From contig CAMSYM010000001.1 of assembly GCA_947066105.1 (NCBI GenBank), positions 310,001 to 374,000 of the forward strand: 64,000 bases of DNA, given 5' to 3'. Below, one piece after another: positions 1-64,000 of this stretch. The notes beneath the pieces were generated by a model. That model saw only the letters and a list, made by a program, of their open reading frames with translations, did no database searches and was not told the origin of the DNA. Source of the stretch: an uncultured Clostridia bacterium. GTDB taxonomy: Bacteria; Bacillota; Clostridia; Christensenellales; Pumilibacteraceae. Numbering within the stretch: position 1 is the first letter of the stretch; every line of letters begins with the position of its first letter. Made by a program: the position numbers and the translations under genes.

Positions 1-435
1 ATCATGGGCATGTGGATCGTCAACCGTTTGCGCGACGAGCTTTGTCCCGACAAGCCTTTTTCGCAGATCGTCGCCGCCGCGCGCGACAGCGCGTTCGACG
101 GGTATGCCGACGTTAACGATGATTGTTTTCTTTCGCCCGAAAGCATGAAATATGCGTTCGATAAGCAGTTTGAAACCGCCGCCGTCACGCCGCAGACCGA
201 AGGCGATTATTTCCGTTGCGCGTTTACGAGCCTTGCCGTCGGGTATGAGAAGGCATTGGACGAATTGAAAAAGAACAGCGGTAAAGATTTCGATACTCTG
301 TATATAGTGGGCGGAGGCGCTAAGAACGGGTTGCTGAACGAGCTGACCGAGCGGTTTTGCAAGATCAGGGTAAAAGCGCTTCCAATCGAAGCTACGGCGA
401 TAGGGAATTTAAAAATACAGATCGGGAGACGATAA
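1..435 (+). CDS. rhaB: Rhamnulokinase, C-terminal part (gene begins before window)
   Basis: Partial ORF open at window start; contains IVGGGAKNGLLNELTERF sugar-kinase C-terminal motif; directly followed by rhaA. Confidence 0.85.
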   Translation: MMGMWIVNRLRDELCPDKPFSQIVAAARDSAFDGYADVNDDCFLSPESMKYAFDKQFETAAVTPQTEGDYFRCAFTSLAVGYEKALDELKKNSGKDFDTLYIVGGGAKNGLLNELTERFCKIRVKALPIEATAIGNLKIQIGRR

Positions 436-436
436 T

Positions 437-1669
437 ATGTACGAATACGCTAAAAAAAGCTATGCGGCTTACGGAGTAGATACCGAAGCCGCCATATCCG
501 AGCTTAAAGACATTCCCGTGTCGATCCATTGTTGGCAGGGCGACGATGTCGTCGGGCTTGACGGCGGCGGCGCGGCAAGCGGCGGGATACAGACGACGGG
601 CAATCATTTCGGCAGAGCAAGAAATTTCCAAGAGCTTAAAGCGGATATCGAAAAAGCGTTTTCGCTCATACCCGGAAAAAAACGCTTGAATTTGCACGCG
701 AGCTATGCCGTGGGCGCGAGCGTCGACCGCGACGAATACGGACCTAAGCATTTTGCCGAGTGGGTAAAGTTTGCTAAGGCGATAGGACTCGACGGGATCG
801 ATTTCAATCCGACGATGTTTTCGCATAAAAACGTAAAAGACGGTTTGACTTTATCTTCGCCCGACGGCGATATCCGAAAATTTTGGATAAAGCATTGTAT
901 AGCGTGCTTGCATATTTCCGAGTATTTGGCGGACGAATTCGGTAAGCCGTGTTTAATGAATATTTGGATACCCGACGGATATAAAGACGTGCCTGCCGAC
1001 AGGCTTACGCCGAGATTAAGGCTGAAAGAGAGCTTGGACGAAGTTCTTTCCTGCGGTTACGACAGAAATAAAGTAGTAGTCGCCGTGGAAAGTAAGGTAT
1101 TCGGGATCGGCGTGGAAAGCTACACGGTCGGCAACAACGAATTTTATCAAAACTACGCGGCAAATAACGGTATTTGCTGTTTGCTGGATAACGGACACTA
1201 CCATCCGCAGGAATACGTTTCGGACAAGATACCGTCGCTTTTGGCGTTTTACGATAAGGTCGCGTTACACGTTACGCGCGGAGTAAGATGGGACAGCGAT
1301 CACGTCGTGTTGTTCGAGGACGAGCTTAAAGAGATCGCAAAGGAGATCGTGCGTAACGATGCGACCAAAAAGGTGTTGATCGGCTTGGATTATTTCGACG
1401 CGAGCATCAACCGCTTGGCGGCGTGGATCGTCGGCGCGCGAAATATGCAAAAGGCGCTTTTATGGGCGTTGTTGCAACCGCACGCCAAGCTCAAAGCGTT
1501 ACAGGACGATGCGGATTTTACCGCGCTCATGGTGATCAACGAAGAGCTTAAAACTTTGCCGTTCGACGCCGTGTGGGCGGAATACTTAAAGCGTTTAGAT
1601 CAAAAGGGCGCGGAATGGTATAACGACGTTAAGGAATACGAAAAAACAGTCTTAAAGGAGCGAAAATAA
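437..1669 (+). CDS. rhaA: L-rhamnose isomerase
   Basis: 410 aa; SIHCWQGDDVVGLDG...GGIQTTGNHFGRARN typical of RhaA; operon context. Confidence 0.96.
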   Translation: MYEYAKKSYAAYGVDTEAAISELKDIPVSIHCWQGDDVVGLDGGGAASGGIQTTGNHFGRARNFQELKADIEKAFSLIPGKKRLNLHASYAVGASVDRDEYGPKHFAEWVKFAKAIGLDGIDFNPTMFSHKNVKDGLTLSSPDGDIRKFWIKHCIACLHISEYLADEFGKPCLMNIWIPDGYKDVPADRLTPRLRLKESLDEVLSCGYDRNKVVVAVESKVFGIGVESYTVGNNEFYQNYAANNGICCLLDNGHYHPQEYVSDKIPSLLAFYDKVALHVTRGVRWDSDHVVLFEDELKEIAKEIVRNDATKKVLIGLDYFDASINRLAAWIVGARNMQKALLWALLQPHAKLKALQDDADFTALMVINEELKTLPFDAVWAEYLKRLDQKGAEWYNDVKEYEKTVLKERK

Positions 1670-1670
1670 A

Positions 1671-2819
1671 ATGGCAAACAGATTCATCTTGAATGAAACT
1701 TCTTACTTCGGGAGCGGAGCAAGAAAAGAGCTTAAAAACGAAATAGCGCGGCGCGGCTTTAAGAAAGCGTTTATCGTTGCGGATAAAGACCTTGTAAAGT
1801 TCGGCACGGTCGACATGGTAACAAGCGAGCTTGCGGGAACGCCTTATGTGATTTTTTCGGAGTTCAAGGCAAACCCGACCGTAAAAAACGTCAAAGACGG
1901 CGTTGCGGCGTTTAACGTATCGGGCGCGGATCTTATTGTCGCGATCGGAGGCGGCTCGGCTATCGACACGGCTAAGGGGATCGCTATCGTTGCGAACAAT
2001 CCCGAATTTTCCGATATCGTATCGCTCGAAGGCGTTGCCGACACCAAGTTTAAATGCGTTCCGATCATCGCGTTACCCACCACTGCGGGAACGGCGGCGG
2101 AGGTCACTATCAACTATGTCATAACCGACGAAAATACGGGCAGGAAAATGGTGTGCGTCGATCCTAACGATATACCTGTGCTTGCCGTCGTGGACGCCGA
2201 GCTAATGGCTACTATGCCCAAAGGCTTGACCGCCGCAACGGGCATGGACGCGCTCACGCACGCCATAGAAGGATATATAACAAAAAGCGCATGGGCGCTT
2301 TCGGATATGTTCGAGCTTAAAGCGATAGAGCTCATTTCGCAAAACCTGCGTGCGGCGACGGCGAACGGCAAGGATATGACTGCTCGCGAAAATATGGCGC
2401 TTGCGCAGTATGTTGCGGGAATGGCGTTCTCCAACGTCGGACTCGGTTGCGTACACTCGATGGCGCATCCGCTCGGCGCGAGATTCGACATTGCGCACGG
2501 CGTAGCTAACGCGTTATTGTTGCCCGTCGTTATGGAATTCAACATGCCTGCGGCGATCGATAAATATTGCGAAATAGCAAAGGCGATGGGCGTGGATATC
2601 AACGGAATGACCGAAGAACAGGGCGCGAAAGCGGCTGTGGAAGCGGTGAAAAAGCTTTCGCTCGATCTGAATATCCCGCAAACGTTGAGAGAAATCAATA
2701 TACCGAAGGACGCGTTGACGCAGCTTGCAAAGGACGCGTTTGCAGATGTATGCACGGGCGGCAATCCGAGAGAGATCACCGAAGCGGATATTCTCGAACT
2801 TTACAAAAAAGCGTATTGA
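1671..2819 (+). CDS. fucO: Lactaldehyde reductase / iron-containing alcohol dehydrogenase
   Basis: 382 aa; GGGSAIDTAKGIAI and GMDALTHAIEGY...AHPLGARFDIAHGVANA motifs of Fe-ADH family; between rhaA and rhaD. Confidence 0.93.
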   Translation: MANRFILNETSYFGSGARKELKNEIARRGFKKAFIVADKDLVKFGTVDMVTSELAGTPYVIFSEFKANPTVKNVKDGVAAFNVSGADLIVAIGGGSAIDTAKGIAIVANNPEFSDIVSLEGVADTKFKCVPIIALPTTAGTAAEVTINYVITDENTGRKMVCVDPNDIPVLAVVDAELMATMPKGLTAATGMDALTHAIEGYITKSAWALSDMFELKAIELISQNLRAATANGKDMTARENMALAQYVAGMAFSNVGLGCVHSMAHPLGARFDIAHGVANALLLPVVMEFNMPAAIDKYCEIAKAMGVDINGMTEEQGAKAAVEAVKKLSLDLNIPQTLREINIPKDALTQLAKDAFADVCTGGNPREITEADILELYKKAY

Positions 2820-2829
2820 GGAGCGTATA

Positions 2830-3651
2830 ATGGCACAAAGTTTGACAAAAATACCGTTCGTCGACGAATTGGCGGCGATAGCGGACAATATGTACAGGCT
2901 CGGTTGGGACGAGCGTAACGGCGGCAATATAAGCTATTTGATCCCCGAAAAAGAAGTTGCCGAATACATAGACGTAACAAACGTGATGAGAACTATCCCG
3001 CTCGGTTTCGACGCGGTAGAACTTGTCGGCAAATACTTTTTGGTAACGGGAACGGGCAAATATTTCAAAAACGTAAAAGGCGATCCAAAAACCAATCTCG
3101 GATTGTTCCGTATCGCAAAAGACGGGGCGACGGCGGAGCTTTTATGGGGATATGTCGACGGCGGCAAATTTACGAGCGAATTGCCCGCACACCTTATGAG
3201 CCATATCGCGCGATTGAACGTCGATCCGCAAAACAGAGTGGTGATGCATACGCATCCTACCAATCTGCTCGCAATGACATACGTCCACGAACTCGATACT
3301 AAAAAGTTTACGCATACGCTATGGCAAATGAGTACCGAATGTATCGTCGTTTTCCCCGACGGCGTTGAAGTGTTGCCGTGGATGTTGTGCGGAACTAACG
3401 AGATAGGCGTTGCCACCGCGGAAAAAATGCGCGATGCGCGAGTGGTCGTTTGGGCGTTGCACGGCATATACGGCGCGGGAAAAACGCTCGACGAAACGTT
3501 CGGGCTTATAGAAACGGTAGAAAAAGCGTCCGAAATTTATATCAAAACGGCGCACCTGCCGAGATCGAACACAATAAAAGACGAACAGCTTGTCGAGCTT
3601 GCCAAGCATTTTAATTGCAATTACCGCAAAGAATTTCTCGATATCGAATAA
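2830..3651 (+). CDS. rhaD: Rhamnulose-1-phosphate aldolase
   Basis: Start MAQSLTKIPFVDELAAIADNMYRLGWDERNGGNISYL; class II aldolase family; HTHPTNLLAM metal-binding motif. The longer ORF (2725) overlaps fucO. Confidence 0.94.
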   Translation: MAQSLTKIPFVDELAAIADNMYRLGWDERNGGNISYLIPEKEVAEYIDVTNVMRTIPLGFDAVELVGKYFLVTGTGKYFKNVKGDPKTNLGLFRIAKDGATAELLWGYVDGGKFTSELPAHLMSHIARLNVDPQNRVVMHTHPTNLLAMTYVHELDTKKFTHTLWQMSTECIVVFPDGVEVLPWMLCGTNEIGVATAEKMRDARVVVWALHGIYGAGKTLDETFGLIETVEKASEIYIKTAHLPRSNTIKDEQLVELAKHFNCNYRKEFLDIE

Positions 3652-3671
3652 CTTTGCCACGGCATGGACCG

Positions 3672-3709
3672 AGAGATCGCGTTATGATAGAAGCGATCTC
3701 TTATTTTTT
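3672..3709 (+). terminator. Intrinsic terminator of the rha operon
   Basis: AGAGATCGC-N12-GCGATCTCT followed by TATTTTTTA. Confidence 0.85.
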
Positions 3710-3778
3710 ATTGCTATATTTTGTTACGGGCGCAAAAAGCGTTTTGCTTTTCGTAAGAGTGAAATCTGTCGTTAGGCA

Positions 3779-3807
3779 TTGACAAAAAGCGTCCGATTTG
3801 TTATAAT
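3779..3807 (+). promoter_or_regulatory. SigmaA-type promoter, perfect consensus
   Basis: TTGACA (3779-3784) - 17 nt - TATAAT (3802-3807). Confidence 0.75.
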
Positions 3808-3889
3808 GCAAAAGTACCGAAAATGTTGACGTTTCGAATGTCATGCAAAATACTATCGCACAAATTTGACGCAACCGTGTTCGAAACGC

Positions 3890-3917
3890 TTGACTTTTTT
3901 CGGGGGGGGGGTATGCT
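3890..3917 (+). promoter_or_regulatory. Putative second promoter with G10 tract in the spacer
   Basis: TTGACT (3890-3895), 16-nt spacer TTTTTCGGGGGGGGGG, TATGCT (3912-3917). Confidence 0.5.
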
Positions 3918-3966
3918 ATTGTATAATCAATACGCATAAACGTTTTTATCGATCAAGGAGATATGT

Positions 3967-4698
3967 ATGCTCGAAATCAAAAATGTGTCCATGGCTTATG
4001 CCAACGGAAAAGTCAAGGCGGTCGACGATCTGTCGTTTTCGCTCGACGCGGGCGAGATATTCGGTTTTCTCGGCGCTAACGGCGCGGGAAAAACCACTAC
4101 CATCAAAATGGCGACGGGTATTTTGCCTATTAGATCGGGGAGCATTTCGATATGCGGTCACGACATAACGAAAGATCCGATAGCGGCGAAGCGAAGCTTC
4201 GGATTCGTTCCCGATTCGCCGATAATTTTCGACAAATATACAGGTCGGGAATATATCGATTTTATGGCGGATATTTACGGCGTATCCAAGCAGGAACGCG
4301 AGCGCGTTACGAGCGATCTTTTGAAACGTTTTTCGCTCGAAGATGCGTTCGATAAGCGTATAAGCGGGTATTCGCACGGCATGAAGCAGAAGATAGCCAT
4401 AATCGGCGCGCTCATACACAGCCCGTCTTTATGGATATTGGACGAGCCGATGATGGGACTCGATCCGCCGTCCGCGTTCGCGCTCAAAGAGTTGATGCGC
4501 GAACATCGCGATGCGGGAAAAACGGTGTTCTTTTCGACGCATGTGCTTGACGTCGCCGAAAAGCTGTGCGACCGCGTGGCTATAATAAACAAGGGCAGGC
4601 TCGTGCTTTGCGGAAATATGGACGAGATCAAGCGCGCGCAGGGCGACGAGAGTCTCGAAGAGATATTCATGTCTGTGGCGGGCGGTAGCGATGAATAA
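3967..4698 (+). CDS. ABC transporter ATP-binding protein
   Basis: Walker A GANGAGKTT, signature YSHGMKQK, Walker B LWILDEPMMGLDP. Confidence 0.95.
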   Translation: MLEIKNVSMAYANGKVKAVDDLSFSLDAGEIFGFLGANGAGKTTTIKMATGILPIRSGSISICGHDITKDPIAAKRSFGFVPDSPIIFDKYTGREYIDFMADIYGVSKQERERVTSDLLKRFSLEDAFDKRISGYSHGMKQKIAIIGALIHSPSLWILDEPMMGLDPPSAFALKELMREHRDAGKTVFFSTHVLDVAEKLCDRVAIINKGRLVLCGNMDEIKRAQGDESLEEIFMSVAGGSDE

Positions 4699-6364
4699 CT
4701 ATTTTATCGTTTTAAAAGCGCTGTTCAAAAATAAATTCAGATTTGCCGACAATGCGTCCAAGCGCAAAAAGTACGGATTTATCGCGTTGTTGGGCATATC
4801 GTATTTAGCCGTGATGGCAATGTTTATAGGCATGATCGTTGCTCTCGGCGACACGATAGCCGATTTCGAAATATTTCGGTTTATCGTGGTTTACGGCATT
4901 TTGCTCACAGCCGCGCTCGTCGTGTTGATTTTCGGCGTTATCAATCTTATAACCACGCTGTATTTGTGCAAAGATACCGATTTCTTTTCGATGTTGCCGA
5001 TCAAATCGTCGACGGTATTTGCCGCTAAGGTTTCGTACGTATATATTTCGGAAGCCGTTATCGTCGGCGCGATATTATTGCCGCTGTTGATCGCTTTCGG
5101 GATAGTCTGCCATATGTGGGTGTGGTTTTACGTTATAACCGTTTTGGCGGTACTTATATTTCCGGCATTGCCGCTCGTGCTTGCGGCGATAATCGCCATA
5201 CCCGTCATGTATCTTGCGTCAAAGCTGAAAAACCGCTCGGTAGTGTCGTTGATATTTTATATAATACTGTTCGGCGGATTGTTCGGAGCATACTTGTATT
5301 TTCTTAACGTGTCTACCGATTTCTCTGATATAGACGAAAGTTACGTGACGTCGATAGTCGATTCGCTGATAGTCATGCTGTACGTATTTTATCCGTTTAC
5401 CGCGCTCGCTTTGGCGGCAAACGGTTTACCGACGTACGGTTTGAGCGCAGGCGCGGCGTCTGCGGCTAACTTCGGTATATTCGTCGGCAGTTCGGTCGTG
5501 CTGATATTTATCGCGTTGCTTTGCGCGCGGTTCATGTATTCGCAGTCTGCGAAAGCCAATAACCAAACGGACAATTCCAATGTCAAGCACGGCAAATTCA
5601 AAGCTTCGGGAATGACAAAGGCGTTGATGAAACGCGAGTTCATAGGCACTTTGCGCACTACTCAGGTCGCATTTCAGTGCTATGCCGTGGTCGTACTGCC
5701 GATCATTTTCGCGATAGCAATGGGCATTATGTCGCGTAATATGTCCGCGCTCATAAACGGATCGGGCAATGCTTTTTATGCGGAATATTATAACGTCTTT
5801 TTCGGTCTGACGGGCATATGCGCCGTTTCTATGATGTTCGGCACGCTCGGAAACGCCGCGGCTACTACGTTCTCGCGCGAAGGCAGTGCGATCGCAACGC
5901 TTAAAGTTTTACCGGTTTCGGCTAAACAGGTAGTCAAAGCCAAAGTCTGCGCTTGGTTGTGCGTAGCGTTGCCTGCCGCGATAATATCCGTCGTCGTGTT
6001 TAATGCGATCAACTTCGATCTCGAAATGTTCTTGTTATCGATCTTTTCGCTTATCCCGCTTGCGGGTGCGTTCGTGTTGTTCGGGGCGCTGTGGGATCTG
6101 CGATCGCCCAAGATAAAATGGGTAGATCCCATACAGGCGGTAAAGCATAACGGACATGTGGTCATAGGACAACTTCTTTGCATGGCGGGCGGCGTTGCGG
6201 CGCTCATCGTCACGATGCTCGTAGGCAATTTGGCTATCGTTTCCGCACAAACGCTCAAAACCGTTGTGTGGTGCGTTATTTATGCGACGCTCGCCGTTTT
6301 CGTCGTTGTCGATGTCGTGATGTTGCGCAACGTGGAAAAGTGTTACGGCAGGATAGAGATATAA
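4691..6364 (+). CDS. ABC transporter permease (large multi-TM ABC exporter subunit)
   Basis: 557 aa with many hydrophobic segments; overlaps upstream ATPase gene by 8 bp. Confidence 0.85.
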   Translation: MNNYFIVLKALFKNKFRFADNASKRKKYGFIALLGISYLAVMAMFIGMIVALGDTIADFEIFRFIVVYGILLTAALVVLIFGVINLITTLYLCKDTDFFSMLPIKSSTVFAAKVSYVYISEAVIVGAILLPLLIAFGIVCHMWVWFYVITVLAVLIFPALPLVLAAIIAIPVMYLASKLKNRSVVSLIFYIILFGGLFGAYLYFLNVSTDFSDIDESYVTSIVDSLIVMLYVFYPFTALALAANGLPTYGLSAGAASAANFGIFVGSSVVLIFIALLCARFMYSQSAKANNQTDNSNVKHGKFKASGMTKALMKREFIGTLRTTQVAFQCYAVVVLPIIFAIAMGIMSRNMSALINGSGNAFYAEYYNVFFGLTGICAVSMMFGTLGNAAATTFSREGSAIATLKVLPVSAKQVVKAKVCAWLCVALPAAIISVVVFNAINFDLEMFLLSIFSLIPLAGAFVLFGALWDLRSPKIKWVDPIQAVKHNGHVVIGQLLCMAGGVAALIVTMLVGNLAIVSAQTLKTVVWCVIYATLAVFVVVDVVMLRNVEKCYGRIEI

Positions 6365-6378
6365 ATTTCAAAAAACTA

Positions 6379-6407
6379 TTGCAATACGGTAAATATTGTG
6401 GTATAGT
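6379..6407 (+). promoter_or_regulatory. SigmaA-type promoter upstream of dCMP deaminase gene
   Basis: TTGCAA-17-TATAGT. Confidence 0.65.
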
Positions 6408-6442
6408 ATATCGAGACTTAAAACAAAAGCAGGTAGTATTAA

Positions 6443-6895
6443 ATGGATAAATGGGATGCGCGCTTCATGGAAATAGCGCATACGGTCGCAACTTGGTCGA
6501 GTTGCTTTCAGGATAACCGTCAGGTCGGCGCAGTCATAGCCAAAAACAAGCGTATAATGACGACCGGCTATAACGGCGCAAGCTCCGGCATTAAAAGCTG
6601 TAAGGAAAAGGGCGAGTGCTTGCGGCGCAAGCTCGGCATACCTTCGGGTACGCGTCACGAGCTGTGCTACGCTACGCATGCGGAGCAAAACGCCATAATA
6701 CAAGCGGCGCGCATGGGGATATGTATCGACGGCGCGACGCTGTATTGCACGCATCAGCCATGCGCTATCTGCACGAAAATGATAATCAACAGCGGAATTA
6801 CGCGCGTCGTTTACGACGAGGGCTATCCCGATGATTTTTCGTTGGAGCTGTTTGAAGAAGCGGGCGTAAAAGTGGAAAAATTCAGCCGCGGTTAA
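6443..6895 (+). CDS. Deoxycytidylate (dCMP) deaminase family protein, ComEB-like
   Basis: HAEQNAI ... CTHQPCAICTKM zinc-dependent deaminase motifs. Confidence 0.9.
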   Translation: MDKWDARFMEIAHTVATWSSCFQDNRQVGAVIAKNKRIMTTGYNGASSGIKSCKEKGECLRRKLGIPSGTRHELCYATHAEQNAIIQAARMGICIDGATLYCTHQPCAICTKMIINSGITRVVYDEGYPDDFSLELFEEAGVKVEKFSRG

Positions 6896-6963
6896 ACCGT
6901 GTCTGTCGATGATTTTACTAAACATACAGTTTCGATACCGTATTCGATTTCAATATTGCTCTA

Positions 6964-7003
6964 ATGCGCCGTGCGGAAATAACCGTGCGGCGCATATTTG
7001 TTG
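6964..7003 (+). terminator. Probable intrinsic terminator after dCMP deaminase gene
   Basis: ATGCGCCG...CGGCGCAT inverted repeat followed by TATTTGTT. Confidence 0.55.
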
Positions 7004-7065
7004 CGATATTCGTCAAACATAGTATCCGTCGGAAAAAAATTTTCCGAAAATTTTTCGCAAAACGC

Positions 7066-7094
7066 TTGACAAAGCTTTTACCGCATAATATAAT
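7066..7094 (+). promoter_or_regulatory. SigmaA promoter of the ctsR-mcsA-mcsB-clpC operon, perfect consensus
   Basis: TTGACA (7066-7071) - 17 nt - TATAAT (7089-7094). Confidence 0.85.
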
Positions 7095-7104
7095 ATGATC
7101 AAAG

Positions 7105-7121
7105 TTTGACTTTCTTTGACT
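7105..7121 (-). promoter_or_regulatory. CtsR operator (heptad direct repeat)
   Basis: + strand TTTGACT-TTC-TTTGACT; on - strand AGTCAAA-GAA-AGTCAAA, matching RGTCAAA-NAN-RGTCAAA; just downstream of the ctsR promoter -10. Confidence 0.88.
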
Positions 7122-7188
7122 ATTGACTTACGACGATTGCAAGTAAAAAGAAGGCGAGCTTATAATAATTCAAAGGAGGCGGCGAGCC

Positions 7189-7659
7189 GTGACGGTAAGC
7201 GATATAATAGAACGGTTTTTGTTGGACACCTTGGGCGACGAGCTGTCGGTCAATTTCAACCGCAACGAGCTTGCGACGTATTTTTCGGTCGCGCCGAGCC
7301 AAATAAATTACGTCCTTTCAACGCGGTTCACGCCCGAACGCGGGTATATAATAGAGAGTCGACGGGGCGGAGGCGGGTCGATCACGTTGATACGCGTAAA
7401 CGAAGATGCGGACGACGTGTTGCTCGGTTATATCGACAAAACGCTTTCGGACGGAATAGAATACGTAAAGGCGTGTCAGATAATCGAGCGGTTGACGGTA
7501 GACGGTGTTTTTTCCAAAAACGAAGCGCAACTGATAAAGGCGGCGATATCGGACAAAGCATTGATCGCTCCGACGGTAGCAAAAAGCAGACTACGCGGGT
7601 CGATACTGAAAAACGTATTGCTCGAAACGCTTAAAATTCACGAAAACGACGACGAATAG
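7189..7659 (+). CDS. ctsR: Transcriptional repressor CtsR
   Basis: MTVSDIIERFLLDTLG...FNRNELATYFSVAPSQINYVLSTRFTPERGYIIESRRGGGGSI; followed by mcsA/mcsB/clpC. Confidence 0.96.
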   Translation: MTVSDIIERFLLDTLGDELSVNFNRNELATYFSVAPSQINYVLSTRFTPERGYIIESRRGGGGSITLIRVNEDADDVLLGYIDKTLSDGIEYVKACQIIERLTVDGVFSKNEAQLIKAAISDKALIAPTVAKSRLRGSILKNVLLETLKIHENDDE

Positions 7660-7668
7660 AGGTGTCAT

Positions 7669-8187
7669 ATGAAGTGCATGAAATGCGGAACAAACGAAGC
7701 GACCGTGCATACGTATTTATCGGTCGACGGACATATGCAAAAGACCGATCTGTGCGAAAACTGCGCAAAAGCGCTTAATATCGCCGCAGGATTCGGCGAG
7801 TACGGGTTATTCGATAAGATATTCGGCGGTTCGCCCATGGGGTTGTTGCCGGGGCTGTTCAAGCTGTTCGACACACCGACGACGCAGGCTTTATCTTGTC
7901 CGACGTGTAAAACTACGGGCGAAGAATTCGTTAAAACCGGGTTTGTCGGGTGTCCCGATTGCTACAAGGTATTCGAGCCGTTGATAGTGCAAACTGTCAA
8001 AAAGCTTCAACAATCCGACAGACACGTGGGCAAAACTCCCGACGGAGCGATAGACGTTGCGGCGGAAGAGATGCGACTTAAAGCCGAGTTGCAGGCGGCG
8101 ATAGACTGTAACGATTACGCAAAGCTCGGCGAGCTAAGCGAAAAGTTGAAAATGTTGGTAGGCAATAAACGCGGCGGAGATATGTGA
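7669..8187 (+). CDS. mcsA: McsA, activator of protein arginine kinase
   Basis: Paired CxxC motifs (CMKCGTNEA, CENCA, CPTCKTT, CPDCYKVF) and C-terminal UvrB/C-like coiled coil. Confidence 0.93.
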   Translation: MKCMKCGTNEATVHTYLSVDGHMQKTDLCENCAKALNIAAGFGEYGLFDKIFGGSPMGLLPGLFKLFDTPTTQALSCPTCKTTGEEFVKTGFVGCPDCYKVFEPLIVQTVKKLQQSDRHVGKTPDGAIDVAAEEMRLKAELQAAIDCNDYAKLGELSEKLKMLVGNKRGGDM

Positions 8188-8188
8188 T

Positions 8189-9190
8189 ATGGGCAACGAC
8201 AATATAATCGTATCTACAAGAATACGGCTTGCGCGCAACGTGAACGGTTTGCCGTTTCCGCACAAGCTCGCGGAACAACCCGCGCGGCAGATCGTCGACA
8301 GCGTGGAAAAAGCGTTATCGCCGATAGATCGGTTCACGCGCTATGACATGTCGGGAATATCGCAGCTCGAAAGCACGCTGTTGCGCGAAAAACACTTGGT
8401 AAGTCCCGATCTCGTAAAGGAATGTCCGTACGGCGCGGCGCTTATAAGCGCGGACGAAAACGTTTCTGTCATGGTCAACGAGGAAGACCATATACGCGAA
8501 CAGGTGATCTTGTCGGGGTTGTCGCTCGACCAAGCCTACGACAGGATAAACAGAATAGACGATATTCTTTCCAAAAAAGTGGATTTCGCGTTTGACGGCA
8601 GGTACGGGTATTTGACCGCTTGCGCGACAAACGTCGGCACGGGCATGCGCGCGTCTGTGATGATGTTTTTGCCGGCGTTGACTATCAATAACATGATAGA
8701 AAGTTGTATAAACGACGTCGGACGACTGAATATGACCGTTCGCGGCGTGTACGGCGAGGGCAGTAAGGCGGAAGGCTATTTGTATCAAATAAGCAATCAG
8801 CATACGCTCGGCTTAAAGGAAAGCGAAATTTTGGATTCCGTCAAGGCTGCGATAAATCATATAGCCGAAGCGGAACTGCATGCGCGAAAGCTGTTGATGC
8901 GCGACGAAAGCGAGCTTAAAGACAGGATATTACGCGCGTGGGGCATCGTTACCAATGCATACAAGCTATCAACCGCCGAAGCGATGCAACTGCTGGCGAT
9001 GATCCGCTTGGGCGGGTATTACGGTTACTTTGCGATAAAGGACTACGACGATTTTCAACGGTTAGTCACCGACTGTCAGCCCGCAAGCATACTTCGGCGC
9101 GGCGGCGCGGCGGATGCGGACGGACGCGACGTACTGCGCGCGCGCTATGTTTCTTCCGCGCTCGGCGGGCTGTGTGTAAAAAAGATATGA
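8189..9190 (+). CDS. mcsB: Protein arginine kinase McsB
   Basis: IIVSTRIRLARN start; phosphagen-kinase-like domain; C-terminal RDVLRA matches the RDxxRA pArg-binding motif. Confidence 0.95.
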   Translation: MGNDNIIVSTRIRLARNVNGLPFPHKLAEQPARQIVDSVEKALSPIDRFTRYDMSGISQLESTLLREKHLVSPDLVKECPYGAALISADENVSVMVNEEDHIREQVILSGLSLDQAYDRINRIDDILSKKVDFAFDGRYGYLTACATNVGTGMRASVMMFLPALTINNMIESCINDVGRLNMTVRGVYGEGSKAEGYLYQISNQHTLGLKESEILDSVKAAINHIAEAELHARKLLMRDESELKDRILRAWGIVTNAYKLSTAEAMQLLAMIRLGGYYGYFAIKDYDDFQRLVTDCQPASILRRGGAADADGRDVLRARYVSSALGGLCVKKI

Positions 9191-9235
9191 TAAGTAAAAA
9201 ATCGATAAACATAAACGATCAAGGAGGTTTACGTT

Positions 9236-11722
9236 ATGAAGTTTCCGATGAACGATGCGGCGCAACAAGCTTTTGTCACTGCGCGCCAAACCGCTAAATA
9301 TTATTCCAACGAGTGTACGGGTACGGAGCATTTGCTATACGGTATTCTCCAAACCAAATGTGTCGCGACCGCGATATTTGTATCCAACGGATTTTCGTAC
9401 AACGATCTTATACAAGTGTTTTTGGACGAAAAAAGTCCGTCGGCGTTGCCCGAACCGTCCGATTCGTCGCGCATACGCGAGGATATACCTTTTTCCGCAT
9501 ACGGCTACGCGACCGAATACGGCGAATCGCAAATTTCGCCCGATCATTTGATGCTTGCCATACTCGAAGACCGTAACTGCGTCGCGGCGCAAGCGTTGAC
9601 GCAGATATACAATATTAACGTTGCGGCTTACCGTCGCGCGATCATAAACAAGCTTCGCGCGCCGTCGGCGCAAAATGTTATGCACGAAAATCCGTTTGCC
9701 GCGTTTTTCGGCGGTATCAACGGCGCGGCGTTCGACGGATATTCACGTCCGTCCGAGCCTGATATGAAAGGATCTGCGCACAAGCTGCCCGCTCAACTCG
9801 GCGAGCTCGGCGTGGACGTTACGCAAAAAGCGCGTGAAAACAAGCTCGACCCCGTTATCGGCAGGGAGCAAGAGGTCGCGCGGCTGATAGAGATATTGTG
9901 TCGCAAAACAAAAAATAATCCCGTATTGATAGGCGAGCCGGGAGTTGGCAAAAGCGCTATAATAGACGGACTTGCGCGGGCGATAGTTGACGGCAAAGTG
10001 CCGCGGCAATTACAAAACAACATAATATTTTCGCTCAATATCGGCTCGTTGATGGCTGGGACCAAGTATCGCGGACAGCTCGAAGAAAAGCTCAAAACCG
10101 CGATCGATCTTATAATCAACAGCGGCAATATAATAGTGTTTATCGACGAGCTGCATACGTTGATGCAAGCGGGGTCGAAGGACGGAGAGGTCACGCCCGC
10201 GGATATACTCAAACCGTATCTCGCGCGCGGCGAGATGCAGACGATAGGCGCAACGACGACCGACGAATACCGCAAGTATATCGAAGCCGATAAAGCCATG
10301 GAACGCCGTTTTCAGCCTATTACCGTCGAGCCGCCGACCGTCGAGCAAACGATAGAGATACTCAAAGGTTTACGGCTGAATTACGAGAACTTCCACAAGG
10401 TCAAGCTGTCGGACGAGGCGATAACAGCCGCCGCTAAACTGTCCGATAAGTATATTGCCGACAGATTTTTGCCCGACAAAGCTATAGATCTTATCGACGA
10501 AGCGATGAGTTGCGCAAAAGTGGGCTTGTCGAGCGATCCGTCGGAAGTGGCCGATCTTACTGCCAAGCTCGACGAATGCAACAAGAAAATGAGCGAGTGC
10601 GCCGCGAGAAAGGAATATGCTCAGGCGGATGCTCTTAAAAAGCAAGCCGAAGAGCTTGAAACCACGATCAAATCGCGCACGCTCAGAACAGCCGCCGCAC
10701 AGGAAAACAGCACGACGGTGATCACTGCCGACAATATTGCCGACGTGGTGTCGCGCTGGACCAAGATCCCCGTCAATAAGCTTACCGAAACGGAAAGCGC
10801 TCGGCTGAAAAATTTGGAAGAATTGTTGCATAAACGCGTTATCGGTCAAAACAAAGCGGTGGACGCCGTTGCGAAAGCAATTCGTCGCGCTCGCGCGGGA
10901 CTGAAAAGCGACAGCCGCCCGATAGGCTCGTTCATATTTCTCGGACCTACCGGCGTGGGCAAAACGGAGCTTACAAAGGCGCTCGCCGAAGCGATGTTCG
11001 ACAACGAAAATTCGATCATAAGGCTGGACATGAGCGAGTTTATGGAAGCGCATTCCGTCTCCAAGCTGATCGGCGCGCCTCCCGGATACGTCGGGTTCGA
11101 CGACGGCGGACAGCTTACGGAAAAAGTGCGCCGCCACCCGTATTCCGTCGTACTGTTCGACGAGATAGAAAAAGCGCATCCCGACGTATTCAACACGTTG
11201 TTGCAGATGCTCGACGACGGTAGGCTTACCGATTCGCAGGGACGTACAGTGTCCTTTAAAAACACGATAATCATCATGACGAGCAACGTCGGCGCGACCG
11301 ACGCGGCTACAAAGCGCGAGATCGGCTTTACCGCCAACGGCAAACGCGCCGACGAAGTTCGCGACGATGCGTATATGAACGCATTGCGCTCGATGTTCAA
11401 GCCCGAATTTTTGAACCGCATAGACGTTATTTGCGTATTCGATAAGCTCACAAAGGACGACGTATCCAAGATAGCCGGGATTATGTTGCAACGCGTCGAA
11501 CATTCGTTGAAGGACAAAAATATCACGCTCGACATCACGCCCAAGGCTGTGGAGTGGCTCATCGATAAAGGCTACGACAGCGAGTACGGCGCGCGCCCGT
11601 TGCGTCGAGTCATCGAGCAAAACGTCGAGGATGAAATAGCGGAAGCCATTATCGACGGGCGAATAAACGAAAACGATACGGTCACGGTGGATTGCGTAGA
11701 CGGTCGTATCGTTATAAAATAA
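9236..11722 (+). CDS. clpC: ATP-dependent Clp protease ATP-binding subunit ClpC
   Basis: 828 aa; two AAA+ modules (GEPGVGKSAI; GPTGVGKTEL), M-domain coiled coil, fourth gene of ctsR operon. Confidence 0.96.
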   Translation: MKFPMNDAAQQAFVTARQTAKYYSNECTGTEHLLYGILQTKCVATAIFVSNGFSYNDLIQVFLDEKSPSALPEPSDSSRIREDIPFSAYGYATEYGESQISPDHLMLAILEDRNCVAAQALTQIYNINVAAYRRAIINKLRAPSAQNVMHENPFAAFFGGINGAAFDGYSRPSEPDMKGSAHKLPAQLGELGVDVTQKARENKLDPVIGREQEVARLIEILCRKTKNNPVLIGEPGVGKSAIIDGLARAIVDGKVPRQLQNNIIFSLNIGSLMAGTKYRGQLEEKLKTAIDLIINSGNIIVFIDELHTLMQAGSKDGEVTPADILKPYLARGEMQTIGATTTDEYRKYIEADKAMERRFQPITVEPPTVEQTIEILKGLRLNYENFHKVKLSDEAITAAAKLSDKYIADRFLPDKAIDLIDEAMSCAKVGLSSDPSEVADLTAKLDECNKKMSECAARKEYAQADALKKQAEELETTIKSRTLRTAAAQENSTTVITADNIADVVSRWTKIPVNKLTETESARLKNLEELLHKRVIGQNKAVDAVAKAIRRARAGLKSDSRPIGSFIFLGPTGVGKTELTKALAEAMFDNENSIIRLDMSEFMEAHSVSKLIGAPPGYVGFDDGGQLTEKVRRHPYSVVLFDEIEKAHPDVFNTLLQMLDDGRLTDSQGRTVSFKNTIIIMTSNVGATDAATKREIGFTANGKRADEVRDDAYMNALRSMFKPEFLNRIDVICVFDKLTKDDVSKIAGIMLQRVEHSLKDKNITLDITPKAVEWLIDKGYDSEYGARPLRRVIEQNVEDEIAEAIIDGRINENDTVTVDCVDGRIVIK

Positions 11723-11747
11723 ATCTGTATTAATTTTTGAAAACCCA

Positions 11748-11776
11748 TTTACAAAACTGTGCGCGTATGCTATAAT
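11748..11776 (+). promoter_or_regulatory. SigmaA-type promoter of hpf
   Basis: TTTACA-17-TATAAT. Confidence 0.7.
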
Positions 11777-11869
11777 CTTTATAGGCAAAGCGCGTCGGAA
11801 TAAGCCGACCGCAATACGCCGTGTCGGGCAAACCGCAACACGACTCAATTACCTTAACGGAGGTCTACC

Positions 11870-12415
11870 ATGACGATCGAATACCTTTGCAAAAACTACG
11901 AAGCGAGCGACAAGCTCAAATCCGTCATCGACAAAAAGGTTCAAAAACTCGATAAGTTTTTCGACGACGATACGCGTATCAAGATCGCGCTCAAAAAGGG
12001 CAATACGCGCAGTACGGACGACCTGTACACGCTCGAACTTACGATAATGCTCGACGGTACGGTGCTTCGCGCCGAAGTTACGAGCGATAATATGTATAAC
12101 AATATCGATTTGGCTTTGCCCAAACTCGAAAAACAGATAATACGCCATCACAAAAAGCTCGAATCCAAGTCCAAAAAATTCCGCGCTCGCGACATGTCGT
12201 TCCAAGAGATAGTTGAGGAACAGCCCGAAGAAGAAAAAATGCTCGTGCGTTCCAAGTGCTATACGCTTGTCCCCATGTCCATCGACGACGCGATAGAAGA
12301 ACTCGAACTGATAGGACACAACTTTTTCGTATTCCTTAACAAAACGACCAATTCGATCAACGTTTTGTACGTAAGAAACGACGGCAATTACGGTTTGATC
12401 GAAACTGTGGTATAA
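11870..12415 (+). CDS. hpf: Ribosome hibernation promoting factor, long form
   Basis: 181 aa with N-terminal S30AE domain and C-terminal dimerisation domain (VRSKCYTLVPMSIDDAIEELELIGHNFFVFLN). Confidence 0.94.
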   Translation: MTIEYLCKNYEASDKLKSVIDKKVQKLDKFFDDDTRIKIALKKGNTRSTDDLYTLELTIMLDGTVLRAEVTSDNMYNNIDLALPKLEKQIIRHHKKLESKSKKFRARDMSFQEIVEEQPEEEKMLVRSKCYTLVPMSIDDAIEELELIGHNFFVFLNKTTNSINVLYVRNDGNYGLIETVV

Positions 12416-12484
12416 AGCGTCGGACCGTCGGCTTTTTGTCGGCGGTTTTGTCGTTTTTTACTGTGAATTTGTGCATATTATCGC

Positions 12485-12513
12485 TTGCTTTTGCGTGCGG
12501 TTAGCTGTATAAT
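12485..12513 (+). promoter_or_regulatory. SigmaA-type promoter of pgi
   Basis: TTGCTT-17-TATAAT upstream of AAAGGAGAG RBS. Confidence 0.65.
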
Positions 12514-12536
12514 ATATACGCAAAAGGAGAGAACAT

Positions 12537-13931
12537 ATGCAGCTTAAATTCGATTACAACAACATGATGGAAAGCTCTATCGGCGCGCACGGCGTCAAGC
12601 CGTCGGATATAACCGCCGCAAAGGCGAAACATGCCGCGGCGTACAAACAGGTCGTCGACAACAGCGGTAAAGGTTGGCAGGGCTGGACCGAAACGCCGAT
12701 GATAAGCCAAGCCGAAGTAGACGAGCTTAACGCGTTCGGAAAATCCGTTCGCGACAAGGCGTCGAGTTTTGTCGTATTGGGTATAGGCGGCTCGGCGCTC
12801 GGTCCCATTTGCGTGTTCAACGCGCTGTTGCATTTACATCATAACGAATTGCCGAGCGAAATGCGCAAAGCTCCCAAATTTTACGTAGAGGACAATATAG
12901 ATCCCGAACGCATGGCGGCGCTTCTCGACGTGATCGACGTAAAAACTACATATTTCAACGTTATAACCAAATCCGGCGAAACGAGCGAAACGCTCGGTCA
13001 GTTTCTTATCCTGTATTCCGCGCTCAAAAAGGCGCTCGGCGAACAAGCCGCAAAAGAGCATATCTTCGTTACCACGACGATAGGCAAGGGCGCGCTTTAC
13101 GCTACCGCGCAACGGGAAGGCTTTAAAATTTTCGGCATACCCGCAGGCGTAGGCGGAAGGTTTTCGGTATTGTCCAATGTCGGTCTCGTTCCGTTTGCCG
13201 TCATGGGAATAGATATAGCGGGGCTGTTAAAGGGCGCGCGCGAGATGCGCAAGGCTTGCGAACGTAAGGACATAGAGCAAAATCCCGCGCTCATGACGGC
13301 GTTCTTGCAGGTCCTTTCCATGAAAGCGGGCAAAAACATTTCTGTAGTGATGCCGTATGCCGACGGTTTGCGTACGATGGCGGACTTCTATTGCCAGATA
13401 TGGGCGGAATCGCTCGGCAAGGCGCTCGATAACAACGGAAAAACAGTGAATTGCGGTCAAACGCCCGCGAAATCTTTGGGCGTCACCGACCAGCACAGTC
13501 AGGTCCAGTTGTACAACGAAGGTCCGTTCGACAAAGTGATCACGTTCATCGGCGTGGATAACTTCGACGTAACGGTGGAAATACCCGCGGACGAAACGGC
13601 GGAAGCGGGCGGATTTTTGAAAGGTCATACGCTCAACGAGCTTATCAACGCCGAGCGCAAAGCGACCGAATTTGCCGTTACCAAGGCGGGCAGATCGAAT
13701 TTTACTATAATGTTGCCCAAGGTCGATCCCGAAACGGTAGGCGAGCTTTTGATGTACTTCATGTACGAAACGGCTTTTGCGGGCGCGTATCTCAACATCG
13801 ACACGTTTAATCAGCCGGGCGTGGAAGAAGGGAAAAAAGCGACGTTCGCCATGATCGGCAGAGCGGGCTACGAACAAAAGCTCGAAGAATTGAGATCGGT
13901 CAAAAAGAATGACGCTTATATCATCAAATAG
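12537..13931 (+). CDS. pgi: Glucose-6-phosphate isomerase
   Basis: VLGIGGSALGP, ITKSGETSETL, KTVNCGQTPAKSLGVTDQHSQVQLYNEGPFDKVI motifs. Confidence 0.96.
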   Translation: MQLKFDYNNMMESSIGAHGVKPSDITAAKAKHAAAYKQVVDNSGKGWQGWTETPMISQAEVDELNAFGKSVRDKASSFVVLGIGGSALGPICVFNALLHLHHNELPSEMRKAPKFYVEDNIDPERMAALLDVIDVKTTYFNVITKSGETSETLGQFLILYSALKKALGEQAAKEHIFVTTTIGKGALYATAQREGFKIFGIPAGVGGRFSVLSNVGLVPFAVMGIDIAGLLKGAREMRKACERKDIEQNPALMTAFLQVLSMKAGKNISVVMPYADGLRTMADFYCQIWAESLGKALDNNGKTVNCGQTPAKSLGVTDQHSQVQLYNEGPFDKVITFIGVDNFDVTVEIPADETAEAGGFLKGHTLNELINAERKATEFAVTKAGRSNFTIMLPKVDPETVGELLMYFMYETAFAGAYLNIDTFNQPGVEEGKKATFAMIGRAGYEQKLEELRSVKKNDAYIIK

Positions 13932-13964
13932 TGCGGAGATTTACCGCGATTTTTGCCGACGCGC

Positions 13965-13993
13965 TTGCAAAACTGCGCGGTTCGTGTTATGAT
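13965..13993 (+). promoter_or_regulatory. SigmaA-type promoter of HPr-like gene
   Basis: TTGCAA-17-TATGAT. Confidence 0.6.
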
Positions 13994-14056
13994 CGTCAGT
14001 GCGGTCGGCAAGTGAATTATGCAATATAAACCATTAAACTCATCTCGGAGGTCAAT

Positions 14057-14287
14057 ATGAAATCGGTCACGGTCAGTTTTTCTTCTACGGAAAGCGTAAA
14101 AGATTTTGTCAATGCGGTATCGCGTTATCCGTTCGATATAGATCTGCACAGCGGCAGATACATCGTCGACGCGAAGTCGCTTTTGGGCATATTCTCGCTC
14201 GATCTCGCCAAGCCGATCGTATGCGAAATATACAGCGATAATTACAGCGAGCTGCTCAAAGACATAGCCAAGTTTATCGTCAAATAG
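14057..14287 (+). CDS. HPr-like protein lacking the canonical His15 motif
   Basis: 76 aa; KSLLGIFSLDL resembles the HPr KSIMGVMSL Ser46 region and overall length fits HPr; no LHARPA motif. Good RBS (CGGAGG). Confidence 0.7.
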   Translation: MKSVTVSFSSTESVKDFVNAVSRYPFDIDLHSGRYIVDAKSLLGIFSLDLAKPIVCEIYSDNYSELLKDIAKFIVK

Positions 14288-14347
14288 TTTGTTTCGTTTT
14301 TGCGCCGCACGGTCGGCGCGCGGAATAAAACGCAACGGAGTGTCATT

Positions 14348-15106
14348 ATGCGCCGCGATTACATAGAAAGCATGAAAACCGACGGACTCGGCGAGTTTTT
14401 GGATGCTTGCGAAGCGATCAAAAACAGTAAGTTTGTCGTTGCCGAACCCAAAATAGCCGCGCTGTTAAAAGCGATTGCCGATAACAAGCAACTGTATTCG
14501 ATGTTCAGCGCCGCGCTGTACGGATTCGATTACAAAACAGCGTTTTCGGAATGTATAGGCAACGGCGGATTTGTATTGCCGTCCGAACCCAAAAAAGCGA
14601 TCGCGCTTGTTTTTCGTATTTTGCTCGATATCGACACGGGTAAAATGTCGTTGCAAAACTTTTTGGAAGCGTATTTTTACAGCGTATCGGTCAACGAATC
14701 GTTCGCACGGTTTTGTTTGGAAGTCATCGCGCCGTTCGAAACGTACAGCCGTACGGCGTTTGCACATGCCGACGCTATACTCAACGGTCAATTGCCCGAC
14801 GAGCATGTCAAAACTTACGAGCGGGTAAACGCCGAACACCGATCCGATCTGAGAACAGACGCGCTCAATTGCGTCGCTACGCTCATCGAAATAGCGGATA
14901 CCGCGATAACGAGCGCAATAGACCGCGCCGAATTCGGCGCATGTCTTAAAGGCTTGACGCGCGCCGTCAATTCCGACGATTACGACAATGTCATATCGGC
15001 GTTTTTGGGCGTTAAGTATGCGGTGGCGTACTTTTTCAAATCGTCCAAATCCATTTCCGAAATATTCAAAAAGCTCGAATACGATATAAAGCACATGGTC
15101 GATTGA
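14348..15106 (+). CDS. Conserved-looking helical protein of unknown function
   Basis: Uninterrupted 252-codon ORF downstream of the HPr-like gene; RBS-like ACGGAGTG upstream of ATG 14348; no family recognised. Confidence 0.75.
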   Translation: MRRDYIESMKTDGLGEFLDACEAIKNSKFVVAEPKIAALLKAIADNKQLYSMFSAALYGFDYKTAFSECIGNGGFVLPSEPKKAIALVFRILLDIDTGKMSLQNFLEAYFYSVSVNESFARFCLEVIAPFETYSRTAFAHADAILNGQLPDEHVKTYERVNAEHRSDLRTDALNCVATLIEIADTAITSAIDRAEFGACLKGLTRAVNSDDYDNVISAFLGVKYAVAYFFKSSKSISEIFKKLEYDIKHMVD

Positions 15107-15127
15107 TCGGACATTGTAATATAACGG

Positions 15128-15169
15128 TAAAAATCAACACCCGCTCGATAAGCTTTCGGACGGGTGTTG
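15128..15169 (-). terminator. Intrinsic terminator (for gtrA on - strand)
   Basis: CAACACCCG (15135-15143)/CGGGTGTTG (15161-15169) hairpin; on - strand followed by ATTTTTACC. Confidence 0.7.
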
Positions 15170-15197
15170 CGTTATAAAAAATTATAACGACAGGCTT

Positions 15198-15722
15198 TTA
15201 TAGATTTATGGTGTTTTCGTCGTCGCGTATGAGCTTTACGTTGTATATAAACAAGCGTCGCGTAAGGAAGTTGTAAACGAACACTATAAATTGAACTATC
15301 AGTTTTACGATCCAAATATTGCCGCCTATGAGATCGTAGCCGATCCAGCTTCCCAGCGAAGTAAGTCCCAAACCGATAAGCGAAAATATAACGAACTTGA
15401 TAAAACCGGATTTCGATTTGCCTATATTGCCGTACTTAAAGACGAACACCGACGAAAGCAGGTAATTGACCAGGACCGCAGATATAAAACCTATAACGGT
15501 AGCCGTAATGTAGACCGAAACGGTAGGCGAATATTCCGCGCCGTTTATGGTCGTGCCCGTAAACACTCCGCCGAAGCCCGCATAATGCTCATGCCCGTAC
15601 GCATACAAAAACACTGCGGTCAATAAAAAATCGACCGCATTGGAAAGCAACCCGACGGCTATGGATTTAAGCAATTCCAAAGTCGTTTGCTTGTTCTTGA
15701 AGTCGGCGAAAATGTTTTTCAT
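15198..15722 (-). CDS. GtrA-like family membrane protein
   Basis: 174 aa with four TM-like segments; FIKFVIFSLIGLGLTSLGSWIGYDLIGG...VYNFLTRRLFIY matches GtrA/DPMS pattern. Confidence 0.85.
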   Translation of the reverse strand: MKNIFADFKNKQTTLELLKSIAVGLLSNAVDFLLTAVFLYAYGHEHYAGFGGVFTGTTINGAEYSPTVSVYITATVIGFISAVLVNYLLSSVFVFKYGNIGKSKSGFIKFVIFSLIGLGLTSLGSWIGYDLIGGNIWIVKLIVQFIVFVYNFLTRRLFIYNVKLIRDDENTINL

Positions 15723-15735
15723 AAGTACGTTGACG

Positions 15736-16482
15736 CTAGGCGTTTTCGCCGTCGTCGGTTTTGGGTATAAACCCTTCGAATATATAGTTGTCGCAAAATT
15801 TAACTATCTTGTTTGCGGCAAGCTCGCTTCGTATCGTCCAGGCAAGAACGGGCAGCCCTGCGTTTTTCACGTATTTATTGGGAAGATATGCGGCGTTGTA
15901 CGCGATAAAATCGGGGTCGGTAATATCGTTATATTTGAGTTTTTTGAGCCGCGATCTTTCGCGACGGGTCAAATACGTGTCCGAGCGGTGGAAATACGTG
16001 GCAAGCTGTCCGCGCATTACATGCGGAGCGTACTTGCAAAAATATTCTACGGAAAACGGATCGAACGACTGTACGGCATAATCTCCGCCGTACGCTTTAA
16101 GCATTTCGATTATTTTTTCTTCGAGCGCAAACGATTGTTCGGCTTTTTTGATCTCTATCAAAAGCGGAACTTGTCCGTTGACCGTTTCGAGCACTTGTTC
16201 GAAAGTGGGGATACCGCAGTCCGTTTTCAACAGACGGATATCTTTAAGGTCGGACGCTTTGAGATTGGATACGTACCCGTCGCGGTCCGTCATGCGACTG
16301 AGCTTATCGTCGTGAAACACGACAACCGTATGGTCGTCTATTATGCGCACGTCCAGTTCGATCGCAAAGCCGTGCGAAACGGCGTTTTCAAAGGCGGGCA
16401 ACGAGTTTTCGGGTAACTCGAAATTATGCAGTCCGCGGTGCGCTATGGGTTTATTCAAGAGCCAAGAGGTTTTTACTTCCAT
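15736..16482 (-). CDS. Glycerophosphodiester phosphodiesterase family protein
   Basis: IAHRGLHNFELPENSLPAFENAVSHGFAIELDVRIIDDHTVVVFHDDKLSRMT is the GDPD catalytic signature. Confidence 0.93.
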   Translation of the reverse strand: MEVKTSWLLNKPIAHRGLHNFELPENSLPAFENAVSHGFAIELDVRIIDDHTVVVFHDDKLSRMTDRDGYVSNLKASDLKDIRLLKTDCGIPTFEQVLETVNGQVPLLIEIKKAEQSFALEEKIIEMLKAYGGDYAVQSFDPFSVEYFCKYAPHVMRGQLATYFHRSDTYLTRRERSRLKKLKYNDITDPDFIAYNAAYLPNKYVKNAGLPVLAWTIRSELAANKIVKFCDNYIFEGFIPKTDDGENA

Positions 16483-16650
16483 GAGTTGACCTTTAAAATT
16501 TTCTTATTAAGTCGACGTGTAACGTCGAGCGTGACGACGCGATAATATTGCAACGCCTGTTTAATTATATCATCTTTAAAATTATTTTACAATAGTTTTG
16601 CGATAAATTTAATGATTTTGGTTAAATTTTGACCTTATTATCAAATATTA

Positions 16651-16679
16651 TTGATGTTTTTCGGAGTATATGCTATAAT
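16651..16679 (+). promoter_or_regulatory. SigmaA-type promoter of lepA
   Basis: TTGATG-17-TATAAT; -10 ends 6 nt before the lepA ATG. Confidence 0.75.
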
Positions 16680-16685
16680 CGGTGT

Positions 16686-18491
16686 ATGGACAGACAAAAG
16701 TTTATACGCAATTTTTGCATAATAGCGCATATAGATCATGGCAAATCCACGCTTGCCGACAGGCTTATGGAATCTACCGCAACGCTCACAAAACGCGAAC
16801 TATCCGACCAAATGCTCGACAGCATGGACATCGAGCGCGAGCGCGGCATCACCATCAAGCTGACGCCGGTGCGCATGTTTTACGAGCATAACGGCGAACG
16901 CTATGTGTTTAATCTGATCGACACGCCGGGACACGTCGACTTTACGTACGAGGTGTCGCGGTCGCTTGCCGCATGCGAAGGCGCGGTGCTTGTCGTCGAC
17001 GCCGCGCAAGGCGTGGAGGCTCAAACGCTCGCCAACGTGTATCTCGCATTGGACAGCGATCTCGAAATAGTTCCCGTAATAAACAAAATAGATCTGCCCG
17101 CCGCCCGTCCCGACGAAGTAAAGACCGAGATAGAGGACGTCATCGGCTTGCCCGCCGACGACGCGCCGTGCATTTCCGCTAAGGAAGGCATAAACATTGA
17201 CGACGTGCTCAAAGCCATCGCCGAAAAAGTTCCGCCGCCGTCCGGCGACGTTTCCAAGCCGCTTAAAGCGCTGATATTCGATTCGTATTACGATAATTAT
17301 AAGGGCGCGGTATGTCTTATCCGCGTCGTAGACGGCGTTGTCAAGCAGGGCGATAAAATAGTCATGATGGCTAACGGCAAAACTTACGATGTTACGGAAG
17401 TCGGCGTTTTTCAGCCGAAGCCGGTAGCGACCGCAGAGCTGTCGGCGGGCGACGTCGGGTATTTGTGCGCGTCCATAAAATCGATAGCCGATACCGCGCC
17501 GGGCGATACGATTACTTTTGCCGAAAACCCGACCGCCGCGCCGTGTCCTGGATATAAAAAAGTCAAGCCCGTGGTATATTGCGGCATATTTCCCGCCGAC
17601 GGCTCGCGTTACGGCGATCTGCGCGACGCGCTTGAACGGCTCAAACTCAACGACGCGTCGCTGTTTTACGAGCCTGAAACGTCTACTGCGCTCGGCTTCG
17701 GGTTCAGATGCGGCTTTTTGGGGCTTTTGCATATGGAGATCATCGAGGAGCGGCTGGAACGCGAATTCGATCTCGATATCATAACCACCGCGCCGGGCGT
17801 CGTTTACAAGGTATACACTGCGGCGGGAATGACCGAGGTAACTAACCCGTCCAATCTTCCGCCCGCGGGCGAAATAGAGTATATGGAAGAGCCTATCGTA
17901 ACGGCGTCCATATATACTCCGCCCGAATATATCGGACCGATCATGGAGCTGTGTCAGGATAAGCGCGGCGAATACATCAATATGACGTACATCGAAAAAA
18001 CGCGCGTGCTGTTGACTTATACGATGCCGCTCAACGAAATAGTTTACGATTTCTTCGACGGACTCAAAAGTCGTTCTCGCGGTTATGCGAGCTTCGATTA
18101 CGAGCAGGCGGGGTATCGCAAAAGCGATCTCGTGAAGCTCGACATCATGCTCAACGGCGATATTTGCGACGCGCTCAGCATCATAGTACACCGCGACAAA
18201 GCGTATTCGCGCGGCAGAGCGATGGCGGAAAAGCTTAAAGACGTGATACCGCGCAAGCTGTTCGAGATACCCATTCAGGCGGCGATAGGCGGTAAGGTCA
18301 TCGCGCGCGAAACAATCAAAGCGTTGCGTAAAGACGTTCTCGCAAAGTGTTACGGCGGCGACGTTACGCGCAAGAAAAAACTTTTGGAAAAACAAAAGGA
18401 AGGCAAAAAGCGCATGCGGCAGTTCGGCACGGTCGAGATCCCGTCCGAAGCGTTCATGTCTGTATTAAAGCTCGATAACGATAAAAAATGA
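16686..18491 (+). CDS. lepA: Elongation factor 4 (LepA)
   Basis: [30 protein letters not shown]-domain; characteristic LepA C-terminus ([21 protein letters not shown]). ORF opens upstream (16629) but homology begins at 16686. Confidence 0.96.
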
Positions 18492-19603
18492 GCGTTCCGC
18501 CCGTCGATAGAAAAACGTACGGAATATACGTACATATTCCGTTTTGCAGATCCAAGTGCAAATATTGCGCTTTCGTATCCACGCCCGACGCGTCGTTGCA
18601 AAAACGGTATGTTTCGGCGCTTTTATCCGAAATATCGCGCTCGACACATCGCGGCGCGGCTGTCGATACCGTATATATCGGCGGCGGCACTCCGTCATGC
18701 TTATTCGACGGCGGCATATCGAAAACCGTATCGGCGATCCGCGACGCGTTCGACGTATCGGCGAGCGCGGAGATAACCGTAGAATGCAATCCCGAAAGCG
18801 TTTCCGAACTGTTTATCGATGAGTGCGTTAAAAGCGGAGTAAACAGGGTAAGCATGGGGTTGCAATCGGCTTGCGACGGGGTTTTGCGCGCCGTCGGCAG
18901 AGTGCATACGTATAACGATTACGTTTCCGCAGTCAAGCTTCTCGCAACCGCGTTCGATAATATCTCGTCCGATATCATATTGGGTCTGCCGCAACAAAGC
19001 TTTGACGACGTAGACAAAGCCGTCGACACTATTTCCGAATATTGCAAGCACGCTTCGGTCTACGCTTTATCGGTGGAAAGCGGAACGCCGCTTTTTGCGC
19101 AAGGCTACAAAGCGGACGACGATCTTGTCGCCGATATGTACGACAGGGCGTGTTCGCGACTTTTCGATAACGGCTTTATGCGTTACGAAGTAAGCAATTT
19201 CGCGCGCGACGGCAACGTATCGGCGCATAACGTCAAATATTGGAGATGCGCTCCGTATCTCGGTTTCGGCGTCGCGTCGCACGGATACGACGGCGTCGGC
19301 ACGCGCTATGCGCACGGCGACGACATACTCGGCTATATAGCGGATCAAACGCCCGAAAGCTACGCGCTTTCGCCCAAGGACAAATATAACGAATATATCA
19401 TGCTTGCTCTGCGCACGGTCGACGGCATTGATCTGTCGGACTACGAAAAACGGTTCGGAGCATCGTTTATCGCCGAAAACGAAAGCGTTTTGCGCGACTT
19501 GACGGACGGCGGATACGTCGTCGCGACAGACGAAAGAGTAAAAATCGCCGACAGATATTTGTTTGTCATGAACGGCATAATAGAAAGGCTGATGAAGGAT
19601 TGA
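18488..19603 (+). CDS. hemW: Heme chaperone HemW (radical SAM, coproporphyrinogen III oxidase-like)
   Basis: [16 protein letters not shown] (CxxxCxxC); follows lepA as in many Firmicutes. Confidence 0.93.
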
Positions 19604-19683
19604 CCGTTAGCTATTTTATAGCGTTTTTCGTTCTAATATCTAAAAAAATCGATTTAATATGATTTATTAAGTATATCTATATG

Positions 19684-19716
19684 TAGTATGCGATAAAATT
19701 TACGCATACTATTTTT
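19684..19716 (+). terminator. Intrinsic terminator after hemW
   Basis: TAGTATGCG-N10-CGCATACTA followed by TTTTT. Confidence 0.85.
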
Positions 19717-19749
19717 GGAAAACCGAATCGAAAAATCATAAAAAAACGA

Positions 19750-19778
19750 TTGACAAAGGTAAATACGTGTGCTAAACT
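19750..19778 (+). promoter_or_regulatory. SigmaA promoter of hrcA operon
   Basis: TTGACA-17-TAAACT immediately upstream of CIRCE. Confidence 0.8.
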
Positions 19779-19782
19779 GTTT

Positions 19783-19809
19783 TTAGCAGTCATAAGTAAT
19801 GATTGCTAA
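19783..19809 (+). promoter_or_regulatory. CIRCE operator (HrcA binding site)
   Basis: TTAGCAGTC-N9-GATTGCTAA; consensus TTAGCACTC-N9-GAGTGCTAA with one mismatch per arm. Confidence 0.93.
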
Positions 19810-19837
19810 TTTGCGAACACGGGCGCGTCATCGAAAA

Positions 19838-20959
19838 ATGGGACTTACAGGCAGAAAAGAAAAGATCCTACAAGCGGTAGTGGACGATTATATAGAAAAT
19901 TGTCAACCCGTGTCGAGCGCCGAAATTCGCGAAAAGCATTTGCCCGCTTTGTCGTCGGCGACCATACGCAACGAAATGGCGGCGCTCGAAGAAATGGGGT
20001 ATCTGTCTCAGTTACATACTTCTTCGGGGCGCGTACCCACTGCGGAAGCGTACAGGCTGTATGTCGAGCGGCTCATGCCGCGCAGAAAGCTTACGCGGTC
20101 GGAGCTTAGGGTCGTCAAACGCTACTTCAACAAAAAAGTGACGGAGCTTGACGACATGCTTAAAAGCACCGCAAAGGTGTTGTCCGAGATCACCAATCTC
20201 ACGTCGGTCGCATACGTTCAAAACACCGAGGATGCGACGGTCATCAACATCAAGATAGTGCGCATCACCGATACTACGGCGCTTATAATCGTCGTGACCA
20301 ATATGGGCGTACTGAAAGACGCGTCGGTGCATATCGGTCCGGGCGTGACCGACGAGTATTGCGATCAAGCGTCGCGATTCGTGACCGAAACATTCGGCGG
20401 GCATAAGATAAGCGAGATCAACAAGCCGAAAAAGATCGTAAAGCAGGTAAAAAAGGAATACGAGCGCGTGTTCGATACCGTCTTGCGCATATTCAAAAGC
20501 TATTCGCACGACGAAATGTTTTCGGACATCGTTTTGGAGGGCAGCTCCAAAATACTCGAACAGCCCGAATACGCCAACCTTCAAAAAGCAAAAGCCATGC
20601 TCGAATTTTTGGACGCCAAAGACGAACTCGTTCCCGTCCTGCAAAATTCGGACGACATGAACATTTCCGTTAAAATAGGCAAGGACAACGAGATCCGCGA
20701 AGGCATGCCCGAATGCGCCATAGTCACCGCGAGCTACAATATAAACGGTACGGCTGTCGGCAATGCGGGCGTTATCGGTCCGATACGCATGGATTATTCC
20801 AAGGTCGTGTCGGTACTCGACTACATATCGCGTACCGTTCAAATGTTGCCTGCGGGCGAAAGCGACGCCGTCGATACCGACGGAGCGGAAAGCTCCGATA
20901 AAGACGATCGCGCGGCGACCGACAAGGTAAAAACCGACGACGAGTCGGATATCCGATAA
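19838..20959 (+). CDS. hrcA: Heat-inducible transcription repressor HrcA
   Basis: MGLTGRKEKILQAVVDDYIENCQPVSSAEI...SSATIRNEMAALEEMGYLSQLHTSSGRVPTAEAYRLYV. Confidence 0.96.
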   Translation: MGLTGRKEKILQAVVDDYIENCQPVSSAEIREKHLPALSSATIRNEMAALEEMGYLSQLHTSSGRVPTAEAYRLYVERLMPRRKLTRSELRVVKRYFNKKVTELDDMLKSTAKVLSEITNLTSVAYVQNTEDATVINIKIVRITDTTALIIVVTNMGVLKDASVHIGPGVTDEYCDQASRFVTETFGGHKISEINKPKKIVKQVKKEYERVFDTVLRIFKSYSHDEMFSDIVLEGSSKILEQPEYANLQKAKAMLEFLDAKDELVPVLQNSDDMNISVKIGKDNEIREGMPECAIVTASYNINGTAVGNAGVIGPIRMDYSKVVSVLDYISRTVQMLPAGESDAVDTDGAESSDKDDRAATDKVKTDDESDIR

Positions 20960-20987
20960 AAAATAAAGCGGAGGACGTAATCACAAA

Positions 20988-21548
20988 ATGAACGACGAAA
21001 AGACCAGAGAACGTACGCGAGAGTTGCCTATGGTCGAGTTGCAACAGGAAGAGTACAAAGCTCTTCAAAATCAAGTTGCCGTTGTGTCGCAACAGCTAAG
21101 CATCGCGCAAGCGATAGCGGTCAAGGAAAAGGCGCGTTCGGAAGAACTGTCCAATCTTGTTAACCGCATGCAGGCAGACTTCGACAACTACCGCAAACGC
21201 GTCAACGAAAACAACAAGCGGCTCAAAGAGGACGGTATATGCGCCGTACTCGAAAGACTTTTGCCTGAGCTCGACGTGCTTAAACAAGCCATTCAAACCA
21301 TTTCCGACGAAAAGGTGGCGGAAGGCGTTAAAATGATCTACCGTCAAGTGGTGGAAATACTCACGGCATTCGGCGCGGAAGAGATACCGGCGCTCGGACA
21401 GCAGTTCGATCCCAATCTTCACAACGCGGTAATGCGCACCAAAACCAACGACCCGACCAAAGTCAATATGGTCGTGGAAGTTTATAACAAGGGCTATCGC
21501 ATCGGCGACAGGATATTGCGGCACAGCGTCGTAAGAGTCGCCAATTAG
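20988..21548 (+). CDS. grpE: Nucleotide exchange factor GrpE
   Basis: QADFDNYRKRV...LLPELDVLKQAI...PNLHNAVMRTK...VVEVYNKGYRIGDRILRHSVVRVAN; between hrcA and dnaK. Confidence 0.95.
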   Translation: MNDEKTRERTRELPMVELQQEEYKALQNQVAVVSQQLSIAQAIAVKEKARSEELSNLVNRMQADFDNYRKRVNENNKRLKEDGICAVLERLLPELDVLKQAIQTISDEKVAEGVKMIYRQVVEILTAFGAEEIPALGQQFDPNLHNAVMRTKTNDPTKVNMVVEVYNKGYRIGDRILRHSVVRVAN

Positions 21549-21589
21549 CAATATATTTTTAGAAAAATCATTTTTGGAGGATCTATTTT

Positions 21590-23398
21590 ATGGGCAAAAT
21601 CATTGGTATTGACTTAGGTACTACCAATTCCTGTGTGGCTGTTCTTGAGGGTGGCGAACCTACCGTTATCCCCAATGCGGAAGGCGGTCGCACAACGCCG
21701 TCCGTAGTCAGTTTCGCAAAAGACGGCGAGCGTCTTGTCGGTCAAGTCGCAAAGCGTCAAGCTGTTGCCAATCCCGACAGAACGATCATATCCATCAAGC
21801 GCGACATGGGTACGTCCAAAAAGGTCAATATCGACCGCAAGGACTATTCGCCGCAGGAAATTTCGGCTATGATCCTGACTAAGCTCAAAACGGACGCCGA
21901 GTCCTATTTGGGCGAAACCGTCAGCCAAGCCGTTATCACCGTTCCCGCATACTTCAACGACTCGCAACGTCAGGCAACCAAGGACGCCGGCAGGATAGCG
22001 GGATTGGAAGTTTTGCGTATTATCAACGAACCTACGGCGGCGGCGCTCGCTTACGGACTCGATAAAGGTCAAAACGCCAGCCAAAAAGTATTCATTTACG
22101 ACTTGGGCGGCGGTACGTTCGATATTTCCATACTCGAAATCGGCGACGGCGTATTCGAAGTTATAGCCACGGCGGGCGACACGCGCTTGGGCGGCGACGA
22201 CTTCGACCAAGTAATAATCGATTATCTCGTCACGCAGTTTAAAAACGATCAAGGCATCGATCTCAGCAAGGACCGCATGGCTATGCAACGCCTTAAAGAA
22301 GCGGCGGAAAAAGCCAAGATCGACCTTTCCGGTACGCAAAAGACCACCGTCAGCTTGCCGTTTATCACGGCGGATGCGACCGGTCCCAAGCATCTCGAAT
22401 ACGAGATAACGCGCGCCAAGTTCGAAGCGCTTTCGCAAAAGCTTATCGACCGTTCGATCGAGCTTACCAAAAAGGCGATGGCGGACGCGGGCTATTCCAA
22501 CAACGACATCGACAAGGTAATACTCGTCGGCGGTTCGACGCGTATCCCCGCGGTCGTGGAAGCGGTACGCAAGCTTTCCGGCAAAGAGCCGTTCAAGGGC
22601 ATTAACCCCGACGAATGCGTCGCTGTCGGCGCGGCTATACAGGGCGGCGTTCTCGCGGGCGAAGTCAAGGACGTATTGCTTTTGGACGTTACGCCGCTTT
22701 CGCTCGGTATCGAAACGGTCGGCGGCATATTCACCAAGCTTATTCCCAGAAACACGACCATCCCGACCAAAAAATCGCAAGTTTTCTCCACGGCTACCGA
22801 TAACCAGCCGTCCGTCGATATCCACGTTTTGCAGGGCGAGCGCGAGATCGCGGCGCACAACAAAACTCTCGCTCGGTTCGAGCTCGGCGGTATCCCGCCC
22901 GCACCGCGCGGCGTTCCTCAGATCGAGGTCACGTTCGATATCGACGCGAACGGTATAGTTCACGTATCCGCCAAGGATAAAGGCACTGGCAAGGAGCAGC
23001 GCGTTACCGTTACCGCTTCCACCAACCTTACCGAGGCGCAGATCCAGCAGGCTATCAAAGACGCGGAAAAATTCGCCGACGAGGACGCTCAACGCAAGGA
23101 AGTCGTCGACGCGAAAAACCAAGCGGATATGCTCGTATTCTCCATCGAGAAGTTCCTGCACGAAAACGGCGACACCATTTCCGCAGACGACAAAGCCGAA
23201 CTTAACAAAGAGATGGCTAACGTCAAGGAAGTTATCAAAACCGACGAACTGGAAGCTATTCGCGACGCGGTGGAAACGCTCCAAAAGCTGTCCAACGGCA
23301 TTTTCTCCAAGCTGTACGAGAACGGCAGTGCGCAACCGCCCGAAGAGGACGTCGTAGTAGACAATGCCGAAGAAGTGACGCCCGACGACAACAACTGA
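21590..23398 (+). CDS. dnaK: Chaperone DnaK
   Basis: [40 protein letters not shown]; full Hsp70. Confidence 0.98.
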
Positions 23399-23454
23399 CG
23401 GACCGTTTGCAACCGTACGGATTGCGTTCGATCTGTTTGATCGCGGAGTAAAAA

Positions 23455-24555
23455 ATGGCAAAAAATTATTATGAAACGTTGGGCGTGTCCAAGACTGCGA
23501 CCGACGATGAGCTTAAAACCGCTTTCCGTAAGCTCGCTCGACAGTATCACCCCGATCTTCATCCGGGCGACGAAGTCGCGGCGAACAAGTTCAAAGAAGT
23601 AAACGAAGCTTACGAAACGCTTTCCGACAAACAAAAACGCGCGGAGTACGACGCCGCCCAAGCGGGCGGCGGAAGCTCCGGCGCGGGGTTCGGCGGTCAG
23701 CGCGGCGGGAATGCGGGAAGCAGCTTTTTCGACGAGTTTGTCAACATGTTCAACAACGACCACCACGGCGGCGGCGGTCAAACGAGCAACGGCGGCGATA
23801 TAAGCCTTAACGTTACGCTTACTTTCGAGGAAGCGGCGTTCGGCACGCAAAAAGAGATCACCGTCAATCGTTTCGAGCCGTGTGCTGCATGTCGCGGCAC
23901 GGGCGCAAAGGGCGGCACGCAATTTGTCAAGTGTACTAATTGCGGCGGAACGGGCAAAGTTCGGTACGCGCAGGAAACGCCGTTCGGCAGGGTCGTCAGC
24001 ATGAAGTCGTGTAACGTGTGTAACGGTACGGGACGCATTGTCAAAGAACCGTGTACGTCGTGCGGCGGGCGAGGGTCGTTGCGCAAAAACTCCAACCTGC
24101 GCATAACATTCCCGCCGGGCGTTGAGCCTAACCAGATAATGACGATCCCCGGCGAGGGCGAGCGTACGCGATCGGGCGCAAAAGCGGGCAATCTGATATT
24201 GACTATAACCGTCCAACCGCACAAGCTGTTCCGTCGCAAAGGACTCGATCTGCTTGTCGATATACCCATATCGTTCACGCAAGCGTTGTTGGGCGACAAA
24301 GTACTCGTTCCCGCACTCAAAGGCAATAAGATAGCGTTCACTTTGCCCGAAGGCGCGCAAAGCGGCATGACCTTCAAGCTCAAAGAACAAGGCTTGGAAA
24401 ACCCCAAAAAACAAGCCAAAGGCGACCTACTCGTCACTATCGATATAGAACTGCCGAAAAATCTTACCAGAGAACAGCGGCAAAAGATAAAAGAACTGCA
24501 CGAAAGCTTTAAGCCCGAACAGTACGACAAGGCTCGCGAATTCATCAAAAAGTAA
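23455..24555 (+). CDS. dnaJ: Chaperone DnaJ
   Basis: J domain with HPD (YHPDLHPG), Gly-rich linker, four CxxCxGxG-type repeats. Confidence 0.97.
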   Translation: MAKNYYETLGVSKTATDDELKTAFRKLARQYHPDLHPGDEVAANKFKEVNEAYETLSDKQKRAEYDAAQAGGGSSGAGFGGQRGGNAGSSFFDEFVNMFNNDHHGGGGQTSNGGDISLNVTLTFEEAAFGTQKEITVNRFEPCAACRGTGAKGGTQFVKCTNCGGTGKVRYAQETPFGRVVSMKSCNVCNGTGRIVKEPCTSCGGRGSLRKNSNLRITFPPGVEPNQIMTIPGEGERTRSGAKAGNLILTITVQPHKLFRRKGLDLLVDIPISFTQALLGDKVLVPALKGNKIAFTLPEGAQSGMTFKLKEQGLENPKKQAKGDLLVTIDIELPKNLTREQRQKIKELHESFKPEQYDKAREFIKK

Positions 24556-24562
24556 TAAAACG

Positions 24563-24604
24563 ACGCAAAGCCGCCGATAATATCGGCGGTTATTTGCGTT
24601 TATA
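24563..24604 (+). terminator. Intrinsic terminator of the hrcA-grpE-dnaK-dnaJ operon
   Basis: ACGCAAA-g-CCGCCGAT-AAT-ATCGGCGG-ttA-TTTGCGT then TTTAT. Confidence 0.7.
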
Positions 24605-24752
24605 AAATTTTCGACGTCGCGCATTAAGCGCGCAACCTATAAAATAGCCGCGTAGCTTGCAATACCAGTATTGGGGTACAAGCCGTCCGATAATGCGTTC
24701 GGTCGACGGCAGGCATTACGCGAAATACCATATATGACACGGAGGATATGTC

Positions 24753-25943
24753 ATGAAAGTACTCGTAATAAATGCGGGGAGTTCTTCGCTCAAATATCAA
24801 TTGATCGAAACGGACACCGAGTCCGTACTCGCAAAAGGCGTTTGCGAGCGTATAGGCACGGACGGCTCGACGCTCAACCATAAAGGCAAAAAAGCGGTAA
24901 GCATCGCCGCGCCCATGCCCACTCACAACGAAGCGATCAGGCTCGTGCTCGATGCGCTCGTCGATCCCGACCACGGCGTTATATCGTCGATGTCGGAGAT
25001 AGCCGCCGTCGGACACCGCGTGCTTCATGCGGGCGAAGAGTTCGACGATTCGGTACTTGTCACGCCCGAAACGCTCGCGCGTATAGAAAAGAACACCGAT
25101 CTCGGACCGCTCCACATGCCGCCCAACATCATGGGCATAAAAGCGTGCAGAAAGGTGATGCCCGATGCGCCGATGGTAGCGGTATTCGATACCACATTCC
25201 ATTCGACCATGCCCGATTATGCGTTTATGTACGGCATAGATTACGACGATTACAAAAAGTATAAGGTACGTAAATACGGCTTTCACGGGACGAGCCACGC
25301 ATATGTTTCGGGCAGAGCGTCGAAGCTTATGGGAACGGACAAGATCAAAACAGTCGTTTGTCATCTCGGCAACGGCGCGAGCATAAGCGCCGTCAAAAAC
25401 GGTAAATGCGTCGATACGTCTATGGGCTTGACTCCGCTCGAAGGCTTGGTAATGGGTACGCGAAGCGGCGATATAGATGCGGCGGTGGTCGAGTATTTGA
25501 TGGGCAAAAAAGGACTCGACGTCCATCAAATGACAAATTATTTAAATAAAAAGTGCGGCGTTTTGGGCATAAGCGGCGTCAGTTCCGATTTCCGCGATCT
25601 CGAAGCGGCGGTCAAAGACGGCAATCCTCGCGCAAAGCTCGCGCTCGACATGTTCTCGTACCGTGTCAAAAAATACGTAGGTTCGTATGCCGCCGCTATG
25701 GGCGGGCTGGACTGCTTGGTATTTACGGGCGGTATCGGCGAACACACCGAATGCGTGCGCGAAGCGGTTTGCGACGATATGGGATTTTTGGGCGTAAAGC
25801 TCGACGGAAAACTTAATTTGACTGCGCCGCGCGATACCGAATTCGAAATCAGTGCGAAGGATTCAAAAGTCAAAATATACATTATCCCGACCAACGAGGA
25901 ACTGTATATCGCGCGCGAAACGGTCAAACATAAAAACGATTGA
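24753..25943 (+). CDS. ackA: Acetate kinase
   Basis: MKVLVINAGSSSLKYQLIE; VFDTTFHSTMPDYAFMYGI; GFHGTSHAYVSGRA. Confidence 0.97.
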   Translation: MKVLVINAGSSSLKYQLIETDTESVLAKGVCERIGTDGSTLNHKGKKAVSIAAPMPTHNEAIRLVLDALVDPDHGVISSMSEIAAVGHRVLHAGEEFDDSVLVTPETLARIEKNTDLGPLHMPPNIMGIKACRKVMPDAPMVAVFDTTFHSTMPDYAFMYGIDYDDYKKYKVRKYGFHGTSHAYVSGRASKLMGTDKIKTVVCHLGNGASISAVKNGKCVDTSMGLTPLEGLVMGTRSGDIDAAVVEYLMGKKGLDVHQMTNYLNKKCGVLGISGVSSDFRDLEAAVKDGNPRAKLALDMFSYRVKKYVGSYAAAMGGLDCLVFTGGIGEHTECVREAVCDDMGFLGVKLDGKLNLTAPRDTEFEISAKDSKVKIYIIPTNEELYIARETVKHKND

Positions 25944-26686
25944 AAAAGCGTCGCGTCATCAACGAAATTATCCAACTGCTGTATCCCGACGACATCAAGT
26001 GTATAGTATGCGGTCGGGAAATACATCCGAACAGATACGGGCTGTGTAGCGAATGCAAGCTCGATATCAACGTTAATTATTGCATCAGATGCGGCAGGCA
26101 TAAAGTGGGCATGGGCGATCATTGCGACGAATGCTCGCAAACGCCCGTATACTTCGACGAAGCGCGGTCCGCAGTAAATTACGATACTGTCGCAAAAGAC
26201 GTCGTACACAGGCTCAAATACGGCGGCGCGCGGTATCTCGTCAAGCCGATAACGCAGTTTATGCTCGACGTGTTGCTTTTATCCGATTGGAGCGTCGACT
26301 GCGTAACGTTTGTTCCCATGCACAAAAAGCGCGAGCGCAAGCGCGGATATAACCAAGCAAAGCTGATCGCGTTCGAACTGTGCGATCATATCGATGCACC
26401 GTGTTATGCGTTGCTCGAAAAATCGGCGGAAACGGTCAATCAAGCCAAGCTCGACAGGACCGAACGCCTGGAAAATCTTAACGGCGCATTTAAAGCAACG
26501 GGGGATATGCCGGAACGCATATTGCTCGTAGACGACGTCATGACTACGGGAGCGACGTTAAACGAATGCGCGCGCACGCTCAAAAAGGCGGGAGCGAAAA
26601 CGGTGTATGCGCTTACTTTCGCATCTGTGCCGGAACGACCTTTGCTCGACACGCCGCAAACGGACATCGCGCTATTTCGTAGGTAA
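25940..26686 (+). CDS. ComF family protein (phosphoribosyltransferase fold)
   Basis: N-terminal CxxC zinc-finger-like pairs and RILLVDDVMTTGATLNECARTLKKAGA PRTase motif. Confidence 0.92.
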   Translation: MKKRRVINEIIQLLYPDDIKCIVCGREIHPNRYGLCSECKLDINVNYCIRCGRHKVGMGDHCDECSQTPVYFDEARSAVNYDTVAKDVVHRLKYGGARYLVKPITQFMLDVLLLSDWSVDCVTFVPMHKKRERKRGYNQAKLIAFELCDHIDAPCYALLEKSAETVNQAKLDRTERLENLNGAFKATGDMPERILLVDDVMTTGATLNECARTLKKAGAKTVYALTFASVPERPLLDTPQTDIALFRR

Positions 26687-26703
26687 ATTATCCGTAAAAT
26701 AAC

Positions 26704-26732
26704 TTGACTATCGATGCCGAAAATGTTAAAAT
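26704..26732 (+). promoter_or_regulatory. SigmaA-type promoter of rny
   Basis: TTGACT-17-TAAAAT. Confidence 0.6.
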
Positions 26733-26830
26733 ATCGATAGGCGTTGTAATGCGTCGCAGTGTGAGTTTTAGGTCGGCGGGGAAAACCGACGGCATATAAT
26801 AAACGCAAAAAAAATATCAAGGAGAATATC

Positions 26831-28435
26831 ATGACCCTACTTTCAATAAGTACGGCGGGTATTTTGGCTATTGTTTTGCCTATAATCGGCGTGATCGTCG
26901 GAGCGGTTCTCGGTGCGTTGCTGTTTAAGCTGTATCAGAACAAAAAGCTCGGCGCCGCCAAGGCAACCGCAAACAAAATGGTCGAAGACGCCGTAAACGA
27001 AGTAAAAGAAATGCGCAAAGCCGCTGCTCGCGAAGCAAAAGACGAGCTCGACAAAGAGCGTAGCGAACAGGAGAAAGAGCTTCGCGAAAAGCAATCCAAC
27101 ATTTCCCGTGCGGAGCAACGGATATTGCAACGCGAAGAAACCTTGGACAAGAAAGAACAACAGCTCGATCGAAAATCGGACGATCTCGACAAAAAATCGG
27201 AAGAACTCGACTCTCAGCGCAAAACGCTCGCGCAAAAGCACGCGGAAGCGGACAAGCTCAAAACCGAGCTTGCCGGCGCGCAGAGCAAAATACTCGAAGA
27301 GATCCAGCATGTCGCCAATATGAGTAAGGACGAAGCCAAGGCACAGCTCATAGACGCTATTCGCGACGAAGCCAAGCACGACGCCGCCAAAATGGTGCGC
27401 GAGATCGATGCGGAAGCAAAGGAAGAAGCGGATAAGCGCGCGCAAAAGATCGTATCGCTCGCCGTTCAACGTTGCGCGGTAGATCACAGTGCGGAAATAA
27501 CCGTTTCGACGGTTGCATTGCCAAACGACGATATGAAAGGACGTATAATCGGACGCGAAGGGCGGAATATCCGCGCGCTCGAAACCGCAACGGGTTGCGA
27601 TCTGATTATAGACGATACACCCGAAGCTGTGGTATTGTCCTGCTTCGATCCCATTCGTCGCGAAGTGGCGCGTATCGCGCTCGAAAAGCTTATAAGCGAC
27701 GGACGTATCCATCCCGGCAGGATAGAAGACCTTGTCGAAAAAGCGCAAAAGGACGTGGACGCCAAGATCAAAGAGGCAGGCGAGAACGCAATGTACGAAA
27801 CAGGGGTTTTCGGATTGAATCCCGATCTCGCTCGCATACTCGGAAGATTGCGTTTCCGCACGAGCTACGGTCAAAACGTGTTGCGTCATTCCATCGAAAC
27901 ATCCAATCTTGCAGGTATCATTGCGGCAGAACTCGGCGCAAACGTACAGCTTTGCAAACGCGCGGGGCTATTGCACGATATAGGTAAAGCGCTCGATCAC
28001 GAGATAGACGGTACGCACGTATCTATCGGCGTCGACGTAGCCAAAAAGTACAAAGAGAGCAAAGAAGTGGTACACTGTATAGCGGCACACCACAACGACA
28101 TAGAGCCTGAAACGGTGGAAGCGATAATCGTTCAGTGTTCCGACGCCATATCGGGCGCACGCCCCGGCGCGCGTCGAGAATCGCTCGACAACTACGTCAA
28201 GCGCTTGGAAAAGCTCGAAGAAATCGCAAACAGCTACGAAGGCGTGGAAAAAGCGTTTGCCGTTCAAGCGGGACGCGAAGTGCGTATAATCGTCAAACCG
28301 GAAGTAGTGGACGACGTAAAAGCTATGTATATGTCCAAAGAGATCGCAAAGCAGATCGAACAGGACATGCAATATCCCGGACAGATCAAAGTAAACGTTA
28401 TACGCGAAACGCGCGCCGTCGAATACGCAAAGTAA
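26831..28435 (+). CDS. rny: Ribonuclease Y
   Basis: N-terminal TM, long coiled coil, KH ([15 protein letters not shown]), HD ([19 protein letters not shown]). Confidence 0.97.
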
Positions 28436-28450
28436 ATAAGGACAGCATAT

Positions 28451-28479
28451 AAAAGCCATCGTTGATACGGTGGCTTTTT
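28451..28479 (+). terminator. Intrinsic terminator after rny
   Basis: AAAAGCCATC-N8-GGTGGCTTTTT. Confidence 0.8.
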
Positions 28480-28504
28480 AACAATAAACGATAACGGAGT
28501 GCAA

Positions 28505-28897
28505 ATGGATAGTATAAACGGAAATGGAGCTACGCGCAAAATAGCGATAGAATATGCACAAACCAAGTATAGCACGTCGCCCGAATATTTATGGAACCGC
28601 TATCCGCTTTATGCGGTTTTTCGCAGATCGGACAATAAAAAATGGTATGCCGTGATTATGGATGTTCCACAATGTAAGCTTGGATTTGACGGGCATGACA
28701 AGATCGACATATTAGATGTCAAGTGTGATTCTGTTATGCGCGAGATGTTCAGATGCAAGCAAGGCTTTTTACCCGCATACCGCTTAAACAAAGAAAATTG
28801 GATAAGTGTGTTATTGGACGGATCGGTCGATATAGACACTGTTTTCGCCTTGATCGACGCAAGCTATGCTATCGCAGGTGCAAAAGGAAAGACGTGA
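28505..28897 (+). CDS. MmcQ/YjbR family protein
   Basis: YPLYAVFRRSDNKKWYAVIMDVPQCKLGFDG...GFLPAYRLNKENWISVLLDGSVD matches the YjbR-like double-stranded DNA-binding fold. Confidence 0.8.
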   Translation: MDSINGNGATRKIAIEYAQTKYSTSPEYLWNRYPLYAVFRRSDNKKWYAVIMDVPQCKLGFDGHDKIDILDVKCDSVMREMFRCKQGFLPAYRLNKENWISVLLDGSVDIDTVFALIDASYAIAGAKGKT

Positions 28898-28899
28898 TA

Positions 28900-29454
28900 A
28901 TGCCCGAACGTACATACAAAGGAAAGAGCTTATACGAATTTCCGTCCGACTATACTGTTGTGGATATAGAAACAAACGGACTTATCGCGGGGACTTGCGA
29001 GATCATCGAAGTTTCGGCTCTTAAAATTCGCGCCGAAAAATTGCAAGCGCATTTTACGAGTTTGATAAAACCCACATACCCTATAAATTGGTTTATAACG
29101 CGACTAACGGGAATAACAAACGATACCGTCAAGGATGCGCCGCAGGTGACGGACGTATTGCAAGCGTTTTACGATTTTGTCGGTAAGGACATTTTGATAG
29201 GTCACAATGTGCATTTCGACGTGAATTTTCTTTACGACAACCTGTTGTTGCATAACGGACTCGTGCTCGATAATTCGTTTATCGACACGTTACGGCTCGC
29301 TCGCAAAGCGTTGCCGTTATTGCCCGATCACAAGCAAGCCACAGTCGCCGCGCATTACGGTATACCTACGAACGGCGCGCACCGAGCGCTTAGAGATTGC
29401 GAGATTTGCAACGAATGTTATCTGCGTTTAAAATCCGAACTGTTAAAGCAATAA
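28900..29454 (+). CDS. 3'-5' exonuclease, DNA polymerase III epsilon / DnaQ family
   Basis: YTVVDIETNGLIAGTCEIIEVSALKI; GHNVHFDVNFLYDN; HRALRDCEICNECY (DEDDh motifs). Confidence 0.9.
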   Translation: MPERTYKGKSLYEFPSDYTVVDIETNGLIAGTCEIIEVSALKIRAEKLQAHFTSLIKPTYPINWFITRLTGITNDTVKDAPQVTDVLQAFYDFVGKDILIGHNVHFDVNFLYDNLLLHNGLVLDNSFIDTLRLARKALPLLPDHKQATVAAHYGIPTNGAHRALRDCEICNECYLRLKSELLKQ

Positions 29455-29528
29455 ATTTTATCGAATAATACATATACGGTGCTTGCATACTGTTACGGCG
29501 ATTCGCGTAAATCACAGCTTTTGCGACA

Positions 29529-29558
29529 AATACGGTCAAAATCGACCGTATTTTTTTT
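29529..29558 (+). terminator. Intrinsic terminator before the spoIIA operon
   Basis: AATACGGTC-AAAATC-GACCGTATT followed by a T-run. Confidence 0.88.
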
Positions 29559-29615
29559 GCTATCATAGTTACGGAGAAAACGGGCGCAAAGCATTTTGAC
29601 ACGGGAGCTTTAACT

Positions 29616-29924
29616 ATGAAGATCGAGCATTTCAGAAAATCGGATGAATTACACGTTAAGCTGTTGGGCGAGCTGGACGAACACACGAGCGGATACGTGC
29701 GCTTGTCGCTCGACTCTTTGATAGACGGCAACAACATAAAACGGTTGTTTATCGATATGTCCGAATTGGCGTTTATGGATTCGACGGGCGTGGGCGTTTT
29801 GATAGGTAGATACAAACGGCTCAAACCGCGCGGGGTGCTTATGTTCATACAGTCGCCGCGACCGACGGTCGACCGCGTTTTGGCGCTTTCGGGAATTTAC
29901 AATATTATGATCAAGGCAGGTTGA
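29616..29924 (+). CDS. spoIIAA: Anti-anti-sigma factor SpoIIAA
   Basis: STAS domain with FIDMSELAFMDSTGVGVLIGRYK; followed by spoIIAB and sigF. Confidence 0.95.
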   Translation: MKIEHFRKSDELHVKLLGELDEHTSGYVRLSLDSLIDGNNIKRLFIDMSELAFMDSTGVGVLIGRYKRLKPRGVLMFIQSPRPTVDRVLALSGIYNIMIKAG

Positions 29925-29927
29925 TTT

Positions 29928-30377
29928 ATGAAAAACGAAATGACTGTTATTTTCGACGCGCTGTCGGAAAACGAAGCGTTTGCTCGCAACACCGTTGCGG
30001 CGTTTTGCGTTACGCTCGACCCGACCGTCGATCAAATAAACGACATCAAAACCGCGGTTTCGGAAGCCGTTACCAATTGCATAGTACACGCTTATCCCGA
30101 AAACGCCGAAAACAAAAAGATCACCGTCACAACGACAATCGGGGACAACACCGTACATATCGTCGTTTCGGATACGGGCATAGGCATCGACAATATCGAC
30201 GACGCCGTACAGCCGTTTTATACGACCAAGCCCGATCAAGAACGAAGCGGCATGGGCTTCACCGTTATGGAATCGTTTATGGATTCGTTAAAGGTGGAGC
30301 GTAACACACCGTCGGGAACGGTGGTTACCATGATCAAAACGATACGAGGTGCGGATTGGAAAGAGAAGAAACATTAA
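29928..30377 (+). CDS. spoIIAB: Anti-sigma F factor SpoIIAB
   Basis: GHKL kinase motifs: AVSEAVTNCIVHAYP, VSDTGIGI, SGMGFTVMESFMD. Confidence 0.95.
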   Translation: MKNEMTVIFDALSENEAFARNTVAAFCVTLDPTVDQINDIKTAVSEAVTNCIVHAYPENAENKKITVTTTIGDNTVHIVVSDTGIGIDNIDDAVQPFYTTKPDQERSGMGFTVMESFMDSLKVERNTPSGTVVTMIKTIRGADWKEKKH

Positions 30378-31075
30378 AGTTGATAGACCGCGCTCAGCAC
30401 GGCGACAGATCGGCGAGCGAACGACTATTGACCGATAATTCGCCGCTTATAAAGTCGGTGATCAGACGTTATAAAAACAAGGGCGTAGAGTACGACGATC
30501 TTTATCAACTCGGTTGCGTCGGGTTTATCAAGGCAATAAAAAACTTTTCGACGGCGTTCGACGTGCGGTTTTCCACTTATGCCGTACCTATGATCGCGGG
30601 CGAAGTAAAGCGTTTTTTACGCGATGACGGACCGATAAAGGTGTCGCGCGGCACAAAAGCCGCCGCCATCAAGATCGCGCGTTTTACGGAAGAATACAAG
30701 CACGAAAACGGCGAATCTCCGACGATAGAAGTTATTGCCGAAAAATTCGGGATCGAGCCGCAGGAAGCCGTATTCATCATGGATTCTGGTAGGTATCCCG
30801 TGTCTATCTACGACAGCAACGACGACAGCTCGCGCACTCTGCTCGATAAATTGCAAACAGCCGAAAACGAGGAAGAGAAGCTCGATAAAATGATGCTCAA
30901 AAAAATGCTCAACGATCTGCCCGCGCGCGATAAAAAGATCATTCTGCTACGTTATTTCGCCGACAAAACGCAATCCGAAGTCGCGCGTGTATTACATGTA
31001 TCGCAAGTGCAGATATCGAGATTGGAGAACAAAATTTTGGTGAAAATGCGCACCGAATACGCCGAAAACGGCTGA
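30356..31075 (+). CDS. sigF: Sporulation sigma factor SigF (SpoIIAC)
   Basis: Sigma-70 regions (YKNKGVEYDDLYQLGCVGFIKAIKNF; FSTYAVPMIAGEVKRFLRDDG); TTG start overlapping spoIIAB by 22 bp. Confidence 0.95.
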   Translation: MEREETLKLIDRAQHGDRSASERLLTDNSPLIKSVIRRYKNKGVEYDDLYQLGCVGFIKAIKNFSTAFDVRFSTYAVPMIAGEVKRFLRDDGPIKVSRGTKAAAIKIARFTEEYKHENGESPTIEVIAEKFGIEPQEAVFIMDSGRYPVSIYDSNDDSSRTLLDKLQTAENEEEKLDKMMLKKMLNDLPARDKKIILLRYFADKTQSEVARVLHVSQVQISRLENKILVKMRTEYAENG

Positions 31076-31099
31076 CTGTCGCAAATAAGTATAACGTCA

Positions 31100-31134
31100 A
31101 AATAAAAGGTACCGGTAAGCGCCTTTTATTTTTT
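31100..31134 (+). terminator. Intrinsic terminator after sigF
   Basis: AAATAAAAGG-N12-CCTTTTATTT followed by TTT. Confidence 0.75.
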
Positions 31135-31156
31135 GCGTTTTTTTGCGTGCGGATCT

Positions 31157-31186
31157 GAATATTATCGTATTTTCTTCGACAAATTA
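31157..31186 (+). promoter_or_regulatory. Candidate forespore (SigG/SigF-type) promoter of the spoVA operon
   Basis: GAATA (31157-31161) - 18 nt - CAAATTA (31180-31186), resembling SigG GHATR / CATnHTA with one mismatch. Confidence 0.4.
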
Positions 31187-31298
31187 GATATATGAAAAAT
31201 TCGGATAACCACATTGGCGAAGGGCTTACCGTCGTTTCCGAGCGCGAACAATGGGCGCCGAAAAAAGGCAAGCCGATCGAAAAGTCGTAGGAGATATC

Positions 31299-31772
31299 AT
31301 GTCGCAAAATACAAACGCCGTCAAAGCGCGCAACGAGCGGTACAACAAATACGTCGAAACCGTAACCCCCAAAACAAGCATACCGAAAGCGCTGTTCCAC
31401 AGCTTCGCGGTGGGCGGACTGACATGCGTAATAGGACAGGGCATAGGCGATATAGTAAAACTGATCTCGCCGACCATGCCTAACGATATGGTTTCCAACA
31501 TCACGTCGATGATATTGGTGACCGTAGCCATACTATTCACCGGCTTGGGCTTTTTCGACGTGATAGCGCGACAGGGCGGCGCAGGCTCGTTCCTGCCGAT
31601 AACGGGCTTCGCAAACGCTATGGCGAGCGCGTCTATGGAATTCAAGACCGAAGGTTTGATATTCGGAACGAGCGTAAAGCTGTTTTCGGTAGTGGGACCC
31701 GTCGTAGTGAACGGCATAGTTTGGTCTACCGTTGCGGGATTGATCAATTTGCTCATATTGGGGATGAAATAA
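31299..31772 (+). CDS. spoVAC: Stage V sporulation protein AC
   Basis: FHSFAVGGLTCVIGQGIGDIV...GGAGSFLPITGFANAMASASMEFKTEGLIFGTSVKLFSVVGPVVVNG; RBS GTAGGAG upstream of ATG 31299. Confidence 0.95.
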   Translation: MSQNTNAVKARNERYNKYVETVTPKTSIPKALFHSFAVGGLTCVIGQGIGDIVKLISPTMPNDMVSNITSMILVTVAILFTGLGFFDVIARQGGAGSFLPITGFANAMASASMEFKTEGLIFGTSVKLFSVVGPVVVNGIVWSTVAGLINLLILGMK

Positions 31773-32878
31773 TGTCGCTGTTTAAAAGATCGGAAAAAAA
31801 CGATTCGGCAGCCGTCGAACAGAGCAGTGCGGAATTTCCGTTGCGCACTCCGTCGGCGCGTCAACGCATAATGCGGTTTTTCAATACGCCGAGAATAGTC
31901 GGAAAAATGAGCGTAGTGGGCGAGAAAGAAAGCAAAGGTCCGATGGGAAAATATTTTTCCAAATGCGAAACCGACGATAAAATGGGCGAAAAAACATTCG
32001 AGCGCGCCGAGATACGCATGGTCGACACGGCAGTACGCGGCGCGATACGCGACGCTCGGCTCGGAATAGACGATATCGACGTTATGGTATCCGGCGACCT
32101 TCTAAATCAAATGACTACGTCGAGCTATGCCGTGCGCGATCTCGGCATTCCGCATATAGGCATTTACGGCGCATGCTCGACAATGACCGAAGGGCTTATG
32201 CTCGCGGCGTCGCTCGTAGACAGCGGATATTATAAAAACGTCGTTTGCGCGGCGTCGAGCCACTTTGCAACGGCGGAACGTCAATTCAGATATCCGCTCG
32301 AATACGGATGTCAGCGTCCGCCTTACGCGCAATGGACGGTCACTGGCGCGGGCGCGTCGGTAGTTTCGACCAATAACGCGCAGACCGAACGTTTCCCTAA
32401 AATAGTCGCAGCGATACCCGGATTGATTACCGATTACGGCGTAAACGATCTCAACAATATGGGCGCGGCAATGGCGCCCGCCGCGCTCGATACCATGTAT
32501 ACGATGCTGACGCAATCGGGCTTTACCGAAAACGATTTCGACATGATAGTTACGGGCGATCTCGGCAAGCTCGGTTCGGATATTTTGCGCGATCTCATGC
32601 GCGAACGCGGTATACGGCTCGGACAGAATTATATCGACTGCGGCAACATTATATACGACGTCGATCAAAAATGTTATCAAGGAGGGAGCGGTTGCGCGTG
32701 TTCGGCTACGATATTCAATTCGTACATCATGGACAAACTGACTTCCGGCGAGTTCAAGCGCATAGCGTATTTGGCAACGGGCGCGCTTATGAGTACGCAA
32801 AGCTGTTATCAAGGCGAAACTATACCGTGCATATCGCACGCCGTCATAGTCGAAAGTCCGTTCGGGGGAGAAAAATAA
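31772..32878 (+). CDS. spoVAD: Stage V sporulation protein AD
   Basis: Thiolase-fold SpoVAD: GYYKNVVCAASSHFATAERQFRYPLEYGCQRPPYAQWTVTGAGA. Confidence 0.96.
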   Translation: MSLFKRSEKNDSAAVEQSSAEFPLRTPSARQRIMRFFNTPRIVGKMSVVGEKESKGPMGKYFSKCETDDKMGEKTFERAEIRMVDTAVRGAIRDARLGIDDIDVMVSGDLLNQMTTSSYAVRDLGIPHIGIYGACSTMTEGLMLAASLVDSGYYKNVVCAASSHFATAERQFRYPLEYGCQRPPYAQWTVTGAGASVVSTNNAQTERFPKIVAAIPGLITDYGVNDLNNMGAAMAPAALDTMYTMLTQSGFTENDFDMIVTGDLGKLGSDILRDLMRERGIRLGQNYIDCGNIIYDVDQKCYQGGSGCACSATIFNSYIMDKLTSGEFKRIAYLATGALMSTQSCYQGETIPCISHAVIVESPFGGEK

Positions 32879-33252
32879 TGGAAATACTGCAAAACATAGC
32901 TACTTACGCCATAGTATTCGCAACCGGCGGCGCGCTGTGCGCGATAGCCGAGCTGTTGGTCGTGCGCACGAAGCTCACGCCCGCGCGCATTCTCGTCATA
33001 TTCTTGATAGCTGGGATAATATTGGAAAGCGTAGGCGTTTACGATTATATATTCAAGGTGTGTCAAGCGGGGATAAGCGTTCCTATCGTTGGCTTCGGCG
33101 CGGCGCTCGCCAAAGGATCTATCGAAATGGCGCGGTCGGTCGGTTTTTTGGGCGCGTTTGCGGGCGGACTCGTTCGCACGGCGTACGGCGTCGGCGCGGC
33201 TGTCGTGATGAGCTATATCGTCACGCTGGTATTCAATCCGCGCACAAAATAA
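32878..33252 (+). CDS. spoVAE: Stage V sporulation protein AE (SpoVAEb type)
   Basis: FATGGALCAIAELLVVRTKLTPARILVIFLIAGIILESVGVYD; overlaps spoVAD stop. Confidence 0.93.
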   Translation: MEILQNIATYAIVFATGGALCAIAELLVVRTKLTPARILVIFLIAGIILESVGVYDYIFKVCQAGISVPIVGFGAALAKGSIEMARSVGFLGAFAGGLVRTAYGVGAAVVMSYIVTLVFNPRTK

Positions 33253-33292
33253 TCGGGTAACTATTCGTCGTCACGCGCATATATATAGTGTT

Positions 33293-33970
33293 ATGAACGG
33301 GCGATGCAGAACAATAAAGCGCAAGCACAGCAAACGAAAGATATTGTTTGCCGTGCTTTTGTTTATAGGCGCGATCGCGGCGGGCGTTTGCATTTTTATC
33401 AAGATGAACGTCAATCCGATGATCGTAACCATCTCCAACGAACGCATACGCGCAATGACGACGGAAGCTGTGAGCGCCGCCGTCGTAGACGTGATGAGCG
33501 AGAATTCGGATCTGGAATTTTTCCAAGTGGAGCGCGACGGTAATAAGAATATAACGAGCGTCGATATGAACGTCGACGCCATCAATGCGCTCGCGCAAAA
33601 AATTACGGTCAAAGCGCAAAGCAATATCAACGCCGTAGGTAACGACGGTATAACAATACCCGTCGGCTCGCTGAGCGGGGTAACGCTGTTTACCGGTTTG
33701 GGACCGGATATCAAGATCAAAATATATCTCGTAGGCTCTACAAAAACGCAGATAACGTCCGAATTTACCGAGTCGGGCATAAATCAAACATTGCACAGGC
33801 TGTATTTCAACATATCGAGTTCGGTAGCGGTCGCCGTACCCGGACTTCCGTCCACCGTCAATACGAAAACGCAAGTGCTGATGAGCGAAATGATAATAAT
33901 AGGCGAAGTCCCGCCTACGTATTTGCAATCGACTTCTGTCGGCGATCTTCTCGACCTTGCCTCCAATTAA
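33293..33970 (+). CDS. yunB: Sporulation protein YunB
   Basis: TM segment then NERIRAMTTEAVSAAVVDVMSE...ITIPVGSLSGVTLFTGLGPDIKIKI typical of YunB. Confidence 0.92.
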   Translation: MNGRCRTIKRKHSKRKILFAVLLFIGAIAAGVCIFIKMNVNPMIVTISNERIRAMTTEAVSAAVVDVMSENSDLEFFQVERDGNKNITSVDMNVDAINALAQKITVKAQSNINAVGNDGITIPVGSLSGVTLFTGLGPDIKIKIYLVGSTKTQITSEFTESGINQTLHRLYFNISSSVAVAVPGLPSTVNTKTQVLMSEMIIIGEVPPTYLQSTSVGDLLDLASN

Positions 33971-34003
33971 TCGCAAAATAACTGGAAAACAGCGTTAAAA
34001 CGA

Positions 34004-34032
34004 TTGCGTAACGACGCTAAACGTGTTACAAT
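34004..34032 (+). promoter_or_regulatory. SigmaA-type promoter of the pheST leader
   Basis: TTGCGT-17-TACAAT. Confidence 0.65.
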
Positions 34033-34039
34033 ATGTTCG

Positions 34040-34258
34040 TAATACAAGATGCGTTTGAGTACGGCACAAGACAAAGCGCAAAAAAAACAGAGAACCGTCC
34101 GCGGCTGAAAGACGGTACGCGCTTCAAAATATTCACCGTACGAGCACCGTCGCCGAAAGCAATATTAAGCGACGGCGTATGCCGCGTTACGAGCATAAAG
34201 AGCCCAAATTCGGGTGGTACAGCGTTATTATACGCCCCGATACCTATCGGGGTTTTTT
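34040..34258 (+). promoter_or_regulatory. T-box leader (tRNA-Phe-sensing) upstream of pheST
   Basis: T-box core TTCGGGTGGTACAGCG (34210-34224); Stem I base GTACGG (34059)/CCGTAC (34136), AAGCGC/GCGCTT, ACCGTC/GACGGT; AGAGA motif; terminator CCCCGATA-CC-TATCGGGG-TTTTTT; candidate specifier TTC (34132-34134). Confidence 0.92.
34235..34258 (+). terminator. T-box terminator hairpin
   Basis: CCCCGATA-CC-TATCGGGG followed by T6. Confidence 0.92.
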
Positions 34259-34280
34259 GTTTGAAATTTTCGGAGGAACC

Positions 34281-35300
34281 ATGAAACTTAACGAGATCCG
34301 CGAAGAAGCGCGAAAAAAACTCGCCGCAATGCACGCTCGGTCGGAACGCGACCTTGCCGCTTTAAAGACTTATCTTTTCGGTAAAGCGGGCGTTTTGACG
34401 GGGCTTATGAAGTCGCTCAAAGACTTACCGCAGGACGAACGTCCGCAAGCAGGCAAGGAGATAAACGACGTTCGCGTCGAACTTTCCGCCATGTGCGACG
34501 AAAAGGAAAAAGAGCTTCACAGGCTCGCGATCGAAGAGTCGCTCAACGCCGAGCAAATCGATTTGTCGATAGATAAGCCCTGTCACGCCGTCGGCGCGCG
34601 TCATCCGCTGAACACCGTCAAAAACAGACTCATCGACTATTTTATAGGTAACGGCTATATCGTATACGACAGTCCCGAGATAGAAACCGATTATTATAAT
34701 TTTCAAGCGTTGAACGTTCCGCCCGACCATCCCGCGCGCGACATGCAAGACACGTTTTTCATCAACGACGGTATTTTGTTGCGCACCCAAACTTCCGCGG
34801 GGCAGATCCGTCTTATGGAAAAGTTTAAGCCGCCCATAAAAATGATTTGTCCCGGACGCGTTTTCCGCAACGACGACGACTCCACGCATTCGCCCGTATT
34901 CCATCAAATGGAAGGGCTTGTGGTCGATAAAAACGTCACGCTGTGCGATCTTAAAGGCACGCTGGAAAACTTCGCAAAGTTCATTTTCGGCGAGCAAACG
35001 ACCATACGCTTCCGTCCGAGCTATTTCCCGTTTACCGAGCCGAGCGTCGAAGTGGACGTATCTTGTTTCAACTGCCACGGCGACGGTTGCAGAGTATGCA
35101 AAAATACCGGCTGGATAGAAATTCTCGGCGCGGGCATGGTCAACCGTAGAGTACTCGAAAACTGCGGGATCGATCCGAACGAGTATCAAGGTTTTGCATT
35201 CGGCATGGGGCTTGACCGCATAACGATGATAGAATGCGCTATCAACGATATCAAGCTGTTATGGGAAAATGACGTGCGCTTTTTGCGTCAATTCAAGTAA
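34281..35300 (+). CDS. pheS: Phenylalanine--tRNA ligase alpha subunit
   Basis: HPLNTVKNRLIDYFIGNGYIVYDSPEIETDYYNFQALNVPPDHPARDMQDTFF; FRNDDDSTHSPVFHQMEGLVVD. Confidence 0.98.
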   Translation: MKLNEIREEARKKLAAMHARSERDLAALKTYLFGKAGVLTGLMKSLKDLPQDERPQAGKEINDVRVELSAMCDEKEKELHRLAIEESLNAEQIDLSIDKPCHAVGARHPLNTVKNRLIDYFIGNGYIVYDSPEIETDYYNFQALNVPPDHPARDMQDTFFINDGILLRTQTSAGQIRLMEKFKPPIKMICPGRVFRNDDDSTHSPVFHQMEGLVVDKNVTLCDLKGTLENFAKFIFGEQTTIRFRPSYFPFTEPSVEVDVSCFNCHGDGCRVCKNTGWIEILGAGMVNRRVLENCGIDPNEYQGFAFGMGLDRITMIECAINDIKLLWENDVRFLRQFK

Positions 35301-35310
35301 GGAGAACGTT

Positions 35311-37680
35311 ATGAAACTGCCTTTAAGCTGGTTAAAAGATTATGTCGATATAGGCGACGTCACGCCGCAACAGCTCGCGGACAAGCTGTTGTCCATCGGA
35401 TTCGAAGTCGAAGAAATAATAACGCCGCGCACCGATATAACGGGCGTGGTAGTGGGGCGCGTCGAACGGATAGTTCGACACGAAAACTCGGACAAGCTGT
35501 GGATATGTCAAATCGATATAGGCGCGGAACGCGTGCAGATCGTTACGGGCGCTCAAAACGTCAAGCAGGGCGATCTCGTACCCGTCGCCACCGTCGGCGC
35601 GACGTTGCCCGACGGTAAACATATAACGGCGGCGAAGCTACGCGGCGCGGACAGCTTCGGCATGCTGTGCGGCGGAAGCGAGCTATGCGTTGACGACGAC
35701 GTTATTGACGGCGCGAGCGTGGACGGCATATTGATCTTGCCCGATAACGCTACGGTCGGCGAAAACATCATGCGCACGCTCGGAATAGACGATACGGTAC
35801 TCGACGTATCGATCACGGCAAACCGTCCCGATTGCCAAGCGATAGTAAATCTTGCGCGCGAAATTTCGGTGCTTTTGGATAAGCCGTTCAAAATGCCGAA
35901 ATTGACTTATAAAACTCACGGCGAGTATGCGTTGCCGCCCGTCGAGATACGGGACAAAAAACTTTGCAGCAGATATTTGGGGCGAGCCGTGACCGACGTT
36001 AAAATACAAAAATCGCCCAAATGGATGCGCGACAGATTGAGAATGTGCGGTATCCGTCCTATTTGCAATCTTGTGGATATTACCAACTACGTGCTATTGG
36101 AGTTCGGACAGCCGTTGCACGCCTTCGATATGAAATATATCGACGAGCGCATAATCGTCCGTAAGGGCGAAAATAACGAAAAAATAACGGCGCTCGACGG
36201 TAAAGAATACGAAGTTAACGACGTTTTAGTAATTGCCGACGCGCATAAACCGCTCGCGATCGCGGGGATAATGGGCGGCGAATACACAAGCATTTTCCCC
36301 GATACTCGCGACGTGTTTTTGGAATCGGCACGGTTCGAGCGCAGCAACGTACGCCGTACGTCGAGAAAGATAGGGTTGCGTTCGGACTCGTCGGCACGGT
36401 TCGAAAAGGGAGTGGACTGGCGTTCGGTCGAGTTGGGTTCGGAACGCGCGCTCGCACTCGTCGACGTTCTCAAATGCGGCAAAGTCATGCAGGGCGTTAC
36501 AGCCGACGGTACGGAACGTCCGATCGAAAAAGTAATACGCACGACAAAAACGGAGATCTGCGGTCTGCTCGGTATAGACATCGATAAAAAAACGATCGTC
36601 TCGTTGCTCAAAAAACAAGGCATATCGGTCAAATGCGAAGGGCAAACGCTCGTATGTACGATCCCGCTCGTGCGCGAGGACATAGACGGCTATCCCGATC
36701 TTGCCGAAGACGTTATGCGTTTTTACGGATATGATAACATAATATCGACGCATTCCGAAAATACTCGTCAAACCCGCGGCGGCAGGAACATCCACGATGA
36801 AAACGTTGAAAGGATAAAAGCAGTTATGCAAGCGCTCGGCGCGGACGAGATACTTAATTATTCGTTCGTTTCGCCCGATGCGCTCGACAAATTGCTCATA
36901 CGAAGCGACGACGCTTTGCGCAAGGAAATCACGCTGAAAAATCCCATCAGTCGCGACATATCGGTCATGCGCACGCAACTCGTCTCTTCCATGCTGACGT
37001 CGTTGTCTCGCAATTGCGCGCGCAAAAACGACAGTCTGCGCTTTTACGAACTCGGCAAAACTTTTGTAGCCAAAGCTCTGCCGCTCGTCGAATTGCCGCA
37101 AGAACGCGAAATACTGAGTATAGGCATTTGCAACGACGGTGATTTTTACACGCTCAAATCTATTGTAAAGGAAGTCGTCGGGATGTTCGGCGAACCGCGG
37201 TTTAGCGTATCGTCGGCGGCATATCTGCATCCCAAACAGTCTTTGCACGTCGAAACGAACGGCATAGTAGGCGATTTCGGCAAATTGCATCCGCTCGTTT
37301 GCGAAAATTACGATCTGCCTGCCGAAGTATACGTCGCGCATATAGATGTTGCGGACGCGCTCGAAACGCCGTTGACTATTGCCAAGCATACGCCGCTGTC
37401 GAAACTCCATCCCGTCGACCGCGATCTCGCGCTCGTAGTCAGAAAAAGCGTCGCCGTCGGCGACATGCTTTCGGCTGTGAAAAGCGTCAGCCCGTATATT
37501 ATAGCCGTCAAGCTGTTCGATATATACGACGGCGCGCAAATTGCGGACGGTCATAAAAGCGTCGCTTTTTCATTGCGCATACAACCGACCGAGTCGACGT
37601 TCTCCGACGGCGAAATCAAAGCTATAATAGACGCCGTCATCGAAAAAGCCCGTACCGAATACGGCGCGGTACTGCGTTGA
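35311..37680 (+). CDS. pheT: Phenylalanine--tRNA ligase beta subunit
   Basis: MKLPLSWLKDYVDI; tRNA-binding domain; B3/B4; FDX-ACB C-terminus. Confidence 0.98.
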   Translation: MKLPLSWLKDYVDIGDVTPQQLADKLLSIGFEVEEIITPRTDITGVVVGRVERIVRHENSDKLWICQIDIGAERVQIVTGAQNVKQGDLVPVATVGATLPDGKHITAAKLRGADSFGMLCGGSELCVDDDVIDGASVDGILILPDNATVGENIMRTLGIDDTVLDVSITANRPDCQAIVNLAREISVLLDKPFKMPKLTYKTHGEYALPPVEIRDKKLCSRYLGRAVTDVKIQKSPKWMRDRLRMCGIRPICNLVDITNYVLLEFGQPLHAFDMKYIDERIIVRKGENNEKITALDGKEYEVNDVLVIADAHKPLAIAGIMGGEYTSIFPDTRDVFLESARFERSNVRRTSRKIGLRSDSSARFEKGVDWRSVELGSERALALVDVLKCGKVMQGVTADGTERPIEKVIRTTKTEICGLLGIDIDKKTIVSLLKKQGISVKCEGQTLVCTIPLVREDIDGYPDLAEDVMRFYGYDNIISTHSENTRQTRGGRNIHDENVERIKAVMQALGADEILNYSFVSPDALDKLLIRSDDALRKEITLKNPISRDISVMRTQLVSSMLTSLSRNCARKNDSLRFYELGKTFVAKALPLVELPQEREILSIGICNDGDFYTLKSIVKEVVGMFGEPRFSVSSAAYLHPKQSLHVETNGIVGDFGKLHPLVCENYDLPAEVYVAHIDVADALETPLTIAKHTPLSKLHPVDRDLALVVRKSVAVGDMLSAVKSVSPYIIAVKLFDIYDGAQIADGHKSVAFSLRIQPTESTFSDGEIKAIIDAVIEKARTEYGAVLR

Positions 37681-39797
37681 TGCAACTCGTAGCGCCGGCA
37701 GGCAGTTTCGGCGGACTCCGCGCGAGCGTTAAGGGCGGAGCGGATGCGGTATATCTCGGCTTGCCGCAGTTCGGCGCGCGCGCAAAAGCCGAAAATTTCG
37801 ACGAACAAACGTTTAAGCACGCCGTGGAATACGCGCATACGTTCGGCGTAAAGGTATTTGTAACGCTCAACACGCTTATTAAAGACAGCGAAATGTCGAG
37901 CGCACTCAAAACAGCCGAATTCGTTTACAATGCGGGTGCCGACGCGGCGATAGTTCAGGATATAAGATTTATAGAACAACTGAAAAAAAGGTTGCCCGAC
38001 TTCGTATTGCATGCAAGCACGCAATTGGGCATACACAATGCGGACGGCGCAAAAACATTGGCTCGACTCGGCATCAAGCGCGCCGTGCTTTCACGCGAAA
38101 CGTTGCCCGAAGATATCGTCGAGATAAAAGCGACCGGCGCCGAGATCGAATATTTCGTTCAGGGCGCGCTGTGCGTTAGCTTTTCGGGCAATTGTTATTT
38201 TTCTTCGCTCGCATCGTCGTACAGCGGAAACCGCGGAAAATGCATGCAGTTATGCCGAAAACAATACGAATTCGACGGCAATCGCGGGTATTATTTATCC
38301 GCAAAAGACCTGTGCCTTTACGATAAATTGCGCATGCTGGAATCGCTCGGCGTGGACGCGATAAAGATAGAGGGACGCATGCGTTCCGACGAATACGCGT
38401 ATAGAACGGTAAGTATTTACAAGTCTAACATGCCCGCGGACCGTGCGATAGAAGGGCTGAAATCGGCGTTTAACCGCGGAGATTACTGTGCCGGCTACTT
38501 GGACGGCGACGCGCCGTTTCGCGTCATATACCCGCGCTCACAGTCAAATATAGGCAAATATATCGGTAATGTATCCGCAGTTAACGGCAAACGGCTTGTC
38601 GTGAACGGATATTCGCCCAATGCGGCGGACGGATACAAAATAATGCGCGACGGTCGCGAGATTTGCGGAGCGAGCGTGCAGGGCGGTCGGCTTATCGCAG
38701 ACGGCAGTTGCAAAGCGGGCGACCAAGTGCGCTTGACGTTCGACGGCGAATTTTCGCAACGCGCCGCGACCGCCGAACGCAAGCTCGGCGTCGAAGTGCG
38801 CGTCACGCTTGCGGCAAACGTTCCGCCGAGCGCCGTGCTTACTTGCGGAAAAACATCGGTCGCAGTCGGCGGCGACAGCGCGACGCAAACCGCTGTTTCT
38901 CGCGCTTTGACTGTCGAAGACGCGGTGCGCGCATTCTCGAAAACGTCCGATAAACCGTTTTCGCCGAATATATGCGTAAATATGACAAACAACTTGTTCA
39001 TGCCGATCTCTGCGCTCAACGAGTTCAGACGGAAAGCGTACGAAGCGCTCGAACGCGCCGTTATCGACGGGTATACGGTAAAGCGCGCAACAATGCCGTA
39101 TATCGGACTCGATTACAACAGGTTCGACGGACAAGGCAAGATGTTGATGGTAGAAAGCGCGGATATGCTCAACAAGAAAATTGTCGACGCGGTCGATTAT
39201 ATCGTTATCAATCCGCGCGATTACGCCGCTTTCGACGTGCCGAAGCTCGATAAACCGATCTTACTCAACGCACCGATAACAATGCGCGGCAAGGACAGGG
39301 AAGTCATAGCGGCGGCGATCGCGCGCGACGGTATCTACGGCGTGGTATCCAATAATCTTTATACGCTTTCGCTCACGGACAAACCGATATTACTCGGTTA
39401 CGGGCATAATATCATAGGCAAAACCGATCTTCCGCACATTCGTTCTTTCGAAGCGGACGATATAGACGGCGGTTTTACGTACGTATACGGCTATGCGCCC
39501 GTCATGACGCTTTGTCATTGTCCGTACGGAAAATGCAAAAACTGTTCGGGTACCGACACGCTCACCGACGAAAACGGCAGACGCTTTACTATGCGTCGGT
39601 ACAAAGCCGCTCATTGTTATTGGCAACTTCTTAATTGCGTTCCGCATTATTTATGCGATGTAGCAAAAGTGCGCGAACGCAAAAATTTGTTTTACGATTG
39701 TACGGGCGTCGATCGATCGACGATAGACGCAATATTGAACGGCGAACGTCCGACAAACGGATTTACGCGCGGGAATATAAACAAGGGTTTAAAATAA
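37680..39797 (+). CDS. Peptidase U32 family protein with DUF3656-like C-terminus (RlhA/TrhP-type RNA hydroxylation factor family)
   Basis: VAPAGSFGGLRASVKGGADAVYLGL; U32 signature region ALCVSFSGNCYFSSLASSYSGNRGKCMQLCRKQY. Confidence 0.92.
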   Translation: MQLVAPAGSFGGLRASVKGGADAVYLGLPQFGARAKAENFDEQTFKHAVEYAHTFGVKVFVTLNTLIKDSEMSSALKTAEFVYNAGADAAIVQDIRFIEQLKKRLPDFVLHASTQLGIHNADGAKTLARLGIKRAVLSRETLPEDIVEIKATGAEIEYFVQGALCVSFSGNCYFSSLASSYSGNRGKCMQLCRKQYEFDGNRGYYLSAKDLCLYDKLRMLESLGVDAIKIEGRMRSDEYAYRTVSIYKSNMPADRAIEGLKSAFNRGDYCAGYLDGDAPFRVIYPRSQSNIGKYIGNVSAVNGKRLVVNGYSPNAADGYKIMRDGREICGASVQGGRLIADGSCKAGDQVRLTFDGEFSQRAATAERKLGVEVRVTLAANVPPSAVLTCGKTSVAVGGDSATQTAVSRALTVEDAVRAFSKTSDKPFSPNICVNMTNNLFMPISALNEFRRKAYEALERAVIDGYTVKRATMPYIGLDYNRFDGQGKMLMVESADMLNKKIVDAVDYIVINPRDYAAFDVPKLDKPILLNAPITMRGKDREVIAAAIARDGIYGVVSNNLYTLSLTDKPILLGYGHNIIGKTDLPHIRSFEADDIDGGFTYVYGYAPVMTLCHCPYGKCKNCSGTDTLTDENGRRFTMRRYKAAHCYWQLLNCVPHYLCDVAKVRERKNLFYDCTGVDRSTIDAILNGERPTNGFTRGNINKGLK

Positions 39798-42112
39798 TGA
39801 ACGATATCCGACATCTCGATTTCGATGCAGTATTGCAAAAGATCGCGGCATACGCATCTTCCGATACGGTGGCGCAAAAAATAGCCGAAAGCATGCCTAC
39901 CACCGATATCGATACGGCGAACAAGCTTTTGACGCAAACAGGCGATGCGATAAAAGTACTGGCATCGCATCGTCCCGATCTCGCGTTCGGCGATATAACT
40001 AATGCAATTAATAAAGCGTGCGTGGGCGCGACGCTGACTCCCGCCGAGTTTTTGAATATACGAACCGATATGATTTGCTTGCGCTCGCTCAAAAACAGTA
40101 TCGATGATACCGACGGGTGCGATTCGTTAAAGGATATTGTAGCTTGGGCGCGAACATGCGACGATCTGGAACGCGCTATCGATAAGACGATAGAAAACGA
40201 AAACGAGATCAAAGACGATGCGAGCGATAAATTGCGTACATTGCGCAGATCGGTCCTGCGCGCCGCCGCAAAGCTGAAAGAGCGACTCGACAGCTATACG
40301 GGACAGAGCGAAGTAAGCAAATATTTACGCGACAATATCGTAACGGTGCGTGGCGGACGTTATGTTTTACCAGTAAGATCGGATTGCAGATCGCACGTAA
40401 AGGGGCTTGTTCACGACGTTTCGGCTACGGGAGCGACGGTTTTTGTCGAACCTTTTGCGGTAGTCGAAGCTAATAACGAATTGATAACGCTAAAAAACGA
40501 AGAAGCTTACGAGATAGAACGCATTCTCGCCGAGCTTACGAGATCGGTCGCGACCAACGCGTCGGAGCTTGTCAAATGCAACGAGGTTCTTACCGAATGC
40601 GGCGCGATATTCGCCAAAGCAGAATACTCCAAGCACATAAACGCATACCGCCCGCTTATCAATTCGGACGGGCGAATCGCGCTAAAAGGCGCGCGTCATC
40701 CGTTGATAGCCGGCGAATCGGTAGTGCCCGTCGATATCGTACTCGACGACAAGCGCGTGTTGTTGATATCGGGACCGAACACCGGCGGTAAAACGGTAGC
40801 GCTCAAAACCGTAGGATTGTTCTCTTTACTTGCCGCTTGCGGAGTATATCTGCCGACAGACGAAAACAGCGAGATATGCATTTTCGATAACGTGTATTGC
40901 GATATCGGCGACTCTCAAAGCATAGCGCAGTCTTTGAGTACTTTTTCTGCGCATATAGTCAATATTTCCCGAATAATAACAGAAATGAACGAACGTTCGC
41001 TCGTATTATTGGACGAGCCTGGCGACGGTACCGATCCGGACGAAGGCGCGGCGCTCGCTACGGCTATCATAAAAAGACTGCTCATGTCGCGGGTAACGGC
41101 GATAGTCACCACGCATTTCAATGCGGTAAAGGAATTCGCACTCGGTTGCGGCGAGATCGCCAATGCCTGCATGCAATTCGATCCCGTCAATTTTAAGCCG
41201 ACTTACAGACTGTTACAGGGCGTGTCGGGATCGAGCTATGCGCTCGAAATAGCGGAAAAGCTGGGACTTGACAAAACGGTGATATCCGATGCGCGCGCGT
41301 CGTTAAGCGCGGAAAAAGCGGCGTTCGACAGCATAATGCGCGAAGCGGAGAAATTGCGCAACGATATATTCGCCGAAAAGGAGTCGTGCGCCGCGCTCGA
41401 ACGCGAGGCGCGGGATAATGCCGAAAGTGCGCGCAAGTTGCGACAAGAATACGAATCAAAGCTTGCGGAGCTTAACGAGAACGCGCGCGCAATCATCCGA
41501 AAACGCGCCGACGATTATACCGAACGCGCCGAAAGCATTATCGAAGAGATAAAAGCCGAATTGAAAGCCACCGACGAAGCGGCGTTGTTCCGCGCCCGCA
41601 AAGCCGCTAAAAAGCTTACGGATGCCGTTCCGACCGATAAGGTAAGCCCGACCGTAGCGACCGAACCGATCACGCCCGAACGCCTGACCGTCGGTACGCG
41701 AGTGTACGTGAACGGACTCAATAAAGAAGGCGTTATAGCAAGCGCGTTGCGCGGAAATAAAGCAGTCGTCGCTATCGGCTCCGTTAAAACTGACATCCCG
41801 ATATCGTCGCTTTCGCTTTTGACGGAACGCGCGGAAACCAAACAAAAGCATACGGTCGGCAACGTTGGCGAACCGATAGAAAAAGAAATAATGATGCTCG
41901 GTATGACGGTAGACGAAGCGACTGCGGAACTCGACCGCGTTATATCCGATCTGCCGCCGCACAGCACGTTGCGCATCGTTCACGGCAAGGGTACGGGCGC
42001 GCTCGGCAAGGGCATACAGGCGTATTTGCGTCGCATGTCGCGCATAAAAACTTTTCGCTACGGGCGTTACGGCGAAGGCGATACAGGCGTAACTATTGCC
42101 GAACTGCGCTGA
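39797..42112 (+). CDS. mutS2: Endonuclease MutS2
   Basis: Walker A SGPNTGGKTVALKTVGL; DEPGDGTDPDEGAALATAI; C-terminal Smr (LRIVHGKGTGALGKGI). Confidence 0.97.
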   Translation: MNDIRHLDFDAVLQKIAAYASSDTVAQKIAESMPTTDIDTANKLLTQTGDAIKVLASHRPDLAFGDITNAINKACVGATLTPAEFLNIRTDMICLRSLKNSIDDTDGCDSLKDIVAWARTCDDLERAIDKTIENENEIKDDASDKLRTLRRSVLRAAAKLKERLDSYTGQSEVSKYLRDNIVTVRGGRYVLPVRSDCRSHVKGLVHDVSATGATVFVEPFAVVEANNELITLKNEEAYEIERILAELTRSVATNASELVKCNEVLTECGAIFAKAEYSKHINAYRPLINSDGRIALKGARHPLIAGESVVPVDIVLDDKRVLLISGPNTGGKTVALKTVGLFSLLAACGVYLPTDENSEICIFDNVYCDIGDSQSIAQSLSTFSAHIVNISRIITEMNERSLVLLDEPGDGTDPDEGAALATAIIKRLLMSRVTAIVTTHFNAVKEFALGCGEIANACMQFDPVNFKPTYRLLQGVSGSSYALEIAEKLGLDKTVISDARASLSAEKAAFDSIMREAEKLRNDIFAEKESCAALEREARDNAESARKLRQEYESKLAELNENARAIIRKRADDYTERAESIIEEIKAELKATDEAALFRARKAAKKLTDAVPTDKVSPTVATEPITPERLTVGTRVYVNGLNKEGVIASALRGNKAVVAIGSVKTDIPISSLSLLTERAETKQKHTVGNVGEPIEKEIMMLGMTVDEATAELDRVISDLPPHSTLRIVHGKGTGALGKGIQAYLRRMSRIKTFRYGRYGEGDTGVTIAELR

Positions 42113-42585
42113 CCGCCGAATAACGATTCGCGGTAGCTTTGTAATTCTTCGTAATCGAGTGCGGAATATATAACTTCGTACTTATCGAATTTTCGCGCGT
42201 TTGACAAATCGAGCGAAATCACGTAAACTATAAAATTGACGGTGCGCATGCCGAGCGCGCGAACGGAGTTGTATTTATCGCCCAAAATATGTTGGGAGTA
42301 TTCGTCGAAACGGTCGGAAATGGGAAAATACGCGCTGTCGACAGTGGTGTACAACGATCTGTGTTTGCGACGTATGCTCGTTATTATGCCGTCGGCGGAA
42401 TGCGGCGTTATCTTATCGTTGAGCAATAGATCGAGAGTTATGCAATCGCCGAGCCATATGCTCGAAAGATAATGCGAACTGCGAAACCGCATCGATACGG
42501 CATTGTCGATAACCGCGCGAAACGGCGTGGTTTTAGACCCGTCGACCAATTTATAAAGCAATTCGTCGGGAATAATGTTTTTCAT
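42067..42585 (-). CDS. Hypothetical protein in operon with tmcAL; 3' end overlaps mutS2 antisense
   Basis: 172-codon ORF; ATGA-type 4-bp overlap with upstream tmcAL; no family recognised. Confidence 0.75.
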   Translation of the reverse strand: MKNIIPDELLYKLVDGSKTTPFRAVIDNAVSMRFRSSHYLSSIWLGDCITLDLLLNDKITPHSADGIITSIRRKHRSLYTTVDSAYFPISDRFDEYSQHILGDKYNSVRALGMRTVNFIVYVISLDLSNARKFDKYEVIYSALDYEELQSYRESLFGGQRSSAIVTPVSPSP

Positions 42586-43766
42586 GATTTTACTATCGAG
42601 TAATTAAAATAATCGCCGTCGACGCGGCATATCGTATTGTACAATGCAGTCGCTTTTATATCTACTTGCAGCACGTCGCGAACTTCGTCGTCCGCGGCGA
42701 CTGCGGCTTTTATAGCCGCGTTGTCCGTTTTCACGTTATCGGGCAATATCCCGAAGTCGAAGTTTTTACCGCATGCCAAAAGGCGAGTGCAGAACCGTTT
42801 TTCGATCATCGACCTGTTTATAGACAGCAATATGTCCAACAAAAGCCTGTATATACGCTTTTCGGAGTAGCGTTTGCCCGCCGCGCTTTCGATTATCTTA
42901 TCGAAGTCGCTTGTCTTAGCCGCGCTTTTAAGCAAGTATTCAAGCCCTTCCGAGCAATCGCGCAGTAAAGAAATATCGCTCGTATCGGCGCATTTCAATG
43001 CGAAAACAGCCGCCGCTTTAAAAGCGCGCATATCCGGCGCGTGCGATCTTCGCCAAGCGGAAATTCTATCTGCGAAAAACGGTAAACGACTGCGCACAGA
43101 CTCAAATTTTCCGTCGCGCTCGGCATTGCGTATAGCTGTAGCCGATATATATTCGCCGCTTTGTTCGGTATCGTTATGCAACGCGCCGACGCGCTCTATT
43201 ATCAACGGCTCGATATTCGCGCCGAGCTTGTCCACCGCAACGATATATTCCAAACAAAGCATATTATTCGGCTCGACGAGAATTTTGCTTATATCGCCGT
43301 CGGCAGGATAGGCGTTGCCGTATGCTTCCGTCAAAGCGGCGACGCCAGATACGTTATAGCTCGCGCCGGACTTCATATGCGCTTTCGTTTTGTCCGATAT
43401 CGATGCGGAATGCTTAATCTTAAACTCGGCGATCTTGCGTATCGAGTTCGGAGCGGCGGTCGCGCCCATAGCCATATATGCGATATCTTTGATGTGCCTG
43501 ATTATTTTTACCGCGCCTTCCGCAAAATACTGCGCGCTTGCCGTCGCGTATACCGTCGGCAATTCGATAACGGCGTCTGCGCCGCCCGCGATCGCGCATT
43601 CGGCGCGTATTGATTTATCGCAAAACGCGGGCATGGCGGATTGCACGAACGAGCCGCTCATAACGCACGCGATATTATCCGCCCCCGATTCCCGTACGCG
43701 TCGCAATTGATAAGCGTGTCCGGTATGAAACGGGTTATATTCGCAAACGATAGCACAATTTTTCAT
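42582..43766 (-). CDS. tmcAL: tRNA(Met) cytidine acetate ligase (TmcAL/YlbM)
   Basis: CAIVCEYNPFHTGHAYQLRRVRESGADNIACVMSGSFVQSAMPAFCDK nucleotidyltransferase motif. Confidence 0.94.
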   Translation of the reverse strand: MKNCAIVCEYNPFHTGHAYQLRRVRESGADNIACVMSGSFVQSAMPAFCDKSIRAECAIAGGADAVIELPTVYATASAQYFAEGAVKIIRHIKDIAYMAMGATAAPNSIRKIAEFKIKHSASISDKTKAHMKSGASYNVSGVAALTEAYGNAYPADGDISKILVEPNNMLCLEYIVAVDKLGANIEPLIIERVGALHNDTEQSGEYISATAIRNAERDGKFESVRSRLPFFADRISAWRRSHAPDMRAFKAAAVFALKCADTSDISLLRDCSEGLEYLLKSAAKTSDFDKIIESAAGKRYSEKRIYRLLLDILLSINRSMIEKRFCTRLLACGKNFDFGILPDNVKTDNAAIKAAVAADDEVRDVLQVDIKATALYNTICRVDGDYFNYSIVKS

Positions 43767-43774
43767 GATTTCAC

Positions 43775-43803
43775 TTTACTTTGTATGATATTCGGAGTAT
43801 AAT
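43775..43803 (+). promoter_or_regulatory. SigmaA-type promoter of pta
   Basis: TTTACT-17-TATAAT. Confidence 0.65.
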
Positions 43804-43871
43804 ATTTTGTGTGCATACAGTATGATTGTAACACAATCTCCAACAAAAGTAAATACAAATCGGAGGATATT

Positions 43872-44870
43872 ATGAACGATTTATTAAAGTCCGTGCGCGA
43901 AAAAGCCAAAAGCCTGCAAAAAACGATAGTGCTTGCCGAAGGCGAAGAACCGCGCATAATCACAGCCGCGGTCAAGATACAAGCGGAAGGCATTGCTAAA
44001 CTCATACTTTTGGGCAACCCGCAAACGATAGCCGCGAAATGCCCCGATGCGGATCTTTCGGGCATAAAAATAATCGACGTCAATAATATCGACATACAGC
44101 CGTATGCCGAACTTTTGTACGATCTGCGCAAAGCCAAAGGCATGGATATGGATACTGCGCGCAAGCTCGCTCACGACCCGCTGTATTTCGGCGTACTGTC
44201 GGTAAAGCGCGGAGAAGCGGACGGTATGGTAGCAGGCTCGATAAGGGCTACCGGCGATGTTTTGCGACCCGCATTGCAGATAATTAAGACCGCGCCCGGC
44301 ATAAAAACGGTAAGCTCGTGCTTTATAATGCTGTTGAATAAAAATACCGAGTACGGCGAAAACGGCGTTATGGTTTTCGGCGACTGCGCAGTAAATCCCA
44401 ATCCCGATTCGGCGCAGCTCGCGGATATCGCGATAGCGTCCGCCGATACAGCCGCGGCTATCGCAGGCATCACGCCCAAAGTCGCGTTGCTGTCTTTTTC
44501 CACGAAAGGCTCGGCGAAAAGCGAACTCGTCGACAAAGTCACCGCCGCGCTCGAAATCGTCAAAACGACGCGACCCGACTTGCAAGTCGACGGCGAGTTG
44601 CAGGCGGACGCCGCGCTCGTTCCGACCGTCGCCGATCTCAAAGCGCCCGGCAGCACCGTTGCGGGCAAAGCCAACGTGTTGATCTTCCCGGATCTTCAAG
44701 CGGGTAATATCGGATACAAGCTCGTGCAGCGCTTGGCGGGCGCGGAAGCGATAGGTCCTATATGCCAAGGCTTCAACAGCCCCGTAAACGATCTCTCGCG
44801 CGGATGCAGTAGCGAGGATGTGGTAAACGTAGTCGCCATGACCGCACTGCAAAGCACGATCGGCAAATAA
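43872..44870 (+). CDS. pta: Phosphate acetyltransferase
   Basis: AEGEEPRIITAAVKI; LPGTAxx-type family motifs; DGELQADAALVPTVADLKAPGSTVAGKANVLIFPDLQAGNIGYKLVQRL. Confidence 0.96.
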   Translation: MNDLLKSVREKAKSLQKTIVLAEGEEPRIITAAVKIQAEGIAKLILLGNPQTIAAKCPDADLSGIKIIDVNNIDIQPYAELLYDLRKAKGMDMDTARKLAHDPLYFGVLSVKRGEADGMVAGSIRATGDVLRPALQIIKTAPGIKTVSSCFIMLLNKNTEYGENGVMVFGDCAVNPNPDSAQLADIAIASADTAAAIAGITPKVALLSFSTKGSAKSELVDKVTAALEIVKTTRPDLQVDGELQADAALVPTVADLKAPGSTVAGKANVLIFPDLQAGNIGYKLVQRLAGAEAIGPICQGFNSPVNDLSRGCSSEDVVNVVAMTALQSTIGK

Positions 44871-44880
44871 ATATATCGGC

Positions 44881-45789
44881 ATGAAATTCAAAAAAATCAC
44901 CGTTAAATGCAGTCCCGAAACATCGGAGATCGTCGCATACTGCTTACACGAAGCGGGCAGTATGGGCGAAGTTTTCGATGATTATGCCGACGTCAAACAG
45001 GTACTCGACGAAAAACGTTGGGATTATGCCGACGCAACGCTGTTCGAAGCGTCGGACGACTGCTCGGTAAGCGGGTTTTTCTCGATAGAAACGGACGAAA
45101 GGGCAGTGTTTTCCAAGCTCGACAGATTGCGCGAACAAGAATTTGCCGAGTTTTCAACCATGGAAACAAGCATCGAAACGATCGACTCGGAAGCATGGGA
45201 AAACGAATGGAAAAAATACTACAAGCCATTTAATATCGGAAAGATAGTTATCGTACCCGAATGGCTCGAATATAACGCCGTCGGCGGCGAAATACCCGTT
45301 AAATTGAATCCCGGACTTGCGTTCGGAACGGGCATGCACGAAACGACGTCCATGTGCATCGATCTAATGCAACGCTTAGAGCTTAAAAACAAACGCGTGC
45401 TCGACTTCGGATGCGGAAGCGGCATTCTCGGCGTATGCGCGACGGCGCTCGGCGCGGGTTCCGTGCTGTTTGCCGATACCGACGAGCAAGCCGTGACGGC
45501 GACGGCTTACAACTGCAAAATCAACGGCATTAAAGATCCCGAAGTGTTTTTGCGCGACGTGCGAGAACTTACCGAACCTGCCGACACGATCGTCGCCAAC
45601 ATAACCGCGGACGTATTGACCGCAGTCGAACCGATGATCAGATCGGCGCTCAAAAAGGGCGGTCACGCAATAATAAGCGGCATAATCTCCGATAAAATAG
45701 AGCTTGTCAAAAAAGCGTATCTGCGCGATTTTAAGCTTAAAGAACATATACAAAAAAACGAATGGAGCGCATTCCTGTTTGAATTATGA
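44881..45789 (+). CDS. prmA: Ribosomal protein L11 methyltransferase
   Basis: NPGLAFGTGMHETTSMCIDLM; VLDFGCGSGILGV SAM motif. Confidence 0.96.
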   Translation: MKFKKITVKCSPETSEIVAYCLHEAGSMGEVFDDYADVKQVLDEKRWDYADATLFEASDDCSVSGFFSIETDERAVFSKLDRLREQEFAEFSTMETSIETIDSEAWENEWKKYYKPFNIGKIVIVPEWLEYNAVGGEIPVKLNPGLAFGTGMHETTSMCIDLMQRLELKNKRVLDFGCGSGILGVCATALGAGSVLFADTDEQAVTATAYNCKINGIKDPEVFLRDVRELTEPADTIVANITADVLTAVEPMIRSALKKGGHAIISGIISDKIELVKKAYLRDFKLKEHIQKNEWSAFLFEL

Positions 45790-46496
45790 GATTTTACTAT
45801 CCGAACATCGATAAAGACTATCCCGAATTGACCGACGAGACGCACACTCATGCGGCATACGCCTTGCGAATAAGAACAGGCGACCGTATTACTGTTTTCG
45901 ACGGAACAGGCAACGATTACGTTTGTAAAGTGACCGATATAAAAAAAGATAAAACCCTGCTCGAAATTCTCGAAACGGCAAAAAACACGGGCGAATCGAA
46001 AATAACCGTATCGCTGTTTTTATCGGTCATCAAACAAGACAAGTTCGAAATGGCGGTACAAAAAGCGACCGAACTCGGAATCAACCGTATCGTACCGGTT
46101 TTTACCACATTTACTCAACGCAGTTTTTCGCTGAATTACGAACGTTTGAATAAAATAGCCGTAGCCGCATGCGAGCAATGCGGACGCAGTGTGATCCCCA
46201 TAATAGAGCAGGCGATAAACTTCGATACGCTTCTCGAACGGGCGCGCAATACGAGCATGATATTTTTATGGGAACGCGAACTGCACGGCACAATGAATTG
46301 CGCGATAGATAAAACCAAGACGGATATATCCGTATTCGTCGGACCGGAAGGCGGCATAACCGAACCCGAAAAAACGGCGCTTACAAATGCCGGCGCAAAA
46401 GCCGTAACGCTCGGACCGCGAATATTGCGTGCGGAAACAGCCGCCATAGCCGCATTGTCGGTAGTATATTACGAAATGGGAGAGTGGAACCTTTGA
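45786..46496 (+). CDS. rsmE: 16S rRNA (uracil(1498)-N(3))-methyltransferase
   Basis: KATELGINRIVPVFTTFTQRS; VFVGPEGGITEPEK; LGPRILRAETAAIAALSVV. Confidence 0.95.
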   Translation: MRFYYPNIDKDYPELTDETHTHAAYALRIRTGDRITVFDGTGNDYVCKVTDIKKDKTLLEILETAKNTGESKITVSLFLSVIKQDKFEMAVQKATELGINRIVPVFTTFTQRSFSLNYERLNKIAVAACEQCGRSVIPIIEQAINFDTLLERARNTSMIFLWERELHGTMNCAIDKTKTDISVFVGPEGGITEPEKTALTNAGAKAVTLGPRILRAETAAIAALSVVYYEMGEWNL

Positions 46497-47773
46497 TCGT
46501 CAAAGTAGTCACGCTCGGTTGCAAAGTCAATCAATGCGAAAGCGCGTCCGTAGTAGCGACGCTCGTTGCGCACGGATACAATGCGTCGGAAGGCTTGGAG
46601 CCTGCCGACGTTTATGTATTGAACACATGTTCCGTTACAGCCGAAGCGGATAAAAAATCACGTCAGTATCTCGCAAAAATGCGCAAAATAAATCCAAACT
46701 GCATAATTATAGCAGCAGGGTGCAGTACGCAAAACGACAGCGATAAATTCAAGCAAAAAAACGTTTACGCTATTTTCGGCACCGACAACAAGTCAAAAAA
46801 TGTGTTAAATGCCCTTAATTCAATATTTAAAAATAACAATTATAATACTCTATCAGATATAATACTTGATGAAAATTACGACATTTATAACGGAATGGGC
46901 GGGTATTGTTACGAAACGTACCCGAAAAACAACCGCACGCGTGCATTTGTTAAAATACAGGACGGGTGTGATAGGTTTTGCTCGTATTGTATAATCCCGT
47001 ATTTGCGCGGTAGAAGCAGATCGCGATCTATCGAAGATATATTGAATGAATGTAAGCAAATACATTCCAACGAGATAGTTTTGACGGGCATTGACATGTC
47101 TGTTTACGGTAAGGATATAGGCTGTTCGTTAGCTATGTTGTTGAAGGAATTATCGTCCGTAAAAGCGCGCAAGCGTATAGGCTCGCTTGAATGCGAAGCT
47201 ATAAACGATGAAATGCTCGACGCGATGGCTAACGGGGGGTATTGTCCGCACTTTCATTTATCGTTGCAGAGCGGAAGCGACGAAGTATTGAAAACGATGA
47301 ACCGCAAGTATGCTGTTGCGTTTTATTCGGAAAAAATCAAGTCCATACGCGAGTGCTTTCCGTCGGCGGGTATAACTACCGACGTTATCGTCGGTTTTCC
47401 GAGCGAAACTGACGAGCTATTTGACGATAGTATCGCATTTATAGAGAACTGCGGATTTTCCGATATACACGTATTCCCGTACAGTTCTCGAAAGGGAACG
47501 TTGGCATCAAGAAAATACACGCCGCTCGATCCCGCTATGATCAAATCGCGCACCGAGCGAATGATTGCTTTAAAAAACAAATTGCACGACGAGTTCTTGG
47601 TAAAAAATATAGGCTCTACGCAATCTGTTTACGTAGAAGATATCGAAAACGGCTATAACGTCGGCTATACCGAAAATTATATCAAGGTATATTCAAATGC
47701 GCCGTGCGGCGAAATTATCGATCTTAAATTGATAAAACCGTACGGTACGGGCTTGTTCGGAGAAAAAGTATAA
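46484..47773 (+). CDS. mtaB: tRNA threonylcarbamoyladenosine methylthiotransferase MtaB
   Basis: VTLGCKVNQCESASV; radical-SAM QDGCDRFCSYCIIPYLRGRSRSR; GFPSETDELFDDSIAF. GTG (46484) or TTG (46493) start. Confidence 0.93.
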   Translation: MEPLIVKVVTLGCKVNQCESASVVATLVAHGYNASEGLEPADVYVLNTCSVTAEADKKSRQYLAKMRKINPNCIIIAAGCSTQNDSDKFKQKNVYAIFGTDNKSKNVLNALNSIFKNNNYNTLSDIILDENYDIYNGMGGYCYETYPKNNRTRAFVKIQDGCDRFCSYCIIPYLRGRSRSRSIEDILNECKQIHSNEIVLTGIDMSVYGKDIGCSLAMLLKELSSVKARKRIGSLECEAINDEMLDAMANGGYCPHFHLSLQSGSDEVLKTMNRKYAVAFYSEKIKSIRECFPSAGITTDVIVGFPSETDELFDDSIAFIENCGFSDIHVFPYSSRKGTLASRKYTPLDPAMIKSRTERMIALKNKLHDEFLVKNIGSTQSVYVEDIENGYNVGYTENYIKVYSNAPCGEIIDLKLIKPYGTGLFGEKV

Positions 47774-47884
47774 AAATTCGACGGAGCTGCCGGACTATTT
47801 TAAAATAATCTCGATGATATTACGGTTCACGGTGTCCGAATTAAGGCAGGGCATGACTTTTGCATGTTTTGTCGCATACAACTA

Positions 47885-47918
47885 ATCACTTCGCAAAAGA
47901 CAGCTTTTGCGAAGTGAT
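47885..47918. repeat. Perfect 15-bp inverted repeat with 4-nt loop
   Basis: ATCACTTCGCAAAAG-ACAG-CTTTTGCGAAGTGAT; no T-run on either side. Confidence 0.95.
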
Positions 47919-48039
47919 AACGATAAAAATACCATATTGAGCTTAGTCGTCGTTCGCGCCTTATAATTTGCGGATTATTATTGTCGTAACGTGTCGTTTA
48001 TATCACATAAAAACGCTTATTATATTCGATACTATTTGT

Positions 48040-50007
48040 ATGAAGAGATCCGTTAAAATTACGTTGATATGCGTAACGGTATTTATCGTGATGATTTCGC
48101 TCACGGTGGGATTTTTATTTTTGTTGATCGAGCCGGAATTTAAGCTATTCGATTCCACGACGCTCGATACCGACAAACTGGCGTCTTATTCAAATACCGT
48201 CACGATCTTAGACATTAACGGAGATCCTTTGGATGACGCGCTTTACGACAGCAACAAAATATTCGTTGATATCGACGATCTGCACGACTATACGCTCAAT
48301 GCGTTTATAGCGATCGAGGACAAACGTTTTTACAAGCATGACGGGATCGATTACAAGCGTATGGCGTCTGCGCTTATATCCAATATCAAATCGCGCGGTT
48401 TTCGCGAAGGCGCGTCCACCATTACGCAACAACTCATCAAAAACACGCATTTGTCAAACGAAAAGACATTAAAGCGTAAACTCACCGAAATTCGTCTTGC
48501 TCGCGCGCTCGAACGCGTATACGACAAAAACGAAATTCTCGAAAGCTACTTGAATATTTTGTATTTCGGTTCGGGCATACGCGGATTGGGTACGGCGAGC
48601 CGAGTCATGTTCGGCAAACCCGCATCCGAGCTTACTCTCGCCCAGTCCGCCGCGCTCGCTTCCATTATCAACAATCCGTCGAAATACAGTCCGTATAACA
48701 ATCCGCAAAATCTCGCCAAGCGCAAAGAGCTTGTACTCGGTCAAATGCTCGATCAAGGATATATTACTGCGGTCGAGTATTCCGCCGCGCTTGACGAGCG
48801 TTTAACGTTTAACAAAGACAAGCAAAGTCAGTATATCTCCGGCGTTTTGAAAAATACTTGCGAAAAGCTGAACTGTTCCGAAAAAGCGTTATTCAATAAG
48901 AACGTAACGATAAAAACGGCATACGACAAAAACATTTCCTTCGCCGCGCGACAAGCATTATCGCAATATGCCGCAAACGATCAAGATTACATTGCGCGCG
49001 TATTGATACTCGATAACGCGACGGGTAATGCCGTATGCGACGAAACAAACACGACCGGATATATCGATCCGCGCCGCTCGCCCGCGTCCGCGATAAAACC
49101 GTTTATATCGTACGCGCCGTCGCTCGAAAACGGCGCTAATCCCCTTTCTCAGATCGCCGACGAACCGACCGTTTTCGGCGATTATTCTCCGAGAAATTAT
49201 AAGGACGTTTACCGCGGATATATTTCGCTTAAAGATTGCTTGATATACTCGTCCAATATCGCCGCAGTCAAACTTTTACGCCAAACGGGCTTGGACAACG
49301 CGATATCTACCGCGCGCGCATTCGGGCTTACGGTAGACGATTCAGATCGGTCGTTATCGCTGGCTTTGGGCGGTATGTCTCGCGGCTTAACGCTGACGGA
49401 GCTTGCCAATGCATACCGAACGCTCGCCAACGGCGGAATATATTCGCCCGTTTATTATGCGCAAGCGATAAATTCGCTCGACGGGAACAGTATTTTTACG
49501 ATAACGCGCCGTCGTGCGGTCGGTGAAGATACCGCATATCTGCTGACGGACATGCTATGCGAATGCGCGCAAACAGGCACGGCAAAAAAACTGAAATATT
49601 CGGGTACGGTAGCCGCCAAGACGGGAACAAACGGCGACGAAAACGGGAATTACGATTGCTACGGAATAGCATACACGCCTAAATATACGGTTGCCGTATG
49701 GTTCGGCGCTCCGCCCGACGGGAAGATCGACAACAAAATCACCGGCGCGAGTTGCTGTAATATTATCAAATACATTTGCGACAATGCAAAACTCGGTACT
49801 GACGAACGGTTCGACATGCCAAATTCTGTAGCCTATTACGAAATCGACGCGACCGAACTCGCCGAGTCACACGAAGTTTATCTTGCCGATCCGACTTTGC
49901 CAAAGCGTTACAGAATGCGCGCACTGCTGTCAAAACGGCATTTGCCGATACGAAAAAGCATCGATATAGTTGATTTTTACGATAGGCTCGTGTGGGAAGA
50001 AAATTGA
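48040..50007 (+). CDS. Class A penicillin-binding protein (transglycosylase/transpeptidase, PBP1A family)
   Basis: FIAIEDKRFYKHDGIDYKRMASAL, GASTITQQLIKN glycosyltransferase-51 motifs; KTGTNGDENGNYDCYGIAYTP transpeptidase KTGT box. Confidence 0.95.
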   Translation: MKRSVKITLICVTVFIVMISLTVGFLFLLIEPEFKLFDSTTLDTDKLASYSNTVTILDINGDPLDDALYDSNKIFVDIDDLHDYTLNAFIAIEDKRFYKHDGIDYKRMASALISNIKSRGFREGASTITQQLIKNTHLSNEKTLKRKLTEIRLARALERVYDKNEILESYLNILYFGSGIRGLGTASRVMFGKPASELTLAQSAALASIINNPSKYSPYNNPQNLAKRKELVLGQMLDQGYITAVEYSAALDERLTFNKDKQSQYISGVLKNTCEKLNCSEKALFNKNVTIKTAYDKNISFAARQALSQYAANDQDYIARVLILDNATGNAVCDETNTTGYIDPRRSPASAIKPFISYAPSLENGANPLSQIADEPTVFGDYSPRNYKDVYRGYISLKDCLIYSSNIAAVKLLRQTGLDNAISTARAFGLTVDDSDRSLSLALGGMSRGLTLTELANAYRTLANGGIYSPVYYAQAINSLDGNSIFTITRRRAVGEDTAYLLTDMLCECAQTGTAKKLKYSGTVAAKTGTNGDENGNYDCYGIAYTPKYTVAVWFGAPPDGKIDNKITGASCCNIIKYICDNAKLGTDERFDMPNSVAYYEIDATELAESHEVYLADPTLPKRYRMRALLSKRHLPIRKSIDIVDFYDRLVWEEN

Positions 50008-50008
50008 C

Positions 50009-51166
50009 TCACAGTTCTATTAACTCTATATTTTCGAGCGCCTTTTCTATCAATTCGTTGTAATCCGTTATACGGCTTTCCTGCTCTTCGACTTTTTCGA
50101 CAGTCGGTTTGATAAGCGGGAATTCCGGCAAAAACACCGTACAACAGTCCTCAAACGGCTCTATCGACGTTTCAAACGAACCTATTTTTTGCGCTATCTC
50201 TATTATTTCGTCCTTATCCATACCGATAAGCGGACGGAACACCGGCATATCTACGACCGCGTTGGTGACGGTGATGCTTTCCAAAGTTTGGCTTGCGACT
50301 TGCCCCAAGCTTTCGCCGTTGATTATACAGCCGCACGAATTGCGCTTAGCTACTTCCTGCGCGATCCGCATCATGAACCGTCGCACAAGCGTTATCATGT
50401 AGTTGGGCTTGCATTGTTTATGAATGGTTTCCTGTATTTCGGTCAGCGACACGCACATCAATTTTATGCTAGGACAGTATTCACCGAGTATGCGCGCGAG
50501 CTTTACCGCCTTTTCCTTAGCCGCTTGCGAAGTGTACGGATATGAATGGAAATGCAACGCCGTGATGCTCATACCGCGCTTGGCAAGCATATATCCGGCT
50601 ACCGGACTGTCGATCCCGCCGGAAAGCAAAAGCAAGCCTTTGCCGCCTGTTCCGTAAGGCATACCGCCCGAACAACGTTCCGTTCTGTCGTATAAATACA
50701 CGTCGCCGTCTTCGCGAACATCTACATATAAAGTATAGTCGGGCTTATGAAGATCGACCGTCAGTTGCGGTTTTGCTTGCAATATCCGTTCGCCCAGTTG
50801 CATGTTTATTTGCAACGAGTCGAGCGGATATTTTTTATACGAGCGGTGCGCCGTAACGCGAAAACTGCCGCGATCGGGCGTCAGTTCCGCGGCGAGCGCG
50901 GCGATCTCGTCCATCTCATAACCGCATCGATGCGCCACCGATACCGAATGCACACCGAAAACTTGTTTCAAACGCGATACGATCGTGCTTTCGATCGCTT
51001 GCGGATATTGCTTTACTACATATCGCCCGCGTCCGAAATACAGCTTGCAGTCAAGATCGGCAAGCTTATTACGAATATTATCTTTGAGAATATTCTCGAA
51101 GTAGTCTTTGTTTTTGCCTTTAAGATAAAGCTCGCCGAACCTTATCAAGATAACGTTATCCGACAT
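50009..51166 (-). CDS. thiI: tRNA 4-thiouridine sulfurtransferase ThiI
   Basis: ILIRFGELYLKGKNKDYFENIL; THUMP; GKGLLLLSGGIDSPVAGYMLAKRG PP-loop. Confidence 0.97.
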   Translation of the reverse strand: MSDNVILIRFGELYLKGKNKDYFENILKDNIRNKLADLDCKLYFGRGRYVVKQYPQAIESTIVSRLKQVFGVHSVSVAHRCGYEMDEIAALAAELTPDRGSFRVTAHRSYKKYPLDSLQINMQLGERILQAKPQLTVDLHKPDYTLYVDVREDGDVYLYDRTERCSGGMPYGTGGKGLLLLSGGIDSPVAGYMLAKRGMSITALHFHSYPYTSQAAKEKAVKLARILGEYCPSIKLMCVSLTEIQETIHKQCKPNYMITLVRRFMMRIAQEVAKRNSCGCIINGESLGQVASQTLESITVTNAVVDMPVFRPLIGMDKDEIIEIAQKIGSFETSIEPFEDCCTVFLPEFPLIKPTVEKVEEQESRITDYNELIEKALENIELIEL

Positions 51167-52280
51167 GTTTGCTCCCGAGTCGACGCGCCGCGTCGATAAT
51201 TATATGTGCGGCTTCGAGCGCGTCATCGCGCTTTGTGTCCGCGAACAGGCTGAGCCTGATGCAGCATTCCGTTTCGATTTGTTTAAGCCCCATGGCGCTC
51301 AAAACTCGATTTCCGCGCTTGCTCCCCGAACACGCCGCGCCCTTACCTATCGCTACGCCGCGGTCGTGCGCGACGTTTTGTAATATTTCCGCTTTAACGT
51401 CGGGTACGTATATGCAAGCGATATATCCCGAATTGCTCGTATTGCCTAACGCTTTACAGCCGTGCGAACCGAAGTACTCGCACAATTCGGCACGTAACGC
51501 CGCGACTTGCGCACAATCGTTGACTTTGCCAAACTCGTCTACCGCCGCCGCAAACGCGGCTATATTCGGCGTATTTTGCGTACCCGAACGCAGTCCGCGC
51601 TCCTGTCCGCCACCCGCCAAAAACGGCGCCAAATTAACGCCGCGCCGTATATACAGCAAACCGATCCCTTTGGGCGCGCCGAGTTTATGTGCGCTGGCGC
51701 TGTAAAAATCGACGCCGAGATCGTGTAACGACCTTCCTGTTTTCAACAGTCCTTGAACGCCGTCGCTGTGTACACACGCACGCGGCGCGCGAGTTCTGAT
51801 CGCTTCGGTAAGTCGTTTTATATCGTTTTCCACGCCCGTTTCGTTGCTTACGTGTATCATGGACACCAATGCGGTTTCTTCGTCTACAAGACGCAATAAC
51901 GCATTTTCGTCCACATTGCCGTTTTCCGTAAGCGGTGCGATACGCACGTCGTCGCCGCGGCTTTTCAAGCGCATGGCAGGCTCGTACACCGACGCATGCT
52001 CGCCCGCCGTAATGACGATATTACCTTTTTTGTATTTTTTTCCGCAAGCGAAAACCCAGTTATTGGACTCGGTCGCGCATGACGTGAACACAAGCTCATC
52101 GGGCATAGCGCCGACGGCGTTCGCTATAGTTTTTCGTGCCGCATCGATTTTTTCGCGAGCTTTTACTCCGCTTTCGTACGTAGCGTTGGGATTGAAATAA
52201 CCGTCGCGCATTGCTTCGTTTGCCGCAGTTACGGCGCTGTCGAACGCTCGCGTAGTGGCGGCATTATCAAGATAAATCAT
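51156..52280 (-). CDS. Cysteine desulfurase (NifS/IscS family)
   Basis: MIYLDNAATTRAFDSAV; SASAHKLGAPKGIGLLYIRRGV PLP-lysine; partner of thiI. Confidence 0.95.
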   Translation of the reverse strand: MIYLDNAATTRAFDSAVTAANEAMRDGYFNPNATYESGVKAREKIDAARKTIANAVGAMPDELVFTSCATESNNWVFACGKKYKKGNIVITAGEHASVYEPAMRLKSRGDDVRIAPLTENGNVDENALLRLVDEETALVSMIHVSNETGVENDIKRLTEAIRTRAPRACVHSDGVQGLLKTGRSLHDLGVDFYSASAHKLGAPKGIGLLYIRRGVNLAPFLAGGGQERGLRSGTQNTPNIAAFAAAVDEFGKVNDCAQVAALRAELCEYFGSHGCKALGNTSNSGYIACIYVPDVKAEILQNVAHDRGVAIGKGAACSGSKRGNRVLSAMGLKQIETECCIRLSLFADTKRDDALEAAHIIIDAARRLGSKHVG

Positions 52281-53408
52281 TTACTCTATCTCCGTAATAG
52301 CCGAACTTACCGTATCCGCCGCTTTGATAACATTGCCGGTAGATACTTTATGCTTATTCGGATCGAACAGCGTGAGCGTAAAAATAAATTTTGCGCCCGC
52401 GCCGCGACTGCTTTCCACCCATATGATCTCGTCGTGTTCGTCGATTATTTTTTTGACTATCGAAAGTCCAAGACCCGATCCTTTTGTTTTTACGGGCGAA
52501 CGCGATTTATCGGTCATATAAAACCTGTCCCATATAAGCATTTGATCGCGCTTACTTATACCGTAACCGAAATCTCTGACGGTTATATGCACTTTATTTT
52601 CGTGAGCTTCGGTCAAAATTTCGATACGCGAATACACGGGCGAATATTTAATGGCGTTGTCTATAAGATTTGTCACAACCTGTATGACCTTATCTTTATC
52701 GGCAAATACATAACACGTCGGCGCAAAATAATCGGTATTTGTCTGTATCGATTTTTTAACGAGCGTCGGTTCGAACTTCGATACCACATCGTTGATAACG
52801 TCGTTGATATTGAACTTTGTCATAACGAGCGGATTTTTACCCGAATCGAGCCGCGACAGATCGAGCATAGAGCTTATCAATCCGTTTAAACGTTTGGTTT
52901 CGCTCAACGCGATTTCGAGATATTTTTCTCGGTCCGCAACGTCGACCGTGCCGTCCAACGCCGCTTGCAAAAAACCCTGTACTGACGTCAACGGAGATCG
53001 CAATTCGTGCGAAGCATTGGCGACAAACGATTTGCGCACTTGTTCGAGCCGCGCATACTCGTCGACCGTTGCGTTTACGGCGGAAATAACGTCGGACGCG
53101 GTATTGTCTATCGCGCGTTCTTCCACGTTTTGCAATATACCGCCGTGCGCCATATCGTTAAGGTATTCGGACGATCTTTCGATGCGTGAATATACGCAAA
53201 AATGCGTTATGACCGCAAACACCGTTATTTCCGCAATACTTGCCGCAACAACGCAAGATATCACTACGATTCGCATTACCCAGTCGACATTCGGATATGC
53301 AAAAACGAACGGAAAAAACACGGTCGAAAACAAGCATACCGCGCCGACAATGATCCTGAATATATGCGATCTGTAAAATCTTTTCCGTTTGAACTGTTTG
53401 TCCGACAT
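52281..53408 (-). CDS. Sensor histidine kinase (PhoR-like)
   Basis: Two TM segments; H-box FVANASHELRSPLTSVQGFL; N-box LIDNAIKYSP; G-boxes DFGYGISKRD, GSGLGLSIVKKI. Confidence 0.95.
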   Translation of the reverse strand: MSDKQFKRKRFYRSHIFRIIVGAVCLFSTVFFPFVFAYPNVDWVMRIVVISCVVAASIAEITVFAVITHFCVYSRIERSSEYLNDMAHGGILQNVEERAIDNTASDVISAVNATVDEYARLEQVRKSFVANASHELRSPLTSVQGFLQAALDGTVDVADREKYLEIALSETKRLNGLISSMLDLSRLDSGKNPLVMTKFNINDVINDVVSKFEPTLVKKSIQTNTDYFAPTCYVFADKDKVIQVVTNLIDNAIKYSPVYSRIEILTEAHENKVHITVRDFGYGISKRDQMLIWDRFYMTDKSRSPVKTKGSGLGLSIVKKIIDEHDEIIWVESSRGAGAKFIFTLTLFDPNKHKVSTGNVIKAADTVSSAITEIE

Positions 53409-53421
53409 AAAATCTCCGCGG

Positions 53422-54117
53422 TTAAAACACCTCTATCTTATAGCCAACGCCCCAAACGGTAGTCAACCGCCAATGTGCGTTTTCACCGAGCTTTTCGCGT
53501 ACACGTTTGATATGTACGTCGACCGTACGCGAGTCGCCAGAATAAGTTTGTCCCCATATCTCTTTTAGCAAGTCTTCGCGCGTAAAAACGTGCATCGGCG
53601 TTTTTACGAGCATGTACAACAATTCTATCTCTTTGGGCGGCATATCGAGCTTTTCGTTATCGAGCGTGACCGTATAATCGGAGATATTGACCGACAAATT
53701 AAACAAATCGACGCGCTTTATATCGTCCGACGGTTTAAACCGACGCAATACCGCGCGCAACCGCGCAATAACTTCGCCCGGCTCGAACGGCTTGGTAATA
53801 TAGTCGTCTGCGCCGCAATCCAGTCCCGATATCTTGTCCATCGATTCGCCGCGCGCCGACAGCATTATGACAGGCACGTTAGAGAACTTACGCAATTCCG
53901 ACAATACTTCGAACCCGTCCATACCCGGCATCATCACGTCGAGAAACACCGCATCGAACCCGTCGGCGCGTAAAGCGGATAAACCAGCTTCGCCGTTATG
54001 ACAATACACCGCGTCGAACCCGTCGCGTTTTAAATACAGTTCGAGCAGTCTGCATATATTTTCGTCGTCGTCGACGATCAATACCTTTATTTTGTTTTCG
54101 TTGTTCATGATAGACAT
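53422..54117 (-). CDS. OmpR/PhoB-family response regulator
   Basis: VLIVDDDENICRLLELYLK receiver; DAVFLDVMMPGMDGFEVL; winged helix TREDLLKEIWGQTYSGDSRTVDVHIKRVREKLG. Confidence 0.96.
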   Translation of the reverse strand: MSIMNNENKIKVLIVDDDENICRLLELYLKRDGFDAVYCHNGEAGLSALRADGFDAVFLDVMMPGMDGFEVLSELRKFSNVPVIMLSARGESMDKISGLDCGADDYITKPFEPGEVIARLRAVLRRFKPSDDIKRVDLFNLSVNISDYTVTLDNEKLDMPPKEIELLYMLVKTPMHVFTREDLLKEIWGQTYSGDSRTVDVHIKRVREKLGENAHWRLTTVWGVGYKIEVF

Positions 54118-54122
54118 ACCAT

Positions 54123-54596
54123 TTAAATTACCGTATACTTATTATCAGTTACGTAGTTGTAATGAATTTTAAATGCCGCGACCGCAATATCGATCATATC
54201 CGATATGCTTTTATCGACGGTGTTTTCCAATCTCTTTCCGAGCAGTCGCGACATTACCGTATAAAATCGCTTGTTTTGCCCGACCGCCGTTTCGATTTCG
54301 GCAATAACGCATAAAGCTTCTATCTCGTCGTCGCGCGCGATCCGCGCTATCGCTTCGTCCTGCGAAAATTCTATGCTAACGGCACGTTCGGCAACCAGCT
54401 TAGCCAAGTAATGCGTTCCGCGCATGTGCACGTTAAAACCCGACATAACCAATAAACCGCTTACCGCGAGCATGACCGAATCAAAATCGGTGCGCCGTTC
54501 GACAGCAATTTCATTGTATAAAAAATCATTTAACGAATAGTCGTCTACGTCGAACAAACGCGTTTTTAAATATTTATTTTCCGAAAGATCGTTCAT
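54123..54596 (-). CDS. Small protein, possibly a divergent Spo0A C-terminal-like domain
   Basis: 157 aa; LLVMSGFNVHMRGTHYLAKLVAE resembles Spo0A-C first helices (IGVPAHIKGYQYLRxAI); overlaps upstream ORF; function unassigned. Confidence 0.6.
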   Translation of the reverse strand: MNDLSENKYLKTRLFDVDDYSLNDFLYNEIAVERRTDFDSVMLAVSGLLVMSGFNVHMRGTHYLAKLVAERAVSIEFSQDEAIARIARDDEIEALCVIAEIETAVGQNKRFYTVMSRLLGKRLENTVDKSISDMIDIAVAAFKIHYNYVTDNKYTVI

Positions 54597-55029
54597 CGCG
54601 GTATATCCCGTCGAAATATTTAAGTCGTACGAATACGGCGAGATCGCATAAAATATCCTTTGACGTGAGCGGTTGTGAGCATGTCAATCCCGTCACTCGC
54701 TTCACGAACTCGACGTCGTACGCGTCCAAACACTTTTCGATCATCCTGTTGACCTTCGCGTATTTTGTCCCGTGCGTTTCCGCAAATTCGTTTATGACGT
54801 ATTCGAGTTCGAGATCGGGGCGTATCGCAACAGTTTCGACCAAGCGCGCAATGACCGCAAACCCGCTGTCGCGCGGAAGCAAGCCTACGTACAACAGGAT
54901 TTTTACTATATAATTGCGTATATACTCGTGCCGCACCGTTTCGCCGCATACCGCAAACAGCGCCGAACACTCGTTGCGAAACGACGCTGCGGCTTTGTCG
55001 AAATCGAACGGCAAACCGTTTTCAATCAT
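54574..55029 (-). CDS. Small protein resembling a receiver-less Spo0A C-terminal domain
   Basis: 151 aa from ATG 55029; ILLYVGLLPRDSGFAVIARLVETVAIRPDLELEYVINEFAETHGTKYAKVNRMIEKCLDAYDVEFVKRVTGL...PLTSKDILCDLAVFVRLKY parallels the Spo0A-C helix pattern. Confidence 0.65.
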   Translation of the reverse strand: MIENGLPFDFDKAAASFRNECSALFAVCGETVRHEYIRNYIVKILLYVGLLPRDSGFAVIARLVETVAIRPDLELEYVINEFAETHGTKYAKVNRMIEKCLDAYDVEFVKRVTGLTCSQPLTSKDILCDLAVFVRLKYFDGIYRDERSFGK

Positions 55030-55375
55030 TGCGCTTATAACTGTGCGTCGATAATTTTTGTCCGCCGAGCAAATGCATATGCAAGTGGAAAACGGTTTGT
55101 TCCGCATCGTCGCCTTGATTGATTATAAAGCGAAAACCGTTTTCAAGTCCGAGCGACGGTGCGATTTCGCCTATTTTGCGAATACATTTACCCAGATCCG
55201 CCGCGTCGTCGGCAGTCATTTCGGAAAATAACTTGTAATGCTTTTTCGGTATAGCCAAATAGTGTTTTTCGGCTTTGGGCGAAATATCTGCGATAACGAT
55301 CATATTTTCGTCTTCGTAAAACTTTTTTGTCGGGATCTCGCCCGCGACTATTTTACAAAATATGCAATCTTCCAT
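55022..55375 (-). CDS. HIT family protein (HinT-like)
   Basis: CIFCKIVAGEIPTKKFYEDENMIVIADISPKAEKHYLAIPKKHY; HLHMHLLGGQ (HxHxH). Confidence 0.95.
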   Translation of the reverse strand: MEDCIFCKIVAGEIPTKKFYEDENMIVIADISPKAEKHYLAIPKKHYKLFSEMTADDAADLGKCIRKIGEIAPSLGLENGFRFIINQGDDAEQTVFHLHMHLLGGQKLSTHSYKRND

Positions 55376-55487
55376 ACGGCACCTCGCAATCCGTTTTAGC
55401 TCGCCGAGTTCGCGCGCTTACTACGCATATTATACATCAATTTCCGCAAATTTGCAATAATAAAACCGATATATTTTACATTTGTCG

Positions 55488-55523
55488 CACACAAAAAGCG
55501 ACACGTACGCGCCGTGCCGCTTT
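55488..55523 (-). terminator. Intrinsic terminator of eno
   Basis: On - strand AAAGCGGCACG-GCGCGTA-CGTGTCGCTTT then TT (11-bp stem with one G-U). Confidence 0.75.
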
Positions 55524-55546
55524 ATCGTAATTTGTTATATTATCGC

Positions 55547-56909
<1,363 letters not shown>

Positions 56910-56956
56910 GTGATTTAATAACAAAGGCTGATATTTTACGGTGTTCGGCTTTAACT

Positions 56957-58165
56957 TTATCGCAACGCCGCTAACGCGTCCAAGCATTTTTCGAGCGCGA
57001 TGATACCGTGTTCAAACGTCAGACCGCCCTGCAAATACGCTATATACGGCGGACGTATCGGCGCGTCACAAGACAGCTCTATCGACGCGCCTTGAACGAA
57101 CGCGCCCGCCGCCATTATCACTTGATCGTTATAGCCGGGCATATCCCAAGGCTCAGGCAAAGCGAAGCTGTCTATCGGCGAAACGCTTTGCACGGTACGG
57201 CAAAACTCTATAAGCTTGGATCTGTCGCCGAACTTGACCGAACAAATTATATCGCCGAATTTATCGTTAGGCTTGGGCAACGTGTCGTAACCGAGTTCGT
57301 TGAACGCATACGAAAACAGCAACGCCGTTTTGACGCTTTGCGCGGTGACGTGCGGAGCCATGAACAGCCCTTGATAAAACGGTCTGTAATCGCCCGCATA
57401 CGAACCGACTTCGCGCCCTATCGACGGCGACGTCAGCCTACCTTCTATCGCGGATATCGCCTGTTTCGTGCCGCAAATATACCCGCCGGTCGGAGCAAGC
57501 CCGCCGCCCGGATTTTTGATCAGCGAGCCGACAAACGCATCGGCGACCGACGGCTCGCGCTCTTCCACGAACTCACCGTAACAGTTATCCACCAATATCT
57601 TGCAAACGCTGCGGTCTACGAGCGACGCTATGCCTTCGATATCGTCTACGCAAAGCGCAGGGCGCATATCGTAGCCGCGCGAACGCTGGATCATTACCAC
57701 CGTAGGTTTAAAGCGGCGTATTTCCGTTTCGATAGCCGTACGATCGGGCTTGCCGTCTTTAAGCGGGACTATGCCGAAAGTCACGCCGTAATCCTTTAAC
57801 GAGCCTATCCCGTCGCCCGAAATAACGTCGTTGAGCGTGTCGTACGGTTTGCCGGTCACGCTCAACAGCCTGTCGCCGGGACGGAGCATACCGAACAGCG
57901 CGATCGTGAGCGCGTGCGTTCCCGACGCTATAAGCGGCGAAACTATCGCATCCTCCGTGCCGAACACATTGGCAAACAGTTTGCATAATGTGTCGCGCCC
58001 CACGTCGTCATAGCCGTAGCCCGTAGTCGGCGCAAAATGCCGCAAAGCGATCCTGTTGGAAATAAAAGCATCGAGTACCTTGCGCTGATTGACCAGCGAC
58101 GTTTTGTCTATTTCCGCAAACCGCGCGCCGAGCGCAGTTAAAGCAGTTTTTACAATATTGTTCAT
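56957..58165 (-). CDS. PLP-dependent methionine gamma-lyase family / aluminium-resistance family protein (YnbB-like)
   Basis: RHFAPTTGYGYDDVGRDTLCKLFANVFGTEDAIVSPLIASGTHAL; KNPGGGLAPTGGYICGT; next to miaA. Likely start 58165 (ORF opens at 58210). Confidence 0.92.
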   Translation of the reverse strand: MNNIVKTALTALGARFAEIDKTSLVNQRKVLDAFISNRIALRHFAPTTGYGYDDVGRDTLCKLFANVFGTEDAIVSPLIASGTHALTIALFGMLRPGDRLLSVTGKPYDTLNDVISGDGIGSLKDYGVTFGIVPLKDGKPDRTAIETEIRRFKPTVVMIQRSRGYDMRPALCVDDIEGIASLVDRSVCKILVDNCYGEFVEEREPSVADAFVGSLIKNPGGGLAPTGGYICGTKQAISAIEGRLTSPSIGREVGSYAGDYRPFYQGLFMAPHVTAQSVKTALLFSYAFNELGYDTLPKPNDKFGDIICSVKFGDRSKLIEFCRTVQSVSPIDSFALPEPWDMPGYNDQVIMAAGAFVQGASIELSCDAPIRPPYIAYLQGGLTFEHGIIALEKCLDALAALR

Positions 58166-58166
58166 A

Positions 58167-59075
58167 TCACCGTCCGATAAAATCGTCGACACATCGCGCG
58201 ACAGCGTCAAAGTCGCGAGCGTCGATAAAAATCTTATTTAATTGCATATTGTTAAAATACGTGATCTGACGTTTGGCGTAATTACGCGTTTTTTGCGCGA
58301 CGATCGTTTCAAGCTCGGCGCGCGAAGCGTTCGGCGACGCGGCTATTTGCTTATAGCCGAGCGCCTGCATAGCTCCGCAGTTTCGATAGCGCATGAGCGA
58401 TCTTGTTTCGTCGATAAGCCCGTCGTCGAACATCTTGCGAACACGCGCGTTTATTCTATCGTACAAAATCTCGCGCGGCAACGTCAAAACTATCGTAAGA
58501 TCGTCGAACGGCTTGTCTTGCGTAACGATCTCCGATTTGGGCGCGCCGCGCAACGCGTAAATTTCGAGCGCGCGAATAACGCGTTTAACGTCGTTCCGCG
58601 ATATTTTATCGGCGGACGCTTCATCGACATTTTTCAATAACGCGTGCATAACGTTGCCGCCGAAAAAATGCGCCGCCGTTTTGAGCGCCGCTCTCAACCC
58701 GTCGTTTTTCGGCGCGTCCGCGAAATTACGCCCGCAAAACAGCGAATGCACGTACATTCCCGTACCGCCGACTATCATGGGAAGTTTGCCGCGCGAAGCT
58801 ACGTCGTAAATATCGGCAGTCGCGCGTAGAACGAAATCTCCCGCCGAAAATTCCGCGTCGCCGTCGACTATGTCGATCATGCGGTGTTCTACTCCGTCGC
58901 ATTCCGCTTTTGTCAGCTTGCCTGTGCCTATATCGAACCCGCGGTATATCTGCATCGAATCCGCGCCGATTATTACCCCGTCGAATCGCTTGGCTATCGC
59001 TATCGCGGTCGCGGATTTTCCGACCGCGGTGCAACCCGTTATCGCTATCGTTTTTATACGATGCGCTTGAACCAC
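58167..59075 (-). CDS. miaA: tRNA dimethylallyltransferase
   Basis: TIAITGCTAVGKSATAIAIAKRF; GADSMQIYRGFDIGTGKLT; IVGGTGMYVHSL. Start codon uncertain (GTG at 59075 or further upstream). Confidence 0.94.
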   Translation of the reverse strand: MVQAHRIKTIAITGCTAVGKSATAIAIAKRFDGVIIGADSMQIYRGFDIGTGKLTKAECDGVEHRMIDIVDGDAEFSAGDFVLRATADIYDVASRGKLPMIVGGTGMYVHSLFCGRNFADAPKNDGLRAALKTAAHFFGGNVMHALLKNVDEASADKISRNDVKRVIRALEIYALRGAPKSEIVTQDKPFDDLTIVLTLPREILYDRINARVRKMFDDGLIDETRSLMRYRNCGAMQALGYKQIAASPNASRAELETIVAQKTRNYAKRQITYFNNMQLNKIFIDARDFDAVARCVDDFIGR

Positions 59076-60904
59076 TTTTCGATCTCCTTTTTGGAAAAGC
59101 ATACTGCGATCGGTCTGCCGTGCGGACAGAACAACGTGATGTTGCGCGCAGTCATTTCCGCGAGCAATGCGTCGATCTCCGATTGAGAAAGATCGTCTAT
59201 CTCTCCTTTGACCGCGGCTTTACAAGCCGACTGCATTAGCCGCTCCTTTAAAACCATCGGGCTTTTTTCGCGCGAATTTACAAGGATCAATAAGTCCGAA
59301 ACGAACGAGCGGAAGTCTATCCCCGCGCATTCGTACGGCAAATGCGAAAGCGTGAACGTATACTCGCCGAACGGAGAAATACCGAATCCGCAATCCTCGA
59401 ACATTTCCAAGTTCTCGTTGATAAGCTCCGCGTCTGTCGCCGAAACGTCGAACACGAACGGGATCATAAGCGGCTGAGTTTGCAAACGCTTGGCTTCGTA
59501 AGCAGACAAAAGCTTGTCGTACAATATTTTTTCGTGCGCGGCGTGTTGGTCTATGAAGTAACAATTATCGCCGTGTTCGAGAATAATATACGTGTTGAAC
59601 AACTTGCCTATATACTCGCACTGCGCGACCGAAAACGCTTCGTCCGCTTTGGGCGGATCGGCGGGCGGCGTGTGCATATCGACGTATTCGGGCGCGGTCG
59701 TCGATCCCGTGCAGTCGATCGCTACGCTATCGGTATGCGCCGACGGTTGCTCCGCCGCAAAAACCGTCTGTTGTTGCGCATTGCTACGCTCCGCTTGCGG
59801 CGACACATCGAAAAACGGGCGCAACAAAGTGTGCGACTTGCCGTACTCCGCCGTGCTTTCTTTGACGTCGGTATGCGGCGGCGAAAAAGAAAAATCGTCG
59901 TCGTTTAGCTGTTTTGCCGTCGTCAATTTAGGCAATATCGCGTTTTTGACGGCGCGGGCTATCATCGACTTTACTTTTACCGTATCGGCGAATTTGACCT
60001 GCATTTTGCTCGGATGCACATTGACGTCCACCATATCGAACGGCATGGTTATATGCAACACGAACAACGGATACTGCCGTTTCATCAAATACGACGCGTA
60101 TACGGAATATACCGCATATTGGATATCCTGACTTTCCACGTATCTGCCGTTTATTATGACGTTTTGATAGTTCTTCGACGGCTTGGTAAACGTCGGCAAA
60201 CAGGTGAAACCTTCGACCGACATCGGCGGATCTTGCAGATCCACCTTGACTGTGTTTTTCAAAACGTTGTCGCCGTACACCGCAAACACCGCGCTTTCCA
60301 AGCCTTCGCCAGGCGATTGAAAGTGTTTTACGTCGCTGTCGAATTTAAAAACGATATTCGGATTAGCCAGCACCAAATGCTCTATAAGCGTGAATATCTT
60401 GGTTTCCTCGCGCGCGGGCGTATTGAGAAATTTCTTGCGCGCGGGAATATTTTTGAATAAATTTTGCACGGTGATCACAGTGCCGAATCCCGCGCCGCAC
60501 TCTTCGTGTTCGGTAAGCCTGCCGTTTTCGTATGCAACCTTGCCGCCGAACTCGCTGTCAGCCACGCGCGACACCATAGTAACGTCGGCTACCGCCGCTA
60601 TGCTCGGCAACGCCTCGCCGCGAAATCCGAGCGTTTTTATGGTATCCAAATCGTCGAGCGAGCTTATCTTGCTTGTGGCATGCGGCAAAAACGCGGTCGG
60701 CAAGCTTTCGAAATCTATTCCGCAACCGTTATCGGTTATGCGTATGTAGTCTATGCCTCCGCCCTTGACGGAAACGGAAATTTCGGTCGCACCCGCGTCG
60801 ATCGCGTTTTCGGTAAGCTCCTTGACTATGGACGCGGGACTTTCCACCACTTCGCCCGCCGCTATTCGGTTGAATATCTCGCTCGGTAATTTATTTATCT
60901 TCAT
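59054..60904 (-). CDS. mutL: DNA mismatch repair protein MutL
   Basis: IFNRIAAGEVVESPASIVKELTENAIDAGAT; DNGCGID; LGFRGEALPSIAAV. Confidence 0.97.
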   Translation of the reverse strand: MKINKLPSEIFNRIAAGEVVESPASIVKELTENAIDAGATEISVSVKGGGIDYIRITDNGCGIDFESLPTAFLPHATSKISSLDDLDTIKTLGFRGEALPSIAAVADVTMVSRVADSEFGGKVAYENGRLTEHEECGAGFGTVITVQNLFKNIPARKKFLNTPAREETKIFTLIEHLVLANPNIVFKFDSDVKHFQSPGEGLESAVFAVYGDNVLKNTVKVDLQDPPMSVEGFTCLPTFTKPSKNYQNVIINGRYVESQDIQYAVYSVYASYLMKRQYPLFVLHITMPFDMVDVNVHPSKMQVKFADTVKVKSMIARAVKNAILPKLTTAKQLNDDDFSFSPPHTDVKESTAEYGKSHTLLRPFFDVSPQAERSNAQQQTVFAAEQPSAHTDSVAIDCTGSTTAPEYVDMHTPPADPPKADEAFSVAQCEYIGKLFNTYIILEHGDNCYFIDQHAAHEKILYDKLLSAYEAKRLQTQPLMIPFVFDVSATDAELINENLEMFEDCGFGISPFGEYTFTLSHLPYECAGIDFRSFVSDLLILVNSREKSPMVLKERLMQSACKAAVKGEIDDLSQSEIDALLAEMTARNITLFCPHGRPIAVCFSKKEIEKWFKRIV

Positions 60905-63474
60905 ATCTCGGTCTTTTCCTTCAAGTCGGACAAAATATCCAGCGCCGCGCGCGGTGTCACTTCGTTTATATCGAGTTCTTTCAGTATGCGGATAACTTCG
61001 TCGTACTTGGACACGTTGTCGAAAAGCGAAAGCTGTCGCACGTCGTTGGCTTTATGCGCTATATCGGCGTTGATCAACTGCTCCAACAACTGTTTTGCGC
61101 GGCTCAAAACCGACTGCGGCAGCCCGGCAAGCGCGGACACTTCGATACCGAAGCTTTTGTTCGCGCTTCCGCGCATTATTTTACGAATGAACTTTATGCC
61201 GCCGTCGCTCTCTTTGGCGGTAAACTTGTAATTTTTAAGTCCGCCTATCGTGCCTTCAAGCTCGGTCAACTCGTGGAAGTGTGTGGAAAACAATACCTTT
61301 GCATCGAGATTTCGAGCGATATGCTCGATGACCGCCCACGCTATGCTCAATCCGTCGTATGTGGACGTTCCGCGTCCTATCTCGTCGAGCAAGATCAGGC
61401 TCGCATGCGTCGCGCTGTCGAGTATTGCGGAAACCTCACTCATTTCCACCATGAAAGTACTTCTGCCAGTAGACAGATCGTCGCTTGCGCCGACGCGCGT
61501 GAAAACCTTGTCCACCAGCCCGATCCGCGCCGCTTTTGCGGGAACGAACGAACCCATATGCGCCATTACGGTTATCAACGCGACTTGACGCATGTAGAGA
61601 CTTTTACCCGCCATGTTCGGACCGGTTATCAACATAATTTTCGATTCGCTACTGTCCATTGCCGTATTGTTAGGAACAAACAACTCGTCGGACGGCAACC
61701 GTTCCGCGACGGGATGTCGACCTTCCGATATGTGTATCTCGCCCGTTGTCGTTATTTCCGGCTTGCCGTATCCGTACAGCTTGGCGACCGTTGCGAGCGA
61801 AACCAAACAGTCGAGCTTGGCGACCGTTTTTCCGACAGCCGTTATGGCTTCGCACTTTTCGCGCAGTTTGGACAACACTTCGGCATACAACTGCTTTTCG
61901 CGTTTTTCGGAAAGGTCCGCGGCGTTAAGCACTTTGAATTCGAGTTCTTTAAGCTCGTCGGTCAAATAACGTTCGGCATTAGCGACCGTCTGTCGGCGTT
62001 GGTAATATTCGGGTACTTGCGATTCGAATTGACGCGGGACTTCGATAAAATACCCGAACAAACGATTATACGATATCCGTAAATTTTTGATCTTGGTAGT
62101 TTCGCGTTCGCGCGCTTCCATTTCCGCAATTATCGCACGCGAATTTTTAACAAGCGTTCGGTACTCGTCGAGCGTTTCGTCGTAACCGCTCTTGATCGTA
62201 TAAGGCTCGTCTTTGGATTCGGTATCGAGCGGCGCAACGGCACGGTCCATCAATTCCGTCAAGTCGTCGAGCGGTCGTATATCGTCGCGTATACGAGCTA
62301 TCAACGGCGTGGCGTGACCGTCGAGCGTTTCCTTTATATCCGGCAACGCGTGCAACGACGAGTTAAGCGCAAGTACGTCCTTGGGCTTGATCTCGCCGAG
62401 CGAAAGGTTTGCGGATATTCTGACGATATCGCGCACATTTGCAAGCGACGTTCTTAACCGCTCGCGCATTATCGTATCGGTATATAGTGCGTCGACCGCG
62501 TCGAGCCGTTCGTCTATCGCGGCTTTGACGCAAAGCGGACGCAATATCCATTTTTGCAACAAACGGTCGCCCATAGGCGTACACGTCTTATTAAGCACGT
62601 CGCGCAACGCAGTGCCGCGCTTGCGCGACTGAGATTCGACGAGTTCGAGCGTTTTTGCGGTGTTCGCATCGATGTCCATATATGTTTCGGACTCGTAATT
62701 TTCCGTCGAACCGATATTTACGTCCTTGCGGAACTGCAAGCTCTGCACGTACGAAACGAGCGCGCCTTCGGCGCACAAGCAAGCGGGAGTCTTGCTCAGT
62801 GCGCGCAACTCGCTCTCGTTTACCATGCCCGTCAAAGTTTGTTTTGCCGTCGTCAAATCGAATTTTGCGTCGTCGTATTGCGACATATTGCAAACCGAAC
62901 CGTACTTGACGGCGGACAACTCGACGCTATCGGCGAGCATTTTGGAATTGCAAATTATCTCTGACGGCTTGATGCGCATCAGTAGATCGTTCAGTTTGAC
63001 CTTGATCGGACACGGTATATAATGGTTGTAAGTTTCGGACGTGGTAATATCCGTCCATACCGCGCCGACGCCGTTGTCGTCGAGATACAACGCCATCAAG
63101 TAGTTATTTTTATCGTCGCTCAAACTGTCGGTATCGGTTATGGTCCCGCCCGTTATGATCCGCGTGACGTTGCGATCGACAATGCCCTTGACGGTCGCGG
63201 GATCTTGCATTTGCTCGCAAACGGCTACTTTGTATCCTTTTTTGAGCAATTTCGTTATGTATGTTTGAACGGCATGATGCGGAACGCCGCACATCGGCGC
63301 GCGTTCTTTCATGCCGCAAGCTCTGCCCGTAAGAGTAAGATCGAGTTCGCGCGACGCGGTTTGCGCGTCCTCGAAAAACATTTCGTAAAAATCGCCGAGC
63401 CGAAACATAAGTATCGTATCGGGATATTCGCTTTTTATCTTTCGGTATTGAACCATCATCGGTGAAAGACCCAT
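60901..63474 (-). CDS. mutS: DNA mismatch repair protein MutS
   Basis: MMVQYRKIKSEYPDTILMFRLGDFYEMFFEDA; Walker A TGPNMAGKSLYMRQVAL; DEIGRGTSTYDGLSIAWA. Confidence 0.98.
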   Translation of the reverse strand: MGLSPMMVQYRKIKSEYPDTILMFRLGDFYEMFFEDAQTASRELDLTLTGRACGMKERAPMCGVPHHAVQTYITKLLKKGYKVAVCEQMQDPATVKGIVDRNVTRIITGGTITDTDSLSDDKNNYLMALYLDDNGVGAVWTDITTSETYNHYIPCPIKVKLNDLLMRIKPSEIICNSKMLADSVELSAVKYGSVCNMSQYDDAKFDLTTAKQTLTGMVNESELRALSKTPACLCAEGALVSYVQSLQFRKDVNIGSTENYESETYMDIDANTAKTLELVESQSRKRGTALRDVLNKTCTPMGDRLLQKWILRPLCVKAAIDERLDAVDALYTDTIMRERLRTSLANVRDIVRISANLSLGEIKPKDVLALNSSLHALPDIKETLDGHATPLIARIRDDIRPLDDLTELMDRAVAPLDTESKDEPYTIKSGYDETLDEYRTLVKNSRAIIAEMEARERETTKIKNLRISYNRLFGYFIEVPRQFESQVPEYYQRRQTVANAERYLTDELKELEFKVLNAADLSEKREKQLYAEVLSKLREKCEAITAVGKTVAKLDCLVSLATVAKLYGYGKPEITTTGEIHISEGRHPVAERLPSDELFVPNNTAMDSSESKIMLITGPNMAGKSLYMRQVALITVMAHMGSFVPAKAARIGLVDKVFTRVGASDDLSTGRSTFMVEMSEVSAILDSATHASLILLDEIGRGTSTYDGLSIAWAVIEHIARNLDAKVLFSTHFHELTELEGTIGGLKNYKFTAKESDGGIKFIRKIMRGSANKSFGIEVSALAGLPQSVLSRAKQLLEQLINADIAHKANDVRQLSLFDNVSKYDEVIRILKELDINEVTPRAALDILSDLKEKTEI

Positions 63475-64000
63475 TATATCGCCTCGCCTTTTAGATTGGC
63501 ATTTACAGCCGATGTAATTTTAACTTGTACAAAATCGCCTACCGTCGCCGTTTCGTTGTCGAAAGTGACCGCCGCGTCGTTTTGCGCCTTGCCGTAGCAC
63601 TTGCTCCCCGTCTTTTCCGCTACAAGCACTTCGCAGGTCTTGCCGACGCTATCGCCCGCTATTGCTTTCGATATCTCGAATTGACGTTTTATCAATCTGT
63701 CGATACGTTCCTGCTTGGTCTTGTAATCGAGTTGCGGCATTTTATCGGCAGGCGTTCCGCTTCTGCGCGAATATATGAACATGAACAGATTGTTGTACTT
63801 TACACGGTCGACAAGATCGAGCGTTTGCATGAAATCGTCTTCCGTTTCGGTCGGAAATCCAACCATTATATCCGAGCTGAGTCCTATATCCGGCACGGCG
63901 GCACGGAACGCGTCTATTTTTCGGAAATATTCGTCGCGCGTATAATGTCTGTTCATTTCCCGCAATATCCTGTCGCTGCCCGACTGCACTGGCAGATGCA
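63474..64000 (-). CDS. miaB: tRNA-2-methylthio-N6-dimethylallyladenosine synthase MiaB, C-terminal part (gene continues past window)
   Basis: LQSGSDRILREMNRHYTRDEYFRKIDAFRAAVPDIGLSSDIMVGFPTETEDDFMQTL; C-terminal TRAM domain; upstream of mutS. Confidence 0.93.
   Translation of the reverse strand, partial: HLPVQSGSDRILREMNRHYTRDEYFRKIDAFRAAVPDIGLSSDIMVGFPTETEDDFMQTLDLVDRVKYNNLFMFIYSRRSGTPADKMPQLDYKTKQERIDRLIKRQFEISKAIAGDSVGKTCEVLVAEKTGSKCYGKAQNDAAVTFDNETATVGDFVQVKITSAVNANLKGEAI

Follow-up and report, generated by a model that had tools for sequence, protein, structure and literature searches.

The sequence analysed is a 64,000-nt stretch of contig CAMSYM010000001.1 (the window) from an uncultured Clostridia bacterium of the family Pumilibacteraceae (the host family). 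Two genes on its forward strand encode an ABC transporter ATPase of 243 aa (3967–4698; ABC_tran, Pfam PF00005, E 2.8e-26) and an ABC permease of 557 aa (4691–6364; ABC_tran_2, PF16949, E 2.7e-9). The genes overlap by 8 nt, and the pairing of an ABC_tran ATPase with a multi-helix ABC-2-like permease in one operon marks the product as a putative ABC exporter. The gene upstream, which ends at 3651, we take from its sequence to encode a class II (rhamnulose-phosphate-type) aldolase.

Promoter region of the ABC operon

A forward-strand promoter-like element precedes the ATPase gene. Its −35 hexamer, TTGACT (3890–3895, 5/6 consensus), is separated by 16 nt from a −10 hexamer, TATGCT (3912–3917); the spacer consists of T5C (3896–3901) followed by a tract of ten G residues (3902–3911), the candidate slippage site. 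A G tract lying between the −35 and −10 hexamers is also the anatomy of the meningococcal porA promoter. An earlier note on this DNA had placed both hexamers and the spacer at these positions, and re-reading the sequence returned exactly the same coordinates. Downstream of TATGCT are ATTG and a perfect TATAAT (3922–3927), a second possible −10 element. We rejected it as the actual −10, as its distance from TTGACT is 26 nt and there is no −35 at 16–18 nt. A Shine–Dalgarno sequence, AAGGAG (3955–3960), is positioned 6 nt ahead of the ATG.

Further upstream is a perfect TTGACA-17-TATAAT promoter (3779–3807, forward strand), which matches the consensus at 12 of 12 positions, contains an upstream TG and has the same direction as the ABC operon. 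We looked for a terminator between this element and the ATPase gene and saw none. It is a possible second or read-through promoter and could drive the operon constitutively, thereby masking a switch. This element and the TATAAT at 3922–3927 had been omitted from the earlier note or merely touched on. Close upstream of the −35 hexamer is a perfect 9-bp inverted repeat, CGTTTCGAA (3830–3838) and TTCGAAACG (3880–3888). An RNA element in the leader was also considered and rejected: an Rfam search of the promoter and leader region matched no family, and the predicted fold was only slightly better than that of shuffled sequences (z = −1.85).

G tracts in the source genome

Within the window, the G10 tract stands out as the sole G or C run of more than 6 residues; runs of at least 5 comprise two G5, one G6, one G10 and two C5. 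A first-order Markov model of the window predicts 0.005 runs of at least 10 in 64 kb. That the tract is the only long G/C homopolymer, as had been noted earlier, therefore holds within the window; genome-wide it does not, as the source genome (2.05 Mb, 28 contigs) contains 51 G runs of at least 9, all of 9–11 residues. The same genome contains 7 runs of exactly 8 and 3 of exactly 7, compared to about 4 and 21, respectively, and 0.85 of at least 9, expected from the window-fitted model. The run-length distribution is therefore bimodal, with short runs avoided and long ones kept. From these data we conclude that the G10 tract is beyond chance and falls in the length range that slips (about 8 or more).

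The genomic tracts were examined as stretches around each of the 51 runs. In eight cases (the window tract, L017, L018, L019, L026, L028, L040 and L050) the run separates TTGAC from a −10-like box, and L034 shows this layout with the C strand. Twelve are in dispersed repeats, in which a CGAGATGAT- or CGAAATGAT-like end is followed by G9 or G10, and the remainder are within genes, at gene ends or in other intergenic stretches. The dispersed repeats (..CTCGTTTCGGTCGAGATGAT, with the variant CTCGAAATGAT) that end in G9 or G10 include L009, L010, L016, L023, L025, L035, L036, L037, L039 and L041. A special 5′ flank was considered and discarded: C precedes 71% of the non-promoter tracts, yet it also precedes 65% of ordinary G3–5 runs. 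At the 3′ side, T follows 19 of 31 non-promoter tracts and TA follows 15 of 31, whereas T follows 21% of short G runs, making T or TA after long tracts an unusual feature. Host-family promoters with the tract on the C strand often show TA 3′ of the G strand as well.

Several tracts, of G9–11, mark the point where a LytTR response-regulator gene meets a GHKL histidine-kinase gene. The genes were identified by Pfam at L012 and by sequence likeness at L014, L021, L030, L032 and L056. A change of one G at such a junction would be predicted to shift stop/start coupling or to fuse the two genes (L030). Further tracts are located inside regulator genes (L049 and L052).

Loss of mismatch repair was rejected as the cause of tract abundance, as MutS and MutL are both encoded in the source genome and its relatives; the window itself contains the mutS gene (60919–63468) and a region encoding the MutL C-terminal domain (59204–59611). 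With MutS and MutL present, slippage is not bound to be rapid; Neisseria, for its part, switches despite having mismatch repair.

Distribution of poly-G promoters

Host-family genomes were searched with the pattern TTGACN{1,13}G8N{0,8}TANNNT, alongside a reversed control. About 300 matches, some overlapping, were found in 44 of 74 genomes, compared to a single match for the control; replacing G8 with C8 gave 16 matches. Counting the window promoter, such promoters thus number at least eight in its genome and roughly 300 in the host family. Outside the host family a strict form of the pattern is rare in the class, occurring in 4 of 245 genomes, one of them the window's own; its C9 version was absent from all 245. 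A GTDB-wide scan identified at least 119 stretches. Those among the matches listed were largely from Clostridia and Bacilli, with others from Saccharibacteria, Ancillula, Streptobacillus, Treponema ruminis, Helicobacter and Pumilibacter muris; several were from isolates, including a complete Treponema ruminis genome and Pumilibacter muris. Comparing the host family with other groups, we read this distribution as that of a promoter type, scattered in other lineages, which has undergone a lineage-specific expansion here. Phage origin was considered and rejected, as the strict pattern had only 5 matches in 2.9 million viral contigs.

Unequal tract lengths were also observed among near-identical promoters, with G8 or G9 at L295, L296 and L299, G8 to G10 at L171, L203 and L214, and G12 or G13 at L183 and L207. 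One genome (G049) carries a dozen or so near-copies of a TTGACRGC-G8/9/10-TARTGATATAMT promoter (loci including L087, L295, L296 and L297); the copies that were read precede paralogous lipoprotein-like genes and have spacers of 16, 17 and 18 nt.

We also inspected the genes behind these promoters, calling N-terminal export signals by a simple hydrophobicity rule rather than a trained predictor. Among the GTDB matches listed, 83 of 117 first genes (71%) carried a signal, compared to 64 of 297 neighbouring genes (22%; p = 1e-20). The corresponding values in the host family were 24 of 39 (62%) and 9 of 60 (15%), and 38 host-family genes included 9 ABC ATPases and 4 LytTR regulators. This gene set has the composition typical of contingency loci.

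Spacer lengths of poly-G promoters

The earlier note had read 17-nt spacers in nearly all other promoters legible in the window and treated 17 nt as the preferred spacing. For ordinary promoters this stands: exact TTGACA/TATAAT pairs without a G run had a 17-nt spacer in 24 of 34 cases at host-family loci, where the reversed control gave zero, and in 15 of 31 cases at GTDB loci among the matches listed. The generalization fails for poly-G promoters, which avoid this length. Their spacers extend from about 14 to 20 nt, a breadth that we attribute to hypermutability of the spacer. In the host family (n = 116), 30 spacers were 16 nt, 13 were 17 nt and 17 were 18 nt. Among the GTDB matches listed (L133–L251, n = 128), spacers of 15, 16, 17, 18, 19 and 20 nt numbered 15, 24, 9, 23, 24 and 19, respectively. 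The 17-nt share of these G-run promoters differed from that of ordinary promoters (Fisher p = 3.5e-7), and 17 nt differed from its two neighbouring lengths (p = 0.006). When the GTDB matches listed were confined to those with TATAAT flush to the G run (n = 56), the counts for 15–20 nt were 9, 13, 1, 16, 11 and 5. The notch at 17 nt points to a full-strength state that few sequenced populations occupy, a reading to be taken with caution given the paralogues included and a test chosen post hoc.

Comparison with a sister species and the genus

A sister species (G006) has 16 orthologous tracts in common with the source genome, with flanks that are 80–98% identical. The number of G residues differs in 7 of the 16, including the window tract, and is equal in 9. 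As one genome per species was compared, G10 versus G11 in the window tract is a between-species difference, and as the numbers come from metagenome draft assemblies they may be off by one. Two of the seven differing tracts coincide with breaks in G006 contigs that end in G-rich junk, such that single G numbers are good to about one base. The G006 contigs of L287, L290, L281 and L288 break off in G- or C-rich junk right where the tracts lie. Host-family drafts are probably fragmented at tracts, with uncertain tract lengths as a result.

At the start of the ABC operon in G006 the flanks are 82% identical, and T4C plus G11 replaces T5C plus G10, leaving the spacer at 16 nt in both species. TTGACT is identical and TATGCT is conserved; the downstream TATAAT is TATAAA in G006, and the TTCGAAACG arm of the inverted repeat is altered. 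The conserved block, CGAAACGCTTGACTTTTT..G11-TATGCTATT, begins about ten bases ahead of the −35 hexamer. Upstream of the block the G006 sequence is unrelated and, judged from sequence, encodes rarA, with the poly-G promoter positioned just past the rarA stop codon. Conservation of the block next to unrelated upstream sequence indicates that the promoter travelled with the operon. No counterpart of the 3779–3807 promoter was found in the G006 upstream region, and a scan of 750 bases around the operon start gave the poly-G promoter as its sole promoter-like match.

An orthologous ATPase is also encoded by fourteen other genus members, and the upstream stretch read in each contained no G run. Switching of this operon would therefore be confined to the two sister species. 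In six of the fourteen (G002, G003, G011, G013, G015 and G016) a poly-G promoter precedes a different ABC ATPase (L075, L083, L074, L076, L079 and L306).

Discussion

The most likely explanation for these results, to which we assign a probability of about 0.75, is that slipped-strand changes in the poly-G tract tune expression of the exporter in a porA-like manner. The site would be a σA-type promoter of the ABC exporter operon whose spacer holds a hypermutable tract. Replication slippage would add or remove G residues, each event changing the spacer by one base, and the −35/−10 distance would thereby move through about 14–20 nt, grading transcription reversibly among cells. G10 gives 16 nt, one G short of the usual 17, and G11 would give 17. 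That the tract slips within a population, that slippage alters transcription and that switching the exporter brings any benefit are points that we infer. That the site is a phase-variable promoter had been proposed in the earlier note, and the proposal gains support from the bimodal run lengths, the abundance of promoters of the same anatomy in the host family relative to the reversed control, the broad range of spacers, the changed G numbers at orthologous loci, the contingency-type genes and the retention of the block in G006 without the 3779 promoter, all of which are consistent with switching.

A fixed poly-G spacer of stable length within each species, with promoter strength determined by its stiff, A-like helix or by a bound protein, would account for the 16-nt total kept in both sister species despite their differing T and G runs, for the nine orthologous tracts of equal length and for the dip at 17 nt, which may reflect an optimal spacing displaced by poly-G. 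We nevertheless regard such a structural or regulatory element as unlikely, as lengths differ in the other seven orthologues and among near-identical promoters. In addition, G9–11 runs of the source genome also fall within coding genes or at their ends, where a promoter role makes no sense and frameshift switching does. It is still less probable that the tract is without effect, a neutral by-product upstream of an operon transcribed from 3779–3807. The consensus hexamers of that promoter, its 17-nt spacer, its orientation toward the operon and the lack of an intervening terminator fit this explanation; its absence from G006, where the poly-G promoter is the sole match, does not, nor does conservation of the tract and both hexamers within an otherwise unrelated upstream region, and family-wide the number of G runs between such hexamers is far above control.

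A further possibility is that the tract, or the length read for it, arose in sequencing or assembly through Illumina failure at poly-G. G006 contigs end in G-rich junk at L287, L290 and L281, a pattern that matches the 'G's end' contig effect described for Bifidobacterium breve (PMC9187656), and the true number may be 10 ± 1. However, the window tract is flanked on both sides by clean conserved sequence, its orthologue also has a tract, and isolates carry similar tracts too, among them Pumilibacter muris and Treponema ruminis, the latter with a complete genome. We consider an artefact very improbable.

Poly-G promoter switching is textbook knowledge for a few Gram-negative pathogens. The poly-G tract of Neisseria meningitidis porA lies between the −35 and −10 elements, and expression follows the order 11G > 10G > 9G, surface expression being 2-fold lower with 10G and 13-fold lower with 9G than with 11G (PMC3639595). 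Both promoters have a run in the G9–11 range in which one-base changes alter spacing, and as porA output is graded rather than on/off (PMC3639595), by analogy we propose graded output for the window promoter. In contrast to porA, which encodes a porin, the window promoter precedes a putative ABC exporter in an uncultured lineage with many such promoters per genome, and the sequenced genomes avoid the 17-nt state. B. breve, a gut commensal, likewise has G10–11 tracts; slippage was measured in a population at its sortase-pilus loci, and the authors also mention G tracts in promoter spacers (PMC9187656). The tracts studied there are coding and act by frameshift, unlike the window tract, such that the coding and gene-junction tracts of the source genome are the nearer parallel. 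Campylobacter genomes also contain many intragenic and intergenic G tracts, which have been linked to phase variation (PMC8355987, PMC6321876). The host family belongs to another phylum, and many of its tracts fall within promoter spacers and LytTR/GHKL two-component systems.

A tentative extension of slipped-strand tuning, to which we give somewhat less than even odds, is that poly-G promoters form a large phasome across the host family, with natural populations sitting mostly 1–2 bases off the 17-nt optimum and full expression rare but quickly reachable. The 17-nt notch would then be a population-genetic trace left by selection against full-on expression, or else would indicate that the geometry of poly-G moves the optimal spacing. 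As tracts are also found in LytTR/GHKL two-component genes, the switches of such a phasome would reach whole regulons. The mechanism itself is known; what looks new, to the extent of the literature searched, is its scale across the family, its extension into two-component systems and the avoidance of 17-nt spacers. That search, with most subscription papers outside its reach, found no report of such promoters in related groups. The depletion of 17-nt spacers is a quantitative and unexpected pattern, and which spacer lengths natural populations keep becomes a question that can be tested from sequence alone. If our interpretation is correct, with poly-G promoters a routine type ahead of surface-protein, exporter and signalling genes, such uncultured Clostridia-like lineages would also diversify by slippage.
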